From: an uncultured Flavobacteriaceae bacterium
GTDB lineage: Bacteria; Bacteroidota; Bacteroidia; Flavobacteriales; Flavobacteriaceae
Direction: 5' to 3'
Length of the DNA stretch: 64,000 bases
Assembly: GCA_947494565.1 (NCBI GenBank)
Contig: CANLVG010000009.1
Location: 1 to 64,000 of the forward strand
The position numbers were made by a program, and so were the translations under genes. How positions within the stretch are numbered: position 1 is the first letter of the stretch; every line of letters begins with the position of its first letter. Of the stretch, positions 1 through 64,000 are shown in pieces. The notes under the pieces are model-generated. The model saw only the letters and a list, made by a program, of their open reading frames with translations. It ran no database searches and was not told the origin of the DNA.

Positions 1-230
1 TCCCTTGAGGACGATGGTGCGGCCCCTGTAACGGTGGATATCAGCGGGGTAAGCACAGACGACCAAACGGTCGACGCATTGACCTTCAATTCAGGTACTA
101 ATGAACTGGCCATATCCCTTGAGGACGATGGCGCCGCTCCAGTTGCAGTGGACCTTTCAGATTTGGATACGAATATCTATAATTCCGACGGAACATTAAC
201 AGCTAATAGAGCAGTTACACAAGGGGCCTT
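1..230 (+). repeat. In-gene tandem repeat, 114 bp (38 codons) per unit
   Basis: The 17 bases at 1-17 are identical to 115-131, and similarity continues across both units with mostly silent changes (GGT/GGC, GCG/GCC). The period is 114 bp and stays in frame. The array enters from the left edge, so copy number cannot be seen. Confidence 0.75.
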
Positions 231-723
231 TGACTTAAACTTTGATGCCAATACCTTGGTGGTAAGTGGCAATGACAATAGAGTAGGTATTGGTACAGAC
301 TCCCCCTCAACAGAACTTGATGTTAATGGTAGTGCCAGAGTGAGAACCCTTCCGGCAAGTGCCGATACCGATGAATTGGTAACAGCAGATGCCAATGGAA
401 ACCTAAGACAAGTGAATTCCTTAAGGGCATCAAAAGTCTTTTACCCGCCTTCTATCGAAATCGATGCTTCTACGAATGGTACATTTTCAATTGATCTGTA
501 TGCACAATACATTGCACAATTCGGTTCGCCGGTAGTAAGTAGTGGGGGTACAATTCCAACATACTTAGCTTCGGAATTAGACTATCACGTTACATTGGCT
601 GATCCTTCTGTGTTCAACACGGGTACCATGAGTATAACACCTGCTGGAGTTTTGACCTATACCATTATAGGCCAGCCGGCAGATTATAATTCATTGATCA
701 ACGTTGTTTTCGTTGTGAAGTAA
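1..723 (+). CDS. 3' end of a repeat-containing surface/adhesin-like protein (partial)
   Basis: The reading frame is open from base 1 to the TAA at 721-723, so the gene begins upstream of the window; the GTG at 34 is only an internal codon. The first part is built of about 38-codon units: a unit starting at base 1 recurs at base 115, each carrying [10 protein letters not shown] followed by a VD(I/L)S turn. Further in come a segment reading [20 protein letters not shown], typical of tail-fibre/adhesin-like stalks of Flavobacteriaceae, and a C-terminal 100-residue beta-rich domain ending in VVFVVK. I see no type IX C-terminal sorting domain. It lies 2 bases before the next gene and shares the locus with PorP/SprF, so a cell-surface role is likely. 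Exact function unknown. Confidence 0.8.
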
Positions 724-725
724 TA

Positions 726-2762
726 ATGTGTAAACCGACCCAAATCGATTTGAAAAGTATTCCCACATATAAAAAACTCATCCTCAGTATTGTGTTCACG
801 ATATTGGGGACTACAATTTCAACTGCGCAATTCTTGCTTCAGGCTCCAAATAGTGGAGATGAAACCAACTATCGATGGTATGAAGCACAGGATACCAGCA
901 CAGTATTGGGTACGGATTTCTTTTTGGAAGTCAATAACCAAGGCGTGTATTTCGCTACCTACGATGGAACTTTATGTGGAAACAACGCTACAAGTTACTT
1001 CATCGTAACGAATTGTAATTCCCCATTCAATGAGGTGACCCTTGACATTTCCGCGAATACGGTTCCTTCTGGAGCTACGTTGACTTGGACACCTCCACTT
1101 CCTGGGGATCAGACGAGACCTACCGTAATCGCAACACAAACAGTGGAACGTTATATGGCTACTATCACCAAAGCAGGTAACAGTAAAAACCTTCCCAGTT
1201 TTACCGTTGTATGTATAGATGAATCCGCTACGCTGGTAGATGATATTGTGACCACGGATGAAGATGTCTCCACAGTGGTCGATATCTATGGGAACGATTC
1301 CGATTTGCCTTCAGTAGGTACATTGACAACGACCAATCCATCAAATGGAACAGTTAGCGTTGATAACAATGGTACGCCTAATGATCCCACGGATGACGTC
1401 GTTACGTATGTTCCAAATCCTGATTATAACGGACCTGACTCCTTCGATTATACCGTCTGCAATACTTTTGGTGATTGTAGTACCGCGACGGTTACTATTG
1501 ATGTCTTACCTATTGTTGATGCAATTGACGATTCAGTGGCTACATCGGAAGATAGCCCGGTTGACATTGATATCTTGGCAAATGACAACGACGTGCCATC
1601 CGCAGGTACTTTGACCACAACAAATCCGACTGACGGAACAGTCGTTGTTAATGACAACGGTACGCCAAACGACCCATCGGATGATAGTGTCACCTACACA
1701 CCGAATACCGGTTTTGTAGGTACGGATACCTTTACTTATACCATTTGTGACTCCCTTGGAAATTGTAGTACCGGAAATGTCAGCGTGGTGGTAACTGACG
1801 CCATTGATTTAGATGCTGATGATGATGGAATTGTAGATAGTTTTGAAGATCTCAACCTCGATGGAGATGGTGACCCTGCTACCGAACCAACCGATTCGGA
1901 TAATGATGGAATCCCTGACTACTTGGATATTGATAGTGATGACGATGGTATTCCTGATAATGTAGAGGCCCAAACAACGGCCGATTACATTGCTCCTAGT
2001 GGACAAGATACGAACGCCAATGGACTTGATGATGCTTACGAAACAAATGGCAACCTTGGAATTTTCCCAGTGGATACCGACGGGGATCTCTTGCCCGATT
2101 ACTTGGACGATGATAGTGATAACGATAACGTTCCTGATAATATTGAAGCTCATGATATTGATCAAGATGGTATTCCAGATGTGACTTACATCGGATCGGA
2201 TAAGGATTCTGATGGGTTAGATGATTCCTATGAAGGGGTGACTCAAATCGATCAGGACGTCAATGATGAAATCGATGATCCGTACAACACATTGCCGAAT
2301 ACGGATGGTGATGAAGAATCTGATTATCGGGATACCGATGATGATGACGATGGTATAGAAACTACGGATGAAGATATAAATACGGATGGAAACTATGCCA
2401 ATGATGACAGCAATGATAACGGTATTCCTGATTATCTAGAACCTAACGGTCTAGAAGACGAAATCGAAGTTTTTAACGTTATAACACCCAATGGTGACGG
2501 CGTACATGATGTGTTGACCATTAATGGGTTGGAAAACTTCCCAGATAACACTATTAGAATTTACAATAGATGGGGAGTGTTGGTATATACGACCAACGCC
2601 TATAATACAGAAGGAAATGTTTTTGATGGTAGTTCTACGGGAAGAGTAACCATTGCCTCAGAGCGAGACCTTCCGGTAGGTACCTACTTCTATATTTTGG
2701 ATTATGAAGATACAACCGGTGCAACCAAAACATTATCTGGTTACCTGTACTTAAATAGATAA
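726..2762 (+). CDS. Secreted protein with cadherin-like repeats, thrombospondin type 3-like repeats and a T9SS type B sorting domain
   Basis: A 678-residue exported protein. A signal peptide lies near residues 15-35. Residues about 165-370 hold two copies of a cadherin-like (tandem-95 type) repeat, each opening with DDxVxTxEDxxV and containing NGTVxVxxNGTPNDP. Residues about 370-575 are dense DxDx[14 protein letters not shown] calcium-binding thrombospondin type 3-like repeats. Residues 579-678 form the gliding-motility-associated (type B) C-terminal domain: [39 protein letters not shown]. Such tails direct export through the type IX secretion system and usually lead to surface attachment or release. 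Starts 2 bases after the preceding stop (TAATAATG), so probably co-transcribed with it and with the PorP/SprF gene that follows. Confidence 0.9.
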
Positions 2763-2772
2763 CGACTAAACT

Positions 2773-3726
2773 ATGGCATTCTTAAAACGACATTTGCAAG
2801 GTGCCCACCTGCCTATCACAAAGCTTTTCTTTTTGGTAGTTCTTGCAAATGCCTCTCTTTATGCTCAGCAAGATGCTCAGTATACGCAATATATGTATAA
2901 CACGGTGAGTGTCAATCCTGGATATGCCGGATCAAGAGGACATCTGAGTATCGCCGCCCTTCATCGGTCACAATGGATCGGTCTTGATGGCGCTCCTACC
3001 ACACAGACCTTTAACATACATTCACCAGTAGGATATAGGGGCGTCGGATTGGGCTTGTCTGTTGTTAATGACAAAATAGGTCCAACATCGGAGACCAATT
3101 TCGATATCGATTTTTCGTATACTTTATATACTTCTACCGAAGGGAGATTGAGCTTTGGTCTTAAGGCTAGTGGTCATTTATTGGATGTTCGTTTCTCCGA
3201 GCTGAATCAATTTGCACCTGATATATCCCTACAGACCGATATTGATAATCGGTTCTCACCGAATTTTGGTGCCGGAGTATATTATCATAACGAACATTTT
3301 TATGCAGGCCTTTCCGTACCGCGTTTTTTGCAGACCTCTCACTTTGATGGAAGTTTATTGGCTACCGCCAAAGAGCGAATGAATTTTTACTTCATTACCG
3401 GATATGTATGGGATTTAAGTCCGTTAGTGAAATTTAAGCCCACCTTGCTTACGAAAATGGTTCAAGGTGCACCCTTACAGGTCGATGTGTCCGCTAATTT
3501 TATGTTGAATGATAAGTTTATTGTTGGTGCAGCTTATCGATGGGATGCGGCCGTTAGTGGTATGGTAGGTTTTAATATAAGTGAAGGCTTTCTGATAGGC
3601 ATGGCCTATGACCGTGAGGTCACTGAATTAGGGAGTGCCGCTTTTAACGATGGATCTTTCGAGGTCATTTTAAGGTATGATTTTATAAAGACCAAAGGTC
3701 AAATGAAATCGCCCAGGTTCTTTTAG
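2773..3726 (+). CDS. PorP/SprF family type IX secretion outer-membrane protein
   Basis: A 317-residue outer-membrane beta-barrel protein. A signal peptide (hydrophobic residues 15-30, ending SLYAQ) is followed by the family hallmark QDAQYTQYMYNT and the VNPGYAGSRG and HRSQWIGLDGAP motifs. The rest alternates polar and hydrophobic residues as in a beta barrel. Family members (PorP in Porphyromonas, SprF in Flavobacterium) are needed for export or anchoring of T9SS cargo, and SprF-type copies sit next to the gene of the protein they serve. Here it sits between two type B-tailed proteins, 10 bases after the first and 53 before the second, so these are its likely clients (inference). Confidence 0.95.
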   Translation: MAFLKRHLQGAHLPITKLFFLVVLANASLYAQQDAQYTQYMYNTVSVNPGYAGSRGHLSIAALHRSQWIGLDGAPTTQTFNIHSPVGYRGVGLGLSVVNDKIGPTSETNFDIDFSYTLYTSTEGRLSFGLKASGHLLDVRFSELNQFAPDISLQTDIDNRFSPNFGAGVYYHNEHFYAGLSVPRFLQTSHFDGSLLATAKERMNFYFITGYVWDLSPLVKFKPTLLTKMVQGAPLQVDVSANFMLNDKFIVGAAYRWDAAVSGMVGFNISEGFLIGMAYDREVTELGSAAFNDGSFEVILRYDFIKTKGQMKSPRFF

Positions 3727-3779
3727 AAATCTTATACTAAAAGTTCGTATGACGTAAATTTCTCAACAAGAAAAAGTAT

Positions 3780-6700
3780 ATGCCCCCCAAACGCATTCCG
3801 ATACCTAACCTAAATCCGCGATCATATTTTAAAACCTATGTTTTCGCGATTGTATTTTTTGTATTCACGACTAAATGCATAAGTCAGGCCAGTTCAATAC
3901 GTACAGGGGTGACTTTCAATTGGGCTAACACCCAATCTGCGCTTAGCGATCCTGCTACCTTACAGTCGATCAATATCAATGGTTCTGATTATATGACCTT
4001 TGTAGTTCCAACCTCGTATGAAATGACCCGGTTGGGACCAGGAGGTGATAGTCAAAACAATATTTGGATAAACGGAACTCAATCTACAAGTGGAAGTGAT
4101 GACCCGGACTGGATTTCGGATGCCTTGGACGCCTATCAATCACTGAATCTCAATCATTATTTTCAATCCAACAGTGCAGGTGACAATTTTTGCAACGACT
4201 ATTCGGCCGTTGCCACCACGAATGCCCAGATACAGACCATTCGATACCTACCGGGAATACCTTCGAATCCTGATGGAGTTATCGCTATTACGGAACGGGG
4301 CGGTAACAATTGTATGTACATTGAACTATATGGAATCCCAGCAGGTGGAGGATCTGAACAGCTTTTAGGGACTACTTTTGTGCGAAATCAAGGTAATTTG
4401 ACCGGCATACGCCCTCAAGCACCTCCGAGTTCGAATAGTGATTATTGGAGTAGTGGACGAAATAACGAAAACAACCAGATAATCGGTATTGCACTTTATC
4501 ATCTTTCAGATTTGGCTCCCGTCGGCTCTACGATTACTTCTATCAGATATTTAGGAGCAACGACAGATCATGGTGATGGAAAGTTCTTTTTGATGCAAAC
4601 GTATGCCGAGGATGATAGCCTTGAAATCAAATTGGATCGCGAAGGTAACGGTGATATTGCCGAAAACGACCTAGTCCCTTCGGGAAGTACCTATAACTTG
4701 ATCTCGGGTCCTACGCATGGTGCGCTTACTTTTAATGCCGATGGTACTTTTAATTACATTCCCAATCCAGGTTTTACGGGCAATGATACTTTTGAGTACG
4801 AGGTTTGTCTCCCAGCCCCAAATACTTCGGTCTGCGATACAGGAACAGCAGTAATAGTCATTCGACTAGAAGCGATTTTTGATACGATAAATGTCGCCCA
4901 AAATTCAACAAATAATGCCATTAGCGTTCTTGATAATGATAATTTCGGTAGTGCCGGCCCAAGATTGGCTGGCGCAATTACCAATTTTACTTCTCCGGTA
5001 AACGGCAGTATTGTGTTGAATGATAATAGTACTCCAGGTGACCCGTTCGACGATTTTTTTGCCTACAGTCCTAATGCCGATTTTATCGGAACGGATTTCT
5101 TTACCTATGAAATTACAGATGCCGTTGGCAGCACTGATACCGCAGCCGTTTATATGACGGTCGCCTTTGATAGTGACCTTGATATCATCGATGATAAAAC
5201 GGATTTAGATGATGATAATGACGGTATTTTAGATGCGAATGAAGGAATTGAATGTATTGATAGTGAGTACTTTGCATGGGAGTTCAATACTCCGGCAGGT
5301 ACGCGAACAAATGATTTCGTTCAAAATCCCGCTATTACAAATTGGCTCATTACCGCCACTACGGATGTCAGTACTGGCATCGGTATAACTGGTAACTCCC
5401 CCAGTTCCGAATTACAATTAACGAACATGGAGGCGAACACCTATGACGAGGCGATAGCGCAAAACGAGTACGTCGAAGTCGGTTTTACCACGGCAGCAGG
5501 TTTAATAAACCCCATAATCGAAAGAATTGGTGTCAATTGGTATCAAAATGCAGGTGGCTCTATAGTGGGTAATTCGTACGACGTCGCCATTGAAATCTCC
5601 AAGGATAATTTTGCCACTTCCATGAAGTTGTATTCCGACATTCGAATACATTATCCTTCTAATGGTATTTCCGAATTTTTCAATCTGATTCCTTCTGGTT
5701 CCTCATTCAATTTAGAAGAGAATACTTCGTATACCATTCGTATTTATACCTATAACCAGCAGAGTGATGGAAACGTCGTCCATTCCGTATTCGATGATTT
5801 TACGATTAGCGTGTCCTCTTGCCAAGAACAGCATAGTGATGGCGACGGAATACCAGATCACTTAGACGACGATAGTGATAATGATACTTGTCTTGACGTT
5901 ACTGAAGCGGGTCACGAAGATTCGGATAATGACGGGTATTTGGGCACATCTCCAGTAGCCGTTGATATGGACGGTTTGATCACGGGCCAGGGCGGATACA
6001 CAGGAAACCGGCCGCGTGTGGTCACTCCGGATCAATCCATAGCCATTGATCAACAACCTATAGCTCAAAATGTCGATGTCGGTGGCATAGCTACATTTTC
6101 TGCACTGGTAAGTGGTACGGGACTCATTTATCAATGGGAGGTCAGTACGGACGAAGGAGGTAGTTGGATTGTACTTAGCGATAATACAACCCATTCCGGA
6201 ACCGATACAAATACATTGACCATAACCGATGTTTCAAGTTCACAAGACACCAATGATTACAGGTTATTTGTGTCGAGTACGAACAGTCTTTGCAATGGTG
6301 TCGTTTCTATCAGTGCTAATTTGAATGTTGCGATCGACTTAGATAGTGATGATGACGGCCTTCTCGATGCCGTGGAAGATTCGAATGAAGATGCGGATAA
6401 TAATCCAGCGACCAACCCCACGGACTCGGACAACGATTCGTATCCGGATTATCTGGATATTGATAGCGACAACGACGGTATTCCCGATAATGTGGAGGCT
6501 CAAACGACTTCAGGTTATGTAGCCCCTAGTTTGATAGATGTCAATGACAATGGTGTGGACGATAGCTACGAAAATGGTGTGGATATTGGTATTGATCCGG
6601 TTAACACTGACGGAGTTGATGTGCCCGATTATTTGGACGCCGATTCCGATAACGATGGTGTGCTAGATACTATTGAAGGTCACGACCATGATCAAGATGG

Positions 6701-7295
6701 AGTGGCTGACGTCTTTTTCATCGGCTCCGACAAGGATAATGATGGTCTAGATGATAATTACGAGGGTATTGAACAACTTGATGTTGATGTCAATGATGAA
6801 ATCGATAATCCGATAAGCGACCTGCCGAATACCGATGGGGACGACGAATCGGACTACAGGGATTTAGACGATGATGGTGATGGCATACCAACCGAAGAAG
6901 AAGACGCTAATAATGACATGGACCATGCTAATGACGATTGGGATAATGATGGGATACCTGATTACTTAGATCCAGATCCGGAAGTTGAAGAGGATCAAGT
7001 TGAAATCTATAATGTGGTCACTCCAAACGGAGATGGCGTACACGACATTCTGACTATTACAGGACTAGAAAGACGGCCGGACAACAACTTGCAAATCTAC
7101 AATAGATGGGGTGTTTTGGTTTTTAGCACCCGTTCTTATAATACGGTGGGCAATGCGTTTTCAGGAATTTCTCAGGGGCGCACGACTGTGGGCGAAGAAG
7201 AAAACCTTCCAATAGGTACTTACTATTATCTGTTCGATTATGTAGATATCAATGGTGAGACCGTAAATCTTGCCGGGCATTTGTATTTAAACTAG
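3780..7295 (+). CDS. Large secreted multidomain protein with T9SS type B sorting domain
   Basis: A 1171-residue exported protein. A signal anchor at residues 18-36 ends in CISQA. After a 240-residue N-terminal domain come two cadherin-like repeats (about 275-465), a short Asp-rich calcium-binding stretch, a jelly-roll-like region (about 495-680), more thrombospondin type 3-like repeats, one Ig-like domain (about 750-850, [14 protein letters not shown]) and a long Asp-rich repeat tract (about 850-1065). The last 98 residues are the type B tail: [41 protein letters not shown]. The Asp-rich tract and tail are clearly paralogous to those of the protein encoded at 726-2762. Probably a calcium-stabilised surface adhesin or matrix protein; ligand unknown. 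Confidence 0.9.
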
Positions 7296-7372
7296 GTTTT
7301 GATTCTTGCTATCGCTGTCCTTCTTTAGGGATAATTTACAATCGAAGGTCACAAATAATGGTTTAAAGGCCT

Positions 7373-7380
7373 TATTTTTG
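7373..7380 (+). promoter_or_regulatory. Promoter -7 element (TATTTTTG) of the idi operon
   Basis: TATTTTTG fits the Bacteroidota -7 consensus TAnnTTTG and lies 51 bases before the idi start. No clear -33 TTG was found at the right distance. Confidence 0.5.
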
Positions 7381-7431
7381 TGAGAAAGCCTACGATTTCA
7401 TGGGCTTTAGCTATGACTAAAGAATTTTGAT

Positions 7432-7965
7432 TTGAAAGAAGAACACGTAATCTTGGTAAATGAATCTGACGAACCCATCGGAATCATGCCTAAGATGGAA
7501 GCACATGAGAAAGCTATTTTACATAGGGCTTTTTCGGTTTTCATTATGAATGGGAAAGGAGAGACGATGCTACAGCAGCGTGCCGCCCATAAATACCATT
7601 CGCCCTTACTTTGGACGAATACTTGTTGCAGCCACCAACGCGCTGGCGAATCGAATGTCGAAGCTGGTAAAAGGCGTTTACAGGAGGAAATGGGTTTTAC
7701 GGCCGATTTGAAAGAACTCTTTTCGTTTATATACAAAGCGCCCTTTGACAACGGATTGACCGAACATGAATTGGATCATGTCATGATAGGCAATTATGAT
7801 GAAGAACCTATGCTGAATCCTGATGAGGTGGCAGATTGGAAATGGATGAGACCCGAAACAATCAAAGCGGATATTGCCAAGAACCCTGAAAAGTATACGG
7901 CATGGTTCAAAATCATATTCGAAAGATTCTACTCGCACATTCTTCAAAATAATGCGTCATCATGA
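7432..7965 (+). CDS. idi: Isopentenyl-diphosphate delta-isomerase, type 1
   Basis: Interconverts isopentenyl and dimethylallyl diphosphate in isoprenoid synthesis. The 177-residue protein is a Nudix-fold type I isomerase: LLWTNTCCSHQRAGE at 59-73 carries the active-site cysteine (C66 aligns with the usual WTNxxCxHP motif), EEMGF lies in the Nudix helix, and EHELDH at 111-116 supplies metal/acid residues. Start: only the TTG at 7432 gives the family N-terminus (KEEHVILVNE); the frame upstream is closed by a TGA at 7414, and the ATG at 7413 runs in another frame for five codons only. The stop overlaps the next start by 4 bases (ATGA), so it is translationally coupled to the QueD-like gene. Confidence 0.93.
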   Translation: MKEEHVILVNESDEPIGIMPKMEAHEKAILHRAFSVFIMNGKGETMLQQRAAHKYHSPLLWTNTCCSHQRAGESNVEAGKRRLQEEMGFTADLKELFSFIYKAPFDNGLTEHELDHVMIGNYDEEPMLNPDEVADWKWMRPETIKADIAKNPEKYTAWFKIIFERFYSHILQNNASS

Positions 7966-8369
7966 AAGTTAAAGTAAGTAGAAGAGCCCATTTTAATGCT
8001 GCTCACCGACTATACCGGCCCGATTGGAGTTTTGAGCGAAATGATGCGGTTTTCGGTAAATGTAACAACCCTAATTTTCATGGTCATAATTACGAATTGA
8101 TTGTAAGTGTGACCGGATCAATAGATCCCGAAACAGGTTTTGTAATTGATGTTAAAATCTTAAAAGACCTGATTAAGGAACATGTAGAGAATGCATTTGA
8201 TCATAAAAACCTCAATGTGGAGGTTCCTGAATTCAAACAGCTAAATCCCACAGCGGAAAATATCGCAGTGGTTATTTGGAACAAGTTACGTCCCCACATT
8301 GATACAGAAAAGGAAGTAGAGGTAGTACTTTATGAGACGCCCAGAAATTTCGTAACGTTTTCCGGGTAA
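7962..8369 (+). CDS. 6-pyruvoyl tetrahydropterin synthase / QueD family protein
   Basis: A 135-residue T-fold enzyme. Zinc ligands H15 (FNAAHRL), H40 and H42 (HGHNYE) are all present, with catalytic C34 (GKCNNPNF) and the DH pair in FDHKNLN near 80. YETPRNF near the end is the substrate-anchoring Glu region. The family makes 6-carboxy-tetrahydropterin (QueD, queuosine precursor) or 6-pyruvoyl tetrahydropterin (biopterin); the sequence alone does not settle which, and no other queuosine gene is in the window. Overlaps idi by 4 bases; 66 bases separate it from manA. Confidence 0.9.
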   Translation: MKVKVSRRAHFNAAHRLYRPDWSFERNDAVFGKCNNPNFHGHNYELIVSVTGSIDPETGFVIDVKILKDLIKEHVENAFDHKNLNVEVPEFKQLNPTAENIAVVIWNKLRPHIDTEKEVEVVLYETPRNFVTFSG

Positions 8370-8435
8370 ATTCTTGTTGCAAATATGTAAATTACTACAT
8401 TAAACTACTTTGGTAGCGGCTAAATCATATATCGT

Positions 8436-9398
8436 ATGTATCCTTTGAAATTCTTTCCGATTTTACATGAGCGTCTTTGGGGCGGTACGAAACTCCGAGA
8501 ACTTTTACATAAGTCAAGTCCTAGTGACATCATCGGTGAAAGTTGGGAGCTCTCTACTGTCAAAGATAATATTTCGGTTATTGCAAACGGAGGACTTAAG
8601 GGGACCTCCCTTCAAGAATTGATCAATAGTCATGGAGAACGACTATTGGGAAAGTCGGTAGTCGACCGATTTGGTTCTGATTTTCCAATCCTGATCAAAT
8701 TCATCGACGCAAAGCAAGACCTTTCCATTCAATTGCATCCGGATGATGCCCTTGCCAAAGAGCGGCATGATTCTTTTGGAAAGACGGAGATGTGGTATAT
8801 CATGGACGCCGATCCCGAAGCAAGTCTTATTATCGGGTTCAACAAAGATGTCACAAAAGAGGAGTACGCCGATAGTCTCAAGAATGACCGCCTTCTGGAT
8901 TTATTGAATTACGAGCAAGTTCAAGAGGGGGACACATTTTTCATAAATACCGGTAAGATACATGCCATCGGTGCGGGTGTCTTATTGGCGGAAATACAAC
9001 AGACATCCGATATTACCTATCGTGTTTTCGATTTCAATCGCCGGGATGCGAACGGAAACTTCAGAGAACTACATACCGAAATGGCGTTGGATGCTATCGA
9101 TTACTTAAAAAAAGAAGATTTCAAAGTAACTTACCCTTGTCAAAAAAATACGGCCAACCCGATGGTTGCCTCTCCTTATTTCAAAACCAATTTCATGCAC
9201 GTGACGGAAGATTTGGACCAAGATATGGCCGATCGTGATTCCTTCACGATTTATATGTGTGTAGGTGGTGAGGCTATCGTATCCAATGAATATGGTTCGG
9301 TTGACCTCCATAAAGGAGAGACGACATTGATTAGTGCAAATTGCAATAGCATTTTAATAAAGTCTTCAGGGGCAAAGCTCTTGGAAGTTACGATTTAG
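8436..9398 (+). CDS. manA: Mannose-6-phosphate isomerase, class I
   Basis: Zinc-dependent interconversion of mannose-6-phosphate and fructose-6-phosphate, feeding GDP-mannose and mannose catabolism. The 320-residue cupin protein has the metal ligands of class I enzymes: H101 in SIQLHPDD, E118 in KTEMWY and H176 in GKIHAIGAG, followed by ITYRVFDFNR. Length fits the short bacterial form. Same direction as the upstream idi/QueD pair, with 66 bases between; a TACTTTG close to the -7 consensus lies upstream but is one base short, so an own promoter is only possible. Confidence 0.92.
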   Translation: MYPLKFFPILHERLWGGTKLRELLHKSSPSDIIGESWELSTVKDNISVIANGGLKGTSLQELINSHGERLLGKSVVDRFGSDFPILIKFIDAKQDLSIQLHPDDALAKERHDSFGKTEMWYIMDADPEASLIIGFNKDVTKEEYADSLKNDRLLDLLNYEQVQEGDTFFINTGKIHAIGAGVLLAEIQQTSDITYRVFDFNRRDANGNFRELHTEMALDAIDYLKKEDFKVTYPCQKNTANPMVASPYFKTNFMHVTEDLDQDMADRDSFTIYMCVGGEAIVSNEYGSVDLHKGETTLISANCNSILIKSSGAKLLEVTI

Positions 9399-9416
9399 CA
9401 TTATTTTCCTCAATCG

Positions 9417-9449
9417 TTTGAAGAAGGGAATTCAAAACACCTATTTTTG
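9417..9449 (+). promoter_or_regulatory. Bacteroidota promoter (TTTG-N21-TATTTTTG)
   Basis: TTTG at 9417-9420, a 21-base spacer and TATTTTTG at 9442-9449 match both parts of the Bacteroidota sigma consensus. The start codon of the small gene follows 14 bases later, so the leader would be very short. Confidence 0.7.
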
Positions 9450-9463
9450 TAAAAAAATACGAA

Positions 9464-9733
9464 ATGGCAAATATCAGAGATTTAAAAAAAGACATTAACT
9501 ATGTGCTGGGCGACATCATTGAAGCAGTATACATTGTGGAAGCTGCAAACAATAAGCAGGACTCAAAGGAGGGAGCAAAAATCATTGATGGGGCTATAGA
9601 AACTTTTGACGATTTAATCGTTAAGGTGAACCAGCGGGATGTTGAAAATAGAAAAGCCCACTTAAAGGGAGTTCGAGAAGAACTAGAGAAAAAATCAAAA
9701 GCTTTGGTCGATCAACTCAATAAATTGGGATAG
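9464..9733 (+). CDS. Conserved small helical protein of unknown function
   Basis: An 89-residue soluble, all-helical, highly charged protein (MANIRDLKKDINYVLGDIIE at the N-terminus, then an EELEKKSKALVDQL helix at the C-terminus). No signal peptide or membrane segment. I recognise it as a type of small protein common in Flavobacteriaceae but cannot assign a function. It is monocistronic: its own strong promoter lies upstream at 9417-9449 and a perfect terminator hairpin lies 20 bases after the stop. Confidence 0.8.
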   Translation: MANIRDLKKDINYVLGDIIEAVYIVEAANNKQDSKEGAKIIDGAIETFDDLIVKVNQRDVENRKAHLKGVREELEKKSKALVDQLNKLG

Positions 9734-9753
9734 TCAGGCAAACATGTATTGAT

Positions 9754-9782
9754 AAAAAAATCCGCATCTCGCGGATTTTTTT
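9754..9782. terminator. Bidirectional rho-independent terminator
   Basis: Perfect stem AAAAAAATCCGC (9754-9765), loop ATCTC, GCGGATTTTTTT (9771-9782). It ends both the small plus-strand gene and the minus-strand lipoprotein gene; the last bases overlap the latter's stop codon. Confidence 0.9.
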
Positions 9783-10494
9783 ATTCCGAGGCTTTTCGCT
9801 CTTTCAAAAGTTCGGTCAACTGAATTCCATATTTCGATGAAGCGACTTCTGGTGACATGGAGTTGTGGATCGAATCGAGATACTTGATATTTGCGTCAGA
9901 AACTTGATTTACCGCAATGTAAGGTGCCAGTGGTGAATCTAAATTGTTCAAGGCGAAGTTCAGGGCAAATGCATACCCTTTTTGAACGTTCTTTGTGCTC
10001 AATTTTTCGAGAGAGTCTAGCTGCATTGAGTCCAGAGGTTTTTCCGTATTTATCGATGCACGCACCAATTGTAGGTTTTTCTTGTTGAACTGTGACATTG
10101 TCTTCTGATATTGACTATAGTTGTCATTGGTCTTCGAACCTTTAATCTCGGCCTGGGTATCAAAGGTATTCCAAGCCGTGTTTATGGTGATTTCACCGGG
10201 CTCCCCAAAAAAGGTGATCCGATCGTTTAGGGTATTGTTATCTTTTTTGTTGAGATACAAGTAGAAGATTTCTGGCCCGTCTATTTGGGTGGTGAAGGTA
10301 AAACCGCCGTCACCATCGATTTGTAATGAATCGATCACCGCTAGTGTAGAATCCGGGATGTGTTGGAGGTAGAGCGTTCCTTTTTTAAGTCCTTTGACAA
10401 CGCCCGAAACAGTCATGGTCTTAGCTGGGTCGTTTCCTTCACAGGAGGAGGATAGTAATGCGAGTGCTGCAACAAAATAGAGTATATTCTTCAT
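9781..10494 (-). CDS. DUF4369-containing lipoprotein
   Basis: A 237-residue lipoprotein: signal peptide with lipobox LSSSC (Cys18). Residues about 27-125 match the DUF4369 domain (VSGVVKGLKKGTLYLQ, then FFGEPGEITI), which in Bacteroidota normally precedes a TlpA/ResA-like thioredoxin domain. Here the C-terminal 110 residues are helical and contain no CxxC, so the redox domain is absent. Probably periplasm-facing or outer-membrane anchored; function unknown. It is the last gene of a minus-strand group and is 44 bases downstream of the DUF819 gene. Confidence 0.85.
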   Translation of the reverse strand: MKNILYFVAALALLSSSCEGNDPAKTMTVSGVVKGLKKGTLYLQHIPDSTLAVIDSLQIDGDGGFTFTTQIDGPEIFYLYLNKKDNNTLNDRITFFGEPGEITINTAWNTFDTQAEIKGSKTNDNYSQYQKTMSQFNKKNLQLVRASINTEKPLDSMQLDSLEKLSTKNVQKGYAFALNFALNNLDSPLAPYIAVNQVSDANIKYLDSIHNSMSPEVASSKYGIQLTELLKERKASE

Positions 10495-10538
10495 GAAATA
10501 GAATTAGAGCGGCAAATATCGATATTCTTTGGGAAACC

Positions 10539-11855
10539 TTAAACTTTCGAGGCAATTTCCATCAAGTAAGCACATAACAGGGCACCTCCTGTACCGACCA
10601 CATAACCAAAAACGGCAAGTAAGACGCCTACAGAGGTCAATGATGGGTGAAACTCTGCGGCCACTACAGGTGCCGAAGCGGCACCGCCTACGTTGGCCTG
10701 GCTACCAACGGCCAAAAAGAAATAGGGCGCTTTGATGAGTTTGGCCACTAAAATCATAAGACCGGCGTGTATCGTAATCCAAATAAAACCTATTGCGATG
10801 AGCCCTGGATTTTCAAGTACTCGACCTAAATCTACTTTCATCCCTATAGTGGCTACCAAAATGTAGATGAACATGCCCCCGATTTTGCTGGCACCGGCAC
10901 CTTCATAATTTTTGGCCTTGGTAAACGATATGGCAATACCGGCGGCGGTAGCGATAACGACCATCCAAAAGAACCCGGATCCCAGAAATGATAAGAAGTT
11001 AGTGGGGTCGGCGACGGCGGCGACATTTTCAGTGAGTGCCTTGCTGATATGCCCCCCGAAAAAGTGAGCGATACCGACAGCACTAAAAGCTAGTCCGAGC
11101 ATAATCATATAGTCGGGCAGAGTGGGCACCCTTGTGATACGATCAGTGAATTCCGTAACCTTGCTTTTCAATTTTTCAATCGCAGATGTATCTGATTTTA
11201 GCCATTTATCGATTTGTTTGGTTTTTCCCACGCCCAATAACACGATTGCCATCCACACATTCGCCACAAAAATATCGACGAGTACCATGCCTCCATATTT
11301 TTCGGGAGTATATTTGAAAATCTCGTACATCGCTGCTTGATTGGCACCTCCCCCGATCCAACTTCCGGCAATGGTGGACAGGCCTCTCCAGATAGCATCG
11401 AATCCGTTACCGCCCACTGACTCTGGGGAAAAAATAGAAACGATCAAGATGGCAATGGGTCCGCCTATAATGATCCCGGCACTTCCGGTCAAGAACATGA
11501 TGAGGGCCTTTGAACCCAGATTGGCAATAGCTTTCAAGTCAATACTAAGGGTCATCAATACCAGTGCGGCCGGAAGAAGATAGCGACTTGCCATATAATA
11601 TAATCTCGAGGTATGTTCGGTGACTTCTCCAAGTTCATTGACCGTATGCCATTTTTCAGCGACTACACCGAAAGAAGAGAGCAGTGCCGGGAGAAGGTAA
11701 CACATCAGAACAGCAGGTACGACCCCATAGAATTTTTTCCAGAAACCCGTTTTGATTGAAGAAGAGACAAAAATAAATCCGAGACTAAGCGCCAGTAAAC
11801 CAAAAACGACGGTGTCATCGGTAATGAGCGGTTCAGGCAATAATTTTTCGGTCAT
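10539..11855 (-). CDS. DUF819 family integral membrane protein
   Basis: A polytopic membrane protein of 438 residues with about 11-12 hydrophobic segments, including GSWIGGGANQAAMYEIF and GSQANVGGAASAPVVAA, the paired Gly/Ala-rich motifs of DUF819 (YjcL-like) proteins, thought to be carboxylate-type transporters; substrate unknown. Start: a longer frame could begin at a TTG at 11891, but the promoter-like TATATTTG (minus strand, 11879-11886) lies inside that extension, and ATG at 11855 gives the family-type N-terminus MTEKLLPEPLIT. It follows the HAD gene by 32 bases. Confidence 0.88.
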   Translation of the reverse strand: MTEKLLPEPLITDDTVVFGLLALSLGFIFVSSSIKTGFWKKFYGVVPAVLMCYLLPALLSSFGVVAEKWHTVNELGEVTEHTSRLYYMASRYLLPAALVLMTLSIDLKAIANLGSKALIMFLTGSAGIIIGGPIAILIVSIFSPESVGGNGFDAIWRGLSTIAGSWIGGGANQAAMYEIFKYTPEKYGGMVLVDIFVANVWMAIVLLGVGKTKQIDKWLKSDTSAIEKLKSKVTEFTDRITRVPTLPDYMIMLGLAFSAVGIAHFFGGHISKALTENVAAVADPTNFLSFLGSGFFWMVVIATAAGIAISFTKAKNYEGAGASKIGGMFIYILVATIGMKVDLGRVLENPGLIAIGFIWITIHAGLMILVAKLIKAPYFFLAVGSQANVGGAASAPVVAAEFHPSLTSVGVLLAVFGYVVGTGGALLCAYLMEIASKV

Positions 11856-11878
11856 TAAGTAAAGGATTGGTACGTTTT

Positions 11879-11886
11879 CAAATATA
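11879..11886 (-). promoter_or_regulatory. Promoter -7 element (TATATTTG) of the DUF819 gene
   Basis: Minus-strand TATATTTG, an exact TAnnTTTG match, 23 bases before the chosen ATG and overlapping the intergenic edge of the HAD gene. It suggests the transporter can be transcribed apart from the HAD gene. Confidence 0.5.
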
Positions 11887-11887
11887 C

Positions 11888-12688
11888 TCAAATTAGATGT
11901 TGCTTGATGTAGTGGGCTACTCCATCCTCAGTATTTCTCAATGTGACAGCGTCGGCTAGTGCTTTTACCTCTTCCCTCGCGTTTTCTACAGCTACGCCAA
12001 GACCGGAATGTTCTAGCATTTCCATGTCATTGTAGTTGTCACCGAAGGAGATCACATCGATCATCCTCTCATTCGGACCGAGCAACGCTTGAATGGCCGA
12101 TAGTTTAGACACATTCTTGGGTGCCAGTTCGATGAGGGTATCGTTCGATCGGTAAATGTTCATCTCTTCACTGAGATCTTTCATCAATTGAGGAAAAATC
12201 GTATCGGCCGATAGCTTGGTACCCATAAGCATGATTTTGTGAGCGCTCACATTCCGGCTTTTCCAATCGGTTAGTGTTTCCGACGTAGGTCTGAAAACCG
12301 GAGAGGCACGTGTATATTTGATTTCCTTTTGTACCCGTTCAGAGGTCATCTCAACATACCATTCCCGTCGGTAATATAAACCGAGTTGGATATGTAGCTT
12401 TTCAGACAGTGTATGCACTTTTTCCAAAGCTTCGAAGGAAATAGTTTCCGAAAAGGTTTCTTTTGCCCCGTCACAGATAAGTGCACCATTATAGCAAATG
12501 ATAGGTTGTTTTTCAATACCTAAACGTTCTTGTATATATGTCATTGATTGTGGCATGCGTGCAGAAACCAAAATTACGTTCAATAGCTCTTTTATTCTTG
12601 ATACTTGGCTAATGGTGAAATCGGAAACATCACTCTTTGTAGATAGTAAAGTGCCATCCAAATCGGAACAGAGTAGTTTAAAATTCAT
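11888..12688 (-). CDS. HAD superfamily (Cof-type, HAD-IIB) phosphatase
   Basis: A 266-residue cytosolic phosphatase of the Cof/YwpJ type. Motif I is CSDLDGTLL (nucleophile D9, acid D11); motif II is LVSARMP; motif IV is SFGDNYNDMEML near residue 218, followed by GVAVENA, usual for this clade. The C2B cap lies between. Family members hydrolyse small phosphorylated sugars or cofactors; substrate cannot be told from sequence. Located upstream of a DUF819 membrane protein on the same strand, which may form a transport/catabolism pair (inference). Confidence 0.9.
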   Translation of the reverse strand: MNFKLLCSDLDGTLLSTKSDVSDFTISQVSRIKELLNVILVSARMPQSMTYIQERLGIEKQPIICYNGALICDGAKETFSETISFEALEKVHTLSEKLHIQLGLYYRREWYVEMTSERVQKEIKYTRASPVFRPTSETLTDWKSRNVSAHKIMLMGTKLSADTIFPQLMKDLSEEMNIYRSNDTLIELAPKNVSKLSAIQALLGPNERMIDVISFGDNYNDMEMLEHSGLGVAVENAREEVKALADAVTLRNTEDGVAHYIKQHLI

Positions 12689-12799
12689 AGAAATGGGCTA
12701 GTCTTTTAGGTGAAGTATACTTTAATTTCGTGGGTCTTCGAGTATCGATACCAGGAACTCGAAAACCTCCTTTGCCTTTTCCACATGCTTTGGAGCCGT

Positions 12800-14998
12800 C
12801 TAGATATTCAACCAGTATGTCAATTTGAGGTTGATAGACCTGTTTTTCGGTTCAAAGCTATTGACAAAGTAATTATCATTATATACGATGAACAGATCTG
12901 AAAGGGGAGCGAAACGCCATTGCAGCCTCGAATTGAACCCTAGGTTGTCACGTTGGTTACTGTATTGCACTAACGTAGACCAGAAAATGGACTTGCTGAA
13001 GGTAATATCGATTTTTGGACTGATTAACCAAATATTGGCACTGGGATAAGGATCGGGAAGATGAATTTGATCATAATTCAAGAGTACTGATATAAAGGCC
13101 TTGGGCTGAAATCTCATGGTCATCATGCCTTCTACGGAAAACCTATTGCCATTAAAGAAACGGCCCACCGAAGTTTGGGCCCCATATGAAAACAACTTTC
13201 GCATATCGGAATCATAACTAAATTCTACACTATTGTAATGGTATCCTTGATCGCCCGGAAGAGGAGTGGCCCCGTCGGTGCCCGTGGGGTCGAAGGTATC
13301 GAATAAAAAGGTAAAGCTATTGGCCAGTTCGATTCCTGCCTGTGATTGGTTGTTGAATTGTATTTCATACCTTCCGAAGATATCATAATCAGTGGTTTTG
13401 AAGCTCCGACTCGGACTCCATAAAACAATCGGCAAAAATTGTAAGGAGTGATTTTGAATGGCGCCTTTTTTGGGCCAAAAAACGCGTTCGAGACTGACAA
13501 TACCTTTAAAGATATCCGTTCTTCGCACGAAACCGAGGTCGGATCGGAAATCTTCATCCACAAAAACTCCTTTTAGAAATAGATTGAATTTTCTTGTATT
13601 ATAGCGTAGCGTCGACCCGGCCGCCAGGTTGCCGACCTTATCGTCGGGTTGAAATGATTTATGAGTAAAAAATTGCCCAGTCCATGTATTGTCTTTCGAT
13701 GCTAGATTGTAGTCAAGGCCCAAGACCCGATTATATTCGTCTTCCCGAGCAATAAAATCATAACTTTTGAAGGCTTGCTTGTTGATAAAGAACATGCCGA
13801 TATTCGAACGCGAGAATACACGTTGTTGTAAGGCCAACATGGTGTTGTTGTTTGAAGGTATCTCGTTTTCAAGGTCCTCGGCCGTTTGAATATTAAGGAT
13901 ACCGACCCGCAAATCTTTGGTCAATTTACCGCTAAGACGTACCCCGCCAATAATTCTATTTTCAATGGTATTACCAGCAGTGTCTTGTGCAATTCCAATT
14001 CTCCTTGAAAAGAAAGCGCTAGCATCACGCTGATCTCCAAAGCTGGCGAACAAATCGTTGTTGTCAATAAAGAATTGGCGTTTTTCAGGTAAGGATATTT
14101 CAAAGCGAGTTAAGTTGGTGACCTGATCATCTGCTTCCACCTGTGAGAAATCAGGATTTACCGTAACATCAAGATTAAGGGTATTGCCAATAGAGATCTT
14201 GGAATCTCCCCCAAATTTCAATGAATTTTTCCGCTCGTCGTTTTCATAATCCCTTTGTGATAAACCATTGATATACGGAATCAGTGCTAACGGTGTTCTT
14301 GATCGACCCAATGGCTTTTCAAATACCATCTCGCCCATAAAGGCCAAGTTGAAAATCAATTGGTTCTGTGGTACTCGTGTCCATGAACTCCGCTCATTCG
14401 ATTGGGTTTCGATGCGATAACTGTTGAAGCGCCATTTGGTTGCCCCTTCCTTAAATTTTAGAGAGGTTAGGGGAATGACCATCTCCGCGGTAAAGTAGTC
14501 GTCGTAGATTTTTGAGTCCCCTCTCCATTTAACATCCCAAGAAAGGTTGAAATCATTTCGAGTGGTACCCCCGTTGGCAATGAGCGCCTCACGTCGCACC
14601 CCATAAGGATTGATTCCAAAAAGAAAGGCGTTCGTTCCATCGTTGAACGTATCGAACAACAGGGAAAAACTGTCGCTACCACTTCCCCTAAAATCGCGTT
14701 TCAGTGATTGTGTGGCGTAGTTCTTTCCACTAGAATAGGCTTTTATTCCGACATAGATATTCTTTTCGTCATAAAGTATTTTGATCTCGGATTGCTTCCG
14801 TGCCTGTATGGTATCCAAAGGGAAGTACTCCCAAAATTCGTCGGCACCATCGGCCATTTCCCATATGGGCTCATCTAAAATGCCATCAGGAACTATAGTT
14901 TCGGAAACAAACTTTACCGTGAACGATTTGACCTCTTTTTGGGAAAAGAGCGGTGTGGAAATAATAAGGCATAAAAGGGCGCAAAGCACTTTTATCAT
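12800..14998 (-). CDS. DUF5916 protein with N-terminal CBM9-like domain (copy 1)
   Basis: A 732-residue exported protein: signal peptide ending in LFSQ. Residues about 25-215 resemble a carbohydrate-binding family 9-like domain (PDGILDEPIWEMAD, ILYDEKNIYVGIKA, FTAEMVIPLTSLKF). The rest is the DUF5916 region (VNPDFSQVEADDQVTNLTRF, EKRQFFIDNNDLF, FFSRRIGI) and a beta-barrel-like C-terminal half ending in TYWLNI, suggesting an outer-membrane barrel. Paralogous to the next two genes upstream; its last 55 residues differ from copy 2 at 6 positions. It carries its own promoter (15022-15046). Function unknown; binding or uptake of a glycan is only a guess from the CBM9-like domain. Confidence 0.9.
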   Translation of the reverse strand: MIKVLCALLCLIISTPLFSQKEVKSFTVKFVSETIVPDGILDEPIWEMADGADEFWEYFPLDTIQARKQSEIKILYDEKNIYVGIKAYSSGKNYATQSLKRDFRGSGSDSFSLLFDTFNDGTNAFLFGINPYGVRREALIANGGTTRNDFNLSWDVKWRGDSKIYDDYFTAEMVIPLTSLKFKEGATKWRFNSYRIETQSNERSSWTRVPQNQLIFNLAFMGEMVFEKPLGRSRTPLALIPYINGLSQRDYENDERKNSLKFGGDSKISIGNTLNLDVTVNPDFSQVEADDQVTNLTRFEISLPEKRQFFIDNNDLFASFGDQRDASAFFSRRIGIAQDTAGNTIENRIIGGVRLSGKLTKDLRVGILNIQTAEDLENEIPSNNNTMLALQQRVFSRSNIGMFFINKQAFKSYDFIAREDEYNRVLGLDYNLASKDNTWTGQFFTHKSFQPDDKVGNLAAGSTLRYNTRKFNLFLKGVFVDEDFRSDLGFVRRTDIFKGIVSLERVFWPKKGAIQNHSLQFLPIVLWSPSRSFKTTDYDIFGRYEIQFNNQSQAGIELANSFTFLFDTFDPTGTDGATPLPGDQGYHYNSVEFSYDSDMRKLFSYGAQTSVGRFFNGNRFSVEGMMTMRFQPKAFISVLLNYDQIHLPDPYPSANIWLISPKIDITFSKSIFWSTLVQYSNQRDNLGFNSRLQWRFAPLSDLFIVYNDNYFVNSFEPKNRSINLKLTYWLNI

Positions 14999-15021
14999 AG
15001 TTGGTGAATTAGCTTGGAGTG

Positions 15022-15046
15022 CAAATTTAAGGGTAAAGGCCGTTAA
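15022..15046 (-). promoter_or_regulatory. Promoter of DUF5916 copy 1 (TTAACG-N11-TAAATTTG)
   Basis: Read on the minus strand: TTAACG (15041-15046), 11 bases, TAAATTTG (15022-15029), then a leader with GCTAATTCA before the ATG. The same three elements in the same spacing precede copies 2 and 3. Confidence 0.75.
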
Positions 15047-15087
15047 ATAAATCCTAAAAAGGAATCTTAAATTAGGCAGATTGAACG

Positions 15088-17289
15088 TTAAATGTTGAGC
15101 CAGTAGGTAAACTTCAAATTAATTGACCGGTACCTAGGCGCAAAGGTATTCACGAAGTAATTGTCATTGTAAACAATGAACAGATCAGACAAGGGTGCAA
15201 AGCGCCATTGTAGTCTTGAGTTGACTCCCAAATTATCGCGCTGATTGCTGTATTGAATCAAAGTAGACCAAAATACGGACTTGTTGAATGTGACATCGAT
15301 TTTTGGACTAACTAGCCAAATATCAGCACTGGGATACGGGTTTGGAAGTGAGATTTGATCATAGTTGAACAATAGTGATATAAAAACTTTGGGTTGAAAG
15401 CGAAGTGTCATACCCCCTTCAACGGAAAATCGGTTTCCATTGAAAAACCTACCTACCTCCGTTCCCAGTCCATAGGCGAATAATTTTCGTTGATCTGACT
15501 CATAGGCTGCCTCTACACTATTATAGTAATATCCTTGATTACCCGGAATAGGAATACCGTCGTCACTGGCTGTTGGATCAAAGTCATCAAACAAAAATGT
15601 GAAATCTGAATTGAAACCTGCCTCAAATTCAGCAGTGTTATTAAATTTTGCCTCCCAAGAAGTTCTAAGGCTGTAATCCGTATTTTCAAAATCATCCTCA
15701 GTGCTCCAAATGCCTATAGGCAAAAACTGAAAGGAATGTGTTTGAATCTTACCCTTTTCAGGCCAAAAAGCACGTTCAAAATTTAAAAAGCTTTTTAGGA
15801 TTCCTGTTCTTCTAACGAAACCTAAATCGGAAGAAAAGTCTTCGTCTATGTAAACAGCTTTTCCGGAAAAATTATAATTTCTTGAGTTATATGAAAGTCT
15901 AGCTCCACTAGATAAGTTTCCCACATTATCATTTGGTTGAAAAGACTTGTGTAGATAGAACTTACCCGTCCAAGTATTATCTTTCGATGTCAAATTATAA
16001 TCAACACCAAATAATCGATTGTACCTGTCTTCACTTTCAATGAAATCATAATCTCTAAATGACTCTTTGTTGATAAAGTACATGCCAATATTCGACCTTG
16101 AAAACATCTTTTGTTGCAAGGCTATCATGGTATTGTTGTTCGATGCGATTTCGTTTTCCAAATCTTCATCGGTCTGAATGTTTAAAAGTCCCACTCTGAG
16201 ATTGTTCGTAAGTTTTCCACTAAGACGAACGCCTCCAATAATCTTATTTTCTATGGAATTTCCTGCTGTGTCCCTTGCGATACCTATGCGTCTTGAAAAA
16301 AACGGATTTGCATCACGAGAATCTCCGAAACTTGAAAACAAATCGCTATTATCGATAAAAAACTGCCTTTTTTCAGGTAACCCTATTTCAAATCGCGTCA
16401 AATTGGTAATCACATTATCCACTTCCACATTGGAAAAATCAGGATTAACGGTGACATCAAGATTGAGACCGGTGCCTATTGCAATTTTGGCATCTCCTCC
16501 GAACTTTATGTCATTCGATCCCTCATCCGTTTCAAAGTTCTTTTGTGAAATCGCGTTTACATAGGGTATAATTGCCAAAGGAGTTTTTGATTTTTCCAAG
16601 GGTTTTTCGAAAACCATGTCACCCATAAAGGCGGTACCCCATACCTGTTGATTTTGAGGAATCTTTATCCATGTACTGGTTTCGTTGGATTGTGTATCAA
16701 AACGATAGCTGTTAAACCTCCACTTTTGAGTTCCTTCCTTAAACTTAAAGGAACTTAGTGGGATGACCATTTCAGCGGTATAGTAATCATCGTAGATTTT
16801 TGCATCTCCTTTCCACTTCACATCCCATGAGGTCGTAAAACCAATTTGTTGTGTGCTTCCTCCTGAAATCAAGGCTTCTCTGAGAACCCCATAAGGGTTT
16901 GTGCCAAACAAAAAAGCATTTTGTCCGTCGTTAAAAGTATCGAAAACTACACTAATGTTGTCACTTCCACCGGCTAAGAAGTCTCGCTTTAATGATTGAA
17001 TAGCATAATCCTTTCCTGCGGCATCCATTGTAATGCCCACATACAAGTTTTTGTCATCATAGAACATTTTGATATCGGACTGTTGACGTGCTTGAACAGA
17101 ATCCAATGGAAAATATTCCCAGAACTCATTGGCACTTTCGGCCTTTTCCCAAACGGGTTCGTTCAAGATTCCATCAGGAGTAATATTGGAATTGGTAATG
17201 TGTTTTACCGTAAAGCTTTTGTAGTTGTCCTGCCCGAAACCTAAGAAAGCAAATAAAAGCAAATAGAGAACTGGTAGGGTTCTGATCAT
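15088..17289 (-). CDS. DUF5916 protein with N-terminal CBM9-like domain (copy 2)
   Basis: A 733-residue paralogue of the flanking genes with the same plan: signal peptide (LLLFAFLGFGQ), CBM9-like domain (TPDGILNEPVWEKAE), DUF5916 core (NPDFSNVEVDNVITNLTRF, KRQFFIDNSDLFSSFGD, FFSRRIGIARDTAGN), and a barrel-like C-terminus ending TYWLNI. Start: the frame extends to a GTG at 17313, but that codon lies inside the -7 box; the ATG at 17289 matches the starts of copies 1 and 3. The last 55 residues are identical to copy 3 except for one V/I. Likely outer-membrane located; function unknown. Confidence 0.9.
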   Translation of the reverse strand: MIRTLPVLYLLLFAFLGFGQDNYKSFTVKHITNSNITPDGILNEPVWEKAESANEFWEYFPLDSVQARQQSDIKMFYDDKNLYVGITMDAAGKDYAIQSLKRDFLAGGSDNISVVFDTFNDGQNAFLFGTNPYGVLREALISGGSTQQIGFTTSWDVKWKGDAKIYDDYYTAEMVIPLSSFKFKEGTQKWRFNSYRFDTQSNETSTWIKIPQNQQVWGTAFMGDMVFEKPLEKSKTPLAIIPYVNAISQKNFETDEGSNDIKFGGDAKIAIGTGLNLDVTVNPDFSNVEVDNVITNLTRFEIGLPEKRQFFIDNSDLFSSFGDSRDANPFFSRRIGIARDTAGNSIENKIIGGVRLSGKLTNNLRVGLLNIQTDEDLENEIASNNNTMIALQQKMFSRSNIGMYFINKESFRDYDFIESEDRYNRLFGVDYNLTSKDNTWTGKFYLHKSFQPNDNVGNLSSGARLSYNSRNYNFSGKAVYIDEDFSSDLGFVRRTGILKSFLNFERAFWPEKGKIQTHSFQFLPIGIWSTEDDFENTDYSLRTSWEAKFNNTAEFEAGFNSDFTFLFDDFDPTASDDGIPIPGNQGYYYNSVEAAYESDQRKLFAYGLGTEVGRFFNGNRFSVEGGMTLRFQPKVFISLLFNYDQISLPNPYPSADIWLVSPKIDVTFNKSVFWSTLIQYSNQRDNLGVNSRLQWRFAPLSDLFIVYNDNYFVNTFAPRYRSINLKFTYWLNI

Positions 17290-17312
17290 TAATTTTGAAT
17301 TAGCAGGTGTCA

Positions 17313-17337
17313 CAAATTTACCCTTTTACAACGTTAA
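17313..17337 (-). promoter_or_regulatory. Promoter of DUF5916 copy 2 (TTAACG-N11-TAAATTTG)
   Basis: Minus strand: TTAACG (17332-17337), 11 bases, TAAATTTG (17313-17320), then GCTAATTCA and the ATG at 17289. A TTT triplet 19 bases upstream of the -7 box may serve as the -33 element. Confidence 0.75.
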
Positions 17338-17397
17338 CGAAAGCCTAAATTTTCGTTACAAGGGGGAGAAAAAAAATAGGCGATAGAGACCATGAGA

Positions 17398-19593
17398 TTA
17401 GATATTCAACCAGTAGGTAAACTTCAAATTAATCGACCGATACCTCGGAGCAAAAGTATTCACGAAGTAATTGTCATTGTAAACGATGAATAGATCGGAC
17501 AAGGGTGCGAAGCGCCATTGTAGTCTTGAATTAATTCCCAAATTATCACGCTGATTACTGTATTGCAGAATAGTGGTCCAAAAAAGTGATTTATTGAAGG
17601 TAAATTCAAATCGTGGACTGATCAACCATAGATCCGCACTAGAATACGGGGCCGGTAAACTTAGCTTATCATAGTTTAATGCTAGACTGATTAGGGCTTT
17701 GGGCTGCAATCTTAAATTAAATTGCCCCATAAACGAAAAGCGGTTGCCATTGAAAAACCGCCCGACAGAAGTTTCCGCTTCTATTGCAAATACATTGGCC
17801 CTGTTCGATTCATAAGCCGCGGTTACAGAATTGAAGTAATACCCTTGATTCCCAGGCAGTTCAACCGCACCGTCCGTATTGGTCGGGTCAAAGGGTTCCG
17901 TTAGGAAGATGAAGGAATTACTGAATCCTATGCCACCCATTGACTGATTTTGGAAATTGACGTTCCAATTTAGATTATAAACATGATCGGTTTGTTTGAA
18001 ATCTAGACCTGGGCGCCACGTAATAATGGGAAATACCTCAAAACCATGGCTATTGATTACATCACTTTTAGGCCAAAATACCACTTCGGCCGAAGTAGCG
18101 GTTTTAAATATGTCCTTTCTGGGAACAAAACCCAAATCAGACTGGAAGTCTTCTCCGATGTAGGCCATATCATGAAAAAAATTGAAGCGTCGTGAATTTC
18201 TACCTATAAAAGCACCTGAAGAAAAATTGCCTGTGTTGTCGTCAGGTTGAAAAGACTTATGCAGGTAAAACTTACCAAACCAACTATTGTCTTTGCTAGC
18301 AAGGTTGTAGTCCATACCGACCACACGATTGTATTCCTCATCACGTGCTATGAAATCATAATCCTTGAAAGATTGCTTGTTGATGAGGAACATGCCGATA
18401 TTTGAGCGTGAGAACACTTTTTTTTGCAGAGCGAACATCATGTTGTTATTCGATGCTATTTCGTTAGCGATATCCTCATCAGTCTGAATATTCAAGAAAC
18501 CAAGCCGCCAATCCTCATTTAGTTTTCCGCTTAGGCGAACGCCGCCAATTATTCTATTTTCTATACTATTATCTGCAGTATCTCGGGCTATACCGATACG
18601 TCTTGAGAAGAAGGGGTTTGCATCACGACTACCTCCAAAACTCCCGAAAAGGTCGCTGTTATCGACAAAGAATTGCCTTCGCTCAGGGAGACCGATCTCA
18701 AAGCGGGTCAGGTTGGTGATAATGTCGTCGACCTCCACATTTGAAAAATCTGGATTCAAAGTGATATCCAAATTCATCCCATTACCGATAGAAACCTTGG
18801 CATCACCACCGACCTTTAATCTTGTATCGCTTAGATCACCTTCAAAGTCCTTTTCGGATATCGTATTGATATATGGAATCAATGCAACCGGGGTTCTAGA
18901 TTTACCCAAGGGTTGTTCAAAAAACATATCACCCATAAAGGCCAGGCTGATGACGAGTTGGTTTTGAGGAACATTATACCAGACGCTACGTTCGTTACTT
19001 TGCATATCGAATCGGTAACATTGAAAACGCCACTTGGTCTCTCCCTCTTTGAATTTGAAGGAAGTCAAAGGTATGGCGAGTTCGGCAGTGTAATATCCGG
19101 AGTACCTTTTTGATTCGCCCTTCCATTTGACGTCCCAAGCGGTATTAAACCCTCTTAAATCAAGACCACCGCCTGATATCAAGACCTCACGTTGTACCCC
19201 ATAGGGATTGATTCCGAACATGAAGGCATTGGTGCCATCATTAAAGGTGTCGAATACCAGATTCACGTTATCATTTCCACTGGCTCTAAAATCACGTCTT
19301 AAGGAGGGGATAACCCAATCATCGCCGACTGATTCTACACGAATTCCAATATATAAGGTAGTGTTGTCATATACCATCTTAATATCAGTCTGGTTCTCGG
19401 CCAATATGCTATCAGATGGAAAATATTGTTGAAAATCGTGGGGCCCGTCCGCATTTTCCCAAAAAGGTTCATCTAATGCACCATCGAGTTGCACACTTTC
19501 GGAAATGAGTTTTACGGAAAACGATTTATCGGTTTGCGAGAAGGAAACGAATGAGGATAACAATAGGAGTAAGCCCCAAAAAAGATTCGGCAT
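17398..19593 (-). CDS. DUF5916 protein with N-terminal CBM9-like domain (copy 3)
   Basis: A 731-residue third tandem paralogue. Signal peptide ends in VSFSQ; the CBM9-like domain opens with QLDGALDEPFWENADG; the DUF5916 core has NPDFSNVEVDDIITNLTRF and RQFFVDNSDLFGSFGG; the barrel-like C-terminus ends TYWLNI. The middle barrel (about 450-650) is the most divergent part among the three copies, while the last 55 residues are nearly identical to copy 2. Own promoter at 19612-19636. Probably the first copy transcribed in this direction, but each copy can be expressed alone. Confidence 0.9.
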   Translation of the reverse strand: MPNLFWGLLLLLSSFVSFSQTDKSFSVKLISESVQLDGALDEPFWENADGPHDFQQYFPSDSILAENQTDIKMVYDNTTLYIGIRVESVGDDWVIPSLRRDFRASGNDNVNLVFDTFNDGTNAFMFGINPYGVQREVLISGGGLDLRGFNTAWDVKWKGESKRYSGYYTAELAIPLTSFKFKEGETKWRFQCYRFDMQSNERSVWYNVPQNQLVISLAFMGDMFFEQPLGKSRTPVALIPYINTISEKDFEGDLSDTRLKVGGDAKVSIGNGMNLDITLNPDFSNVEVDDIITNLTRFEIGLPERRQFFVDNSDLFGSFGGSRDANPFFSRRIGIARDTADNSIENRIIGGVRLSGKLNEDWRLGFLNIQTDEDIANEIASNNNMMFALQKKVFSRSNIGMFLINKQSFKDYDFIARDEEYNRVVGMDYNLASKDNSWFGKFYLHKSFQPDDNTGNFSSGAFIGRNSRRFNFFHDMAYIGEDFQSDLGFVPRKDIFKTATSAEVVFWPKSDVINSHGFEVFPIITWRPGLDFKQTDHVYNLNWNVNFQNQSMGGIGFSNSFIFLTEPFDPTNTDGAVELPGNQGYYFNSVTAAYESNRANVFAIEAETSVGRFFNGNRFSFMGQFNLRLQPKALISLALNYDKLSLPAPYSSADLWLISPRFEFTFNKSLFWTTILQYSNQRDNLGINSRLQWRFAPLSDLFIVYNDNYFVNTFAPRYRSINLKFTYWLNI

Positions 19594-19611
19594 GGTCTTG
19601 AATTAGCTGCA

Positions 19612-19636
19612 CAAATTTAGCGGTTTAGGTCGTTAA
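19612..19636 (-). promoter_or_regulatory. Promoter of DUF5916 copy 3 (TTAACG-N11-TAAATTTG)
   Basis: Minus strand: TTAACG (19631-19636), 11 bases, TAAATTTG (19612-19619), then GCTAATTCA four bases on and the ATG at 19593. Third instance of the same arrangement. Confidence 0.75.
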
Positions 19637-19685
19637 AGAAAACATAAACTTCGGATGATGAATCTGGTAAGCTTTCATCCCAAAG

Positions 19686-21935
19686 TTATGGGCTTTTCTT
19701 GAATTTTTTTCGCTTCTTTTTGTTTGGATTGGTAAACAATCGTTTCAAGAACCCGTCTTTTTTGACCGGTTCACAATTCAGTTGATCGCGAACAAATACA
19801 CTTGGTCGCTCGAATTGGGCTTTGGTGATGTGGTCGAAACTACGGTCTTTATTTAATTGTTGGTACCAAAGGGCAAATAGGGGAAGAGCGGCATTGGCGC
19901 CTTGACCTAGGCGAGTGCTTTTAAAACCGATTTCATGATTGTCAAGTCCTACCCACGTCACATGCACCAAATTTGGGGTCAACGCCACAAACCAGGCATC
20001 CTTATTGTTCTGTGTGGTTCCTGTTTTACCGGCAATAGCGTTGGTCAGTTTGTAGGTCTTTCTTATGCGTGATGCCGTTCCCTTATTGATGGTCGACTTC
20101 ATCATTTCGACCATTAATTGTCTGGTTTCTTTTGAAAAAGCACGGTCTCTGGCGCGCTTGGGTTCAAATTTTTTCAAGACGGAATCGTTTCGGTCAGTAA
20201 TGGTTTCAATAAGATAAGGTAAGACCGCCCTGCCATCATTAACATAGCTAGCATACATTCCGGCCAGTTCATTCAAATAGATTTCACCTGTACTCAAGGC
20301 TAAGGAAGGCTGTTGAGGTAGCTCAGAGAAAATACCCATTTTTTTCGCTTGGGTAATTACGTTATCGATTCCGGTGGCTTCCAAAACCTTAACGGCTACG
20401 GTATTGACCGATTTGCTAAGGGCCTCCTCCATGGAATAATTCAAATAGGCTTCATCTTTATCGCCCGAATTGCTGGGCGACCATCCCTTTAGATTTTGAT
20501 AAGCCACTTCCCTTGCCGAGAAGTAGGCACACGGAGGTATTCCCATTTCTAGGGCCGCAGTATAGACGACCGGTTTGAAAGTGGAGCCCACTTGTCTTTT
20601 GCTTTGGGCCACGTGATCGTATTTGAAATTTCTGAAATCGATACCACCGATCCATGTTTGCACGGCACCGGTCTTAGGGTCTATGGCGAGTGAACCGGTA
20701 TTGAGAAATTTCATATAGTGTTGAATGCTATCGATTGGGCTGGTCTTTATTGTTTTTCCCCCATTCCAGTCATGCAAGGTCATATCTCGCTTTGTCTTAA
20801 GGGAATCCCATACGGCATCGGCACTTAATCCTTCTGCTAAAAGCTTTTTATAACGAGTGGTGCCGGACACCGCTTTTTTAATAAGCTTTTTATCTGCCAA
20901 CCAAGGTGCGGTTTTTCCATAACTCTTTTCGAAACTTCCCTGAAGGGATCGCATATGTTTCTTCATGGCTTCTTCGGCCAATACCTGCATTTTGTGATTT
21001 AATGTGGTATAGATCTTTAGGCCTGAAGTATAAATATTGTATGGGTTTCCCTTTTCTTTCTCCGAAGCGTTCCACTTCAAGAGTTGCTTGCGCACTTCCT
21101 CTCGAAAATAAGGTGCGATACCGTCTGAGTAGTTGAATTTTCTATAATTCAATTGAAGCGGGAGCGCAGTCAAACTATCTTTTTCCCTCTCTAAAAGAAA
21201 ATTATTTTTTGACATGGACTGTAGCACTAGGTCTCTTCGCGCTTTGCTTTTTTCTGGAAATATTCGGGGATTATAACCATAGGTAGCTTTAAGCATTCCG
21301 ATAAGAACGGCTGCCTCTTCGATATTCAATTCGTGGGTCGGCTTGTTGAAAAACCTTAGGGAAGCACTTTCAATTCCAAAGGTGTTATCCCCAAAAGAGA
21401 CCGTATTCAAATAATGGGTCAAAATCTGTTCTTTGGAAAAAATACCCTCTAGCCTTGAAGCAATGATCATTTCCTTTACTTTATCAACAGCGATATTGGT
21501 CTGGTTCCTTTCCTTTCTTGGGTAGAGGTTTTTAGCTAGTTGTTGTGTTACGGTACTGCCCCCACCTGAGGATTCATCTTGCATTAGAATGGTTTTTAGG
21601 GCAACACGCACCAAACTAGGATAATCCACTCCACCATGCTCATAAAATCGTTCGTCTTCAATAGCGACCAGGGCATCGACCAAGTGCTTCGGAAAGTTCT
21701 CAAAAGTTATGGGCTGTCGGTCAAAGAGATAGTACTTTCCGATTAGGACACTATCGGACGAATAAACCTCCGAGGCTCGTTGGTATTCAAAATCGGAAAG
21801 CTCTTCTTTTGAAGGAAGGTCGCCCCAGGCCTCAAAATAAACCGACGCTACAAATAAGCCCGAACCCAAGATACCGGCTACCATGGCCAAAAGGCCAAAC
21901 TTTAGATATGGTGATTTGATACGTTTCAAAAACAT
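19686..21935 (-). CDS. Penicillin-binding protein 1A (transglycosylase/transpeptidase)
   Basis: A 749-residue class A PBP that polymerises and crosslinks peptidoglycan at the inner membrane. One transmembrane segment at about 12-34. Glycosyltransferase family 51 domain at about 60-235: catalytic E93 in AIEDERFYEHGG, GGSTVTQQLAKNLY, and LNTVSFGDNTFGIE. Transpeptidase domain at about 400-690: nucleophile S451 in GSTFKP, SVN in SKSVNTVAVK, and K637 in GKTGTTQNNKDAWF. The tail is very basic (NPNKKKRKKFKKSP). No partner genes adjacent; transcribed alone after the divergent nuclease gene. Confidence 0.95.
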   Translation of the reverse strand: MFLKRIKSPYLKFGLLAMVAGILGSGLFVASVYFEAWGDLPSKEELSDFEYQRASEVYSSDSVLIGKYYLFDRQPITFENFPKHLVDALVAIEDERFYEHGGVDYPSLVRVALKTILMQDESSGGGSTVTQQLAKNLYPRKERNQTNIAVDKVKEMIIASRLEGIFSKEQILTHYLNTVSFGDNTFGIESASLRFFNKPTHELNIEEAAVLIGMLKATYGYNPRIFPEKSKARRDLVLQSMSKNNFLLEREKDSLTALPLQLNYRKFNYSDGIAPYFREEVRKQLLKWNASEKEKGNPYNIYTSGLKIYTTLNHKMQVLAEEAMKKHMRSLQGSFEKSYGKTAPWLADKKLIKKAVSGTTRYKKLLAEGLSADAVWDSLKTKRDMTLHDWNGGKTIKTSPIDSIQHYMKFLNTGSLAIDPKTGAVQTWIGGIDFRNFKYDHVAQSKRQVGSTFKPVVYTAALEMGIPPCAYFSAREVAYQNLKGWSPSNSGDKDEAYLNYSMEEALSKSVNTVAVKVLEATGIDNVITQAKKMGIFSELPQQPSLALSTGEIYLNELAGMYASYVNDGRAVLPYLIETITDRNDSVLKKFEPKRARDRAFSKETRQLMVEMMKSTINKGTASRIRKTYKLTNAIAGKTGTTQNNKDAWFVALTPNLVHVTWVGLDNHEIGFKSTRLGQGANAALPLFALWYQQLNKDRSFDHITKAQFERPSVFVRDQLNCEPVKKDGFLKRLFTNPNKKKRKKFKKSP

Positions 21936-22015
21936 AGGGCTCGCTATGGCACTGCAATATCAAATTATTTATTGAATTGACCCATTTCTTAACAACAGTT
22001 TAAAATTCGTTTTTC

Positions 22016-22023
22016 TACATTTG
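22016..22023 (+). promoter_or_regulatory. Promoter -7 element (TACATTTG) of the S1/P1 nuclease gene
   Basis: Exact TAnnTTTG match 16 bases before the ATG at 22040; no convincing -33 element. Confidence 0.5.
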
Positions 22024-22039
22024 GACAAATTCAAAAGCG

Positions 22040-22813
22040 ATGAGAAAAACAGTTTTTCTGGTTTTATTTTGTTTGCACTTCTCCTTTGCCAATGCCCCTG
22101 TAATCTGGTCAAAAACCGGGCATCGCGTTATTGGGGATGTAGCTCAGGCGCACCTGACTAGAAAAGCCAGGAAATCCATCGCCAAATTATTGGATGGGCA
22201 GAGTTTGGCGGCCGTATCGAATTTTGCAGATGAAATCAAGGCTGATACATTGTACCGAAAATTCAGCGCATGGCACTACGTGAACATTCCGAAGGGTAAA
22301 ACATACAAGGAAGTTGACCCCAACCCCTATGGTGATTTGGTCGTGGCGATCAATACATGTGTTGATATTGTCAAAGATGAACGCAGTTCAAATCAAGATA
22401 AGGCGTTTTATCTGAAACTATTGGTCCATTTCGTTGGTGATTTACATCAACCCATGCATGTAGGGCGCCTTGATGACAAAGGGGGCAATGCCATACAGGT
22501 GCAGTGGTTTAATGACGGTAGCAATCTACATCGCGTATGGGATTCCAACCTCATAGAACAAAATGGGATGAGCTATTCTGAAATGGCCGCGTCCTTACCA
22601 CAATTGAGTTCAACGCAAAAAAAGGCTATTCAAGAAGGGTCTCTTCTTGACTGGGTCGAAGAGGCGCATTTAGTGGCAGATGAGCTATATGATTCCGTAG
22701 AGGTTGGCGAAAAACTCTATTATCGCTATGGATATGTATGGTGGCCTACGGTTGAAAAACAATTGCAAAAAGGAGGGCTTCGCCTAGCGAAAGTATTGAA
22801 TGATTTGTTCTGA
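22040..22813 (+). CDS. S1/P1-type zinc nuclease, secreted
   Basis: A 257-residue exported phosphodiesterase that degrades single-stranded nucleic acids and nucleotides, probably in the periplasm or outside. The signal peptide is residues 1-18. The trinuclear zinc site is complete: W23 and H28 in WSKTGHRV, D64, H79 in AWHYVNIP, H130 and D134 in VHFVGDLHQPMH, H140, H164 and D168 in NLHRVWDSNLIE. In this family the mature N-terminal Trp is a zinc ligand, so cleavage just before W23 would be expected, although the predicted site by eye is a few residues earlier. Single gene. Nutrient or phosphate scavenging is a likely role. Confidence 0.93.
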   Translation: MRKTVFLVLFCLHFSFANAPVIWSKTGHRVIGDVAQAHLTRKARKSIAKLLDGQSLAAVSNFADEIKADTLYRKFSAWHYVNIPKGKTYKEVDPNPYGDLVVAINTCVDIVKDERSSNQDKAFYLKLLVHFVGDLHQPMHVGRLDDKGGNAIQVQWFNDGSNLHRVWDSNLIEQNGMSYSEMAASLPQLSSTQKKAIQEGSLLDWVEEAHLVADELYDSVEVGEKLYYRYGYVWWPTVEKQLQKGGLRLAKVLNDLF

Positions 22814-22956
22814 AACGGTAATTCAACCAGAAAAAAGCATTTTCAACGAACAGTCATACCTTGGCATAAGAATTGAAGTTATTAGGTTAGTTAGAAGCGA
22901 GGAAATTAACATGCCTTACCCACATGTTAAAGGCAGTAACTAGCAATAGAAGGGTT

Positions 22957-22990
22957 TAAAAAATCGGTTCTCATTAGAGCCGATTTTTTA
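22957..22990. terminator. Bidirectional rho-independent terminator
   Basis: TAAAAAATCGGTTCT (22957-22971), CATT loop, AGAGCCGATTTTTTA (22976-22990), one G-T wobble. It serves the convergent nuclease and AlkB genes and overlaps the AlkB stop codon. Confidence 0.85.
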
Positions 22991-23587
22991 TTTGACAACC
23001 CTGAAAGTCAGATTAATGCGCTCACCAATAGCTTTTTTGGTCTTAGCGATCTGATGGAGCCAATGTTGTTGTGTTTCACCTTTCATAAGCAATAAACTAC
23101 CATGTTCTAAAAGCAATTTATGCCTTAGAGTTTTCTCCTTGCGGTGTTTTAAATGAAAAAAACGTTCTTGGCCCAAAGTAACCGAAGCAATAACCGGATT
23201 AGGCCCTAGTTCTTTTTCGTTATCGGCATGCCAGCCGTTACTGTCATTTCCGTCGCGGTACAGATTCAATAGGCAGGTGGTGAAAACAACGGAAGTTTTG
23301 GCTTCTACCTTGTGTTTGATTTCTAAAAGCGACATTGGAAATTCATGGGGGAGCATCGTGATGTTGGAATAGGAGTATGGTTTTCCGTTGTTTCCAAAAA
23401 GCGCAGTCAGTCGGGGCTGGGCATAGGTCTTTCCGAAAACAGTAATGTCATCTTGTTGCCATGTTACATTCTTTCGGAATGACTCAAAATAGGAATCGGC
23501 TTTTTCCGGATCAATAAAATTTGGAAAATAAAGAATCTCGCTATCCGGTAAGCTTAGGTTTATTTGGTCATCGAATAGTCTTTCCAC
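22988..23587 (-). CDS. AlkB-like 2-oxoglutarate/Fe(II) dioxygenase
   Basis: A 199-residue cytosolic oxygenase related to AlkB, which repairs alkylated bases by oxidative demethylation. Iron ligands H120 and D122 (WHADNEKE) and the distal His (H175 or H178 in QQHWLHQI), plus the 2-oxoglutarate-binding R190 and R196 in ERINLTFR, are present; GNxxGWHAD and SVTLG are typical of the eukaryote ALKBH2/3-like bacterial group. It starts with GTG, which overlaps the TAG of the AraC regulator by one base (TAGTG), so the two are translationally coupled and probably co-regulated. Confidence 0.92.
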   Translation of the reverse strand: MERLFDDQINLSLPDSEILYFPNFIDPEKADSYFESFRKNVTWQQDDITVFGKTYAQPRLTALFGNNGKPYSYSNITMLPHEFPMSLLEIKHKVEAKTSVVFTTCLLNLYRDGNDSNGWHADNEKELGPNPVIASVTLGQERFFHLKHRKEKTLRHKLLLEHGSLLLMKGETQQHWLHQIAKTKKAIGERINLTFRVVK

Positions 23588-24474
23588 TAGTTCAAGACGT
23601 TTTTTAATTCATTCCGGTATTGCGAGGGGTTCTGCCCCGTAAATGCTTTAAATGACTTGTTGAAATGCGAGAAATTATTGAATCCACTCTCAAAGCACAC
23701 CTCTGTAATGCTCATCGGTTGTTCGGCCAATAGTTTTGAGGCATGCACCAATCGATATTCATTGACGAATTGCGTAAAGGTTTTATTGGTGATCTTTTTG
23801 AAATACCTACAAAACGACGGTATGGTCATACTGACCATATTCGCTATCTCCTCTAAGCTGATTTCTTCTTTGAAATTACTTTTGACGTGGTTGAATACGA
23901 TATTGATTCGGTCATTGTCCTTTACTTCGGTTTCCATTGCGAACCCTTCTGCGTTCAGTATTTTGAACTCTTTCGAGTTGGCCAATTCATTTAGTATATT
24001 GAGTATGGACAACAGTCGCTGAAAATCAGTCTGGTATTCCAAAACCTCCATCTTATCACCAATTTTCTTTTTCGAACGTCCCGAGAAGGCGATACCGCCT
24101 TTAGCTATTTCAAAGAGCCCTTGAATTTTTTTCATTTCGGGAATGTTGAAAAAATCATTTCCCAAGAAATCCTGCTTCATCTGAATGACGGTCTCGCTGA
24201 CGTTTCCGGTCAGTTTGTCGGTGAAGCCGCAATGGGGAAGATTACTCCCTATAAGAATAAGATCACCATTGGAGTAATAGGATACATGGCTTCCGATTTG
24301 ACGCTTTCCCGCCCCACCGTTTACGTAGACCAACTCTATTTCAGGATGAAAGTGCCATATCGTATTCGAATTGGTCGAATTCGCATCGAACTTCTGGTAG
24401 CTATACGAATGCCCAAAATTGGGTTCGATCGTTTCTAAAGTAGGTTTCTTCTTAACCGTGTTCATACTATTCAT
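23587..24474 (-). CDS. AraC family transcriptional regulator with cupin sensor domain
   Basis: A 295-residue regulator. The N-terminal half (about 25-150) is an AraC-type cupin (IWHFHPEIELVYVNGGAG, LIGSNLPHCGF). The C-terminal 95 residues carry the two helix-turn-helix units: ISLEEIANMVSMTIPSFCRYF and SITEVCFESGFNNFSHFNKS, then GQNPSQYRNEL. The ligand is unknown; the pattern HFHPE..YVNGGxG is common to regulators of sugar genes. Coupled to an AlkB-like gene by a one-base overlap. A second Met (codon 4) could also start. A promoter with a repeated TAATTTTG lies upstream (24513-24563), probably the site of control. Confidence 0.92.
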   Translation of the reverse strand: MNSMNTVKKKPTLETIEPNFGHSYSYQKFDANSTNSNTIWHFHPEIELVYVNGGAGKRQIGSHVSYYSNGDLILIGSNLPHCGFTDKLTGNVSETVIQMKQDFLGNDFFNIPEMKKIQGLFEIAKGGIAFSGRSKKKIGDKMEVLEYQTDFQRLLSILNILNELANSKEFKILNAEGFAMETEVKDNDRINIVFNHVKSNFKEEISLEEIANMVSMTIPSFCRYFKKITNKTFTQFVNEYRLVHASKLLAEQPMSITEVCFESGFNNFSHFNKSFKAFTGQNPSQYRNELKNVLN

Positions 24475-24512
24475 AACTCAAAGTTACTGGGAGTATTGTC
24501 GACTCATCTCTA

Positions 24513-24563
24513 CAAAATTACCCAAAATATATGCAAAATTACCTTTTTAGAATACATTAACAA
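24513..24563 (-). promoter_or_regulatory. araC-type gene promoter with 21-bp-spaced direct repeat
   Basis: Minus strand: TTG (24561-24563), a 19-base spacer, TAATTTTG (24534-24541). The 10-mer containing the box, GGTAATTTTG, is repeated exactly 21 bases downstream (24513-24522). The spacing equals two helical turns, as for AraC half-sites. Confidence 0.6.
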
Positions 24564-24628
24564 TATACTGGGTTAAAATAGCATATAAATTAGAAAAATC
24601 TGAGGTAGTAGGGGCCAAACACCTAGCG

Positions 24629-24636
24629 TAGTTTTG
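24629..24636 (+). promoter_or_regulatory. Promoter -7 element (TAGTTTTG)
   Basis: Exact TAnnTTTG match 37 bases before the ATG at 24674; A-rich leader (TTAAAAAAAATAATC) directly before the start, usual for strongly translated Flavobacteria genes. Confidence 0.55.
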
Positions 24637-24673
24637 TGGTGTAGATTATTAATAACCATTAAAAAAAATAATC

Positions 24674-25258
24674 ATGAAAAAAGTAGTAAGATCAATCGCA
24701 ACAGTAGCCCTTATGTTCGTTGTAGCAACAAGCATGGCTAAAGAACCGAAATTGAGTGTAGCACACAACACTGAAAAAAGCCTGATTTTCGAGATGGAAA
24801 AGCCATCGAATCAGACGGTTGTTAGCATTCAAGATATTGAAGGTGTCATTATATATTCAGAAGAAGTAGCCGATGCAGCCACGTATTTAAAGAAATTCGA
24901 TTTACGCAACTTGCCTGATGGTAACTATATACTAAAGGTTGAAGACAGTTTAAAGGTAACTGTTTTTGAATTCGACATCAATGATTCAGATGTTTCCATC
25001 GTCGAGCGAAAGGAAAACACCAAGCCTGTTTTCAAGAAAGATGGGCAAAAAGTTTTCTTGAATCTCTTGAATACAGATAAGGAAGATGTTAAGATCACGA
25101 TTTATGATAGTGAGAACAGAATAGTCTTTAAAGAAACCGTGAGCGATACCTTATTGGTAGAAAAGGCCTTTAACTTTGAAAAGGCTTACGAAGATACCTA
25201 TAGAGTGGTCGTCAAAAACGGAGAGGATACCTTCTACGAAAACATTAGTGTAAAATAG
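24674..25258 (+). CDS. Secreted two-domain protein resembling T9SS tail folds (DUF3244-like)
   Basis: A 194-residue exported protein with signal peptide ending in TSMAK. Two similar beta-sandwich units of about 80 residues follow: the first has VVSIQDIEGVIIYSEEV then LRNLPDGNYILKVED, the second VKITIYDSENRIVFKETV then YEDTYRVVVKNGED. Both resemble the Por secretion tail or DUF3244 fold (strand, YxxxVxxG, strand), but the protein is nothing except these domains. Own promoter and terminator, so monocistronic. I cannot assign a function; a periplasmic or surface role is likely. Confidence 0.8.
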   Translation: MKKVVRSIATVALMFVVATSMAKEPKLSVAHNTEKSLIFEMEKPSNQTVVSIQDIEGVIIYSEEVADAATYLKKFDLRNLPDGNYILKVEDSLKVTVFEFDINDSDVSIVERKENTKPVFKKDGQKVFLNLLNTDKEDVKITIYDSENRIVFKETVSDTLLVEKAFNFEKAYEDTYRVVVKNGEDTFYENISVK

Positions 25259-25282
25259 TTGGTTTGAGTTGATTTGAAGTAG

Positions 25283-25314
25283 CCCCGTTCGGTCTTGCCG
25301 GATGGGGTTTTTTT
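25283..25314 (+). terminator. Rho-independent terminator
   Basis: CCCCGTTCGG (25283-25292), TCTTG loop, CCGGATGGGG (25298-25307) with G-T pairs, then seven T (25308-25314). Ends the small secreted-protein gene; the convergent DoxX gene stops just beyond. Confidence 0.85.
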
Positions 25315-25316
25315 GT

Positions 25317-25676
25317 TCAGATTCTCAAATACCAGTAGGCCCAATACATGAGTGCGAATTGCAGTGGAATTCGCCAAATAAGAATCCATTTGGGAAGACC
25401 CATAGCCGCTCGCTTATCAAAAAGCATATGCAGATGTGCTGGTAAGAAAAAAGTGAGCATGGCAATAATAAGGTAAATGGCAAAGTCTTTGGTAGGCGTA
25501 AAACAGAGCGCTATGCCTAGGATGATTTCGGCAAAACCGCTAAAATTAACTAGAAATTTATGGCCGGGCAGGTATCCGGGTAAGATGCGCATATACATTT
25601 CTGGTTTGGCAAAATGCATAAAGCCGGCACCAATGTAGATAGCCGCCATAAAATAAAGATGCCAAGGGTAGTTCAC
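25317..25676 (-). CDS. DoxX-like small integral membrane protein
   Basis: A 119-residue protein with four membrane segments. PWHLYFMAAIYIGAGFMHFA, PGYLPGH, GFAEIILGIAL and the LPAHLHML motif are typical of DoxX/DUF4870-like small membrane proteins of Bacteroidota; role unknown, some relatives are quinone- or sulfur-linked. Starts with GTG that overlaps the TGA of the MOSC gene by 4 bases (GTGA), so translation is coupled to the MOSC protein. Confidence 0.85.
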   Translation of the reverse strand: MNYPWHLYFMAAIYIGAGFMHFAKPEMYMRILPGYLPGHKFLVNFSGFAEIILGIALCFTPTKDFAIYLIIAMLTFFLPAHLHMLFDKRAAMGLPKWILIWRIPLQFALMYWAYWYLRI

Positions 25677-26311
25677 GGGGTGATGTATTTTTGGTACCGC
25701 TCTTTTTTATACTGTGGTACCGATGGGTTTCCCATGAATAGATCTAGCAAATCCTTCGGCTTTTCCCTCAGATATAATAATTTGTAAAATAGTTGTACCG
25801 TAAGCTCGTTCTGCGATTGTTCATGTAGCGTCAGTTCGTCCCCGACCTGCACTTTGCCTTCCTCTAATATGCGAACGTAGGTTCCGGGCCTGTTATGGTC
25901 GATAAACTGTTTCAATACATCTTGTGTTCCAAAACGGATGCCTAGTTTGTAGCAAGGTTCCCTAGGTTGCGAGATCTGTACCAGAGCGGTTCCCAATCGA
26001 TAGACATCCCCGATACGTACGCGTGATTCATCTAGGCCCGAAACGGTCAGGTTTTCTCCGAACATCCCCCAATCCCAATCCAAATCAGGATACATATCTT
26101 TCCAATAGGCGTAGTTGTCCATTGAAAATAAGTAGCATGCCTTGTGCACACCGGCATGGTGTACACGATCGATGACTGTATCGGCCTCGACTTCGGTCTT
26201 TGTAAGATACAAGGGTTTTGCGACCGGTTTTTTGAAAATACCGGTTTGTTCCTCACGTCCATTCCAAGTAAAAGTGGTCGGGTTACCTAGATTCGTAGAA
26301 ATTACTTTCAT
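25673..26311 (-). CDS. MOSC domain protein (YiiM-like)
   Basis: A 212-residue protein with a MOSC (molybdenum cofactor sulfurase C-terminal) domain across about 25-170. DTVIDRVHHAGVHKACY, WGMFGENLTV and the conserved QPREPCYKLGIRF with its Cys are characteristic. YiiM-type proteins bind a molybdopterin cofactor and reduce N-hydroxylated substrates; that activity is inferred here from family only. It is upstream of and overlaps a DoxX-like membrane protein, which may anchor or supply electrons (speculative). Confidence 0.9.
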   Translation of the reverse strand: MKVISTNLGNPTTFTWNGREEQTGIFKKPVAKPLYLTKTEVEADTVIDRVHHAGVHKACYLFSMDNYAYWKDMYPDLDWDWGMFGENLTVSGLDESRVRIGDVYRLGTALVQISQPREPCYKLGIRFGTQDVLKQFIDHNRPGTYVRILEEGKVQVGDELTLHEQSQNELTVQLFYKLLYLREKPKDLLDLFMGNPSVPQYKKERYQKYITP

Positions 26312-26321
26312 CTACTAAAAA

Positions 26322-26353
26322 TAGAAAAACCATTCGCAATTCACGAATGGTTT
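26322..26353 (-). terminator. Rho-independent terminator of the DUF6249 gene
   Basis: Stem AAACCATTCG (26327-26336) / CGAATGGTTT (26344-26353), 7-base loop. Read on the minus strand the stem is followed by a T-rich run, placing it 28 bases after the DUF6249 stop and before the MOSC gene. Confidence 0.75.
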
Positions 26354-26380
26354 CGGTTCTTTCATACACCAGGTTATTCT

Positions 26381-26734
26381 TTAGTCCTTATTTTCCATTT
26401 TCTTGGTTAGGAAGAATCCTACTAATAGTCCAATGCCCGCCATCAAGAAGATACTGCCGGGGTAGGCTACATCACCGTCAACACCCAGATTGTATTCCAT
26501 AAAGGAACCTATAAAAATGGCCAACCCTACAGCCATTAGAACTAATGCCAAATTGAGAATGAATACTTTCCAAATAGCTGCCGCGCCGCTGGGTCTCCCT
26601 TGCACAAAGATACTTGCCTCGGCCCCTTTTTCGATTAAGGCCATACGCTCTTTATTGCGAGTAGTGAAAAATAGGTATAGTGTTGCGAATACGAAGAGAA
26701 AAAAGCTGATGGGAATTAAAATTGCTGCTGCCAT
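26381..26734 (-). CDS. DUF6249 family membrane protein
   Basis: A 117-residue protein with three membrane segments (AAILIPISFFLFVFATLYLFF, VFILNLALVLMAVGLAIFIG, IFLMAGIGLLVGFFL) and a cytosolic loop RNKERMALIEKG, the DUF6249 hallmark. Start: the frame could extend to an ATG at 26815, but that region contains a perfect inverted repeat (26798-26837) and reads as regulatory; ATG at 26734 follows an A-rich AAAAAACAATCAA leader and gives the usual N-terminus MAAAILIP. Divergent from an ECF sigma gene; this neighbourhood recurs in Bacteroidota. Function unknown. Confidence 0.8.
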   Translation of the reverse strand: MAAAILIPISFFLFVFATLYLFFTTRNKERMALIEKGAEASIFVQGRPSGAAAIWKVFILNLALVLMAVGLAIFIGSFMEYNLGVDGDVAYPGSIFLMAGIGLLVGFFLTKKMENKD

Positions 26735-26797
26735 TTGATTGTTTTTTAATTGATTAATAAACTCACTTGATGCATAGGACGTCACTTCTTTGAAATA

Positions 26798-26837
26798 GGT
26801 TACAGAAAAATTCATTTTTATGGTGAAAGCTGTAACC
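26798..26837. promoter_or_regulatory. Perfect 8-bp inverted repeat between DUF6249 and sigma factor genes
   Basis: GGTTACAG (26798-26805) and CTGTAACC (26830-26837), arm centres 32 bp apart, in the divergent intergenic region 64 and 32 bases from the two start codons. Candidate operator for coordinated control of both genes. Confidence 0.5.
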
Positions 26838-26868
26838 CACGTTGTAATTTGTACGTCATATGCAGTAA

Positions 26869-27456
26869 ATGAGCCAACCTGAAGATCAATATTATATTGA
26901 CGCGATACTTAAGAATGGAGATGCAGGTGCATTCGAGTTCTTAGTGAATCGCTATAAGCATATGGTTTTTACCTTGGCTATGAAGATGATCAAGAACACG
27001 GAAGAGGCCGAAGAAATCGCCCAAGATGTTTTTCTTAAGGCGTACCATGCTTTAGATAAGTTTAAAGGGGATGCGAAATTCTCTACGTGGATATATAAAA
27101 TCACCTATTTCAGGAGTTTGGACTATATAAAGAAGCAAAAGCGTCACTTACATACGAGCTCTATCGATGATGAGGTTGAGTATCATTTACCCAGCGTAGA
27201 TAATACCTTGGCTCGACTTGAGGCAGACGAACGAAAAAAGACCATTCGAAAAGCAATCGGCAATTTACCCGAGAATGATGCTTTGGTCATAACGCTCCAT
27301 TATCTTGAGGAGTTATCCTTAAAGGAGATTTCGGATATAACGAACCTATCGGTAAACACCCTCAAAGTACGTTTGTTCAGAAGTCGTAAACGTTTGGCCG
27401 GATTTTTAACGAATGAATTGGAATCAGATATGCTAGAGAATTATGGAAGAGAATAA
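26869..27456 (+). CDS. ECF-type RNA polymerase sigma factor
   Basis: A 195-residue sigma-70 family protein. Region 2 at about 20-90: FLVNRYKHMVFTLAMKMI, EEAEEIAQDVFLKAY, STWIYKITYFRSLDYIKK. Region 4 at about 125-180: LPENDALVITLHYLEELSLKEISDITN then VNTLKVRLFRSRKRL. Regions 1.1 and 3 are absent, as in ECF sigmas. Downstream, overlapping by 14 bases, is a two-segment membrane protein that is the likely anti-sigma factor; upstream and divergent is DUF6249. The stimulus is unknown. Confidence 0.93.
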   Translation: MSQPEDQYYIDAILKNGDAGAFEFLVNRYKHMVFTLAMKMIKNTEEAEEIAQDVFLKAYHALDKFKGDAKFSTWIYKITYFRSLDYIKKQKRHLHTSSIDDEVEYHLPSVDNTLARLEADERKKTIRKAIGNLPENDALVITLHYLEELSLKEISDITNLSVNTLKVRLFRSRKRLAGFLTNELESDMLENYGRE

Positions 27457-27850
27457 AGAGTTAGATGATTTTATCAGGAAGTCTGTTAAGGAATTAGGGT
27501 TTGAACAGCCCCCCTCGAACTTTACCGACGCGGTTTTATCTAAAATCAATGCAAGCGCTCAGCAATTGCCCACAACGGTGTACCAACCTGTGCTATCCAA
27601 AAAAGCTTGGGCAGGTATCTTGATTATGGTGGCCTTTGTATTTTCATATCTCATTTTTCTCGACCCAGAACTCGAAGTTGGGTGGTTGTCACGCCTGAAT
27701 ACCCTCACCGCTTTTGATTGGTCAGGTAATTTGCCTGATATTAGGATATCGAACACTTTTGTTTATGGCACGCTCATAGGTGCTTTTTTTGTAGTAGTGC
27801 AAGTCTTTATGATCAAGCACTTTTTTGATCGGCGTTACGAACTGAGTTAA
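27443..27850 (+). CDS. Small membrane protein, probable anti-sigma factor
   Basis: A 135-residue protein with a 50-residue acidic cytosolic N-terminus (ENKELDDFIRKSVKELGFEQ) and two membrane segments at about 53-72 and 107-128. It begins inside the sigma gene (14-base overlap), so expression is coupled. Placement and topology fit a membrane-bound partner that holds the sigma factor inactive, but I see no zinc-type HxxxCxxC anti-sigma motif, so the role is inferred from context only. Confidence 0.75.
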   Translation: MEENKELDDFIRKSVKELGFEQPPSNFTDAVLSKINASAQQLPTTVYQPVLSKKAWAGILIMVAFVFSYLIFLDPELEVGWLSRLNTLTAFDWSGNLPDIRISNTFVYGTLIGAFFVVVQVFMIKHFFDRRYELS

Positions 27851-27969
27851 TATATCTATTCCGTTTCAGTACCTCTAACGAGCACCATACGAACTATGGG
27901 AGTTGTCATAAAACCAACATGCTCTTTCTGAATTTGTATCCGGTAACCTGGGCAACGGCTTATGGGTGG

Positions 27970-28001
27970 TTGGTGTGCAGCCAGGTCTTATTCTACCTTC
28001 G
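27970..28001 (+). promoter_or_regulatory. Probable promoter of the symporter-inositol oxygenase genes
   Basis: TTG (27970-27972), 21-base spacer, TACCTTCG (27994-28001), one mismatch to TAnnTTTG. It lies 27 bases before the ATG at 28029. Confidence 0.45.
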
Positions 28002-28028
28002 CACGTAAAATATGCGTATTTTCAGGCC

Positions 28029-29627
28029 ATGGCTTTACTCACCTTCCTTCTGTTTACCGGTTTTGTGGCTTTTTACGCCACTTGGAAATTGCGTCAAGAT
28101 CGACTTGATACCAAAGATGGCTACTTTTTAGGAGGGCGTTCATTGACTGGCATTGTTATCGCCGGGTCGCTCCTTTTGACAAACATTTCTACTGAACATT
28201 TGGTCGGTATGAACGGATCAGCGTACCGCAATGGCGCCATTATCGTGGCTTGGGAAGTTACTTCGGCCTTGGCGTTGGTTATCGGGGCTTTGTACTTTGC
28301 GCCGAAATACTTGAAAATGGGACTTACGACCATACCCGAATTTTTAGAGAAAAGATTCGACGGGGTGACCCGCACGTTGGTCGCTTTGTTATTGATTATC
28401 TCATTTGTTGCTACCTTGTTGCCTATCGTCTTATATACCGGGGCATTGAATATAGAAGCGATTTTCGAAATCTCCGACGTATTGAACGTTACCCAAAAAC
28501 AAGGTATCTGGATTACTATTCTGATAGTAGGAAGCATCGGTGCCGTTTATGCAATCTTTGGGGGATTGAAAATGGTAGCCTATACGGATACCATAAATGG
28601 TTTTGGACTGTTGGTGGCGGGCCTGTTGGTTCCCATTTTGGCCCTATTGAGTATTGGTGATGGCGATCCGTGGGAAGGCTTAGGACTGGTTTTTGAAAAG
28701 AGCCCTGAAAAGTTCAACGTGGTCAGCACTGAAGCCGGAGTAGGAGATGGGGCACGTTCGGCCATTCTACCCTTTGAGGTCTTGTTTACCGGTCTTATGA
28801 TCAACCAGATTTATTTCTGGACCATGCACCAGTCCATTATTCAACGTGTGTTGGGCGCCGTTAATTTGAAAGAGGCACAAAAAGGATTGTTGTTTACGGG
28901 CTTATTGAAAATATTGATTCCCTTGGTTATCGTACTTCCAGGCCTTATAGGATTCTATTATTTTGGTGATAGTCTTTACGACTCCCCGGATACGGTCTAT
29001 CCATTATTGGTCAAAAAAGTATTACCGTTATGGCTCACCGGGTTTTTCGTGGCCGTAATGATGGGTGCGATACTGAGTACTTTTAACAGTGCGCTCAATA
29101 GTGCCGCTACAGTCTTTAGTTTGGGTATTTTCAGGAGGTATATCTCAAAGACCGCTACCGATGGGCAAGTAGTACGTATTGGAAAGTGGACCTCTGCCTT
29201 GTTGGCCGTTTTGGCGATAGGTATCGCTCCTTTTGTTGCGAACGCCCCAGAAGGTCTGTATCAACTACTACAACAATTGAACGGAATCTTTTTTATACCG
29301 ATCGCTAGTGTGATTATCGCCGGTTTTCTTTTCCCCAAAGTATCGGCATCCGGGGCAAAGACCGGTTTGGTGTTTGGGCTTTTATTCTATGTCTTGATGT
29401 ACTATGTGCTTCAAGTCGATTTACATTTTGTGCATATTTGGGGAATGGAGTTTGTACTCAACATTGGTATCATGCATATCGCCTCGCTTATTTGGCCTTC
29501 GAAGCATACTTTTGAAATGAAGGATGTAGGAGTTTTGGATTTGCGCCCTTGGAAATACGCTAAGCCCTTCAGCTTGTTTTTGGTTGTGGTAACCGTAATT
29601 TTGTACCTTGTACTAGGTAATGTATGA
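28029..29627 (+). CDS. Sodium/solute symporter (SSS family, SGLT/inositol-like)
   Basis: A 532-residue inner-membrane transporter with about 13-14 helices. GYFLGGRSLTG, STEHLVGMNGSAYRNG, TTIPEFLEKRFD and TILSTFNSALNSAATVF-type segments place it in the sodium/glucose-inositol branch (vSGLT-like) of the solute:sodium symporters. Start: the frame extends to a GTG at 27966, but a promoter lies within that extension; ATG at 28029 gives MALLTFLLFTGF. The myo-inositol oxygenase gene follows after 88 bases on the same strand, so inositol or a related polyol is the best guess for the substrate. Confidence 0.9.
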   Translation: MALLTFLLFTGFVAFYATWKLRQDRLDTKDGYFLGGRSLTGIVIAGSLLLTNISTEHLVGMNGSAYRNGAIIVAWEVTSALALVIGALYFAPKYLKMGLTTIPEFLEKRFDGVTRTLVALLLIISFVATLLPIVLYTGALNIEAIFEISDVLNVTQKQGIWITILIVGSIGAVYAIFGGLKMVAYTDTINGFGLLVAGLLVPILALLSIGDGDPWEGLGLVFEKSPEKFNVVSTEAGVGDGARSAILPFEVLFTGLMINQIYFWTMHQSIIQRVLGAVNLKEAQKGLLFTGLLKILIPLVIVLPGLIGFYYFGDSLYDSPDTVYPLLVKKVLPLWLTGFFVAVMMGAILSTFNSALNSAATVFSLGIFRRYISKTATDGQVVRIGKWTSALLAVLAIGIAPFVANAPEGLYQLLQQLNGIFFIPIASVIIAGFLFPKVSASGAKTGLVFGLLFYVLMYYVLQVDLHFVHIWGMEFVLNIGIMHIASLIWPSKHTFEMKDVGVLDLRPWKYAKPFSLFLVVVTVILYLVLGNV

Positions 29628-29715
29628 GGACGGCACAAAACTTGAATCAATAGCCTTTATGTCATAGCGGTATCCTCGAAATTGAGAAGAATATTAAATT
29701 TTAATCCTCTTTGTC

Positions 29716-30528
29716 ATGGAAGGAAAAATTTTTAGAGACTACGAAGCGCCGGACGTTTCCATAGCGGTGAAGGAACACTATCGAAAAATGCGATCGAATC
29801 AGACCTTCGATTATGTTCAAAACATGCATAAGAAATACCTGAAGTTCGATAAACCTATGGATTTATGGGATGCTATGCGGCATTTGAACCGCCTTATAGA
29901 TGTGAGTGATCCTGATTTGGATTTACCGAATGTTCAGCACCTCATACAGAGTGCTGAGGCGATTCGGGCAGAAGGGCGCCCAGACTGGATGCAACTTACC
30001 GGACTCATACATGACCTCGGTAAAGTAATGTTCCTGTGGGGGAGTGATGAAGATGGAACGAGCCAGGCCGAACAATGGGGAATGGTAGGCGACGTATTCA
30101 TTGTTGGCTGTGCCCTGCCGGATTCGTGTGTGTATCCTGAATTCAATGAATTGAATCCGGATATGCAAAATGAGACCTACAATACAAAGACCGGAATTTA
30201 CGAAGAAGGCTGCGGCATCGACAATGTCGATTTAGCATGGGGCCATGATGAATACCTCTATCAGGTGTTGAACAATCATAAGGACAATCGACTTCCAGAA
30301 GCGGCCATGGTAATGATCAGATACCACTCCTTTTACCCATGGCACACCGGAGGCAGTTATACAGAATTGCTCAATGAGAAAGATTATGAATATTTAGAAC
30401 TGATCAAAGACTTCAATACCTATGATTTATATACCAAGAGTCAGAAAATATATGATTTAGAGGATGTTTTGGGATATTATCGGCCTATCGCCGAGAAATA
30501 TTTGGGCAAAGGCCCGATTTATTGGTAA
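29716..30528 (+). CDS. myo-Inositol oxygenase (MIOX)
   Basis: Non-haem di-iron enzyme that cleaves myo-inositol to D-glucuronate with O2. The 270-residue protein aligns along its whole length with the animal/plant enzyme. The iron ligands are conserved: H75 (VQHLIQSAE), H99-D100 (LIHDLGKVM), H177 (WGHDEYLYQV), H204 (RYHSFYPWHTGG) and D237 (YDLYTK). The motifs VGDVFIVGC and TGIYEEGCGID also match. An SSS symporter precedes it by 88 bases and may import the substrate; no glucuronate isomerase or lyase genes are in the window. Bacterial MIOX genes are not common; this suggests import of a eukaryote-derived or acquired pathway (inference). Confidence 0.95.
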   Translation: MEGKIFRDYEAPDVSIAVKEHYRKMRSNQTFDYVQNMHKKYLKFDKPMDLWDAMRHLNRLIDVSDPDLDLPNVQHLIQSAEAIRAEGRPDWMQLTGLIHDLGKVMFLWGSDEDGTSQAEQWGMVGDVFIVGCALPDSCVYPEFNELNPDMQNETYNTKTGIYEEGCGIDNVDLAWGHDEYLYQVLNNHKDNRLPEAAMVMIRYHSFYPWHTGGSYTELLNEKDYEYLELIKDFNTYDLYTKSQKIYDLEDVLGYYRPIAEKYLGKGPIYW

Positions 30529-30610
30529 CCTCCAGCACTACCTGCGCTCTTGGTTATTCAATGCTTCCAATTATCGTAGGGTCGGTTCTTAGTTTAAAAT
30601 CCAGATTTAT

Positions 30611-30632
30611 ACCTGCCTGCAGTCAGGTAGGT
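30611..30632. repeat. Imperfect palindrome in intergenic region
   Basis: ACCTGCCTG (30611-30619), CAGT, CAGGTAGGT (30624-30632): 8 of 9 arm positions pair. It sits in the 243-base space between the convergent inositol oxygenase and oxidoreductase genes. It may be a copy of a dispersed palindromic repeat; no second copy was found in the window. The rest of 30529-30771 shows nothing. Confidence 0.4.
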
Positions 30633-30771
30633 CGCTTCGAGGCCTGTTGGCCGGTCAGTAAGACGAACATCGGTTCGGGCAAGTTATTCTCCTTCGAATG
30701 CCCCGAGAGTCTACTTTAGTTGGCACCCAGATTTGCTTCGAAGTTGTTTGCCAAAGGACTAGGCTACAACC

Positions 30772-31902
30772 CTAGCTTAAAAAAATCTTTTTGCCCGTTT
30801 CCGCTGCCGTGTAAATGGCTTCCAAAATCTTCATATCCTTCTTGCCCTCAATTCCTGAAATATGTTCGGGGAGTTGTTTTCCCGCTAAAATGACCTTGGC
30901 GATCCCGTCCATTTGGGCGGCCTGTTGATTGATGACCGGAAAGTCGAATTCCCCATGACTTGACCTTCCACGAAATGGACCGTAACTGACCGCGGGGCTG
31001 AGCTCAAAAAATCCCTTTTCCGCAGATGCAAAAAAACGATCCACTCCAGAACTATTTGTACTGGTAGAGGTAGCCATAGCACCGCTGGCAAAGTATAGCT
31101 GCCAAGTGATTGACTCCTCGACTTCAGTGTAGAGTTCTGGTTTTGTTACCGGCCCGAACTGGGCCGTAACGGCAATGGGTTCTTCGCCCAGTACATAACG
31201 GCTGGCTTGCACGCAGTATACCCCCAGATTCATCAAAGGACCGCCACCTGACAAGTTTTTTTTCAAATGCCAATCATTTGGGTCGATGTCATCAATTGAA
31301 TACCCTAATGACACTTCGATAAGGCGCACTTGTCCGAATACCTTTCGTTGTCCTAGGCGTTTAATTTCCAAGTGATTGGGTTCATAGTGTAAGCGATATC
31401 CGACTGCTAGTTGCACCCCTGCCTTCTGACAAGCAGTAATCATTTCTTCGCAATCTTTTTCGGTGAAGGCCATGGGTTTTTCAACAATGACATGCTTGCC
31501 TGCCGCTGCTGCACGTAGCGTAAACTCTTTATGCATGCCATTGGGCAATACCACATATACCAAATCGATATCTGGATTGTCTTTGAGGGTATCGAAATTC
31601 CCATAATCATAAATATTGGCATCAGGAATTGCATAACGCCGCTTCCAATCTACCGCTTTCGAAGGGGTACCTGTAATGATACCCGCTAAATTACAATATT
31701 CGGTATCGACAAAGCTACGGGCCAAAAGAGTAGCGTATCGCCCTAAACCGCACAAGGCGATATTTAATTTTTTCCTGTCTGTTCTGCCAATTTTCTCGTT
31801 TAAATCCTGGAAGGAGGAAAGTACTGGTAAAATGGCGGTAGAGCCAATGCCTAAACTGAGGTTCTTTACAAAGGACCTTCTTGATTTATGTTGTTGTGTC
31901 AT
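30772..31902 (-). CDS. Tat-exported Gfo/Idh/MocA family oxidoreductase
   Basis: A 376-residue NAD(P)-dependent oxidoreductase. The twin-arginine signal SRRSFVKN at residues 7-14 is followed by a hydrophobic stretch, so export to the periplasm is expected. Rossmann fold at about 46-160 with ALCGLGRYATLLA as a GxGxxA variant and VYVVLPNGMHKE then HVIVEKPMAFTEKD, the conserved catalytic Lys-Pro motif. The C-terminal domain has MNLGVYCVQ. Family members act on sugars, inositol and glycosides. It is convergent with inositol oxygenase and follows a small secreted protein by 10 bases. A role in polyol or sugar oxidation is inferred. Confidence 0.9.
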   Translation of the reverse strand: MTQQHKSRRSFVKNLSLGIGSTAILPVLSSFQDLNEKIGRTDRKKLNIALCGLGRYATLLARSFVDTEYCNLAGIITGTPSKAVDWKRRYAIPDANIYDYGNFDTLKDNPDIDLVYVVLPNGMHKEFTLRAAAAGKHVIVEKPMAFTEKDCEEMITACQKAGVQLAVGYRLHYEPNHLEIKRLGQRKVFGQVRLIEVSLGYSIDDIDPNDWHLKKNLSGGGPLMNLGVYCVQASRYVLGEEPIAVTAQFGPVTKPELYTEVEESITWQLYFASGAMATSTSTNSSGVDRFFASAEKGFFELSPAVSYGPFRGRSSHGEFDFPVINQQAAQMDGIAKVILAGKQLPEHISGIEGKKDMKILEAIYTAAETGKKIFLS

Positions 31903-31912
31903 TCTATTTGGA

Positions 31913-32311
31913 TTAAAAAACTTGGGTGGCCAGTTTACTAAAAAGTACTTTTCGAAATTCGCCCGGTTTTTTTCCGTTCATTAGATGGAGGGGTCCCTTT
32001 TCGGCGATCAAGACATCAAAACGTTCTTCGGAACGTTCATATTCCTTTTGGTTTTTATAGGTGGTAATCAATAGAAGTTCAAAGGGTTCGCCTTCGCCTC
32101 TTGGGGTTTCCAACAGTTGATACGAATGAATGAATCCTTTTTCCAACGCATTTTCCCGAAGTACTTTCCAATTGTTAACATAATAAAATAGCGCCTCGGC
32201 CTTATTGCCATTTAGAACCTGTACAAAATCCATAGTCGAAACTTTAGGATCTTCCTGCGCCAGTCCGACCGCCATGGCACTAAGTAATGTAAATAGTAAT
32301 ACCGTTCTCAT
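31913..32311 (-). CDS. Small secreted protein of unknown function
   Basis: A 132-residue exported protein: signal peptide ending AVGLAQ. The mature part is a single small alpha/beta domain (LFYYVNNWKVLRENALEKGF, FELLLITTYKNQKEYERSEE) that looks like a dimeric ferredoxin-like (NIPSNAP/EthD-type) fold; this is by eye only. It lies 10 bases upstream of the Gfo/Idh/MocA gene on the same strand and is almost certainly co-transcribed. Confidence 0.8.
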   Translation of the reverse strand: MRTVLLFTLLSAMAVGLAQEDPKVSTMDFVQVLNGNKAEALFYYVNNWKVLRENALEKGFIHSYQLLETPRGEGEPFELLLITTYKNQKEYERSEERFDVLIAEKGPLHLMNGKKPGEFRKVLFSKLATQVF

Positions 32312-32666
32312 GTTTTTCGTTTTAAGTGATGAATTTGAAAATTGATGAGCTTCAAATTAAGGGAAGTTTTGCTCTGTTTAAGATTTTTAGCATCTTTTTA
32401 ACGTATTCAGTATCAGATAGGTGCAATCCAAAAGCGATTAAAGCTCATCGGTGAATGATTGAGCGACCATGTGAGCTGCACCGTAGGGTTGAGTTGCTTG
32501 TATGATGTTCAGTGCTATTGACAGTGTGGCCAAAGCTAGTTCTTTTTTGTAATGAGGAGGTGACATGAGTTTTGTACCTAGCGGACGACAGTGATCTGGG
32601 TACTATAACGCAAAAACCGCTTTAGGTCAATACTCAAAGCGGTTTTTCAATTATTTCAATGCGAGT
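32312..32666. other. Intergenic region of 355 bases
   Basis: Holds the upstream region of the minus-strand secreted-protein gene (a TAATTTG near-match to the -7 box at about 32356-32362, minus strand) and the htpG terminator at 32612-32647. The stretch 32410-32600 has no convincing frame, RNA or repeat. Confidence 0.5.
32612..32647 (-). terminator. Rho-independent terminator of htpG
   Basis: AAAAACCGCTTT (32612-32623) and AAAGCGGTTTTT (32636-32647) form a perfect 12-bp stem with a 12-base loop, 20 bases past the htpG stop. Symmetric, so it can act in both directions. Confidence 0.85.
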
Positions 32667-34553
32667 CTACTTCACCATTTCGTAACTACGCTTGATAAAG
32701 GCGGTCAATTCCTCGCCCTTTAAGAGTCCTTTTGACAATCGTGCCAAGTCGATACTTTGGTTGATGAGTCGTTCGCGCTTTTTAGCGGTTTTTGTGTTCA
32801 AGATTTCGCCCACAAGCTCGTGATTCGTATTCACGATCAGGTTATACATTTCGGGCATACCTCCCATACCGAACATACCACCACCTCCGGTCTGTTGCAT
32901 TTCTTTCATACGGCGCATAAATTCAGGTTCGGTAATGATAAAGGGCGAAGCTGTACTATCCATCGCTTCAAGCTGAACCGTATACTTCTTATCTTCAATA
33001 ACCTCTTCTAAATTGGTCTTCAATTTCTCTTTTTCCTCATCCGAAAGTTTGGAAATCTGAGTATCCTCTTTTTTGATGAGGTTATCCAAATGGTCTGCAT
33101 CCACTCGCGCAAAGGAGATATTCTCTTTCGAGGTTTCCAACTTCTGCATCAAGTGACCGATTATAGGTGAATCCATCAACAAGACCTCATATCCTTTACC
33201 TTTAGCGGCCTCGATATAACTATGCTGCGCCTCTTTGTCCGATGCATACAAAATGACCAGTTTGTCGTCTTTGTCGGTTTGGGCGTCCTTGATTTTTTCT
33301 TGAAGTTCTTCAAAAGTATAGTAACTTCCGTCGACGGTAGGGTAGAGGGCGAACTTATCTGCCTTGTCGAAGAATTTTTCTTCTGAAAGCATTCCATATT
33401 CGATAACGATTTTGATGTCGTTCCATTTCGACTCGAAATCTTCTCTATTATTCTTAAATAGGGAATTGAGCTTGTCCGCAACTTTCCTTGAGATATAGGA
33501 AGAGATTTTCTTAACGGCGCCATCGGCCTGAAGATATGATCTTGATACATTCAATGGAATATCAGGTGAATCGATAACCCCGCGAAGCATTGTCAAAAAC
33601 TCAGGAACGATACCTTCGACATTATCGGTAACGAAGACTTGATTCTGATACAGTTGAATTCGATCTTTCTGTATGTTCAGGTCATTGGTCAACTTCGGGA
33701 AATAAAGAATACCGGTCAGGTTGAAGGGGTAGTCCACATTCAGGTGAATATGGAACAACGGCTCCTCGAACTGCATGGGATATAATTCGCGATAGAACGC
33801 CTTGTAGTCTGTATCCTCTAGGTCTTTGGGTTGCTTGGTCCACGCTGGGTTTGGATTATTAATGATATTGTCAACCTCTTTTGTGGGTGCGGGATCTTCC
33901 TCCTTAGCTCCTTCCGGTTTAGGAAGTGTTTCTGTTTTGGTACCGAATTTAATTGCAATAGGCATGAACTTATTGTACTTACCCAAGAGTTCGCTAATTC
34001 GATTTTCTTCCAAAAACTCTTTCGAGTCCTCCGCAATGTGCAGGATAATCTCAGTACCATGATCTTCTTTCTTTCCTTTCTTTAGGCTAAAATTCGGTGA
34101 ACCATCACAAGACCAATGAGCTGCGGGTTCGTCCTTATGGCTCTTCGTGATGATTTCTACTTTCTCGGCGACCATGAAGGAAGAATAGAAGCCTAGACCA
34201 AAATGTCCGATAATGCCAGCATCTTTAGCGGTATCATCATATTTGTTCAAGAATTCCTCAGCACCTGAAAATGCAAGTTCATTTATGTATTTCTTGACCT
34301 CATCTTCGGTCATACCGATACCTTGATCGATAATGTGAAGTTTTTTACCTTCTTTGTCTATTTTAACCTCGATTTGCGGATTCCCGAAGTCTACCTTGGC
34401 CTCACCGATTGATGTGAGGTGTTTTAACTTAAGTGTCGCATCAGTTGCATTGGATATTAATTCACGAAGAAAAATTTCGTGGTCACTGTAAAGAAATTTC
34501 TTGATGAGTGGAAAAATATTCTCCACTGAAACATTGATTTTACCTGTTGCCAT
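32667..34553 (-). CDS. htpG: Hsp90-type molecular chaperone HtpG
   Basis: Cytosolic ATP-dependent chaperone, 628 residues. The GHKL ATPase domain (1-215) has LRELISNATDATLK, IIDQGIGMT, GHFGLGFYSSFMVA and GTEIILH. The middle domain carries NVSRSYLQAD with the catalytic Arg. The C-terminal third has an unusual Gly/Met-rich insertion, GGGGMFGMGGMPEMYN near residue 555. ATG preceded by an A-rich stretch. Single gene with own terminator; no HrcA/CIRCE element seen upstream. Confidence 0.96.
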   Translation of the reverse strand: MATGKINVSVENIFPLIKKFLYSDHEIFLRELISNATDATLKLKHLTSIGEAKVDFGNPQIEVKIDKEGKKLHIIDQGIGMTEDEVKKYINELAFSGAEEFLNKYDDTAKDAGIIGHFGLGFYSSFMVAEKVEIITKSHKDEPAAHWSCDGSPNFSLKKGKKEDHGTEIILHIAEDSKEFLEENRISELLGKYNKFMPIAIKFGTKTETLPKPEGAKEEDPAPTKEVDNIINNPNPAWTKQPKDLEDTDYKAFYRELYPMQFEEPLFHIHLNVDYPFNLTGILYFPKLTNDLNIQKDRIQLYQNQVFVTDNVEGIVPEFLTMLRGVIDSPDIPLNVSRSYLQADGAVKKISSYISRKVADKLNSLFKNNREDFESKWNDIKIVIEYGMLSEEKFFDKADKFALYPTVDGSYYTFEELQEKIKDAQTDKDDKLVILYASDKEAQHSYIEAAKGKGYEVLLMDSPIIGHLMQKLETSKENISFARVDADHLDNLIKKEDTQISKLSDEEKEKLKTNLEEVIEDKKYTVQLEAMDSTASPFIITEPEFMRRMKEMQQTGGGGMFGMGGMPEMYNLIVNTNHELVGEILNTKTAKKRERLINQSIDLARLSKGLLKGEELTAFIKRSYEMVK

Positions 34554-34925
34554 AATTATATCATGTTAATTCACTTACCACTCTAAGGCGGCGGATTAGT
34601 ATTTGTTGAGTCACCTTAAGACAATGTCTCTATGAGCCTTCTATTGTCAAAAAAAGTACCATACCGATCAAGGCTGACAAACTGACATTTTAAGCGATTT
34701 AAATGGGTAGAATAAACTTTAACAAAACTTTTTGTTTAATTTTTATTTAAATAAGTTAAACAGAACTTATATTTACAGTGTTATAAATGTTTTGAAAAAG
34801 AAAATTTATTTACAAGTTTATTTATTGGTTAGGTTGTTTAAAAACGTGTTTTCAGCTTTGGAAGCACGTTTTTTAATGGAATCTAGAGAGGTGTTGTTGA
34901 TATCATAAACATAAAATAGAACAGT
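34554..34925. other. Divergent intergenic region of 372 bases with dyads
   Basis: Separates htpG from the TetR gene. The A/T-rich middle carries several inverted repeats (see 34721-34768). Elsewhere nothing gene-like was seen. Confidence 0.5.
34721..34768. promoter_or_regulatory. Cluster of dyad-symmetric sites upstream of the TetR gene
   Basis: AACAAAA-CT-TTTTGTT (34721-34736), the palindrome TTATTTAAATAA (34743-34754) and AAGTT-N6-AACTT (34753-34757/34764-34768) lie within 48 bases. Candidate TetR operators; a TATATTTA close to the -7 consensus starts at 34768. Confidence 0.4.
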
Positions 34926-35585
34926 ATGGCTGCAAAAACGAAAACAAAAAAAATAAGTGGTGAGGACATCATAGCGATTTATATGGAATATGTTCTAGAA
35001 CACGAAATGGTTCCGAAATCCATTTATAAATTCTGCAAGCATAACGGAATAGAAGAGCCCTCTTTTTATGATAACTTCGGTTCTATCTCCGGTATTCAAA
35101 AGGCAATATGGAATACTTTTTTCTCACATACCCAGCAATTAATCGAAAAAAACAAGGACTACGAGCAATTTTCCAATAAAGATAAGATGCTCACTTTTTT
35201 TTATTCCTTTTTCGAATTACTTGCGCTGAACAGAAGTTACGTCTTGTTTACATTGCACAATGACAAAAATGTCATGAAGAACATGGAGCAGTTGAAAGGA
35301 TTGCGTAAACAGGTCAAGACCTATGCCACTGGATTGATCAATGATGGGAATACGGGGAAAAACTTCAAATTTACCAAGCATAATCCCGGCCTGTTTTCCG
35401 AAGGAGCGTGGCTGCAGTTGTTATTCATCTTAAAATTTTGGATAGATGACGATTCTCCAGGTTTTGAGAAAACCGACATCGCCATAGAAAAATCGATCCA
35501 GACGGTTTTCGATGTTTTTGACAATACCCCTTTAGACAACATCATCGATTTCGGAAAGTTTCTGTTCAAAGAAAAACTAACCTGA
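34926..35585 (+). CDS. TetR family transcriptional regulator
   Basis: A 219-residue regulator. The N-terminal 60 residues form a divergent TetR helix-turn-helix (EDIIAIYMEYVLEHEMVPKS, IYKFCKHNGIEEPSFYDNFG, SISGIQKAIWNTFF); the aromatic-rich C-terminal domain binds an unknown ligand. A short Lys-rich N-terminus precedes it. It is 10 bases upstream of an ABC1/UbiB-type kinase gene and most likely controls it and itself. Start ATG at 34926. Confidence 0.87.
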   Translation: MAAKTKTKKISGEDIIAIYMEYVLEHEMVPKSIYKFCKHNGIEEPSFYDNFGSISGIQKAIWNTFFSHTQQLIEKNKDYEQFSNKDKMLTFFYSFFELLALNRSYVLFTLHNDKNVMKNMEQLKGLRKQVKTYATGLINDGNTGKNFKFTKHNPGLFSEGAWLQLLFILKFWIDDDSPGFEKTDIAIEKSIQTVFDVFDNTPLDNIIDFGKFLFKEKLT

Positions 35586-35595
35586 ATATTTGCCC

Positions 35596-36906
35596 ATGAA
35601 AACCCTAGATAGTATACCCACTGGAAAAATCGAGAGAGCTGGTAAACTGGTAAAGACCGGAGTTAAAATCGGGGGGAACTATATGAAGCATTTTGGCAAA
35701 AAGTTGGTCAATCCCGAACTTTCCCGTGAGGAGTTGGATGAGGACAATGCGACGGATATATACGATGGCCTAAAGACGTTAAAGGGCAGTGCACTGAAGG
35801 TGGCCCAAATGTTGAGTATGGAGAAAAACATGCTTCCTAAGGCCTATGTAGAGAAGTTCTCCCTTTCGCAATTTTCCGTACCACCCTTGTCCGGCCCATT
35901 GGTTCGTAAAACGTTCAAAAAGTATTTGGGACAATATCCTGATGAGGTCTTTGACTCCTTTGAAAAAGAATCGGTTAATGCGGCCAGCATCGGTCAAGTG
36001 CATCGTGCTTTCAAAGACGGTAAAGAATTGGCCGTGAAGATTCAATACCCTGGTGTTGCGGAAAGTATTAGTAGTGATTTGGCCTTGGTAAAACCTATTG
36101 CCCTAAAAATGTTCAATATCAAGGGTAAAGATTCAGATAAGTATTTTAAGGAAGTAGAGCACAAATTGATTGAGGAAACGGATTATCGCTTGGAAATCAA
36201 ACACAGCCGTGAAATTACGGAAACCTGTGCCCTCATTCCGAACTTAGAGTTTCCCAAGTACTATGAGGACTGGTCTAGCGAACGTATCTTGACAATGGAT
36301 TGGATGAACGGGACGCATTTGAGCGATTTTACCAAATTCGATTTTTCCGAAGAACATGGAGATCTGCTAGGTCAAACCCTATGGGATTTTTACATGTATC
36401 AAATTCATGTGCTTCGCAAGGTACATGCCGATCCACATCCAGGTAACTTTTTGGTGAGTGAAAGCGGTAATTTAATCGCTATTGATTTCGGCTGTATCAA
36501 AGAGGTACCAGATTCCTTTTATACGCCTTATTTTGAATTGGCAAAAAAGGAGGTATTCGAAGACGAAAATCGTTTTACCCAAAAACTGTACGATCTGGAA
36601 ATCTTGACACCCAACGACACTGCCGAGGAGCTCCAATTTTTCAAAGCGATGTTTCGGGAACTATTGGCCTTATTTACCGCGCCGCTGAACCAGAAAACAT
36701 TCGATTTCGGGTCGGACGGGTTTTGGGAGCAAATAGCGAATCTCAGTGAACGATTTGCCAAAGACACACAGCTGCGTAAAATGAATGCCAATAGGGGGTC
36801 AAAGCATTTCATCTATATGAACCGTACCTTTTTCGGATTGTATAATCTGCTTCATGATCTCAAGGCCAGGATTGTGGTAGACAACTACCTTAAGTATGTC
36901 GACTAG
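35596..36906 (+). CDS. ABC1/UbiB/AarF family atypical kinase
   Basis: A 436-residue member of the ABC1/ADCK family linked to quinone synthesis or lipid homeostasis. Seen: LKGSALKVAQMLSME, a variant of the Lys-Gln signature helix; ASIGQVHRA, in place of the usual Gly-rich loop (Ala-rich, a family trait); AVKIQYPGV with the VAIK-type Lys; HADPHPGNFLV catalytic loop; and AIDFGCIKEV, the DFG motif. Start: ATG at 35596; a TTG two codons earlier is less likely. Ten bases after the TetR gene, thus one operon. Quinone role here is inferred only. Confidence 0.9.
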   Translation: MKTLDSIPTGKIERAGKLVKTGVKIGGNYMKHFGKKLVNPELSREELDEDNATDIYDGLKTLKGSALKVAQMLSMEKNMLPKAYVEKFSLSQFSVPPLSGPLVRKTFKKYLGQYPDEVFDSFEKESVNAASIGQVHRAFKDGKELAVKIQYPGVAESISSDLALVKPIALKMFNIKGKDSDKYFKEVEHKLIEETDYRLEIKHSREITETCALIPNLEFPKYYEDWSSERILTMDWMNGTHLSDFTKFDFSEEHGDLLGQTLWDFYMYQIHVLRKVHADPHPGNFLVSESGNLIAIDFGCIKEVPDSFYTPYFELAKKEVFEDENRFTQKLYDLEILTPNDTAEELQFFKAMFRELLALFTAPLNQKTFDFGSDGFWEQIANLSERFAKDTQLRKMNANRGSKHFIYMNRTFFGLYNLLHDLKARIVVDNYLKYVD

Positions 36907-37216
36907 TCGTTTTGTCCATTTCAAGTCGAAAGCTCGCGGACAATGCCGCTGAAATAGATAATAGTATGGCCCATCTCCCTTAAAATTTAAGTGCTAGTGC
37001 GCAGAAATCACCTGATTTTATGCTTTGGGCAAAACACAAGGTATTGCTGCTTCAATCTTTCTCGACAGTTCGGGAGAATCTTGAAAAAGCTATTTTGTGA
37101 AAAAGTGTTACATTTTTAAAGATAAAACCGCTAGATTGCTATGAGAATCAAGGAAGTTTAAGGCAATCAAAACTTCCCTCGAAAGCTAATGAAAGACAAA
37201 CCAAATAGAATTAAAC
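36907..37216. other. Intergenic region of 310 bases before fabH
   Basis: No convincing coding frame. Contains the hairpin at 37152-37177; otherwise only tiny random frames (e.g. MKDKPNRIKHV at 37189). Confidence 0.5.
37152..37177. promoter_or_regulatory. Perfect 8-bp inverted repeat upstream of fabH
   Basis: GGAAGTTT (37152-37159), 10 bases, AAACTTCC (37170-37177), 39 bases before the fabH ATG. It may be an operator or a leader hairpin. Confidence 0.45.
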
Positions 37217-38227
37217 ATGTATAACTCCAAAATAACGGGACTAGGGCATTATGTTCCTGAAAAAGTGGTTACCAACGATGACCTTTCCAAACTGATGGAT
37301 ACCAGTGACGAATGGATTCAAGAACGGACGGGCATCCAAGAACGTAGACATGTAGAGAAAGAAGGCGGGGATACTACTACTTCAATGGGTGTTGAGGCGG
37401 CAAAGATTGCCATTGAACGTGCAGGCATCGACAAAGATGATATTGATTTCATCGTCTTCGCCACCTTAAGTCCAGATTATTACTTTCCCGGTCCTGGTGT
37501 GCTGGTGCAACGTGACTTGGGTATCAAAACCGTAGGCGCTTTGGATGTGCGAAATCAATGTTCAGGATTCGTTTATGCCCTCTCAGTGGCGGATCAGTAT
37601 ATCAAGAGCGGTATGTATAAAAATGTACTTGTTATCGGTTCTGAGGTACATTCAAAAGGGTTGGATATGACCACAAGGGGTAGAGGCGTTTCGGTTATAT
37701 TCGGAGATGGCGCTGGTGCTGCGATCTTAAGTAGGGAAGAAGATACCACGAAAGGTATTTTATCCACCCACTTGCACTCAGAAGGTCAGCATGCAGAAGA
37801 ACTGGCCCTATTGGCCCCTGGTATGGGGGGGCGATGGGTAAATGACATTGTCAGCGACAACGACCCGGACGATACTTCGTATATGCCCGTAATGAATGGA
37901 CAATTCGTATTTAAGAATGCAGTGGTACGATTTAGTGAGGTCATCTTGGAGGGACTGGGAGCAAATGACCTTCAAGCCTCCGATATCGATCTTTTGGTAC
38001 CCCATCAGGCGAATCTTAGAATCTCACAGTTCGTACAAAAGAAGTTTGGCTTAAGTAATGACCAAGTCTATAACAATATCATGAGGTATGGGAATACGAC
38101 AGCCGCATCGATTCCTATTGCTTTGACAGAGGCTTGGGAAGAAGGGAAGGTCAACAAGGGCGATTTGGTCGTTTTGGCAGCCTTCGGTAGCGGTTTCACT
38201 TGGGGCAGTGTCATTGTCCGCTGGTAG
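37217..38227 (+). CDS. 3-Oxoacyl-ACP synthase III (FabH family)
   Basis: Condenses acetyl- or branched acyl-CoA with malonyl-ACP to start fatty acid synthesis. The 336-residue thiolase-fold protein has the triad C115 (RNQCSGFVYAL), H263 (VPHQANLR) and N293 (YGNTTAASIP), plus GDGAGAAIL and the C-terminal AFGSGFTWGS. Not adjacent to plsX or rpmF, where the main fabH usually sits, so this may be a second, specialised homologue; hence no firm gene symbol. Its terminator follows directly. Confidence 0.93.
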   Translation: MYNSKITGLGHYVPEKVVTNDDLSKLMDTSDEWIQERTGIQERRHVEKEGGDTTTSMGVEAAKIAIERAGIDKDDIDFIVFATLSPDYYFPGPGVLVQRDLGIKTVGALDVRNQCSGFVYALSVADQYIKSGMYKNVLVIGSEVHSKGLDMTTRGRGVSVIFGDGAGAAILSREEDTTKGILSTHLHSEGQHAEELALLAPGMGGRWVNDIVSDNDPDDTSYMPVMNGQFVFKNAVVRFSEVILEGLGANDLQASDIDLLVPHQANLRISQFVQKKFGLSNDQVYNNIMRYGNTTAASIPIALTEAWEEGKVNKGDLVVLAAFGSGFTWGSVIVRW

Positions 38228-38236
38228 AAAAACACA

Positions 38237-38261
38237 AAACCCCGACCAAAGGCCGGGGTTT
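38237..38261 (+). terminator. Rho-independent terminator after the FabH gene
   Basis: AAACCCCG (38237-38244) and CGGGGTTT (38254-38261), a perfect 8-bp stem, with CC/GG able to pair inside the loop. The T run is short. Confidence 0.7.
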
Positions 38262-38425
38262 CTGTCGTCGATTCCGCTATACTAAACACTAACCATTAAC
38301 TATAAACATATAGCTTTATCAACGACCTTTTCGTTTATCGTTCGTCAATCTTTACTTGTTTTCTATAGACGGGGATGTACACTATTAGTTGCACCATTCC
38401 GTAAATTTTAACATCGTCTAAACAA

Positions 38426-38791
38426 ATGAAAAAGACACTTGTTTTTGGAGTTTCCCTTAAATTACATCGTTATAGTAATCTTGTCGTAAACCGGTTGTTG
38501 GACCATAACATAGATACTGAAGCTTTTGGTTTAAAAGCGGGCAAAATTAAAGGGACTAAAATCGAGACCAATTTAGACAATTTTCGGAATATAGATACCA
38601 TCACTTTATATATTGGGGCGGCACGTCAGCCTCAATATTACGGGGATATTCTTAAAATTAACCCTCGCAGGGTCATATTTAATCCAGGAACTGAAAACCC
38701 TGATTTTTATAAAATACTCAAAGACAATGGTATAGAAGTTCAAGAGGCATGTACACTTGTATTGTTGGCTACGGGGCAATATGAAAATTAA
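38426..38791 (+). CDS. CoA-binding domain protein
   Basis: A 121-residue single Rossmann-like domain of the CoA_binding_2 family. TLVFGVSLKLHRYSNLVVNRL is a variant of the N-terminal ASxxPxRxSN motif, followed by IDTITLYIGAARQP, VIFNPGTENPDF and EACTLVLLATGQY, all family marks. Small stand-alone proteins of this type bind CoA or NAD but have no assigned role. Isolated gene: 200 bases of featureless sequence follow before the convergent symporter. Confidence 0.88.
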   Translation: MKKTLVFGVSLKLHRYSNLVVNRLLDHNIDTEAFGLKAGKIKGTKIETNLDNFRNIDTITLYIGAARQPQYYGDILKINPRRVIFNPGTENPDFYKILKDNGIEVQEACTLVLLATGQYEN

Positions 38792-38991
38792 GACCTGTTG
38801 CGGTTGTAGATTACTTGCAAAACTTTAACATATTCTTCCAATTTTAATCGGTTTTTTTAACCTTTTATCGAGCCAAATCATAGGCTACTCTGTACTACTT
38901 TTAAGGACCAAAAGACCTATCTTCAACACCATTTTCACGCCGATGGCTCTCATCGGAAAAATGAATTTTACTTGAAATGTTCTCTTTCGGG

Positions 38992-40473
38992 TCAAGCTTT
39001 CTTTTCGCCACTTTTTTTGGTGTCCCTTATCAACCAAAGACCAATGAATGTCAACAGGCCGTTCAGGGGTAAAAGCTCATATCCGAATGCATAGCCTCCC
39101 AAACTTTCCGAAGGAATTTTGGCAAGGGCTAGAATGATTCCTACTGCTACTAGGGCTACGATCCATACATAGTTGTCCTTTACCGCGTGTTTGGTGAAAA
39201 TACCAAAGGCAAAGAGTCCCAATAAAGGTCCATACGTATATCCCGCTACTTGAAGAAGGCCATCAATGACGTTGGTATCCAACACGTGTTTGAATAGGAT
39301 AACGACCAAAATCAATAAGACACTCATCCCCACATGTGTGATTTTTCGAATCTTTTTTTGTTCATGTTCGGTCTTCTTTTCTATCCCGAGAAAATCAACA
39401 CAGAAAGATGTGGTCAATGAGGTCAAAGCACTATCCGCACTGCTATAGGCGGCAGCGATGAGCCCTAGCATAAAGGTAACTGCAACCGTGATGCCCAAAC
39501 CGCTGTTGAGGGCAATTTCCGGAAACAAAAGATCCGACTTGGGTTTACCATCCATCAGGGGCATGGCAATGGCATACCTTTCGGCGTAGATGTAGAGGAG
39601 TGCCCCTAAAAGCATAAAAACAAAGGTGGTCACTACAAGAACAATACTGAAACTGACCATATTCTTTTGGGCATCTTTGAGATTTCGGCACGTCAGGTTT
39701 TTCTGCATCATATCTTGATCAAGGCCGGTCATACAGATAGTGACGAACATACCCCCGAGAAATGATTTCAGTAGGTGTTGTTTTTCAAAAAAATCATCGA
39801 TAAAAATAACTTGATTGTATTGCTTAAATTCTTCGGAGACTAGAAATTCAGTAAAGCTCCAATCGAGTTTTTCTAGAATAAAATAAATAGATAAGCCAAC
39901 CGATACCAGCATAAATAGGGTTTGTAGAGTGTCGGTCCAAACAATGGTTTTGATACCGCCGCGAAAGGTGTAAATCCAAATTAAGACTATCGACAACACT
40001 ACAGTGAGTTCATAAGGTACGTTCCAGGCATCGAAAACAAATTGCTGCAATACGATGGCTACCAAAAAGAGACGAAATGCAGCCCCGAGAACCCGTGAGA
40101 TAAAGAAAGAGATTGCACCTACCTTATAACTGGTGAAGCCAAAACGCTCATCTAAATACTCGTAAATGGAGGTTACATTCTGTCTGTAATAGACGGGCAG
40201 TAAGACAAAGGCCGTTACCATATAGCCCAAAAAATAACCAAGAACAACTTGAAGGTAACTGAATTCGGATGCTTTCACCCAACCCGGTACGGAGATGAAA
40301 GTAACTCCTGAAAGCGAAGCACCTACCATACCAAATGCGACCAGGTACCAAGGAGACGATTTTCCGGCTTTGAAGAAATCGACATTCGAGTCATTCTTGC
40401 CGGTGAAGTATGAGATGAGTAGGAGTATCAAAAAATAACCACCGATGAGCAATAAAATATGGGTTGGAGTCAT
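38992..40473 (-). CDS. Sodium/solute symporter (SSS family)
   Basis: A 493-residue transporter with 13 membrane helices. [55 protein letters not shown] and [17 protein letters not shown] mark the SSS family; the last is the conserved helix 8-9 sodium-site region. Start: the frame reaches an ATG at 40539, but that codon sits at the recR promoter; ATG at 40473 gives the usual short N-terminus before helix 1. Different branch from the symporter at 28029, substrate unknown. Divergent from recR. Confidence 0.9.
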
Positions 40474-40548
40474 AGAAATGTTTTGCCTCGGCAAATTACG
40501 AAAAGTTAAAAACATGCTTTCCATGGGGAGTTCGTCCATCTAAAATCG

Positions 40549-40556
40549 TAATTTTG
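40549..40556 (+). promoter_or_regulatory. Promoter -7 element (TAATTTTG) of recR
   Basis: Exact TAnnTTTG match 16 bases before the recR ATG; no clear -33. Confidence 0.5.
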
Positions 40557-40572
40557 CCAGATAGTATACGCC

Positions 40573-41202
40573 ATGGATTTTTCTTCGAAATTATTAGAGA
40601 ACGCGGTCTATGAGATGTCTCAATTGCCTGGTATAGGCAAACGCACGGCTCTTAGGCTGGTTTTGCATTTGTTGAAACAGCCTGGTGAACAAACGGAGCG
40701 TTTGTCGAAGGCCTTGGAGGCGCTTAGAGGTCAGGTGAAATTCTGTAGCAATTGTCATAATATTTCGGATATTGAGCTTTGTGAAATTTGTTCGAACCCG
40801 AAACGTGATAAAAGTCTAGTGTGTGTCGTAGAGGATATTAGAGATGTGATGGCCATTGAAAATACGGGTCAGTTCAGGGGGCTGTACCACGTCTTAGGGG
40901 GAAAGATATCACCAATGGAAGGGGTCGGTCCACAAGACCTGAAAATCGCTTCTTTGATCAACAAGGCCAAGCAAGAAAAAATAAAGGAGCTCATTTTCGC
41001 GTTAAGTTCTACAATGGAGGGTGATACCACCAATTTTTATATTTACAAGCAGATAGAGGGGTTGGATATTCGCACATCCACTATCGCCAGGGGAATCGCC
41101 GTGGGCGATGAATTGGAGTATGCCGATGAGGTGACCTTAGGGCGTAGTATTTTGAATAGGATTCCTTTCGAAGGTTCGTTGAAGGCGAATTCACGACAGT
41201 GA
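40573..41202 (+). CDS. recR: Recombination protein RecR
   Basis: Works with RecF and RecO to load RecA at gaps. The 209-residue protein has the N-terminal helix-hairpin-helix ([19 protein letters not shown]), a four-Cys zinc finger ([16 protein letters not shown] at about 57-72) and a Toprim domain ([15 protein letters not shown], then LALSS-type EGDTTNFYI). Length fits the family. Own promoter; the E2 gene follows after 84 bases. Confidence 0.95.
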
Positions 41203-41241
41203 AATACTAAATAAAATTTAAAAAAAGCTTGTTTATTTTAT

Positions 41242-41249
41242 TATTTTTG
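41242..41249 (+). promoter_or_regulatory. Promoter -7 element (TATTTTTG) of the E2 gene
   Basis: Exact TAnnTTTG match 37 bases before the ATG at 41287; lies downstream of the recR stop, so the E2 gene has its own promoter. Confidence 0.5.
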
Positions 41250-41286
41250 CAAAAAATGAGTGCCAAAGGGCCATTTAAATAATAAT

Positions 41287-42657
41287 ATGTCAAAATTCGA
41301 ATTGAAATTGCCAAGAATGGGCGAAAGCGTTGCCGAAGCCACTTTGACAACGTGGTTAAAGGAAGTAGGTGATACTATTGAGATGGATGACCCTGTTTTT
41401 GAAATCGCTACTGACAAAGTAGATTCAGAAGTTCCGAGTGAGGTAGAGGGAATTTTGAAAGAAAAACTTTTTGACATCGATGACATTATCAAAGTAGGTG
41501 AAACGGTGGCTATCATAGAAATTGAAGGAGGGGTAAATGGCGCCGAAACGGTAAACAAAAGCACTGAGGTTTCTAAGGAAACCGTGGCGGCCGTGGCGGA
41601 AACGATTTCCATTGCCAAAGAAGCCTCAAGTTCCCCTTTACAAGACTATAGCGATACCGAACGATTTTATTCTCCTTTGGTCAAAAATATCGCTAAGGAA
41701 GAAGGTATTTCCATTGCTATTTTAGATACCATTGAAGGTACCGGCAAAGGAGGTCGGGTCACCAAAAATGATATTTTGGCGTTTATAAAGAACGGCAAAG
41801 TATCCGGTTCCGTTGTAACACCTGAAACGAAAAGGACGGTTGTGGAACCGGTATCTATAGCAGATGAGAACAAAGCGGTGGATACGCCTATTGTTGCGAA
41901 TGCAAAGAAGCCAACAAACGATCAGGTTTCCACCATGTCACCTTCGGGTTCTGATGAGGTCATTGAAATGTCCCGTATGGGCAAGTTGATCGCGAAACAT
42001 ATGGTTGACAGCGTATCGACTTCGGCCCATGTACAGAGCTTTATTGAGGTAGATGTAACCAATGTGGTCAACTGGCGCATGAAAATGAAGGATACCTTTG
42101 AAAAAATGGAAGGGGAGAAATTGACGTTCACCCCCATTTTTATGGAGGCTGTTGCCAAAGCCTTGAAGAAGTATCCCATGATGAACATTTCGGTCGACGG
42201 AGATAAGGTCATCAAGAAAAAGAACATCAATATCGGTATGGCGGCCGCCTTACCAGATGGTAATTTAATCGTTCCGGTAATCAAGAATGCCGATCGATTA
42301 AACCTGGTAGGAATGGCCAAAGTCGTCAATGATTTGGCCCGTCGTTCACGTGAGAATGGCCTCAAGCCCGATGAGATTCAAGAGGGCACCTACACGGTAA
42401 CCAATGTGGGTACATTTGGCAGTGTGTTCGGTACGCCGATTATTAACCAACCCCAAGTAGGTATCTTGGCTTTGGGTGCTATTCGCAAAATGCCAGCGGT
42501 AATCGAAACACCGGAAGGCGATTTTATCGGTATTCGCAGTAAGATGTATATTTCCCATAGCTATGACCATCGTGTGGTCAATGGGGCTTTAGGAAGCATG
42601 TTCGCGAAGGCTATAGCGGACTACTTAGAAGCTTGGGATATCAATAGGGAACTGTAG
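41287..42657 (+). CDS. 2-Oxoacid dehydrogenase E2 (dihydrolipoamide acyltransferase)
   Basis: A 456-residue E2 component. Lipoyl domain at 1-78 with EIATDKVDSEVPSEVEG (lipoylated Lys); E3/E1-binding domain at about 120-155 (YSPLVKNIAKEEGI, GTGKGGRVTKNDI); linker; catalytic domain from about 215 to the end (SRMGKLIAKHMVDSV, TVTNVGTFGSVFGTPI). The active-site motif reads DHRVVNG, with Asn where HxxxDG has Asp (codon AAT at 42580-42582). Resembles branched-chain/pyruvate-type E2 of Bacteroidota; E1 and E3 are not adjacent. Start: ATG at 41287 after the promoter; a GTG at 41260 is less likely. Confidence 0.92.
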   Translation: MSKFELKLPRMGESVAEATLTTWLKEVGDTIEMDDPVFEIATDKVDSEVPSEVEGILKEKLFDIDDIIKVGETVAIIEIEGGVNGAETVNKSTEVSKETVAAVAETISIAKEASSSPLQDYSDTERFYSPLVKNIAKEEGISIAILDTIEGTGKGGRVTKNDILAFIKNGKVSGSVVTPETKRTVVEPVSIADENKAVDTPIVANAKKPTNDQVSTMSPSGSDEVIEMSRMGKLIAKHMVDSVSTSAHVQSFIEVDVTNVVNWRMKMKDTFEKMEGEKLTFTPIFMEAVAKALKKYPMMNISVDGDKVIKKKNINIGMAAALPDGNLIVPVIKNADRLNLVGMAKVVNDLARRSRENGLKPDEIQEGTYTVTNVGTFGSVFGTPIINQPQVGILALGAIRKMPAVIETPEGDFIGIRSKMYISHSYDHRVVNGALGSMFAKAIADYLEAWDINREL

Positions 42658-42750
42658 CCATTTTAATGGGGTATTCGAGTATTTTCAGTGGTTGGCGAAA
42701 ACGATTTCGTAATTCGTAACGGAAGCTTGAAATTTTTGTTGATATTGCTA

Positions 42751-42782
42751 TTGACAATCCCTCTGGCCTTTCCTTAAATTTG
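42751..42782 (+). promoter_or_regulatory. Bacteroidota promoter (TTG-N21-TAAATTTG)
   Basis: TTG at 42751-42753, 21-base spacer, TAAATTTG at 42775-42782, 19 bases before the ATG at 42802. Confidence 0.7.
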
Positions 42783-42801
42783 AGGTCGTTTGATTGATTT
42801 T

Positions 42802-44061
42802 ATGTTGCGACCCAAGAAAAGATTCCCGATGCTATTCGGGAATACCTTTGTTTACCTCCTTTTAGTGATTTCCACCTTTTGTTTTTCCCAAGAAAAGCCA
42901 AAAGCCCGATTGAAACTTTTTGTTGACTGTAGCTGTGAAAAAAGTTATATCCGACAAGAAATCAAATTCGTGAACCACGTTCGCGACCAAGCTCAAGCCA
43001 ACATCCAATTATTCATTTATGACATTGCAAATGGCAGTGGCGGACGCACCTATAAGTTAGACTTTACCGGCTTGGACGATTATGCCGATATCATCACGAA
43101 CCACGACTATGAGACCAATGCGAATATGACGGCTGATGAAATCCGCATCGGACTTGTGAAGTCGATTAAGAAAGGACTGTTGAAGTATTTGATCCTATCT
43201 GAACTGGTAGATAGTATAGACTATGAGATATCGAATGCGGGCTTGGCCAAACAACAGGATATCGATTTTGCCGACCCATGGAATAACTGGATTTTCGAGG
43301 TCTATGGCGAAGCTGAGCTCAACAAAGAATCGAGTCGTAAGGAGTTTGAATATGAACTAGGTTTTGAAAGTGATCGCGTTACGGAAAAATGGCGTATCCG
43401 AACTGACCTACAAATGAATCAAGCGAATAGTGAGTTCATTAGAGAGGATGAAACGTTTACTAGTGAACGCTTTCGGTATTTTGCTGCCGGTAGTATTGTT
43501 AGAAGCCTCAGTGATCATTGGTCTACGGGTGTTTTTGCAGGTCTGCGACATGATACGTTTACCAATTTGGATTTTAGATATTATTTCAATCCCGCTATTG
43601 AGTATAATATATTTCCATACAAAGAGGTGCTTCGGCGAGAGGTAGTATTCGCCTATCGTGTTGGTTTTTTCCATAGCGATTACATAGAACCCACGATTTT
43701 CAATAAGATGCGAGAGGGTATTTTCAACCATTCCTTGGATGTTCAGGTCCGCTATCGACAACCCTGGGGAAATGTCTATACCCGACTGCGGGCTTCCACC
43801 TTTTTAGATGATTTTGAGAAAAACCGGTTGCAACTTTTCGGTCGTTTTTCGGTACGTCTTATCAAAGGGCTCTCCGTACGTTTTTCCGGAAATTTCGAAA
43901 TCATCCGCGATCAGATCAATCTTCCCGCCGGCGATGCTTCCATCGAAGATGTGCTATTACAGCAAAAACAAATTGCGACGGATTTCGAACTCGGATTCAG
44001 TGTGGGGCTAAGCTATACTTTTGGTTCGGCCTTCAATAACATCATTAATACCCGGTTATAG
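42802..44061 (+). CDS. Outer-membrane beta-barrel protein of unknown function
   Basis: A 419-residue exported protein: signal peptide ending in TFCFSQ. The N-terminal 140 residues form a soluble domain (KLFVDCSCEKSYIRQEIKFV, IQLFIYDIANGSGGRTYKL) and the rest, from WIFEVYGEAELNKES onward, has alternating strands with aromatic belts ending SVGLSYTFGSAFNNIINTRL, as in an outer-membrane barrel of about 12-14 strands. Start: ATG at 42802; a TTG at 42790 is possible. Strong promoter upstream. Family not recognised beyond a Bacteroidota hypothetical. Confidence 0.82.
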   Translation: MLRPKKRFPMLFGNTFVYLLLVISTFCFSQEKPKARLKLFVDCSCEKSYIRQEIKFVNHVRDQAQANIQLFIYDIANGSGGRTYKLDFTGLDDYADIITNHDYETNANMTADEIRIGLVKSIKKGLLKYLILSELVDSIDYEISNAGLAKQQDIDFADPWNNWIFEVYGEAELNKESSRKEFEYELGFESDRVTEKWRIRTDLQMNQANSEFIREDETFTSERFRYFAAGSIVRSLSDHWSTGVFAGLRHDTFTNLDFRYYFNPAIEYNIFPYKEVLRREVVFAYRVGFFHSDYIEPTIFNKMREGIFNHSLDVQVRYRQPWGNVYTRLRASTFLDDFEKNRLQLFGRFSVRLIKGLSVRFSGNFEIIRDQINLPAGDASIEDVLLQQKQIATDFELGFSVGLSYTFGSAFNNIINTRL

Positions 44062-44172
44062 CCCGGATGCGTGAACGAATGGCAAAGTCCTACTTCGGTA
44101 TATGGTGATTTGGTTTGATCGATTCTGGTCCTAGACATCGAATCAAAAGTCAAAACAAGGATGATACATTGC

Positions 44173-45018
44173 TTATTGGTCGATTTCGGTCGAATCAACG
44201 ACTTTTTGTGAAAGTAGTACATCAATGCGCTCTTTCAGTCTACTTGCATCTAAGTTCAAGGGATCGAGTTCATTGGCTTTATCGGCGTTGGTTTTCGCTA
44301 GTTCCAGATTTCCCATTTGTAGATAGATATAGGCATAGACCGCATACGGTTTCGGTTGTTCCGGGTCGTTAACGACCTGCTCGAGTTCTTTGGCCTTCTC
44401 AAGAGCGCCATCAAATTGATCAAGTTCTGCCTGCATGGTAGCCGCAACACCGATCAAAAAAGGGTTTTTCTGTTGTTCCGGGAGCGATAGCGCGTTTAAG
44501 GAATCTAGCGCCTTTCTCGGTCCATAGCGCGAATGGAGAAATTCAACATATTCGGCCTTTAGATAGGTTTCTTTGGGGTATTTATGAACCACCGAACCCA
44601 GATTTTTTTCAGCGGTCTGCATGGCCTCATTAAGTACCTTTCCTGCCTGCGGCGCCCCTTGATCCCTCAGATTCGTATAGCGCACCAAAGCCCTATATAC
44701 CTCCAATATCAAGCGTTCATCACCCTCCACTTCATTCTTTCTTTCGAATAGTTCCCTTTCGAAAGCTATGCGTTCTTCGAGATTTAACGTCAGTCGTGCC
44801 AAAACACTTTTGCCCACAAGGAAGTTTGGGTCTAGGTTGACCGCCTTTCTGTAAGAGTCCTCTGCAGCACCATAACGGCCTTCATCCATAATTTGGACCC
44901 AACCCTTATTGAATTCCTTTAAAGCTTCGGGAGATGTGGAATATGGGAATTCAGAACTGCGGGAGGAACATCCGGATAGCAAGATAATCGATATAGTAAA
45001 GATAAAAGCTGACTTCAT
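44173..45018 (-). CDS. TPR-repeat lipoprotein
   Basis: A 281-residue lipoprotein with lipobox LLSGCSS (Cys17). Tetratricopeptide-like repeats occupy the rest: FNKGWVQIMDEGRYGAAEDS, YRKAVNLDPNFLVGKSVLAR, and a clear pair near the C-terminus (YAVYAYIYLQMGNLELAKTN, ADKANELDPLNLDASRLKER). Likely a periplasm-facing scaffold; partners unknown. Convergent with the barrel-protein gene, divergent from the exonuclease gene, with its own -7 box. Confidence 0.87.
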   Translation of the reverse strand: MKSAFIFTISIILLSGCSSRSSEFPYSTSPEALKEFNKGWVQIMDEGRYGAAEDSYRKAVNLDPNFLVGKSVLARLTLNLEERIAFERELFERKNEVEGDERLILEVYRALVRYTNLRDQGAPQAGKVLNEAMQTAEKNLGSVVHKYPKETYLKAEYVEFLHSRYGPRKALDSLNALSLPEQQKNPFLIGVAATMQAELDQFDGALEKAKELEQVVNDPEQPKPYAVYAYIYLQMGNLELAKTNADKANELDPLNLDASRLKERIDVLLSQKVVDSTEIDQ

Positions 45019-45047
45019 AAGTACGGTACAAATTTTGGTAATAAAGG

Positions 45048-45055
45048 CAAACTTA
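45048..45055 (-). promoter_or_regulatory. Promoter -7 element (TAAGTTTG) of the TPR lipoprotein gene
   Basis: Minus-strand exact TAnnTTTG match 29 bases before the lipoprotein ATG, back to back with the exonuclease promoter at 45081-45088. Confidence 0.5.
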
Positions 45056-45080
45056 AAAACAATTAAACAATCCTTCTAAT

Positions 45081-45088
45081 TATCTTTG
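45081..45088 (+). promoter_or_regulatory. Promoter -7 element (TATCTTTG) of the exonuclease gene
   Basis: Exact TAnnTTTG match 18 bases before the ATG at 45107. Its last three bases form a TTG that could be mistaken for a start codon. Confidence 0.6.
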
Positions 45089-45106
45089 CACAAACAACTG
45101 CACAGG

Positions 45107-45880
45107 ATGGAACTTAAGCTGACAAGACCTATCTGTTTTTTTGATTTGGAGACCACCGGAACCAATGTAGCTAAAGACAGAATAGTGGAAATCGCGATTT
45201 TGAAAGTATTTCCGAACGGGAATAAGGAAAGTAAAACATGGTTGGTAAATCCGGAAATGACCATACCTGCCGATGTGATGGCCATTCATGGTATTACCAA
45301 TGAAAAGGTATCTAACGAGCCTACCTTCAAACAACTATCTCGAGAGATCTACACCATGATCAAGGATTGTGACCTTGGTGGATTCAATTCCGATCGTTTT
45401 GATATTCCGTTGTTGGCAGAAGAATTGTTGCGCGCGGATATTGATTTTGATATGAAAAGTACGGTATCGGTAGATGTACAAACCATTTTTCATAAGATGG
45501 AAAAACGCACATTGGCAGCAGCCTATCGATTTTATTGCGACAAAGACCTTACTGATGCGCACAGCGCTGAAGCGGATACCAATGCAACCTATGAAGTGCT
45601 GTTGTCCCAATTAGACCGGTATCCCGAATTGGAGAACAATATTAAGAAGCTCGCTGAATTCTCATCGCACAGGCGTACCGTAGATTTTGCAGGCTTTATA
45701 GTTTTAGATGAAAACGATGACGAAACTTTTGGTTTTGGAAAGCATAAGGGAAAGAAAGTACTTGATGTACTTGATAAAGAACCAGGGTACTTCAGTTGGT
45801 TATTGAATGCCGACTTTCCTCTGTACACCAAAAAAGTGCTGACCCAAATTAAGTTGAGCAAGTTGAATACTAAATTGTAA
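45107..45880 (+). CDS. DEDDh 3'-5' exonuclease (DNA polymerase III epsilon-like)
   Basis: A 257-residue nuclease. The DEDDh site is complete: FFDLETTG (Exo I), FNSDRFDIPLL (Exo II), and AHSAEADTNATYEV (Exo III with the His). HGITN precedes Exo II as in epsilon subunits. A C-terminal 75-residue extension (FGFGKHKGKKVLDVLDKEPG, YFSWLL) is the small quasi-DNA-binding module found after exonuclease domains in many Bacteroidota. Start: ATG at 45107; an upstream in-frame TTG lies inside the promoter. Probably DNA repair or proofreading-like trimming. Confidence 0.9.
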   Translation: MELKLTRPICFFDLETTGTNVAKDRIVEIAILKVFPNGNKESKTWLVNPEMTIPADVMAIHGITNEKVSNEPTFKQLSREIYTMIKDCDLGGFNSDRFDIPLLAEELLRADIDFDMKSTVSVDVQTIFHKMEKRTLAAAYRFYCDKDLTDAHSAEADTNATYEVLLSQLDRYPELENNIKKLAEFSSHRRTVDFAGFIVLDENDDETFGFGKHKGKKVLDVLDKEPGYFSWLLNADFPLYTKKVLTQIKLSKLNTKL

Positions 45881-46102
45881 TACGCCCGAGGTGCAACTAT
45901 GCAGTCCCCAATGATTTCTAGCGTTTTGAACGTATCGCCTGAAATCGAGTTCAGGTATGCAGCGAACAACAGGTGCATATTCCTGTTCTAGGTGTACTGG
46001 TGAAGCGGTCCAGTTTAAAATCAATTGTGGGTTCGATTTCAAAAGTGTATAATTTGAGCAAAAGCCGGAAAATCTAAATGAATCACCTAACTCGTACATG
46101 GA

Positions 46103-46714
46103 ATGAAACTTATTTGTATCGGAAGAAACTATACGGAACATATTGAGGAATTGGCCAATGAACGCCCTGAAGAACCAGTGGTCTTTATTAAACCCGATTC
46201 TTCGGTTTTGCCAAAGGAGCAAGACTTTTATATTCCCGAATTCTCAAAAGAGGTTCATTATGAAGTGGAGGTTTTGGTAAAAATCAAAAAAGTGGGTAAA
46301 CACATCGATGAAAAATTCGCACACACCTACTATGATGAGATAGGTTTGGGTATTGACTTTACTGCCAGAGACCTACAATCTAAATTGAAAGAAAAGGGAT
46401 TGCCCTGGGAAAAGGCAAAAGGATTTGACGGTGCTGCCGTAATAGGTCGGTGGTTGCCAAAAAATCGCTTTGAAAATACCAATAATATGGATTTTTCGTT
46501 ATTGAAAAATGATACGGTAGTTCAAAAAGGAAATACGGCTCATATGTTGTGGAAAATAGATGAACTGATCAGCTACGTTTCTACCTATTTTATGCTTAAA
46601 AAAGGCGATATAATTTTCACTGGCACTCCTGCCGGCGTTGGTAAAATACAGGCAAATGACTATCTTACCGGCATATTGGAAGCGCAAGAGATGTTCCATT
46701 TAAAAATTAAATGA
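46103..46714 (+). CDS. Fumarylacetoacetate hydrolase (FAH) family protein
   Basis: A 203-residue single-domain FAH protein. ICIGRNYTEHIEEL, VFIKPDSSVL, VHYEVEVLVKI (metal-binding EVE), GIDFTARDLQ and IIFTGTPAGVG are all family motifs. Members hydrolyse or decarboxylate short diketo acids, e.g. acylpyruvases or oxaloacetate decarboxylase. Its stop is immediately before the Hpt start, so it begins a FAH-Hpt-CinA operon. A TAATTTG near-match to the -7 box lies at about 46050-46056. Confidence 0.92.
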   Translation: MKLICIGRNYTEHIEELANERPEEPVVFIKPDSSVLPKEQDFYIPEFSKEVHYEVEVLVKIKKVGKHIDEKFAHTYYDEIGLGIDFTARDLQSKLKEKGLPWEKAKGFDGAAVIGRWLPKNRFENTNNMDFSLLKNDTVVQKGNTAHMLWKIDELISYVSTYFMLKKGDIIFTGTPAGVGKIQANDYLTGILEAQEMFHLKIK

Positions 46715-47053
46715 ATGATATACAGTTTAGATAAGATCAATGAAATGGCGGATGGGGACGAGGACTTCATCAATTCTGTAATTTCCGTTTTTTTGGATGA
46801 AGTTCCGCAAGACTTGAACGGTTTGGAAGAGGCACTTGCTTCCGAGAATTACCAGCAGGTGTATCAATTAGCCCATAAGATAAAGCCGAATGTTGATTTG
46901 TTGGGTATGGAACAAACAAGGGCTGTAGCCTTGGAAATGGAAACCTTAGGTAAGAGCGAGGCGAATATGGAAGAGATAAAAGGCATATTTCCTAGTCTGA
47001 AAAAAGATATTGAACAGGTCGTTTCCGAACTTAAAAAAGACTTCAATCTTTAA
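46715..47053 (+). CDS. Hpt (histidine phosphotransfer) domain protein
   Basis: A 112-residue stand-alone four-helix phosphotransfer protein. The phospho-acceptor is H54 in [15 protein letters not shown], a good match to the Hpt motif (HxxK, then GxxxL). Relays phosphoryl groups between response regulators; cognate kinase not in the window. It starts 1 base after the FAH stop, and its TAA overlaps the cinA start (TAATG). Confidence 0.9.
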
Positions 47054-48303
47054 TGTTCGCAGAGATTATTACAATTGGTGATGAAATACTCATCGGCCAA
47101 ATTGTCGACACCAACTCCGCATTTATTTCCAAAGAGCTCAATAAAATTGGGGTCTCGGTGTATCAAATAACATCGGTTCAAGATGAACGGGAACATATCT
47201 TAAAGGCACTTGGCGAAGCAAAGCAGCATGCGCAATTAGTCATTTTGACCGGAGGTTTGGGCCCGACCAAAGACGATATCACCAAGCATACCCTATGTGA
47301 ATTTTTCAACGATACTTTGGTGCAAGACCTAGATGTTTTGGCACATGTCGAACACTTGTTCGAAAAATATATAACGACATCCGCTATTTCTGAGATCAAT
47401 AGAGATCAGGCCTTGATTCCCGCTAAATCAGAGGCACTTCATAATGCATACGGAACAGCACCGGGTATGTGGATCAGGGACGGGGAAACGGTTTTTGTGT
47501 CCTTACCCGGTGTACCCTTTGAAATGAAACACCTCATTACGGATGCCGTGATACCTAGGGTCGTTTCGGAGTTTGAACGTCCGTATATCTTACACAAGAC
47601 CTTGGTCACCTATGGAATGGGTGAAAGTGCTATTGCGGAAAAAATAGAAACTTGGGAAAACGAGCTACCCGATTTCATAAAGTTGGCCTATCTTCCAAAT
47701 TTGGGCCGGGTACGATTACGGTTGACTGCCAAAGGTCTAGATAGAAAAGCGCTGGAGATGGCAGTGGAAAGGGAAATTGATAAACTGCACCCTTTAATCG
47801 GTGAGATTATTTATGGTCTGGAGAATGAGGAGACCTTAGAGGCGGTAATCGGAAAATTATGTGTGGCAAAAGGAGTCACCCTTTCCACTGCGGAAAGTTT
47901 TACCGGAGGAAGAATAGCACAGCAGATTACCTCGGTACCGGGAGCTTCTGCTTATTTCAAAGGGAGCGTGGTCAGTTATGCTACAGCAACGAAAATCGAG
48001 GTTTTGAATGTCGATGAGAAATTGATCGAGAACCATTCAGTGGTCAGTCATGAGGTTGCAGAGGCCATGGCGCATAACGTTCGAGACCTGTTGGGCACTG
48101 ATTTTGCCATTGCCACAACCGGCAATGCTGGGCCGACCAAAGGAGATTCAGATGTTGGCATCGGTACGGTCTTCATTGCCATTGCCACTCCTGAACGGGT
48201 TTTTACTGAAAAATTCATGATGGGCAATCATCGTGAAAGAGTTGTGCAAAAGTCTGTAAATAAGGCATTTGAACTGCTGCAAAAAGAAATTTTAAAATTC
48301 TGA
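47053..48303 (+). CDS. cinA: CinA family nicotinamide-nucleotide amidohydrolase
   Basis: A 416-residue two-domain protein. The N-terminal MoCF/molybdopterin-binding-like domain ([63 protein letters not shown]) is an ADP-ribose pyrophosphatase in characterised relatives; the C-terminal domain ([41 protein letters not shown]) deamidates NMN. Recycles pyridine nucleotides. Overlaps the Hpt stop by one base. Confidence 0.95.
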
Positions 48304-48311
48304 AGTAGAAT

Positions 48312-48343
48312 TTTGTGCGTCCCGCAAAAATGATATAAATTTG
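48312..48343 (+). promoter_or_regulatory. Promoter of the rpmB-rpmG operon (TTTG-N20-TAAATTTG)
   Basis: TTTG at 48312-48315, 20-base spacer, TAAATTTG at 48336-48343, 23 bases before the rpmB ATG. One of the best consensus matches in the window, as expected for ribosomal protein genes. Confidence 0.75.
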
Positions 48344-48366
48344 CAGCCTGTAAAAAAATCAGCGCA

Positions 48367-48603
48367 ATGTCAAAAGTTTGTGAAATCACTGGAAAAAGAG
48401 CGATGTTCGGGAATAACGTATCGTTCTCCATCAATAAGACCAGAAGAAGGTTTAATGTAAACCTTTCTAAAAAGCGTTTTTATATTCCTGAAGAAGATCG
48501 TTGGGTAACCCTAAAGGTTTCGGCTAAGGCATTGAAAATCATTAATAAAAAAGGTATTTCAGCAGTTCTGAAGGAAGCGAAAGCTCAGGGCGTTTTGAAG
48601 TAA
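48367..48603 (+). CDS. rpmB: 50S ribosomal protein L28
   Basis: A 78-residue basic protein with CEITGKRAMFGNNVSFSINK and TRRRFNVNLSKKRFYIPEE, typical of bL28 in Bacteroidota. First gene of the rpmB-rpmG-DUF4295 operon; 22 bases to rpmG. Confidence 0.97.
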   Translation: MSKVCEITGKRAMFGNNVSFSINKTRRRFNVNLSKKRFYIPEEDRWVTLKVSAKALKIINKKGISAVLKEAKAQGVLK

Positions 48604-48625
48604 TAATCCCTAAAAATAGGTTACA

Positions 48626-48808
48626 ATGGCAAAGAAGGGAAATAGAATACAGGTAATTTTGGAGTGTACAGAGCACAAAGATTCGGGCATGCCCGGAACG
48701 AGCCGTTATATTACTACCAAGAATAAAAAGAATACTCCAGAACGGATGGAAATCAAGAAATTCAATCCGATTTTGAAGCGTATGACCGTTCATAAAGAAA
48801 TTAAATAA
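48626..48808 (+). CDS. rpmG: 50S ribosomal protein L33
   Basis: A 60-residue bL33 ([40 protein letters not shown]). It has only one Cys (ECTE), so it is the zinc-free type. Lies between rpmB and the DUF4295 gene. Confidence 0.97.
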
Positions 48809-48840
48809 GTGATTCCCGATCGGGATAAAAAAATATAGTC

Positions 48841-48993
48841 ATGGCAAAGAAGACCGTTGCAAGTTTACAGACCAGTTCAAAAAGATTGACAAAGGCCATT
48901 AAGATGGTCAAATCACAAAAATCAGGTGCCTATACTTTCGTAGAATCGGTTATGCCACCGGAAATGGTCAATGAATGGTTGGCTAAAAAATAG
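48841..48993 (+). CDS. DUF4295 family protein, Bacteroidota ribosome-associated
   Basis: A 50-residue basic protein, MAKKTVASLQTSSKRLTKAI at its start and NEWLAKK at its end. DUF4295 genes follow rpmG throughout Bacteroidota. I recall the family being described as a Bacteroidota-specific large-subunit protein (named bL38) but am not certain of the name. Same operon as rpmB and rpmG, 32 bases after rpmG, then the terminator. Confidence 0.92.
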   Translation: MAKKTVASLQTSSKRLTKAIKMVKSQKSGAYTFVESVMPPEMVNEWLAKK

Positions 48994-49010
48994 TAAGCCA
49001 CAAGAAATAG

Positions 49011-49045
49011 AAAAGCCCCTTTCGAAAGAATGGGGCTTTTTTTTT
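49011..49045. terminator. Rho-independent terminator of the ribosomal protein operon
   Basis: AAAAGCCCC (49011-49019) pairs with GGGGCTTTT (49032-49040); TTTC/GAAA can pair inside; a run of nine T ends at 49045. A small minus-strand frame converges on it. Confidence 0.88.
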
Positions 49046-49059
49046 ACAACTTTATTGCC

Positions 49060-49251
49060 TTACCCTTTTCTCTTCTTGAAGGTATTCGATAGGCTTTCCC
49101 CAAGAGATTTCATGGCGCTATCAACTCCTTTTCGGAATGATTTCCAAGCCTGTTCAGCCACTTTGTCCGTAACTTTTGTGAGGTTCAAACCTATTTCGTC
49201 TCGAATCGCAAGTGGCCCCCTGACCAAGGTAATAAGGAACATCGGATCCAA
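49060..49251 (-). CDS. Possible small protein, or 3' remnant of a gene
   Basis: Sixty-three codons from a TTG at 49251 (or ATG at 49242) to a TAA at 49060: DPMFLITLVRGPLAIRDEIG, then an amphipathic, Lys-rich C-terminus SLSNTFKKRKG. The frame stays open upstream to about 49290 (KPEINPDPVPWFDLDPMF) without an ATG, and composition looks coding. Either a short non-ATG gene or a truncated gene that lost its 5' end. It converges on the ribosomal operon terminator. Family not recognised. Confidence 0.4.
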   Translation of the reverse strand: MDPMFLITLVRGPLAIRDEIGLNLTKVTDKVAEQAWKSFRKGVDSAMKSLGESLSNTFKKRKG

Positions 49252-49448
49252 ATCAAACCATGGTACTGGATCAGGATTGATTTCGGGTTTGCCGACTCAT
49301 GGGTCAATACTCGGAATCAAATTGGGCCGTTCTTCAAAAAGGGGAATCAATATCCTAAGTTTTGTGCATTGACCGGACTTGGGCGTGATATCCAGATAAT
49401 TCCAGAACCAGTTTTGCTATTGACCTTATAAAATATGTGGCACTTCGC

Positions 49449-49456
49449 TATCTTTG
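49449..49456 (+). promoter_or_regulatory. Promoter -7 element (TATCTTTG) of ftsY
   Basis: Exact TAnnTTTG match 20 bases before the ftsY ATG at 49477; it lies inside a longer in-frame extension, arguing against the ATG at 49435. Confidence 0.55.
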
Positions 49457-49476
49457 GTAAAACTTTATATTGCATC

Positions 49477-50439
49477 ATGAGCTTGTTTAAAAATATTTTT
49501 TCGTCGAAGAAGAAAGAGACCTTGGATAAAGGATTGGAAAAGACCAAATCCAGTTTCTTTTCCAAAATGACCAAAGCTGTAGCCGGTAAATCAAAGGTTG
49601 ACGACGATGTATTGGATAATCTCGAAGAAGTTTTGGTAACCTCGGATGTGGGAGTGGAGACTACCTTAAAAATCATTGATCGAATAGAGGATCGTGTTGC
49701 CAAAGACAAATATGTAGGTACTGATGAATTGAACACTATTCTTCGCGAAGAGATTGCAGGCTTGTTGTCCGAAACCCATGTTGGCGAGGATATTGAATTC
49801 GGTATTCCGAAGGATAAGAAACCGTATGTGATTATGGTAGTCGGTGTCAATGGCGTTGGAAAAACCACCACTATCGGTAAATTGGCGCATCAGTTCAAGC
49901 AACAAGGTTTGAAAGTGGTTTTAGGCGCGGGGGATACCTTCCGAGCAGCTGCCATTGATCAATTAGAGGTCTGGGCCAATCGGGTCGATGTACCCATTGT
50001 AAAACAGAACATGGGTAGTGACCCGGCATCGGTAGCCTTTGATACCTTGAATTCGGCGGTTAGTCAAGATGCCGATGTGGTCATCATTGATACTGCTGGT
50101 CGTTTGCACAATAAGGTGAACTTAATGAACGAGTTGAGCAAGATTAAAAGGGTCATGCAAAAAGTAGTCGACGATACCCCTCATGATGTGCTATTGGTGC
50201 TTGATGGGTCAACAGGGCAAAATGCCTTCGAACAAGCCAAACAATTTACGAAGGCCACTGAAGTCACTTCTTTGGCAGTGACCAAATTAGATGGAACGGC
50301 AAAAGGCGGTGTGGTCATCGGTATCTCCGATCAATTTCAAATACCGGTCAAGTATATTGGAGTAGGTGAGGGTATTGAGGATCTTCAGGTCTTCAACAAA
50401 CATGAATTCGTAGACTCCTTTTTTAAAATTGAACAATGA
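49477..50439 (+). CDS. ftsY: Signal recognition particle receptor FtsY
   Basis: The membrane-associated GTPase that receives SRP-ribosome complexes. A 320-residue form with only a short basic A region (MSLFKNIFSSKKKE), then the NG domain: GVNGVGKTTTIGKLA (P-loop, about 123-137), GDTFRAAAIDQLE, DTAGRLHNK, TKLDGTAKGG, and GEGIEDLQVF near the end. Start: ATG at 49477 follows the -7 box; the frame also reaches an ATG at 49435, upstream of that box. Its stop overlaps the DUF2911 start by 4 bases. Confidence 0.95.
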   Translation: MSLFKNIFSSKKKETLDKGLEKTKSSFFSKMTKAVAGKSKVDDDVLDNLEEVLVTSDVGVETTLKIIDRIEDRVAKDKYVGTDELNTILREEIAGLLSETHVGEDIEFGIPKDKKPYVIMVVGVNGVGKTTTIGKLAHQFKQQGLKVVLGAGDTFRAAAIDQLEVWANRVDVPIVKQNMGSDPASVAFDTLNSAVSQDADVVIIDTAGRLHNKVNLMNELSKIKRVMQKVVDDTPHDVLLVLDGSTGQNAFEQAKQFTKATEVTSLAVTKLDGTAKGGVVIGISDQFQIPVKYIGVGEGIEDLQVFNKHEFVDSFFKIEQ

Positions 50440-51290
50440 GAGTAGCAGCTTGCCTAGGTCTTTTCTTTTTTTCAGTTGCCTCAATGGGGCAATTAGAACA
50501 TCCGAAAGCGAGTCCTGCCGCTCAAGTGATCCAGAAAGTGGGTTTTGCCACTATTGAGATAGCGTATTCCAGACCTGCGACGCGAGGAAGAAAGATTTTT
50601 GGTGATTTAGTGCCTTATGGACGCATTTGGCGGGTCGGGGCGAATGAATCAACAAAGATTACCGTGGATGCCACAATTGATATTTTGGGAAATGCACTTC
50701 CCGCAGGTACCTATGCGCTTTATGCTTTTCCCGAAGCCGACCAATGGGAAATCGTTTTTCATAAGAACACCACCCACTGGGGCGATGGACGGCAGAAATA
50801 CAACCCTGATGAAGATGCCTTTAGAGTGGTTCTAAAGCCTCAGGAAAGTCAAGAGCATCGTGAGAACTTTTTAATCGCTTTTGACCATATATCCCACGAC
50901 AGTGCCGATTTGATATTGCACTGGGCGAAAACCAAAATTACGATTCCGCTGAACGTGGATACCCACTCCATCATGGAAGGACAAATTCTATCGAGACTGT
51001 CGCAGGATCCAACTGCACAGACGTACTATGAGGCTGCACGATATTATGTTGAACAGGATATAAAACACGCCGTGGCACTTGAGTTTTTGGCCAAAGCATT
51101 GGCAATTGGAGGTGATACCTATTATTTTCATCGCGTGAAATCCTTAGCCGAGGCCAAACTCGGCAAGTTGGAAGTCGCTATAGCTTCGGCCGAAAAATCA
51201 CTACAACTTGCACAGGCACAAGGCAAGGATGAATTTGTTCGCATGAATCAAAAGAATATTGATTTGTGGAACAAGAAGTTGAAAAAGTAA
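50436..51290 (+). CDS. DUF2911 domain secreted protein with C-terminal helical repeats
   Basis: A 284-residue exported protein (signal peptide ending ASMGQ). Residues about 25-170 match DUF2911: ASPAAQVIQKVGFATIEIAY, SRPATRGRKIFGDLVPYGRI, WRVGANESTKI, LPAGTYALYAFP. The C-terminal 100 residues form TPR-like helices. Function unknown. Overlaps the ftsY stop (ATGA) and precedes the amidase by 12 bases, so it is part of the ftsY operon. Confidence 0.92.
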   Translation: MRVAACLGLFFFSVASMGQLEHPKASPAAQVIQKVGFATIEIAYSRPATRGRKIFGDLVPYGRIWRVGANESTKITVDATIDILGNALPAGTYALYAFPEADQWEIVFHKNTTHWGDGRQKYNPDEDAFRVVLKPQESQEHRENFLIAFDHISHDSADLILHWAKTKITIPLNVDTHSIMEGQILSRLSQDPTAQTYYEAARYYVEQDIKHAVALEFLAKALAIGGDTYYFHRVKSLAEAKLGKLEVAIASAEKSLQLAQAQGKDEFVRMNQKNIDLWNKKLKK

Positions 51291-51302
51291 ATTCCTGACT
51301 CC

Positions 51303-52979
51303 ATGAAAAAACCGCTGTTTTTCCTTTTTTTAGTGCTCGCTTTTTCATGTAAGGAAAAACTAGCCAGTACAAAGGAGGCCGTCACCCTTTGGGAGCCTTA
51401 TGATGAAACTGAAGAGCTGGCTACCAATCAAGGTCATGAAAATGAGCGGATGCGCTATGCACTAATTCAGTCTAGAGTAAGTGACAAGAATACGGTTTTC
51501 CTTCCCTTATATGATGAAGTTTCAAAAGTAACGGAAGTCGAATATGAACGACTGAAGCCCCTGATCTTGGATCAAACGATTTTTAGTTTTCGTGATAGAA
51601 TCGATAAAGGTGATTTAACCTATGAACAAATCGTTTTGTTCTTTCTCTACCGCATATACGCCTATGAATTGGATACGAACACCACACTGAACACCATTAT
51701 CGCCTTAAATGAGGATGTGGTGGCCCAAGCACGCGCGTTGGACGAAGAAAATGCGGCGGGTAGAGCTCCAAGTTTCAGGCATCCGATATATGGACTCCCT
51801 ATTTTACTGAAAGACAATATCAATACAGCCGGAATGAAGACCACGGCCGGTGCTGTCGCACTGAAAGACAATGTTGTGGAAGATGCCTTTATCGTCAAGC
51901 GTCTCAAGGAAAATGGTGCATTGATTCTGGGAAAGGTAAACTTAAGTGAATGGGCATATTACTTGACTCGACCATGCCCGACAGGGTATAGTGCTATTGG
52001 AGGACAGACCTTGAATCCATATGGAAGACGTGTTTTCGATACGGGCGGATCCAGTTCGGGTAGTGGAACGGCGATGGCAGCTGGGTATGCCGTAGCTGCG
52101 GTGGGTACCGAAACATCTGGATCGATACTATCACCGAGTAGCCACAATTCAATCGTAGGGTTAAAACCAACAGTCGGACTCTTAAGTCGCACAGGTATAG
52201 TGCCGATTTCAAGTACCTATGATACCCCTGGCCCAATGACCCGAAATGTGACGGATAATGCGATTCTGTTATCGGCTATGACGGGGCATGATCTTTCGGA
52301 TGCCCAATCGGTGAAGGATCATTATCCTGGTATTATTTCCGCGGGCCTCCATCCAGAACCTTTTAAAAATATGCGATTAGGGGCCATAACATCTCTTTTG
52401 AACAGTGATTCCATTTATCGCAGTACCATTGAAAAATTAAGGGATTTAGGTGTTGAAATTATCGAGTTCAAACCACCAAAGACGGACCTGACCGGTTTTT
52501 CCAATGTTTTGAATATGGATATGAAGAGTGATTTGCCAGAGTATTTGAGGATGCATACGCGACCGGAGCAGGTCAAAGTGAAGTCCGTTGCGGATATTGT
52601 CGCTTTCAATTCAAAAGACTCGGTGGTTCGAATGCCCTATGGACAAAACCTGTTGAAGGGTATTGTAAGTGATACGACCACTGTGGATGAGGTTGAAAGC
52701 CTGAAGGCCAGTCTGGAAAAGAGTGGTCGGAACTTTTTTGATGCGGCTTTGGAGACTCACCAAGTACAAGCTGTTTTGTCGATTAACAACTATCACGCAG
52801 GTTATGCCGCGGTAGCTAAATATCCCGCTTTGACGGTCCCAATGGGATACAAAGCGAATGGAGAACCCATAGGCCTGACTTTCATCGGAAGACAGTTCAA
52901 GGAAGCTGACTTATTGCGAATAGGTAGAGCGTTTGAGGCGGAATTTCAGCTTCGGAAATCCCCTTCGGGATATGAATAA
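51303..52979 (+). CDS. Amidase-signature lipoprotein
   Basis: A 558-residue amidase with a lipoprotein signal (LAFSCKEK, Cys17). The Ser-cisSer-Lys triad is present: Lys in GLPILLKDNINTAG, Ser in TGGSSSGSGTAMAAGYAVAA, and the acyl-Ser in GTETSGSILSPSSHN. The usual GxPLAVKDN is replaced by GLPILLKDN, common in peptide-amide hydrolases. As a lipoprotein it acts outside the cytoplasm, so it is not GatA. Substrate unknown. Co-directional with DUF2911 upstream. Confidence 0.92.
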   Translation: MKKPLFFLFLVLAFSCKEKLASTKEAVTLWEPYDETEELATNQGHENERMRYALIQSRVSDKNTVFLPLYDEVSKVTEVEYERLKPLILDQTIFSFRDRIDKGDLTYEQIVLFFLYRIYAYELDTNTTLNTIIALNEDVVAQARALDEENAAGRAPSFRHPIYGLPILLKDNINTAGMKTTAGAVALKDNVVEDAFIVKRLKENGALILGKVNLSEWAYYLTRPCPTGYSAIGGQTLNPYGRRVFDTGGSSSGSGTAMAAGYAVAAVGTETSGSILSPSSHNSIVGLKPTVGLLSRTGIVPISSTYDTPGPMTRNVTDNAILLSAMTGHDLSDAQSVKDHYPGIISAGLHPEPFKNMRLGAITSLLNSDSIYRSTIEKLRDLGVEIIEFKPPKTDLTGFSNVLNMDMKSDLPEYLRMHTRPEQVKVKSVADIVAFNSKDSVVRMPYGQNLLKGIVSDTTTVDEVESLKASLEKSGRNFFDAALETHQVQAVLSINNYHAGYAAVAKYPALTVPMGYKANGEPIGLTFIGRQFKEADLLRIGRAFEAEFQLRKSPSGYE

Positions 52980-53021
52980 TGACACTTTTAATGCCAACTG
53001 CCCATAGCGCAGTAAACCAAA

Positions 53022-53567
53022 ATGAAAAAGAAGAACAGTGTATTCATAGCAACGAGTCTAGACGGTTTTATCGCAGACAAAAATGGTGGAATCGATTGGT
53101 TGGATACGATACCCGAAATCAATACAGTAGATTCGGGTTATGCCGAGTTTACTTCCAAAATCGATGCAATGGTCATGGGCAGGGCTACCTTTGAAACGGT
53201 TTGTGGTTTCGATATGGATTGGCCGTATCAAAAACCTGTATTCGTGGCGAGTACAAAACTCGATCGAATTCCGGAGGCTTACGCTGGCAAAGCATTTCTT
53301 CTAAAAGGCACACTGGTCGAGATGCTCGAAGAGATTTATCGGCAAGGTTACTCCCAACTCTATATCGATGGGGGTAGGCTCATTCAAAGCTTCCTGAAGG
53401 AAGACCTGATAGATGAAATGGTCATCACCATTATTCCTGTCTTATTGGGTAGTGGCGCTCCCTTGTTCGGTGAGGTGTCCGAGATGCTACGCTTCGAATG
53501 TAAAAAGTCTGTACGCTATGTAGATGCCATAGTTCAGAACCACTTTGTGCGTAAGAGAGATGTTTAG
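53022..53567 (+). CDS. Dihydrofolate reductase-fold protein (RibD C-terminal-like)
   Basis: A 181-residue DHFR-superfamily enzyme: VFIATSLDGFIADKNGGIDW at the N-terminus, VMGRATFETV, YIDGGRLIQSFLKEDLIDEM and VITIIPVLLGSGAPLF. This is the RibD_C/YyaP group, NADPH-dependent reductases of unknown substrate, distinct from FolA. Lies 42 bases after the amidase. Confidence 0.9.
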   Translation: MKKKNSVFIATSLDGFIADKNGGIDWLDTIPEINTVDSGYAEFTSKIDAMVMGRATFETVCGFDMDWPYQKPVFVASTKLDRIPEAYAGKAFLLKGTLVEMLEEIYRQGYSQLYIDGGRLIQSFLKEDLIDEMVITIIPVLLGSGAPLFGEVSEMLRFECKKSVRYVDAIVQNHFVRKRDV

Positions 53568-53624
53568 TGATGTACTTGAAGCCTATCTTCCCGTTTTTGG
53601 CTTCACACTTCTAAACGCTTGTCG

Positions 53625-53632
53625 TATTTTTG
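53625..53632 (+). promoter_or_regulatory. Promoter -7 element (TATTTTTG) of rimO
   Basis: Exact TAnnTTTG match 36 bases before the rimO ATG at 53669. A TTTG at 53596-53599 would need a 25-base spacer, longer than normal. Confidence 0.5.
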
Positions 53633-53668
53633 CAGCTGCCCGAAACCTATAGGGCTTCATTCGACATT

Positions 53669-54979
53669 ATGAGAACGAAAACACTGAAAAAGAACAAGAT
53701 CAACGTCGTCACTTTGGGCTGCTCAAAGAATGTATATGACTCTGAGGTATTAATGGGGCAGCTGAGGGCCAATAACAAGGAGGTCGTACATGAGCAAGAA
53801 GGCAACGTTGTGGTCATCAATACCTGCGGGTTTATCGCCAATGCCAAAGAGGAAAGTGTCAACACCATACTTGAGTACGTGCAGAAGAAGGAGGCAGGTG
53901 CGGTAGATAAGGTTTTCGTTACAGGATGTTTAAGTGAACGCTATAAACCCGATTTGCAAAAAGAGATTCCGAATGTCGATGAGTATTTTGGCACCAGCGA
54001 ACTACCCAACTTGCTGAAAGCCTTAGGAGCTGATTACAAACATGAATTGATCGGGGAACGTTTGACCACAACTCCCAAGAATTATGCGTATTTAAAAATT
54101 GCCGAAGGTTGTGATCGCCCCTGTTCTTTTTGTGCGATTCCTTTAATGCGGGGGAAACATCGCAGTAAACCGATCGATGAACTCGTCACCGAGTCGGAGA
54201 AACTAGCAGCGAAAGGAGTCAAAGAACTGATTCTCATCGCACAAGACTTGACGTATTATGGATTGGATCTGTACAAAAAGCGAAATCTTGCCGAGCTCTT
54301 ACGGAATTTGGTAAAGGTCGAGGGAATCGAATGGATTCGATTGCACTATGCCTTTCCCACAGGTTTTCCGTTGGATGTATTGGAGGTGATGCGCCAAGAA
54401 CCCAAAATCTGCAACTATTTGGACATTCCTCTTCAGCACATTTCCGATGCCATACTGAAAAGTATGCGACGCGGTACCACCCAAGCTAAAACCACCAGGT
54501 TGCTTCAGGACTTTCGTGCTGCTGTACCTGAAATGACTATTCGCACGACGCTGATTGTGGGATATCCCGGAGAGACCGAAGAAGATTTTGAAACACTCAA
54601 GGAATGGGTGACCCAAATGCGATTTGAACGACTCGGCTGTTTTACTTATAGTCACGAAGAAAATACGCATGCCTACACCTTGGTCGATGATGTGCCCGAT
54701 GAAATCAAACAAGCGCGGGCCAATGAAATAATGGAAATTCAATCACAGATATCCTGGGAGCTCAACCAACAAAAGATAGGGCAGAACTACCAATGCATCA
54801 TTGACCGCAAAGAGGGGAACTATTTTATAGGCCGAACCGAGTTTGACTCTCCTGATGTAGATAACGAAGTGCTTATCGATGCTACAAAACACTATGTAAA
54901 ACAAGGCGAATTCTGCAACATCAAGATAACAGAGGCTGCTGATTTCGACTTATACGGTGAACCGGTAGCTGCTAGCTAA
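53669..54979 (+). CDS. rimO: Ribosomal protein S12 methylthiotransferase RimO
   Basis: A radical SAM enzyme that adds a methylthio group to an Asp of ribosomal protein S12. The 436-residue protein has the N-terminal UPF0004 domain with three cluster cysteines (TLGCSKN, INTCGFI, VTGCLSERY), the radical SAM motif C148-C152-C155 (CDRPCSFCAIPLMRG) and a C-terminal TRAM domain. LGCSKN and CAIPLMRG separate RimO from MiaB. Start: ATG at 53669; an in-frame TTG at 53630 is inside the promoter. Confidence 0.95.
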   Translation: MRTKTLKKNKINVVTLGCSKNVYDSEVLMGQLRANNKEVVHEQEGNVVVINTCGFIANAKEESVNTILEYVQKKEAGAVDKVFVTGCLSERYKPDLQKEIPNVDEYFGTSELPNLLKALGADYKHELIGERLTTTPKNYAYLKIAEGCDRPCSFCAIPLMRGKHRSKPIDELVTESEKLAAKGVKELILIAQDLTYYGLDLYKKRNLAELLRNLVKVEGIEWIRLHYAFPTGFPLDVLEVMRQEPKICNYLDIPLQHISDAILKSMRRGTTQAKTTRLLQDFRAAVPEMTIRTTLIVGYPGETEEDFETLKEWVTQMRFERLGCFTYSHEENTHAYTLVDDVPDEIKQARANEIMEIQSQISWELNQQKIGQNYQCIIDRKEGNYFIGRTEFDSPDVDNEVLIDATKHYVKQGEFCNIKITEAADFDLYGEPVAAS

Positions 54980-55105
54980 TACCATCTGAGTAGCTACAGC
55001 TGTTTTCGAATCGGCAGTGTAGCACTATTAATCTCGACAAAGAGATAAGTGATAAGTATTCAGTTTTGAAGTGCTGAACCGGGTTGGTTGATTTCGCTCG
55101 GGCGA

Positions 55106-56173
55106 TTAAATCTTAAAACGCCAGCCGAATTTGTCTTCACTACGGTTGTATTGAATATCCGTAATGATCTTTTTGAATCGGGTACCATAACTGTCTTCTA
55201 ATTCGGGTAGATCATAATCCGTGTCGCGATAACCAAATGCAGCTATAGGCGAAATCACGGCAGCCGTACCAGCTCCGAACATCTCTTTTAAGGTGCCTTC
55301 TTTTGCGGCAGCCACTACTTCGGTAACGGTTATTTTTCGCACTTCTACGGGTATTCCCAAATCTTCCGCAATAGCGATGACACTTTTGCGGGTGATTCCG
55401 TCAAGAATGCGATCACTAGTAGGTCCGGTTATGAGGGTGTCGCCAATGCGCACAAAAATATTCATGGCACCAGCTTCCTCAATATTCTCATGTTCGTGGT
55501 CATCGGTCCAAATGACTTGATGATAGCCCTTTTTAACCGCGAGCTGTGTTGGATAAAACTGTCCTGCGTAATTACCGCCTGTTTTCGCATAACCCACTCC
55601 GCCGTTGGCAGAACGCGAATACGATTCCTCGATCAAAACCTTGACCTTTCCGGCGAAATAAGCTCCAGAGGGCGCTAAGGCTATAATGAACGTATAGGCA
55701 TCGGCAGGTGAAGCATGAAATCCTTTCCCTGAAGCGAACATAAAGGGTCGTATGTACATTGCACTTCCAGCGGTAGTCGGAATCCATTTTTCGTCTACCT
55801 TTAAGAGTGTTTTTAACCCCTCCATAAAGTATTCTTGAGGTATTTCGGGCATCGACATCCGACTGGCCGAAATATTGAAACGTTTATGGTTATCCTCAGG
55901 TCTGAAAAGCCAGATATCGTCAGCCTCGTCCTTGTAGGCTTTCATACCTTCAAAAATAGATTGCCCGTAGTGAAAAATCTTTGCGGACGGTTCCAGACTG
56001 ATCGGGCCATAGGGAATTATTTTCGGAGCGTTCCAAGCCCCATTTTCATATTCACAGACCAACATATGATCCGAAAAGACACTTCCGAAGGCGAGATTGT
56101 CAAAATCTACTTGATCGATTTTCGAGTGCCTTACCTTTTCTATGGCTATTGAATTCTTAAGGGTAGTTTCCAT
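55106..56173 (-). CDS. ilvE: Branched-chain amino acid aminotransferase
   Basis: A PLP enzyme for the last step of Leu, Ile and Val synthesis and the first of their breakdown. The 355-residue fold-type IV protein has IFHYGQSIFEGMKAY, MYIRPFMFASG, VGYAKTGGNYAGQF with the PLP Lys, ILDGITRKSVI and MFGAGTAAVISPI. This is the large (BCAT/eukaryote-like) form. Single gene between rimO (convergent) and the DUF4920 gene (divergent). Confidence 0.95.
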   Translation of the reverse strand: METTLKNSIAIEKVRHSKIDQVDFDNLAFGSVFSDHMLVCEYENGAWNAPKIIPYGPISLEPSAKIFHYGQSIFEGMKAYKDEADDIWLFRPEDNHKRFNISASRMSMPEIPQEYFMEGLKTLLKVDEKWIPTTAGSAMYIRPFMFASGKGFHASPADAYTFIIALAPSGAYFAGKVKVLIEESYSRSANGGVGYAKTGGNYAGQFYPTQLAVKKGYHQVIWTDDHEHENIEEAGAMNIFVRIGDTLITGPTSDRILDGITRKSVIAIAEDLGIPVEVRKITVTEVVAAAKEGTLKEMFGAGTAAVISPIAAFGYRDTDYDLPELEDSYGTRFKKIITDIQYNRSEDKFGWRFKI

Positions 56174-56279
56174 TTAACTAAACTTTGAAAGAATAAAATT
56201 AATTAAATATCCCAATCCCCCCTTCTTTTTTCGTTTTAAAATGTCCAATTTTGTAGAAGTCAATAAATAAGTGTCGATT

Positions 56280-56762
56280 ATGAAACAAATTAACATTTTG
56301 ATCGTATTTCTACTTGCAATTTGCGCTGTTCAGGCACAGAATTCCCAAAACGGGAAATCCTCTTTAGCGTCTTTTGGGGAAGTTATCGAGTCGCAGGGTG
56401 CCATGAATACAAAGGAGATGACCTTAAAATATCAACATATGGCCGTAGCCGATACCCTCACGACAAAATTTACCGCAAAGGTGACGGATGTGTGTAAGGC
56501 AAAGGGATGCTGGATGAAACTAGAAATGGAAGACGGTAGTAAGACAATGGTCAAATTCAAGGACTATGGGTTCTTTGTACCAAAAGATATTGAAGGGAAA
56601 AAGGTTATTGTCAATGGTAAGGCTTTTGTTTCTGAAATGAGTGTTGCCGACCAACGACATTATGCAAAGGATGGTGGTAAGTCTGAGGAAGAGATCGCTC
56701 AAATCACCGAACCGAAAAAAACCTACAGCTTCGAGGCTGATGGGGTTTTACTCGAAGAATAG
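56280..56762 (+). CDS. DUF4920 secreted protein
   Basis: A 160-residue exported protein (signal peptide ICAVQAQ). The mature domain matches DUF4920: FTAKVTDVCKAKGCWMKLEM, VKFKDYGFFVPKDIEGKKVI, and AKDGGKSEEEIAQI. The CxxxGCWM motif with nearby Met resembles metal (copper) binding but this is inferred. Start: ATG at 56280; a GTG three codons upstream is less likely. The MnmD-like gene begins 1 base after its stop. Confidence 0.9.
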   Translation: MKQINILIVFLLAICAVQAQNSQNGKSSLASFGEVIESQGAMNTKEMTLKYQHMAVADTLTTKFTAKVTDVCKAKGCWMKLEMEDGSKTMVKFKDYGFFVPKDIEGKKVIVNGKAFVSEMSVADQRHYAKDGGKSEEEIAQITEPKKTYSFEADGVLLEE

Positions 56763-56763
56763 T

Positions 56764-57429
56764 TTGCGACGCGAGATAATCACCACCGCAGACGGCTCTA
56801 CCACGATACGGATTGTAGATTGGGAAGAGCAATATCACTCCAAACATGGAGCGATACAAGAAGCCTATCATGTTTTTATAGCGGCCGGGCTCTCCCTTTT
56901 CAAAGGACGCACTATTTCTATTTTGGAGATGGGTTTCGGTACGGGCCTGAATGCTTTCATTACCTATTTAGAGGCCTCTATTCTTGACATATCGATTTCG
57001 TATCTTGGGGTTGAGGCCTTTCCAGTTGCATCGGAAGAACTAGCGCGGTTAAACTACATTTCCGAACTAAAAGCAGCGGCGTTTTCTAACGATTTTATAC
57101 GGATGCATGAGGCACCTTGGGAAAAAACGGTATCGATTTCGGAACGCTTTTCGTTGTATAAAATGAAAGAGGATTTTACAAACCTGCAATTTCAAGATCA
57201 GTTCGATCTTGTTTATTTTGATGCTTTCGGAGCCCGTGTGCAGCCCGAGTTATGGACCGAAACAATGTTCTCCAAGATGTTCCATTCAATGACGGATAAT
57301 GGGGTGTTGGTTACCTATGCTGCCAAAGGAAGCGTTCGAAGAGCAATGGAAAATGTAGGGTTTTGTGTTGAACGTTTGCCAGGTCCCCCAGGGAAGCGAG
57401 AGATGTTAAGAGCTAGTAAAACAACCTGA
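56764..57429 (+). CDS. MnmD-like tRNA 5-(aminomethyl)uridine methyltransferase
   Basis: A 221-residue SAM-dependent methyltransferase of the DUF752/MnmC-domain group, which methylates the wobble uridine of tRNA. AYHVFIAAGLSL, ILEMGFGTGLNAFIT (SAM motif I), YLGVEAFP, DLVYFDAFGARVQPELW, VLVTYAAKGSVRRAMENVGF and LPGPPGKREMLRA are all characteristic. Start: the TTG at 56764, one base after the DUF4920 stop, gives the family N-terminus RREIITTADGS; the frame is open far upstream inside DUF4920 but those residues do not look conserved. The oxidoreductase half of MnmC is absent. Confidence 0.9.
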   Translation: MRREIITTADGSTTIRIVDWEEQYHSKHGAIQEAYHVFIAAGLSLFKGRTISILEMGFGTGLNAFITYLEASILDISISYLGVEAFPVASEELARLNYISELKAAAFSNDFIRMHEAPWEKTVSISERFSLYKMKEDFTNLQFQDQFDLVYFDAFGARVQPELWTETMFSKMFHSMTDNGVLVTYAAKGSVRRAMENVGFCVERLPGPPGKREMLRASKTT

Positions 57430-57526
57430 ATTTCAGTCACTTAGAATTCTGTTAAGAGCCTCCCAAATCTTTAAACAATACTGTTAAATCGACACTAAAA
57501 ATATGCTTCGCCCCCTTCAAATTGGA

Positions 57527-57534
57527 TATATTTG
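57527..57534 (+). promoter_or_regulatory. Promoter -7 element (TATATTTG) four bases from a start codon
   Basis: Exact TAnnTTTG match; only AATT separates it from the ATG at 57539, which predicts a leaderless or nearly leaderless transcript. Confidence 0.5.
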
Positions 57535-57538
57535 AATT

Positions 57539-58507
57539 ATGAGGATTTTGATAACAGGAGCTACAGGTTTAATCGGAAGCGAAATCGTCCGTTTATGTCG
57601 AGAAAAGAACATCGATGTACACTACTTGACCACGCGAAGTAGTAAGTTGATATCAGCCGATGGATACCGGGGCTTTTTGTGGAACCCTAATAAAGGCGAG
57701 ATCGACGGAAATTGTTTCGAGGGGGTCTCGGCGATTATCAATTTGGCCGGTGCAAGTATTTCAAAACGTTGGACGGAGTCTTACAAAAGGGAGGTATTGA
57801 ATAGTAGAATCAATTCCATTAAAACGCTTCATAATGGACTTCGCAATATAAATACGAATCAAATCACCTCTTTTGTTTCGGCTTCCGCCATAGGTATTTA
57901 CCCCACATCCTTATCTAACTTTTATGCGGAAGATCACACTCAAGTAGATGCTAGTTTCTTGGGTGAGGTGGTCGAAGCTTGGGAAGGGGCGTTGAAACCT
58001 CTGGAGAAATATGGGTTTAGTTTGGCCAAGATCCGTATTGGTTTGGTCATGTCATCCGAAGGAGGGGCATTGCCAGAGATGGCTCGACCTGTAAAATACT
58101 TTGCTGGCTCTGCCATAGGTAGTGGTCAACAATGGCAATCTTGGATTCATATTACCGATTTGGCCCGAATTTTTCTTTATGCGGCAGAACATCAATTGCA
58201 GGGTGTCTACAACGGCGTTGGCCCGAACCCGGTAACAAATGCGAAGCTGGTAAAAGAAATCGCCAAGGTGTTGAAAAGACCACTGTTCTTGCCGAATGTT
58301 CCAAAGTTCGCACTACGATTACTATTGGGTGAAATGTCTTATATCTTGTTCGCCAGCCAACGGGTAAGTAGTAAAAAAATAGAGGAAGCTGGTTTTATCT
58401 TCCAATATCAGAACGTTTGTAGGGCTTTAGAACAAATCTATCCGCAAAAAGCCAAAGCGTACAAGCATGGCCTTAACACCACTGAGGACACTAAGGAGTA
58501 CGTATAG
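57539..58507 (+). CDS. TIGR01777 family epimerase/SDR oxidoreductase
   Basis: A 322-residue extended-SDR protein. ILITGATGLIGSEIVRLC is the NAD(P)-binding motif, followed by INLAGASISKRWTESYKREV, SASAIGIYPT (in place of the YxxxK region), AKIRIGLVMSSEGGALPEM, QQWQSWIHITDL and GVYNGVGPNPVTN, all typical of the YfcH/TIGR01777 group. Function unknown; in other bacteria linked to cell division or envelope. Single gene. Confidence 0.93.
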   Translation: MRILITGATGLIGSEIVRLCREKNIDVHYLTTRSSKLISADGYRGFLWNPNKGEIDGNCFEGVSAIINLAGASISKRWTESYKREVLNSRINSIKTLHNGLRNINTNQITSFVSASAIGIYPTSLSNFYAEDHTQVDASFLGEVVEAWEGALKPLEKYGFSLAKIRIGLVMSSEGGALPEMARPVKYFAGSAIGSGQQWQSWIHITDLARIFLYAAEHQLQGVYNGVGPNPVTNAKLVKEIAKVLKRPLFLPNVPKFALRLLLGEMSYILFASQRVSSKKIEEAGFIFQYQNVCRALEQIYPQKAKAYKHGLNTTEDTKEYV

Positions 58508-58597
58508 CACTACCTTTACCGCGTTTAATTCTATTAGTTCTTCCATCTTACAATGAGAAGCCAAAGGTGGAGTTTCCCCTGTATTTTTTAATGACAT

Positions 58598-58630
58598 TTT
58601 GACATTTCTAAAGATTTGGCAGTACTTTTG
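58598..58630 (+). promoter_or_regulatory. Promoter of grpE-dnaJ (TTTG-N21-TACTTTTG)
   Basis: TTTG at 58598-58601, 21-base spacer, TACTTTTG at 58623-58630, 36 bases before the grpE ATG. Confidence 0.72.
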
Positions 58631-58666
58631 CCACCTCAAAGACGAAAGTTAAAATGCAGTACTACA

Positions 58667-59224
58667 ATGAGTGAAAAAACGAAGTCCGAAGAAGTGGATG
58701 AGACACTGGTGGATAAGGAGATTCAAGAAGAGCAAAAGGAACAAAGCGAAGCTGAAGAAGTTGTTGAGGAACAATCGGCAGAAGAAAAGTTGAGAGAAGA
58801 ACTAGCCTCGGAAAAAGATAAGTTTCTTCGCCTCTTTGCTGAATTCGAGAATTATAAGAGAAGAACATCCAAAGAACGTATCGAACTGTTCAAGACGGCC
58901 GGTCAAGAAGTCATTGTTTCGCTATTACCGGTAATGGACGATTTTGATCGGGCAATCAAAGAGCTCGCCAAATCAGAGGATAAAGAAATGTTCAAGGGTG
59001 TAGAACTGATCCGCAATAAATTCAAGGAAACCCTTAAAAACAAGGGGCTGGAAGAAGTTGGTGTCAAACAGGGCGACAAATTCGATGCGGAAGTACACGA
59101 TGCGGTCACCCAAATACCTGCGCCTAGTAAAAAGCTGAAGGGCAAGATTGTCGATGTTATCGAGAAAGGCTTTAAACTGGGAGATAAAATCATTCGTCAC
59201 CCCAAAGTGGTGGTCGGAAATTAA
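58667..59224 (+). CDS. grpE: Nucleotide exchange factor GrpE
   Basis: Cochaperone that drives ADP release from DnaK. The 185-residue protein has an acidic, disordered N-terminus (SEEVDETLVDKEIQEEQKEQ), a long coiled coil (LREELASEKDKFLRLFAEFE, NYKRRTSKERIE) and the C-terminal beta domain (GVKQGDKFDAEVHDAVTQI, KGFKLGDKIIRHPKVVVG). Start: ATG at 58667; the frame also reaches a TTG in the promoter region. Nine bases before dnaJ. Confidence 0.96.
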   Translation: MSEKTKSEEVDETLVDKEIQEEQKEQSEAEEVVEEQSAEEKLREELASEKDKFLRLFAEFENYKRRTSKERIELFKTAGQEVIVSLLPVMDDFDRAIKELAKSEDKEMFKGVELIRNKFKETLKNKGLEEVGVKQGDKFDAEVHDAVTQIPAPSKKLKGKIVDVIEKGFKLGDKIIRHPKVVVGN

Positions 59225-59233
59225 TAGAAGCGG

Positions 59234-60358
59234 ATGAAAGAAGATTATTATGATATCTTAGGAATCGATAAAAGTGCCTCGGCAGCCGAAATTAAAAAGG
59301 CATATCGAAAAAAGGCGATCCAATATCACCCGGATAAGAATCCCGATGACCCTAAGGCGGAAGAGTTGTTCAAGAAAGCTGCTGAAGCCTATGAAATCTT
59401 GAGCGACCCGAATAAGAAAGCACGCTACGACCAATATGGGCATGCTGCTTTTGAAGGCGGCGGCGGTTTTGGTGGCGGTGGCATGAATATGGATGATATC
59501 TTCAGCCAATTCGGAGACATTTTTGGAAGTGCATTCGGTGGTGGCGGTGGCTTTAGCGGTTTCGGTGGCTTTGGTGGCGGCGGTCAACGCCGGGTTAAAG
59601 GGAGTAACCTTCGAATACGCGTTAAATTGTCCTTGGATGAAGTCGCCAACGGAGTCGAAAAAAAGGTTAAAGTACGGCGAAAGGTACAGGCTGACGGGGT
59701 CACCTATAAAACGTGTTCTACCTGTAATGGTCAAGGGCAGGTCACGAAAATACAAAATACGATATTAGGGAGAATGCAAACTGCGGCCACCTGCACCACT
59801 TGTGCGGGTAGTGGCCAGATTATCGATAAAAAGCCCAATGATGCAGATGGGCAAGGGCTAAAAGTGGCCGAAGAAACGGTGTCTATCAATATTCCCGCGG
59901 GAGTTGAAGAAGGCATGCAATTAAAAGTGCCCAATAAAGGTAACGAAGCCCCTGGTAATGGAATTCCAGGTGACCTGTTGGTGGCGATTGAAACCGTTGA
60001 TCACGCGACTTTGAAGCGTGAGGGCGACAATTTGCATTATGATCTTTATATCAGTCTTTCAGATGCGGTATTGGGTACCTCAAAGGAAATAGATGCAGTA
60101 GGGGGCAAGGTGCGAATCAAATTGGAACCAGGTATCCAATCTGGTAAAATATTACGCCTCAGGGGAAAAGGGATATCCAGTCTAAACGGTTATGGTAGCG
60201 GAGATCTACTGGTACATGTAAATGTTTGGACCCCAAAGGAGCTGAATAAAGAGCAACGCGATTTTTTTGAGCGTATGCGAAACAACGAAAATTTTGAACC
60301 AAGACCCGAAAAATCGGACAAATCGTTTTTTGAAAAAGTTAAAGATATGTTCTCTTAA
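59234..60358 (+). CDS. dnaJ: Chaperone DnaJ with half zinc-finger domain
   Basis: Hsp40 cochaperone, 374 residues. J domain 1-70 with H32-P33-D34; Gly/Phe-rich linker 74-118; then the zinc domain, which has only two CxxCxGxG motifs (C161/C164 and C187/C190) instead of the usual four, so only one of two zinc sites remains. The C-terminal peptide-binding domains ([36 protein letters not shown]) are intact. Related Flavobacteriaceae DnaJ proteins seem to share this from memory. Operon with grpE; dnaK is elsewhere. Confidence 0.95.
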
Positions 60359-60390
60359 CACATATTTTTAAGAGATTTAAATAAAAAACG

Positions 60391-60398
60391 TATATTTG
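60391..60398 (+). promoter_or_regulatory. Promoter -7 element (TATATTTG) with no gene downstream
   Basis: Exact TAnnTTTG match 33 bases after the dnaJ stop. No plus-strand gene follows, only a hairpin and a terminator; no clear -33 element. Confidence 0.5.
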
Positions 60399-60402
60399 AT
60401 TC

Positions 60403-60486
60403 ATTGTTGGGCAACCAACAATAATTTTCTTTTTCATAGCAATTTTTTTCCCATCCTTGATTCTTTCGAGGGTGGGTTTTGTTTTT
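60403..60486 (+). ncRNA. Candidate small RNA of about 80 nt
   Basis: Begins 5 bases after a TATATTTG box. Hairpin 1: ATTGTTGG (60403-60410), GCAA tetraloop (GNRA type), CCAACAAT (60415-60422), perfect 8-bp stem. Then a T-rich single-stranded stretch to 60449, and hairpin 2 CCCATCC (60450-60456)/GGGTGGG (60470-60476) followed by TTTTGTTTTT, a terminator. Class unknown. Alternatively hairpin 2 is just the dnaJ terminator. Confidence 0.45.
60450..60486 (+). terminator. Rho-independent terminator
   Basis: CCCATCC (60450-60456), 13-base loop, GGGTGGG (60470-60476) with one T-G pair, then TTTTGTTTTT. Ends the candidate small RNA and/or the grpE-dnaJ transcript. Confidence 0.75.
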
Positions 60487-60788
60487 GTGGTGTTGGGTGA
60501 ATAGAACGCGGAGCCTTTCGATTTGCTAAGCCGTGCATTGTTTCCTTTACGGGATGTATCTGGGCACTCTTGTTTTAAACTATGGGTTATGACCAGTTTG
60601 ATAATTTAGATATATTGATTGCGATAGTAAGATATCGATCAAGCCGAGTTTAGGAATCGATATAGAAGGATAGTCCCATGATTCGCTTCTTGTTCAGCCG
60701 TCTTGCATTGCTAAGGACGATATGACTCCTTGAAATCAGTGCGTTGGGGGTTTTGAGATATCCATTCAATGATGACCTAAATACCGAG

Positions 60789-63422
60789 TCATTCTGTTTT
60801 CAAACTTTTAGCGGGATCGTTCAAGGCCGCTTTGATCGATTGAAAGCTTACGGTCAAAAGGGTAATCCCCAACGTGCCAAAGGCGGCCGATGCAAAAATC
60901 CACCAGCTCAATTCCGCACGATAGTTATAGTCTTGAATCCATATGCTCATATAGTAATAGCCAATGGGTATAGCAATACAGCAGGAAATAAGTACCAAGG
61001 TGACAAAATCTTTCGACAGTAATCTCCAAAGGCTAAGTACGGATGCTCCGAGCACTTTTCGAACCCCGATTTCCTTGGTTCGTTGCTCCGCTATAAAGGC
61101 TGAGAGGCCAAAGATGCCCAAACAACTGATACAAATCGCCAACAAGGCAAAAAACGTTGCCAATTTACCCATACGTTCTTCATCTACGAAATTTTGGGCG
61201 TACTCATCATCTAAAAAAGTATAGGAGAACAAACTTTTTGGATCATATTGGTTGAATACTTTTTCAATATGGGCGAGGGCCTCTTTTGTCTGTCCTTCGT
61301 TTGCAAGTTTGATATTGATGAAGCTCAGGAATCGGCCGTAGTGTAGGGTGAAGATAGTAGGCCGCACTTGCTCATAAGGAGAACGCGTGACCATATCCTT
61401 GACCACGCCTATAATCTTGAAAGGACCCATGGTTCCCCATTGCACCATTTCACCGACCGGATTTTCAAGACCCATGTATTTCACTGCCGTCTCGTTGACG
61501 ATAAAGGCCAGAGAGTCGCTTTTGAAATCACGTGAAAAATCGCGTCCTTGTTTGATTTCCCAATCGATCATTTCTCCGAAACCATGAGTGGATCTCAAGG
61601 TGTTGAATTCTTCGCTCATTGCAGGGTCTTTGCCTTTCCAGTCAAAACCGCTATTGGTCGTAAACGTGCCGGTAATCAGCACATCGGATGCAGCTACTTC
61701 CTTCACATCATTTGATCGTAAAAGCGCTTCACGTATTGTTTCAAAACCGTTGCGTACCTCTGGGTCGTTGATGGGTACATAAACCAATTGCTCCTTATCA
61801 TAGCCAAGAGGTCTTTCCTTGACATGTTTTAATTGTCGGTAAATCGAAACGGTTCCGATAATCAGAATCACTGAAATAGTAAACTGAAAAATGACCAATA
61901 CCTTTCTAAAATTGGAAGCGCCTTGCCCACCGCTGAAGGTGCCCTTGAGCACTTGAACAGGTCGAAAAGACGAAAGGTAAAAAGCCGGATAGCTTCCAGC
62001 AATGAATCCGGTAATGATAACGAACAATAAGCATAGCAACCAAAACCACGGACTTGCATAAGGAATTCCGACCGTCTTTCCGGTCAAATCATTAAAGAAG
62101 GGCAACCCGATCAAAACCAGTAGTAATGAGATGATAAAAGCCAAAAAGACAACCAGTAGTGATTCCATCTGAAATTGGAGTACCAATTGATTTTTCAACG
62201 AACCTATTGTTTTTCTAATACCGACCTCTCTGGCCCGTTTAACCGATTTGGCGGTACTCAAGTTCATAAAGTTGATACAGGCCAACAAAAGAATGAAGAT
62301 GCCAATGATTCCGAACATCCAAACACGTTGAATCGCTCCACCGGTATTCACACCATTTTCAAAACGGGAATACAGATGCCATTTTTTCATAGGATGCAAA
62401 TGGATAGTCGGTCTCGTTTGCGCACCAAAATTCCCTTCATCCTTGATATTATCGTATTTCGCATCTTTGATCAAGGTGGATACTTTGGCCATGTCGGCAC
62501 CGTCCGCTACTTGCACATAGGTTTGAAACCAGTTGTTGCCCCAACCTAAGCGCTCCTCAAAATTCGCTGTAGTGTTCAGTAACTCCCAAGGCGCAATAAA
62601 AGTAAGATCGGCGAAATCGGAATTTTGAGGTAGGTCTCTGTAGACACCGCCGACACGTGCTTCCATCCCTGTGCCGATCCGTACGGTTTGACCCATAGGG
62701 TCTTTAGATCCGAACAACGCCTTGGCAGTGGTTTCGGACAATAACATGGATGTAGGGTCTTCAAGTGCCTGCCTACTACCTTTTACCATTTGAAGGGATA
62801 GCATATGCACGATGCCGGGCTCCATGAAGTTACCGGCTCGTGAGATTTTAGTCTCATTTTGTTCGCCTACTGATAAAAGTTGATCATTTATGAATGAGCT
62901 TAAGACCACATGGCTAAAATGATCGTTGTATATGGTTCGGAGAACAGGGGCCAACTGCATCGGTTGGTTGACGGCCGTCTTTACTTCTCCACTGAATGTC
63001 TGCGTTTGCATTACCTGTGCAATGTTGTCATAGTTTTCGAACTCTTGGTTATAGGAGAGCTCACCATATACCCATATACCTATAAGTATGGTTGCTGCCA
63101 TGCCTAAGGCAAGCCCACCGATATTCAGGAGTGAATACCATTTGTCGGCTAACATATTGCGATACCCTATTTTGAAGTGACTTTTGTACATGCTATAATT
63201 CATAGTGGTCATTGAAATTGTTTTTTTAAGGGCAAAAGGCCGCAAATAGTTTATGACTTGGTAATAGTAGTTTAGCGTAGCCCGGAAAGAAGAATATTGG
63301 TTTAAGTCCATATGGAACTTTTCCTCAAGATCTCCTAATACCTCTTCCGTCAATTCGGCTCTGACAAGCCATTTTAAAAGGCTTGCTGCTCGTTTTGGCG
63401 GTATGTTTTTGTGATGGGACAT
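60789..63422 (-). CDS. FtsX/MacB-type ABC transporter permease with prefix domain
   Basis: An 877-residue inner-membrane protein. Residues 1-70 are the permease prefix domain seen on PadR-linked permeases (RAASLLKWLVRAELTEEVLG, DLEEKFHMDLNQYSSFRATL). Then a membrane helix at about 100, a MacB-like periplasmic domain, three FtsX helices around 370-500 (ILLLACINFMNLSTAKSVKR, AREVGIRKTIG), a second periplasmic domain and a second FtsX set near the C-terminus (AFIAEQRTKEIGVRKVLGAS). No ATPase gene adjoins, as is common for this type. It follows the PadR regulator by 8 bases and is almost surely controlled by it. Substrate unknown. Confidence 0.93.
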   Translation of the reverse strand: MSHHKNIPPKRAASLLKWLVRAELTEEVLGDLEEKFHMDLNQYSSFRATLNYYYQVINYLRPFALKKTISMTTMNYSMYKSHFKIGYRNMLADKWYSLLNIGGLALGMAATILIGIWVYGELSYNQEFENYDNIAQVMQTQTFSGEVKTAVNQPMQLAPVLRTIYNDHFSHVVLSSFINDQLLSVGEQNETKISRAGNFMEPGIVHMLSLQMVKGSRQALEDPTSMLLSETTAKALFGSKDPMGQTVRIGTGMEARVGGVYRDLPQNSDFADLTFIAPWELLNTTANFEERLGWGNNWFQTYVQVADGADMAKVSTLIKDAKYDNIKDEGNFGAQTRPTIHLHPMKKWHLYSRFENGVNTGGAIQRVWMFGIIGIFILLLACINFMNLSTAKSVKRAREVGIRKTIGSLKNQLVLQFQMESLLVVFLAFIISLLLVLIGLPFFNDLTGKTVGIPYASPWFWLLCLLFVIITGFIAGSYPAFYLSSFRPVQVLKGTFSGGQGASNFRKVLVIFQFTISVILIIGTVSIYRQLKHVKERPLGYDKEQLVYVPINDPEVRNGFETIREALLRSNDVKEVAASDVLITGTFTTNSGFDWKGKDPAMSEEFNTLRSTHGFGEMIDWEIKQGRDFSRDFKSDSLAFIVNETAVKYMGLENPVGEMVQWGTMGPFKIIGVVKDMVTRSPYEQVRPTIFTLHYGRFLSFINIKLANEGQTKEALAHIEKVFNQYDPKSLFSYTFLDDEYAQNFVDEERMGKLATFFALLAICISCLGIFGLSAFIAEQRTKEIGVRKVLGASVLSLWRLLSKDFVTLVLISCCIAIPIGYYYMSIWIQDYNYRAELSWWIFASAAFGTLGITLLTVSFQSIKAALNDPAKSLKTE

Positions 63423-63430
63423 CGAAGTTG

Positions 63431-63769
63431 TTATACTTGGAAGGTGAATTTTGTAAGTGCCGGGTATTGACTCCAGAGCGAAGTTCTTAGTTCCCTTGAT
63501 GCAATCAATGCTTTTTGGCCGCTGGCCGAAATAGTATATATTCTTTTCCTCCTTCCCCCTCGCAAGGCGGTTGGTTTCCCTATTTCAGAGGTTAGAAACC
63601 CTTTTTTGCTCAATCGGTCCAAAGTAGAATGGGTCGCTCCAATGGAAACGGATTTTCCGGTCTGGGATTCAAATTCTTCCGCTATTCGCAACGAGTAGGC
63701 TTGTTCTTCAAGAATGCCCACCAACAACAGTATGATTTCTTCAAATTCTCCTAATCGTGCTTCTTTCAT
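63431..63769 (-). CDS. PadR family transcriptional regulator
   Basis: A 112-residue winged-helix repressor: LGEFEEIILLLVGILEEQAY, SLRIAEEFESQTGKSVSIGA, THSTLDRLSKKGFL and RRKRIYTISASGQKAL (wing). Lacks the long C-terminal dimerisation extension, so subfamily 2. Start: ATG at 63769; a TTG two codons upstream is less likely. Eight bases before the permease gene, one operon. An inverted repeat embracing the promoter upstream (63820-63862) is the likely operator, implying autoregulation. Confidence 0.93.
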   Translation of the reverse strand: MKEARLGEFEEIILLLVGILEEQAYSLRIAEEFESQTGKSVSIGATHSTLDRLSKKGFLTSEIGKPTALRGGRRKRIYTISASGQKALIASRELRTSLWSQYPALTKFTFQV

Positions 63770-63819
63770 GGTCAAAACATTTTTAAGTGGAAGTACTTTT
63801 AATGATTGTATAATACTAG

Positions 63820-63862
63820 ATTGTAGAACAAATATAATAGAATTATTCTTTTATTCTACAAT
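63820..63862. promoter_or_regulatory. PadR-permease promoter with flanking inverted repeat
   Basis: Minus-strand TATATTTG (63829-63836), with TTG 22 bases upstream, forms the promoter. It is framed by ATTGTAGAA (63820-63828) and TTCTACAAT (63854-63862), a perfect 9-bp inverted repeat, arm centres 34 bp apart. Confidence 0.6.
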
Positions 63863-64000
63863 TTAGAAAGTAATTAATAATTCTATGCATTCGAAAGAGG
63901 GTAAAAAGCCGATAAATCGGATCGCCTTCACGCACCGATCGTTTCGAGAATTCCCGCTACCAAAAAAGAATGTTGTAACGCAAAGGTATCATGTGTTTTG

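Follow-up and report, generated by a model that had tools for sequence, protein, structure and literature searches.

By its published description (PMC11697453), the FopS/GibS family of Bacteroides thetaiotaomicron comprises many paralogous small RNA (sRNA) copies that carry a common short conserved stretch. The RNAs, described from Bacteroidaceae, are ~65-70 nt long with a single-stranded 5′-terminal seed (R1/R1′) and canonical promoter elements, one member is derived from a 3′-UTR and one copy is reported in a phage. Binding by an RbpB-like RRM protein is a further trait of the family. The conserved stretch binds mRNA start regions, susC mRNAs being the case described (PMC11697453). In Flavobacterium psychrophilum, the sRNA Rfp18 is presented as having a third stem-loop as its predicted pairing region (PMC9723704).

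Here we describe a locus in the genome of an uncultured Flavobacteriaceae bacterium, found within a stretch of 64,000 nucleotides that was analysed as a whole (the window). As with FopS described in PMC11697453, the locus belongs to Bacteroidota, has promoter-like elements, is present in multiple copies (4-9 in some genomes, one in that of the window) and has phage copies. In contrast to FopS as described there, the core is internal and comes after a 5′ hairpin, the hairpins of the scaffold vary in sequence from copy to copy and the host family is another one. FopS was not taken to be the same RNA, a separation made on its description. Rfp18 is likewise a flavobacterial sRNA conserved beyond its species, but our unit has two stems and a single-stranded core; it lacks a third stem-loop, and Rfp18 as described in PMC9723704 was not taken to be the same RNA either. 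If Rfp numbers follow position, as we presume, the positions given in that paper would put Rfp18 at 0.18-0.84 Mb, whereas grpE-dnaJ starts at 1.80 Mb.

The preliminary description of the locus had allowed for membership of an existing RNA family, for which a search of the 64-kb window against Rfam 15 gave no support (0 matches at the gathering cut-off). The best sub-threshold match was to Ref84 (RF02846), an Enterococcus sRNA, at 31.3 bits against a 52-bit cut-off; it resembles our unit in having a U-rich stretch before the terminator, but comes from another phylum. The core and its complement, in DNA or RNA form, were found in none of the open-licence PMC papers searched (main text), and among the titles and abstract openings listed none describes a dnaJ-linked flavobacterial sRNA. 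On our best reading, this is an apparently undescribed, multicopy sRNA family that would act in trans and be FopS-like in action but different in architecture.

The unit downstream of dnaJ

The features of the locus are collected in Table 1. The dnaJ stop codon ends at 60358, and the promoter-like element, which we take to be a Bacteroidota -7 type promoter motif, begins 33 nt beyond it; an ATTC spacer separates this element from the 5′ stem. The arms of this stem, ATTGTTGG (60403-60410) and CCAACAAT (60415-60422), form a perfect 8-bp helix closed by a GCAA loop (60411-60414), and a U-rich stretch (60423-60449) lies between the two stems. All of these elements, including the terminator, are present where the preliminary description had placed them. 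As RNA, 60400-60490 folds at -31.2 kcal/mol, which none of 200 shuffles equals; the mean for shuffles is -14.28. In a mechanical scan both stems were scored as terminator-like, within a 3.5-kb region that has 12 such sites where 3.8 are expected. The ORF list of the window contains no ORF of ≥60 aa covering the unit. The window genome holds a single copy of the unit, and the exact core word occurs in it once.

Table 1 Features of the locus, in window coordinates
Feature	Position	Strand	Remarks
dnaJ, conserved upstream neighbour	59234..60358	+	ORF of 374 aa
Promoter-like TATATTTG	60391..60398	+	sequence motif
Proposed sRNA transcript	60399..60486	+	start inferred; model R2 match 60399-60484; folding z -6.29
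5′ stem-loop	60403..60422	+	sequence variable, pairing conserved
Near-invariant single-stranded core TCTTTTTCATAGCAATT	60428..60444	+	17 nt
Intrinsic terminator	60450..60486	+	stem 60450-60476, then T-rich tail

The unit had also been called self-contained. It does have a promoter-like element and a terminator of its own, but no terminator was seen between the dnaJ stop and TATATTTG in the window, so that read-through from dnaJ would include it. The downstream neighbour is a minus-strand ORF of 877 aa (60789-63422); by inspection of the translations, the minus strand of 60789-63775 carries this ORF, which is ABC-permease-like, and, immediately upstream of it, a PadR-like ORF of 114 aa. The DnaJ translated from 59234-60358 has only two CXXCXGXG motifs, where DnaJ usually has four.

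Conservation of the locus, the stems and the core

Among 146 core matches, in which some genomes are counted twice, the C-terminus of DnaJ is found 58-189 nt upstream on the same strand in 142; the other four lie <200 nt from the start of the locus, where DnaJ is cut off. TANNTTTG or a near variant precedes 146 of 147 core matches, the exception being cut by the locus start, in a scripted search that chose the wrong place in at least two loci (L042 and L069). The gap between the DnaJ match and the core exceeds 95 nt in 24 loci, and in 12 of these the intervening sequence contains a terminator-like site with a perfect stem.

A 221-base DNA search of 59 genomes found the region in the genus of the window and in much of the family, the best match in distant genera often being the linker and terminator alone. 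Scanning named genomes with a 31-base pattern, which selects on the core and so gives no proof of its conservation, returned at least 119 stretches; all 80 that were listed are labelled within Bacteroidota, many of them from Flavobacteriaceae genera (Winogradskyella, Mesonia, Gelidibacter, Maribacter and Psychroserpens). Model R2 matches 259 of 299 genomes of the family, and 227 of the 249 good ones. In a draw of 395 genomes from the phylum it matches 27: 25 are among the 41 family members, three of these matches being weak, and the other two, both weak, lie elsewhere. In a draw of 296 from the order it matches 34, of which 33 are among the 50 family members and the last, a weak one, lies elsewhere. 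Weak matches outside the family, in G367 and G382 (E 0.003-0.01) and in G037 (E 9e-4), were not counted as members, and G347 was left out as well, since it holds the exact word with no unit around it by eye.

The family members without a match (16 in the phylum draw, 17 in the order draw) all fall in one genus, g146, which, judging by its size, is presumably Flavobacterium. Eight g146 genomes examined by eye have no intact unit after dnaJ: G576 carries a decayed remnant, G396 and G656 keep the terminator sequence and the remaining five have only another terminator-like hairpin. The R2 matches of G396, G576 and G641 are weak (E 0.006-0.008). After dnaJ in G576 (L308), a promoter-like element and part of the linker survive next to a broken core, which gives the impression that g146 has lost the RNA gene. 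Such a loss may explain why no description of this RNA came to light for F. psychrophilum.

The 5′ hairpin is conserved as a structure. Of 128 distinct 5′ segments, 122 have a fold that ranks with or above the top 5% of mononucleotide shuffles of the same segment; loops have 3-7 nt and no common sequence. The GCAA tetraloop emphasised in the preliminary description is real in the window; loops elsewhere differ in length and sequence, which makes the GNRA cap incidental, and this lack of conservation was the reason for abandoning the idea of a GNRA receptor. The same description had pointed to compensatory changes in the 60403-60422 stem as a test, and these were found in two subsets with an ungapped stem and in a model-based alignment. 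In 14 window-like sequences three pairs are changed on both sides, giving 11 compensatory cells; 0 of 500 shuffles reach the number of cells or the score, while 103 reach the number of pairs and 178 the pair types. In 17 sequences of another cluster there are five such pairs and 15 compensatory cells; of 500 shuffles none reaches either figure, and 175 reach the pair types. The double changes in these two sets lie exclusively in the 5′ stem, the terminator there being nearly unvaried. The model-based alignment of 72 sequences, which favours structure by construction, has 17 of 20 pairs covarying in 225 cells, with far lower values in slid controls. Applied to 68 sequences aligned with MAFFT, RNAalifold detected the terminator alone, since the 5′ stem shifts register between sequences; the two ungapped-stem subsets and the covariance model did reveal it. 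Folding and the model-based alignment together give two conserved stems.

The linker is the part that hardly changes. TCTTTTTCATAGCAATT is exact in 29 of the 30 relatives' loci recovered by the 221-base search, a set unselected for an exact core, and is one base off in L018, from an incomplete genome. Across 390 genomes the exact 18-nt word turns up 44 times, in 23 of the genomes and with 43 of these sites inside the family; the reversed word turns up once. By eye, at least four of the 44 have no unit around them, and the in-family exact-word sites G652:C60, G608:C54:1667458 and G154:C12:258844 are without one or both hairpins. L028 and L030 keep the terminator stem with a different sequence next to an unchanged core. 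Because the core is near-invariant and the terminator stem is swapped in these two loci, selection seems to act on the sequence of the linker and on the pairing of the stems, not on stem sequence. The promoter-like element, covarying 5′ stem, linker and terminator thus support the candidate small-RNA gene of the preliminary description, which was right about the RNA but had directed attention to the stems, whereas the nearly unchanging element is the linker.

Further copies in bacteria and phages

Several genomes carry more than one unit. In a recheck of 17 genomes R2 gave nine matches each in G416 and G629, eight in G015, seven in G069, six in G294, five in G166 and four each in G083, G304, G148 and G259, counts that include some weak matches. 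Among 41 distinct core sites in fetched loci, picked by the core word, 36 have significant hairpins on both sides (random positions, 11 of 400), 32 a promoter-like element and 39 a T-run. Within one genome the core is identical between copies and the stems are often of different sequence; some copies have stems in common, as in the tandem arrays L260 and L266. Eight of the multicopy genomes (G416, G166, G015, G069, G294, G304, G148 and G154) keep one copy or tandem set just after dnaJ, which suggests that this is the ancestral place of the sRNA gene.

Tandem arrays of two to four complete units were seen in L260 (G015, 481-1000), L266 (G069, 650-1700), L250 (G154, 731-945) and L028 (1353-1589), the last with two units. 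The array of G015 has three copies ~252 nt apart, and that of G069 four copies with an almost identical 5′ hairpin. On contig 8 of G015 (L261 and L262), two copies ~10 kb apart have surroundings that match those of two copies in L366 (IMG/VR), and the region is probably a prophage carrying two such RNAs. A separate arrangement occurs in L505 (G154 contig 30, 1508-1558), where three CATAGCAA words lie within 51 nt, one of them in a possible hairpin loop; this is perhaps an RNA with several copies of a binding word.

The exact word was found in 30 viral-contig stretches. With a limit of E 0.01, R2 matched 22 of the 30, with 23 matches in all; these E-values are flattered because the stretches had been chosen for the core. 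Among 29 distinct viral sites, a significant hairpin lies just downstream of 22, both hairpins are present at 13 and TANNTTTG is seen at only 6; about 7 of the 30 stretches (L363, L372, L375, L380, L382, L389 and L392) resemble coding sequence or chance. By gene content L364 (integrase, regulators) and L369 (tape measure) are phage. Among annotated phage records, Polaribacter phage Leef_1 matches the unit at E 1e-6, and Polaribacter phages Danklef_1-5 and Freya_1-10 match at E 0.008-0.03, the inspected members Danklef_1 and Freya_1 having one extra T before CATAGCAA. Tenacibaculum phage Gundel_1 has an exact 19-base match at E 3 with a 5′ hairpin that is not significant, and was counted solely because the word is exact. 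These isolated phages fall in three phage families. In Leef_1 and Danklef_1 the unit comes after the endolysin gene plus one other gene, and in Gundel_1 it stands ahead of a tRNA cluster. The Leef_1, Danklef, Freya and Gundel_1 records have no feature annotated under the match, and the main text of the paper on these phages (PMC8776804) contains zero occurrences of small RNA, sRNA, ncRNA or intergenic. With the window's own unit as query there was no strong phage match (best among the matches listed, E 0.2), and one paralogue searched against plasmids gave nothing relevant.

Across these loci, comparison of sequences shows that stem pairing is conserved, that the core hardly varies and that paralogous and phage copies hold the same core between different hairpins. 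This looks like a real small-RNA gene, common to much of the Flavobacteriaceae and to some viruses of the family, with a probable role in the regulation of other genes.

Possible targets and competing explanations

The complement of the core, AATTGCTATGAAAAAGA, holds an ATG and an AAAAAG codon run, and the core is complementary to AUGAAAAAG start regions, with AAUUGCUAUGAAAAAGA as the complement given for such pairing. ATGAAAAA is the commonest start among 362 sampled genes of the window genome. The start regions of these 362 genes show no clear excess of matches (the real mean match is reached in 67 of 1000 flank shuffles), and in duplex energy over the same regions 8 of 60 shuffled cores bind as well. 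In twelve genomes with 2-9 copies, allowing up to 2 mismatches to the 17-nt complement gave 171 sites, of which about 65 are the sRNAs themselves; the reversed word gave 113. TGCT precedes ATG at 6 of 1125 starts, the highest of 12 permutations on a small number, and at ≤3 mismatches of 20 the window genome has six complementary sites besides the RNA itself (reversed word, 3). A search for TTGCTATGAAAAA in 59 genomes gave 51 sites in family genomes that were judged not to be sRNA copies; 50 were fetched, of which 22 lie at ATGs opening an ORF of ≥94 aa, two with long open upstream frames. In G002 (L433), G007 (L411) and G013 (L416), three species of the genus, the start of a lipoprotein gene has an 18-nt perfect complement to the core, and this mRNA is a possible target in part of the genus; homologues were found in 10 of 59 genomes, with none in that of the window. 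The start-region statistics and the multicopy genomes yield no convincing target set.

The best explanation, to which we give a probability of roughly 0.5, is an sRNA of ~85 nt with its own promoter, the core of which most likely pairs with the translation start regions of mRNAs. We infer its transcription, its action in trans and this pairing, the last being suggested by the start codon and common codon run in the core complement and by the precedent of FopS. In the proposed mechanism, 60399-60486 would be transcribed from its own promoter and, in the window genome, probably also be made as the 3′ end of dnaJ read-through. The 5′ hairpin and the terminator hairpin would hold the core of ~17 nt single-stranded as the working part, and its pairing with mRNA start regions would hinder ribosomes, as FopS does at susC mRNAs in Bacteroides. 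Extra copies in bacteria and phages would supply the same core from other promoters.

The strongest competitor, which we regard as a real possibility though the less likely one, is that the core is the site of an RNA-binding protein. The RNA would then serve, together with its paralogues and the copies in phages, as a decoy for or carrier of that protein, with no need for mRNA pairing. Sponges of this kind, CsrB and RsmZ, carry a short repeated word on otherwise free scaffolds. A protein site would account for a 17-nt word that varies less than a pairing seed needs to, for its presence on scaffolds of differing sequence, for the lack of an excess of complementary mRNA sites and for the three CATAGCAA words within 51 nt of L505; sponges, however, often have many words, whereas here there is usually one per RNA, in single-stranded form. 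A selfish or phage-derived repeat without host function would fit the phage copies and the tandem and dispersed copies of some genomes, but family genomes usually have a single copy at one fixed place, with compensatory stem changes and a near-constant core, and we think this improbable.

That the unit is merely the end of the dnaJ message, with two successive terminator-like hairpins and no separate RNA, would agree with the absence of a terminator between dnaJ and the unit in the window and with the terminator-like score of the first stem. We think it improbable in view of a promoter-like element at nearly every copy, a terminator-like site ahead of the unit in 12 of the 24 widely spaced loci, copies away from dnaJ and in phages, and a linker far more constant than a terminator requires. 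The core complement also reads ATG AAA AAG AAA, as the start of a minus-strand small protein (ATGAAAAAGAAAA) would; that frame enters the covarying stem and, by eye, meets early stops at different places, and the pattern is accounted for by plus-strand stems and a terminator, so a protein here is very improbable indeed.

Returning to an sRNA that acts through its core, we tentatively propose that a fixed 17-nt word on interchangeable scaffolds may be the active part of a family-wide system, amplified in some genera and carried by unrelated phages that would feed it into the RNA control circuit of the host during infection. Our impression from the literature is that RNA-based control in Flavobacteriaceae is little explored. 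If the proposal is true, most of the family would have an sRNA gene at one fixed place, easily deleted where it is single-copy; relatives of the RNA could be sought with its core word, and cultured phages carrying it would be at hand. A direct test of whether Bacteroidota phages connect to the sRNA networks of their hosts would then become feasible.
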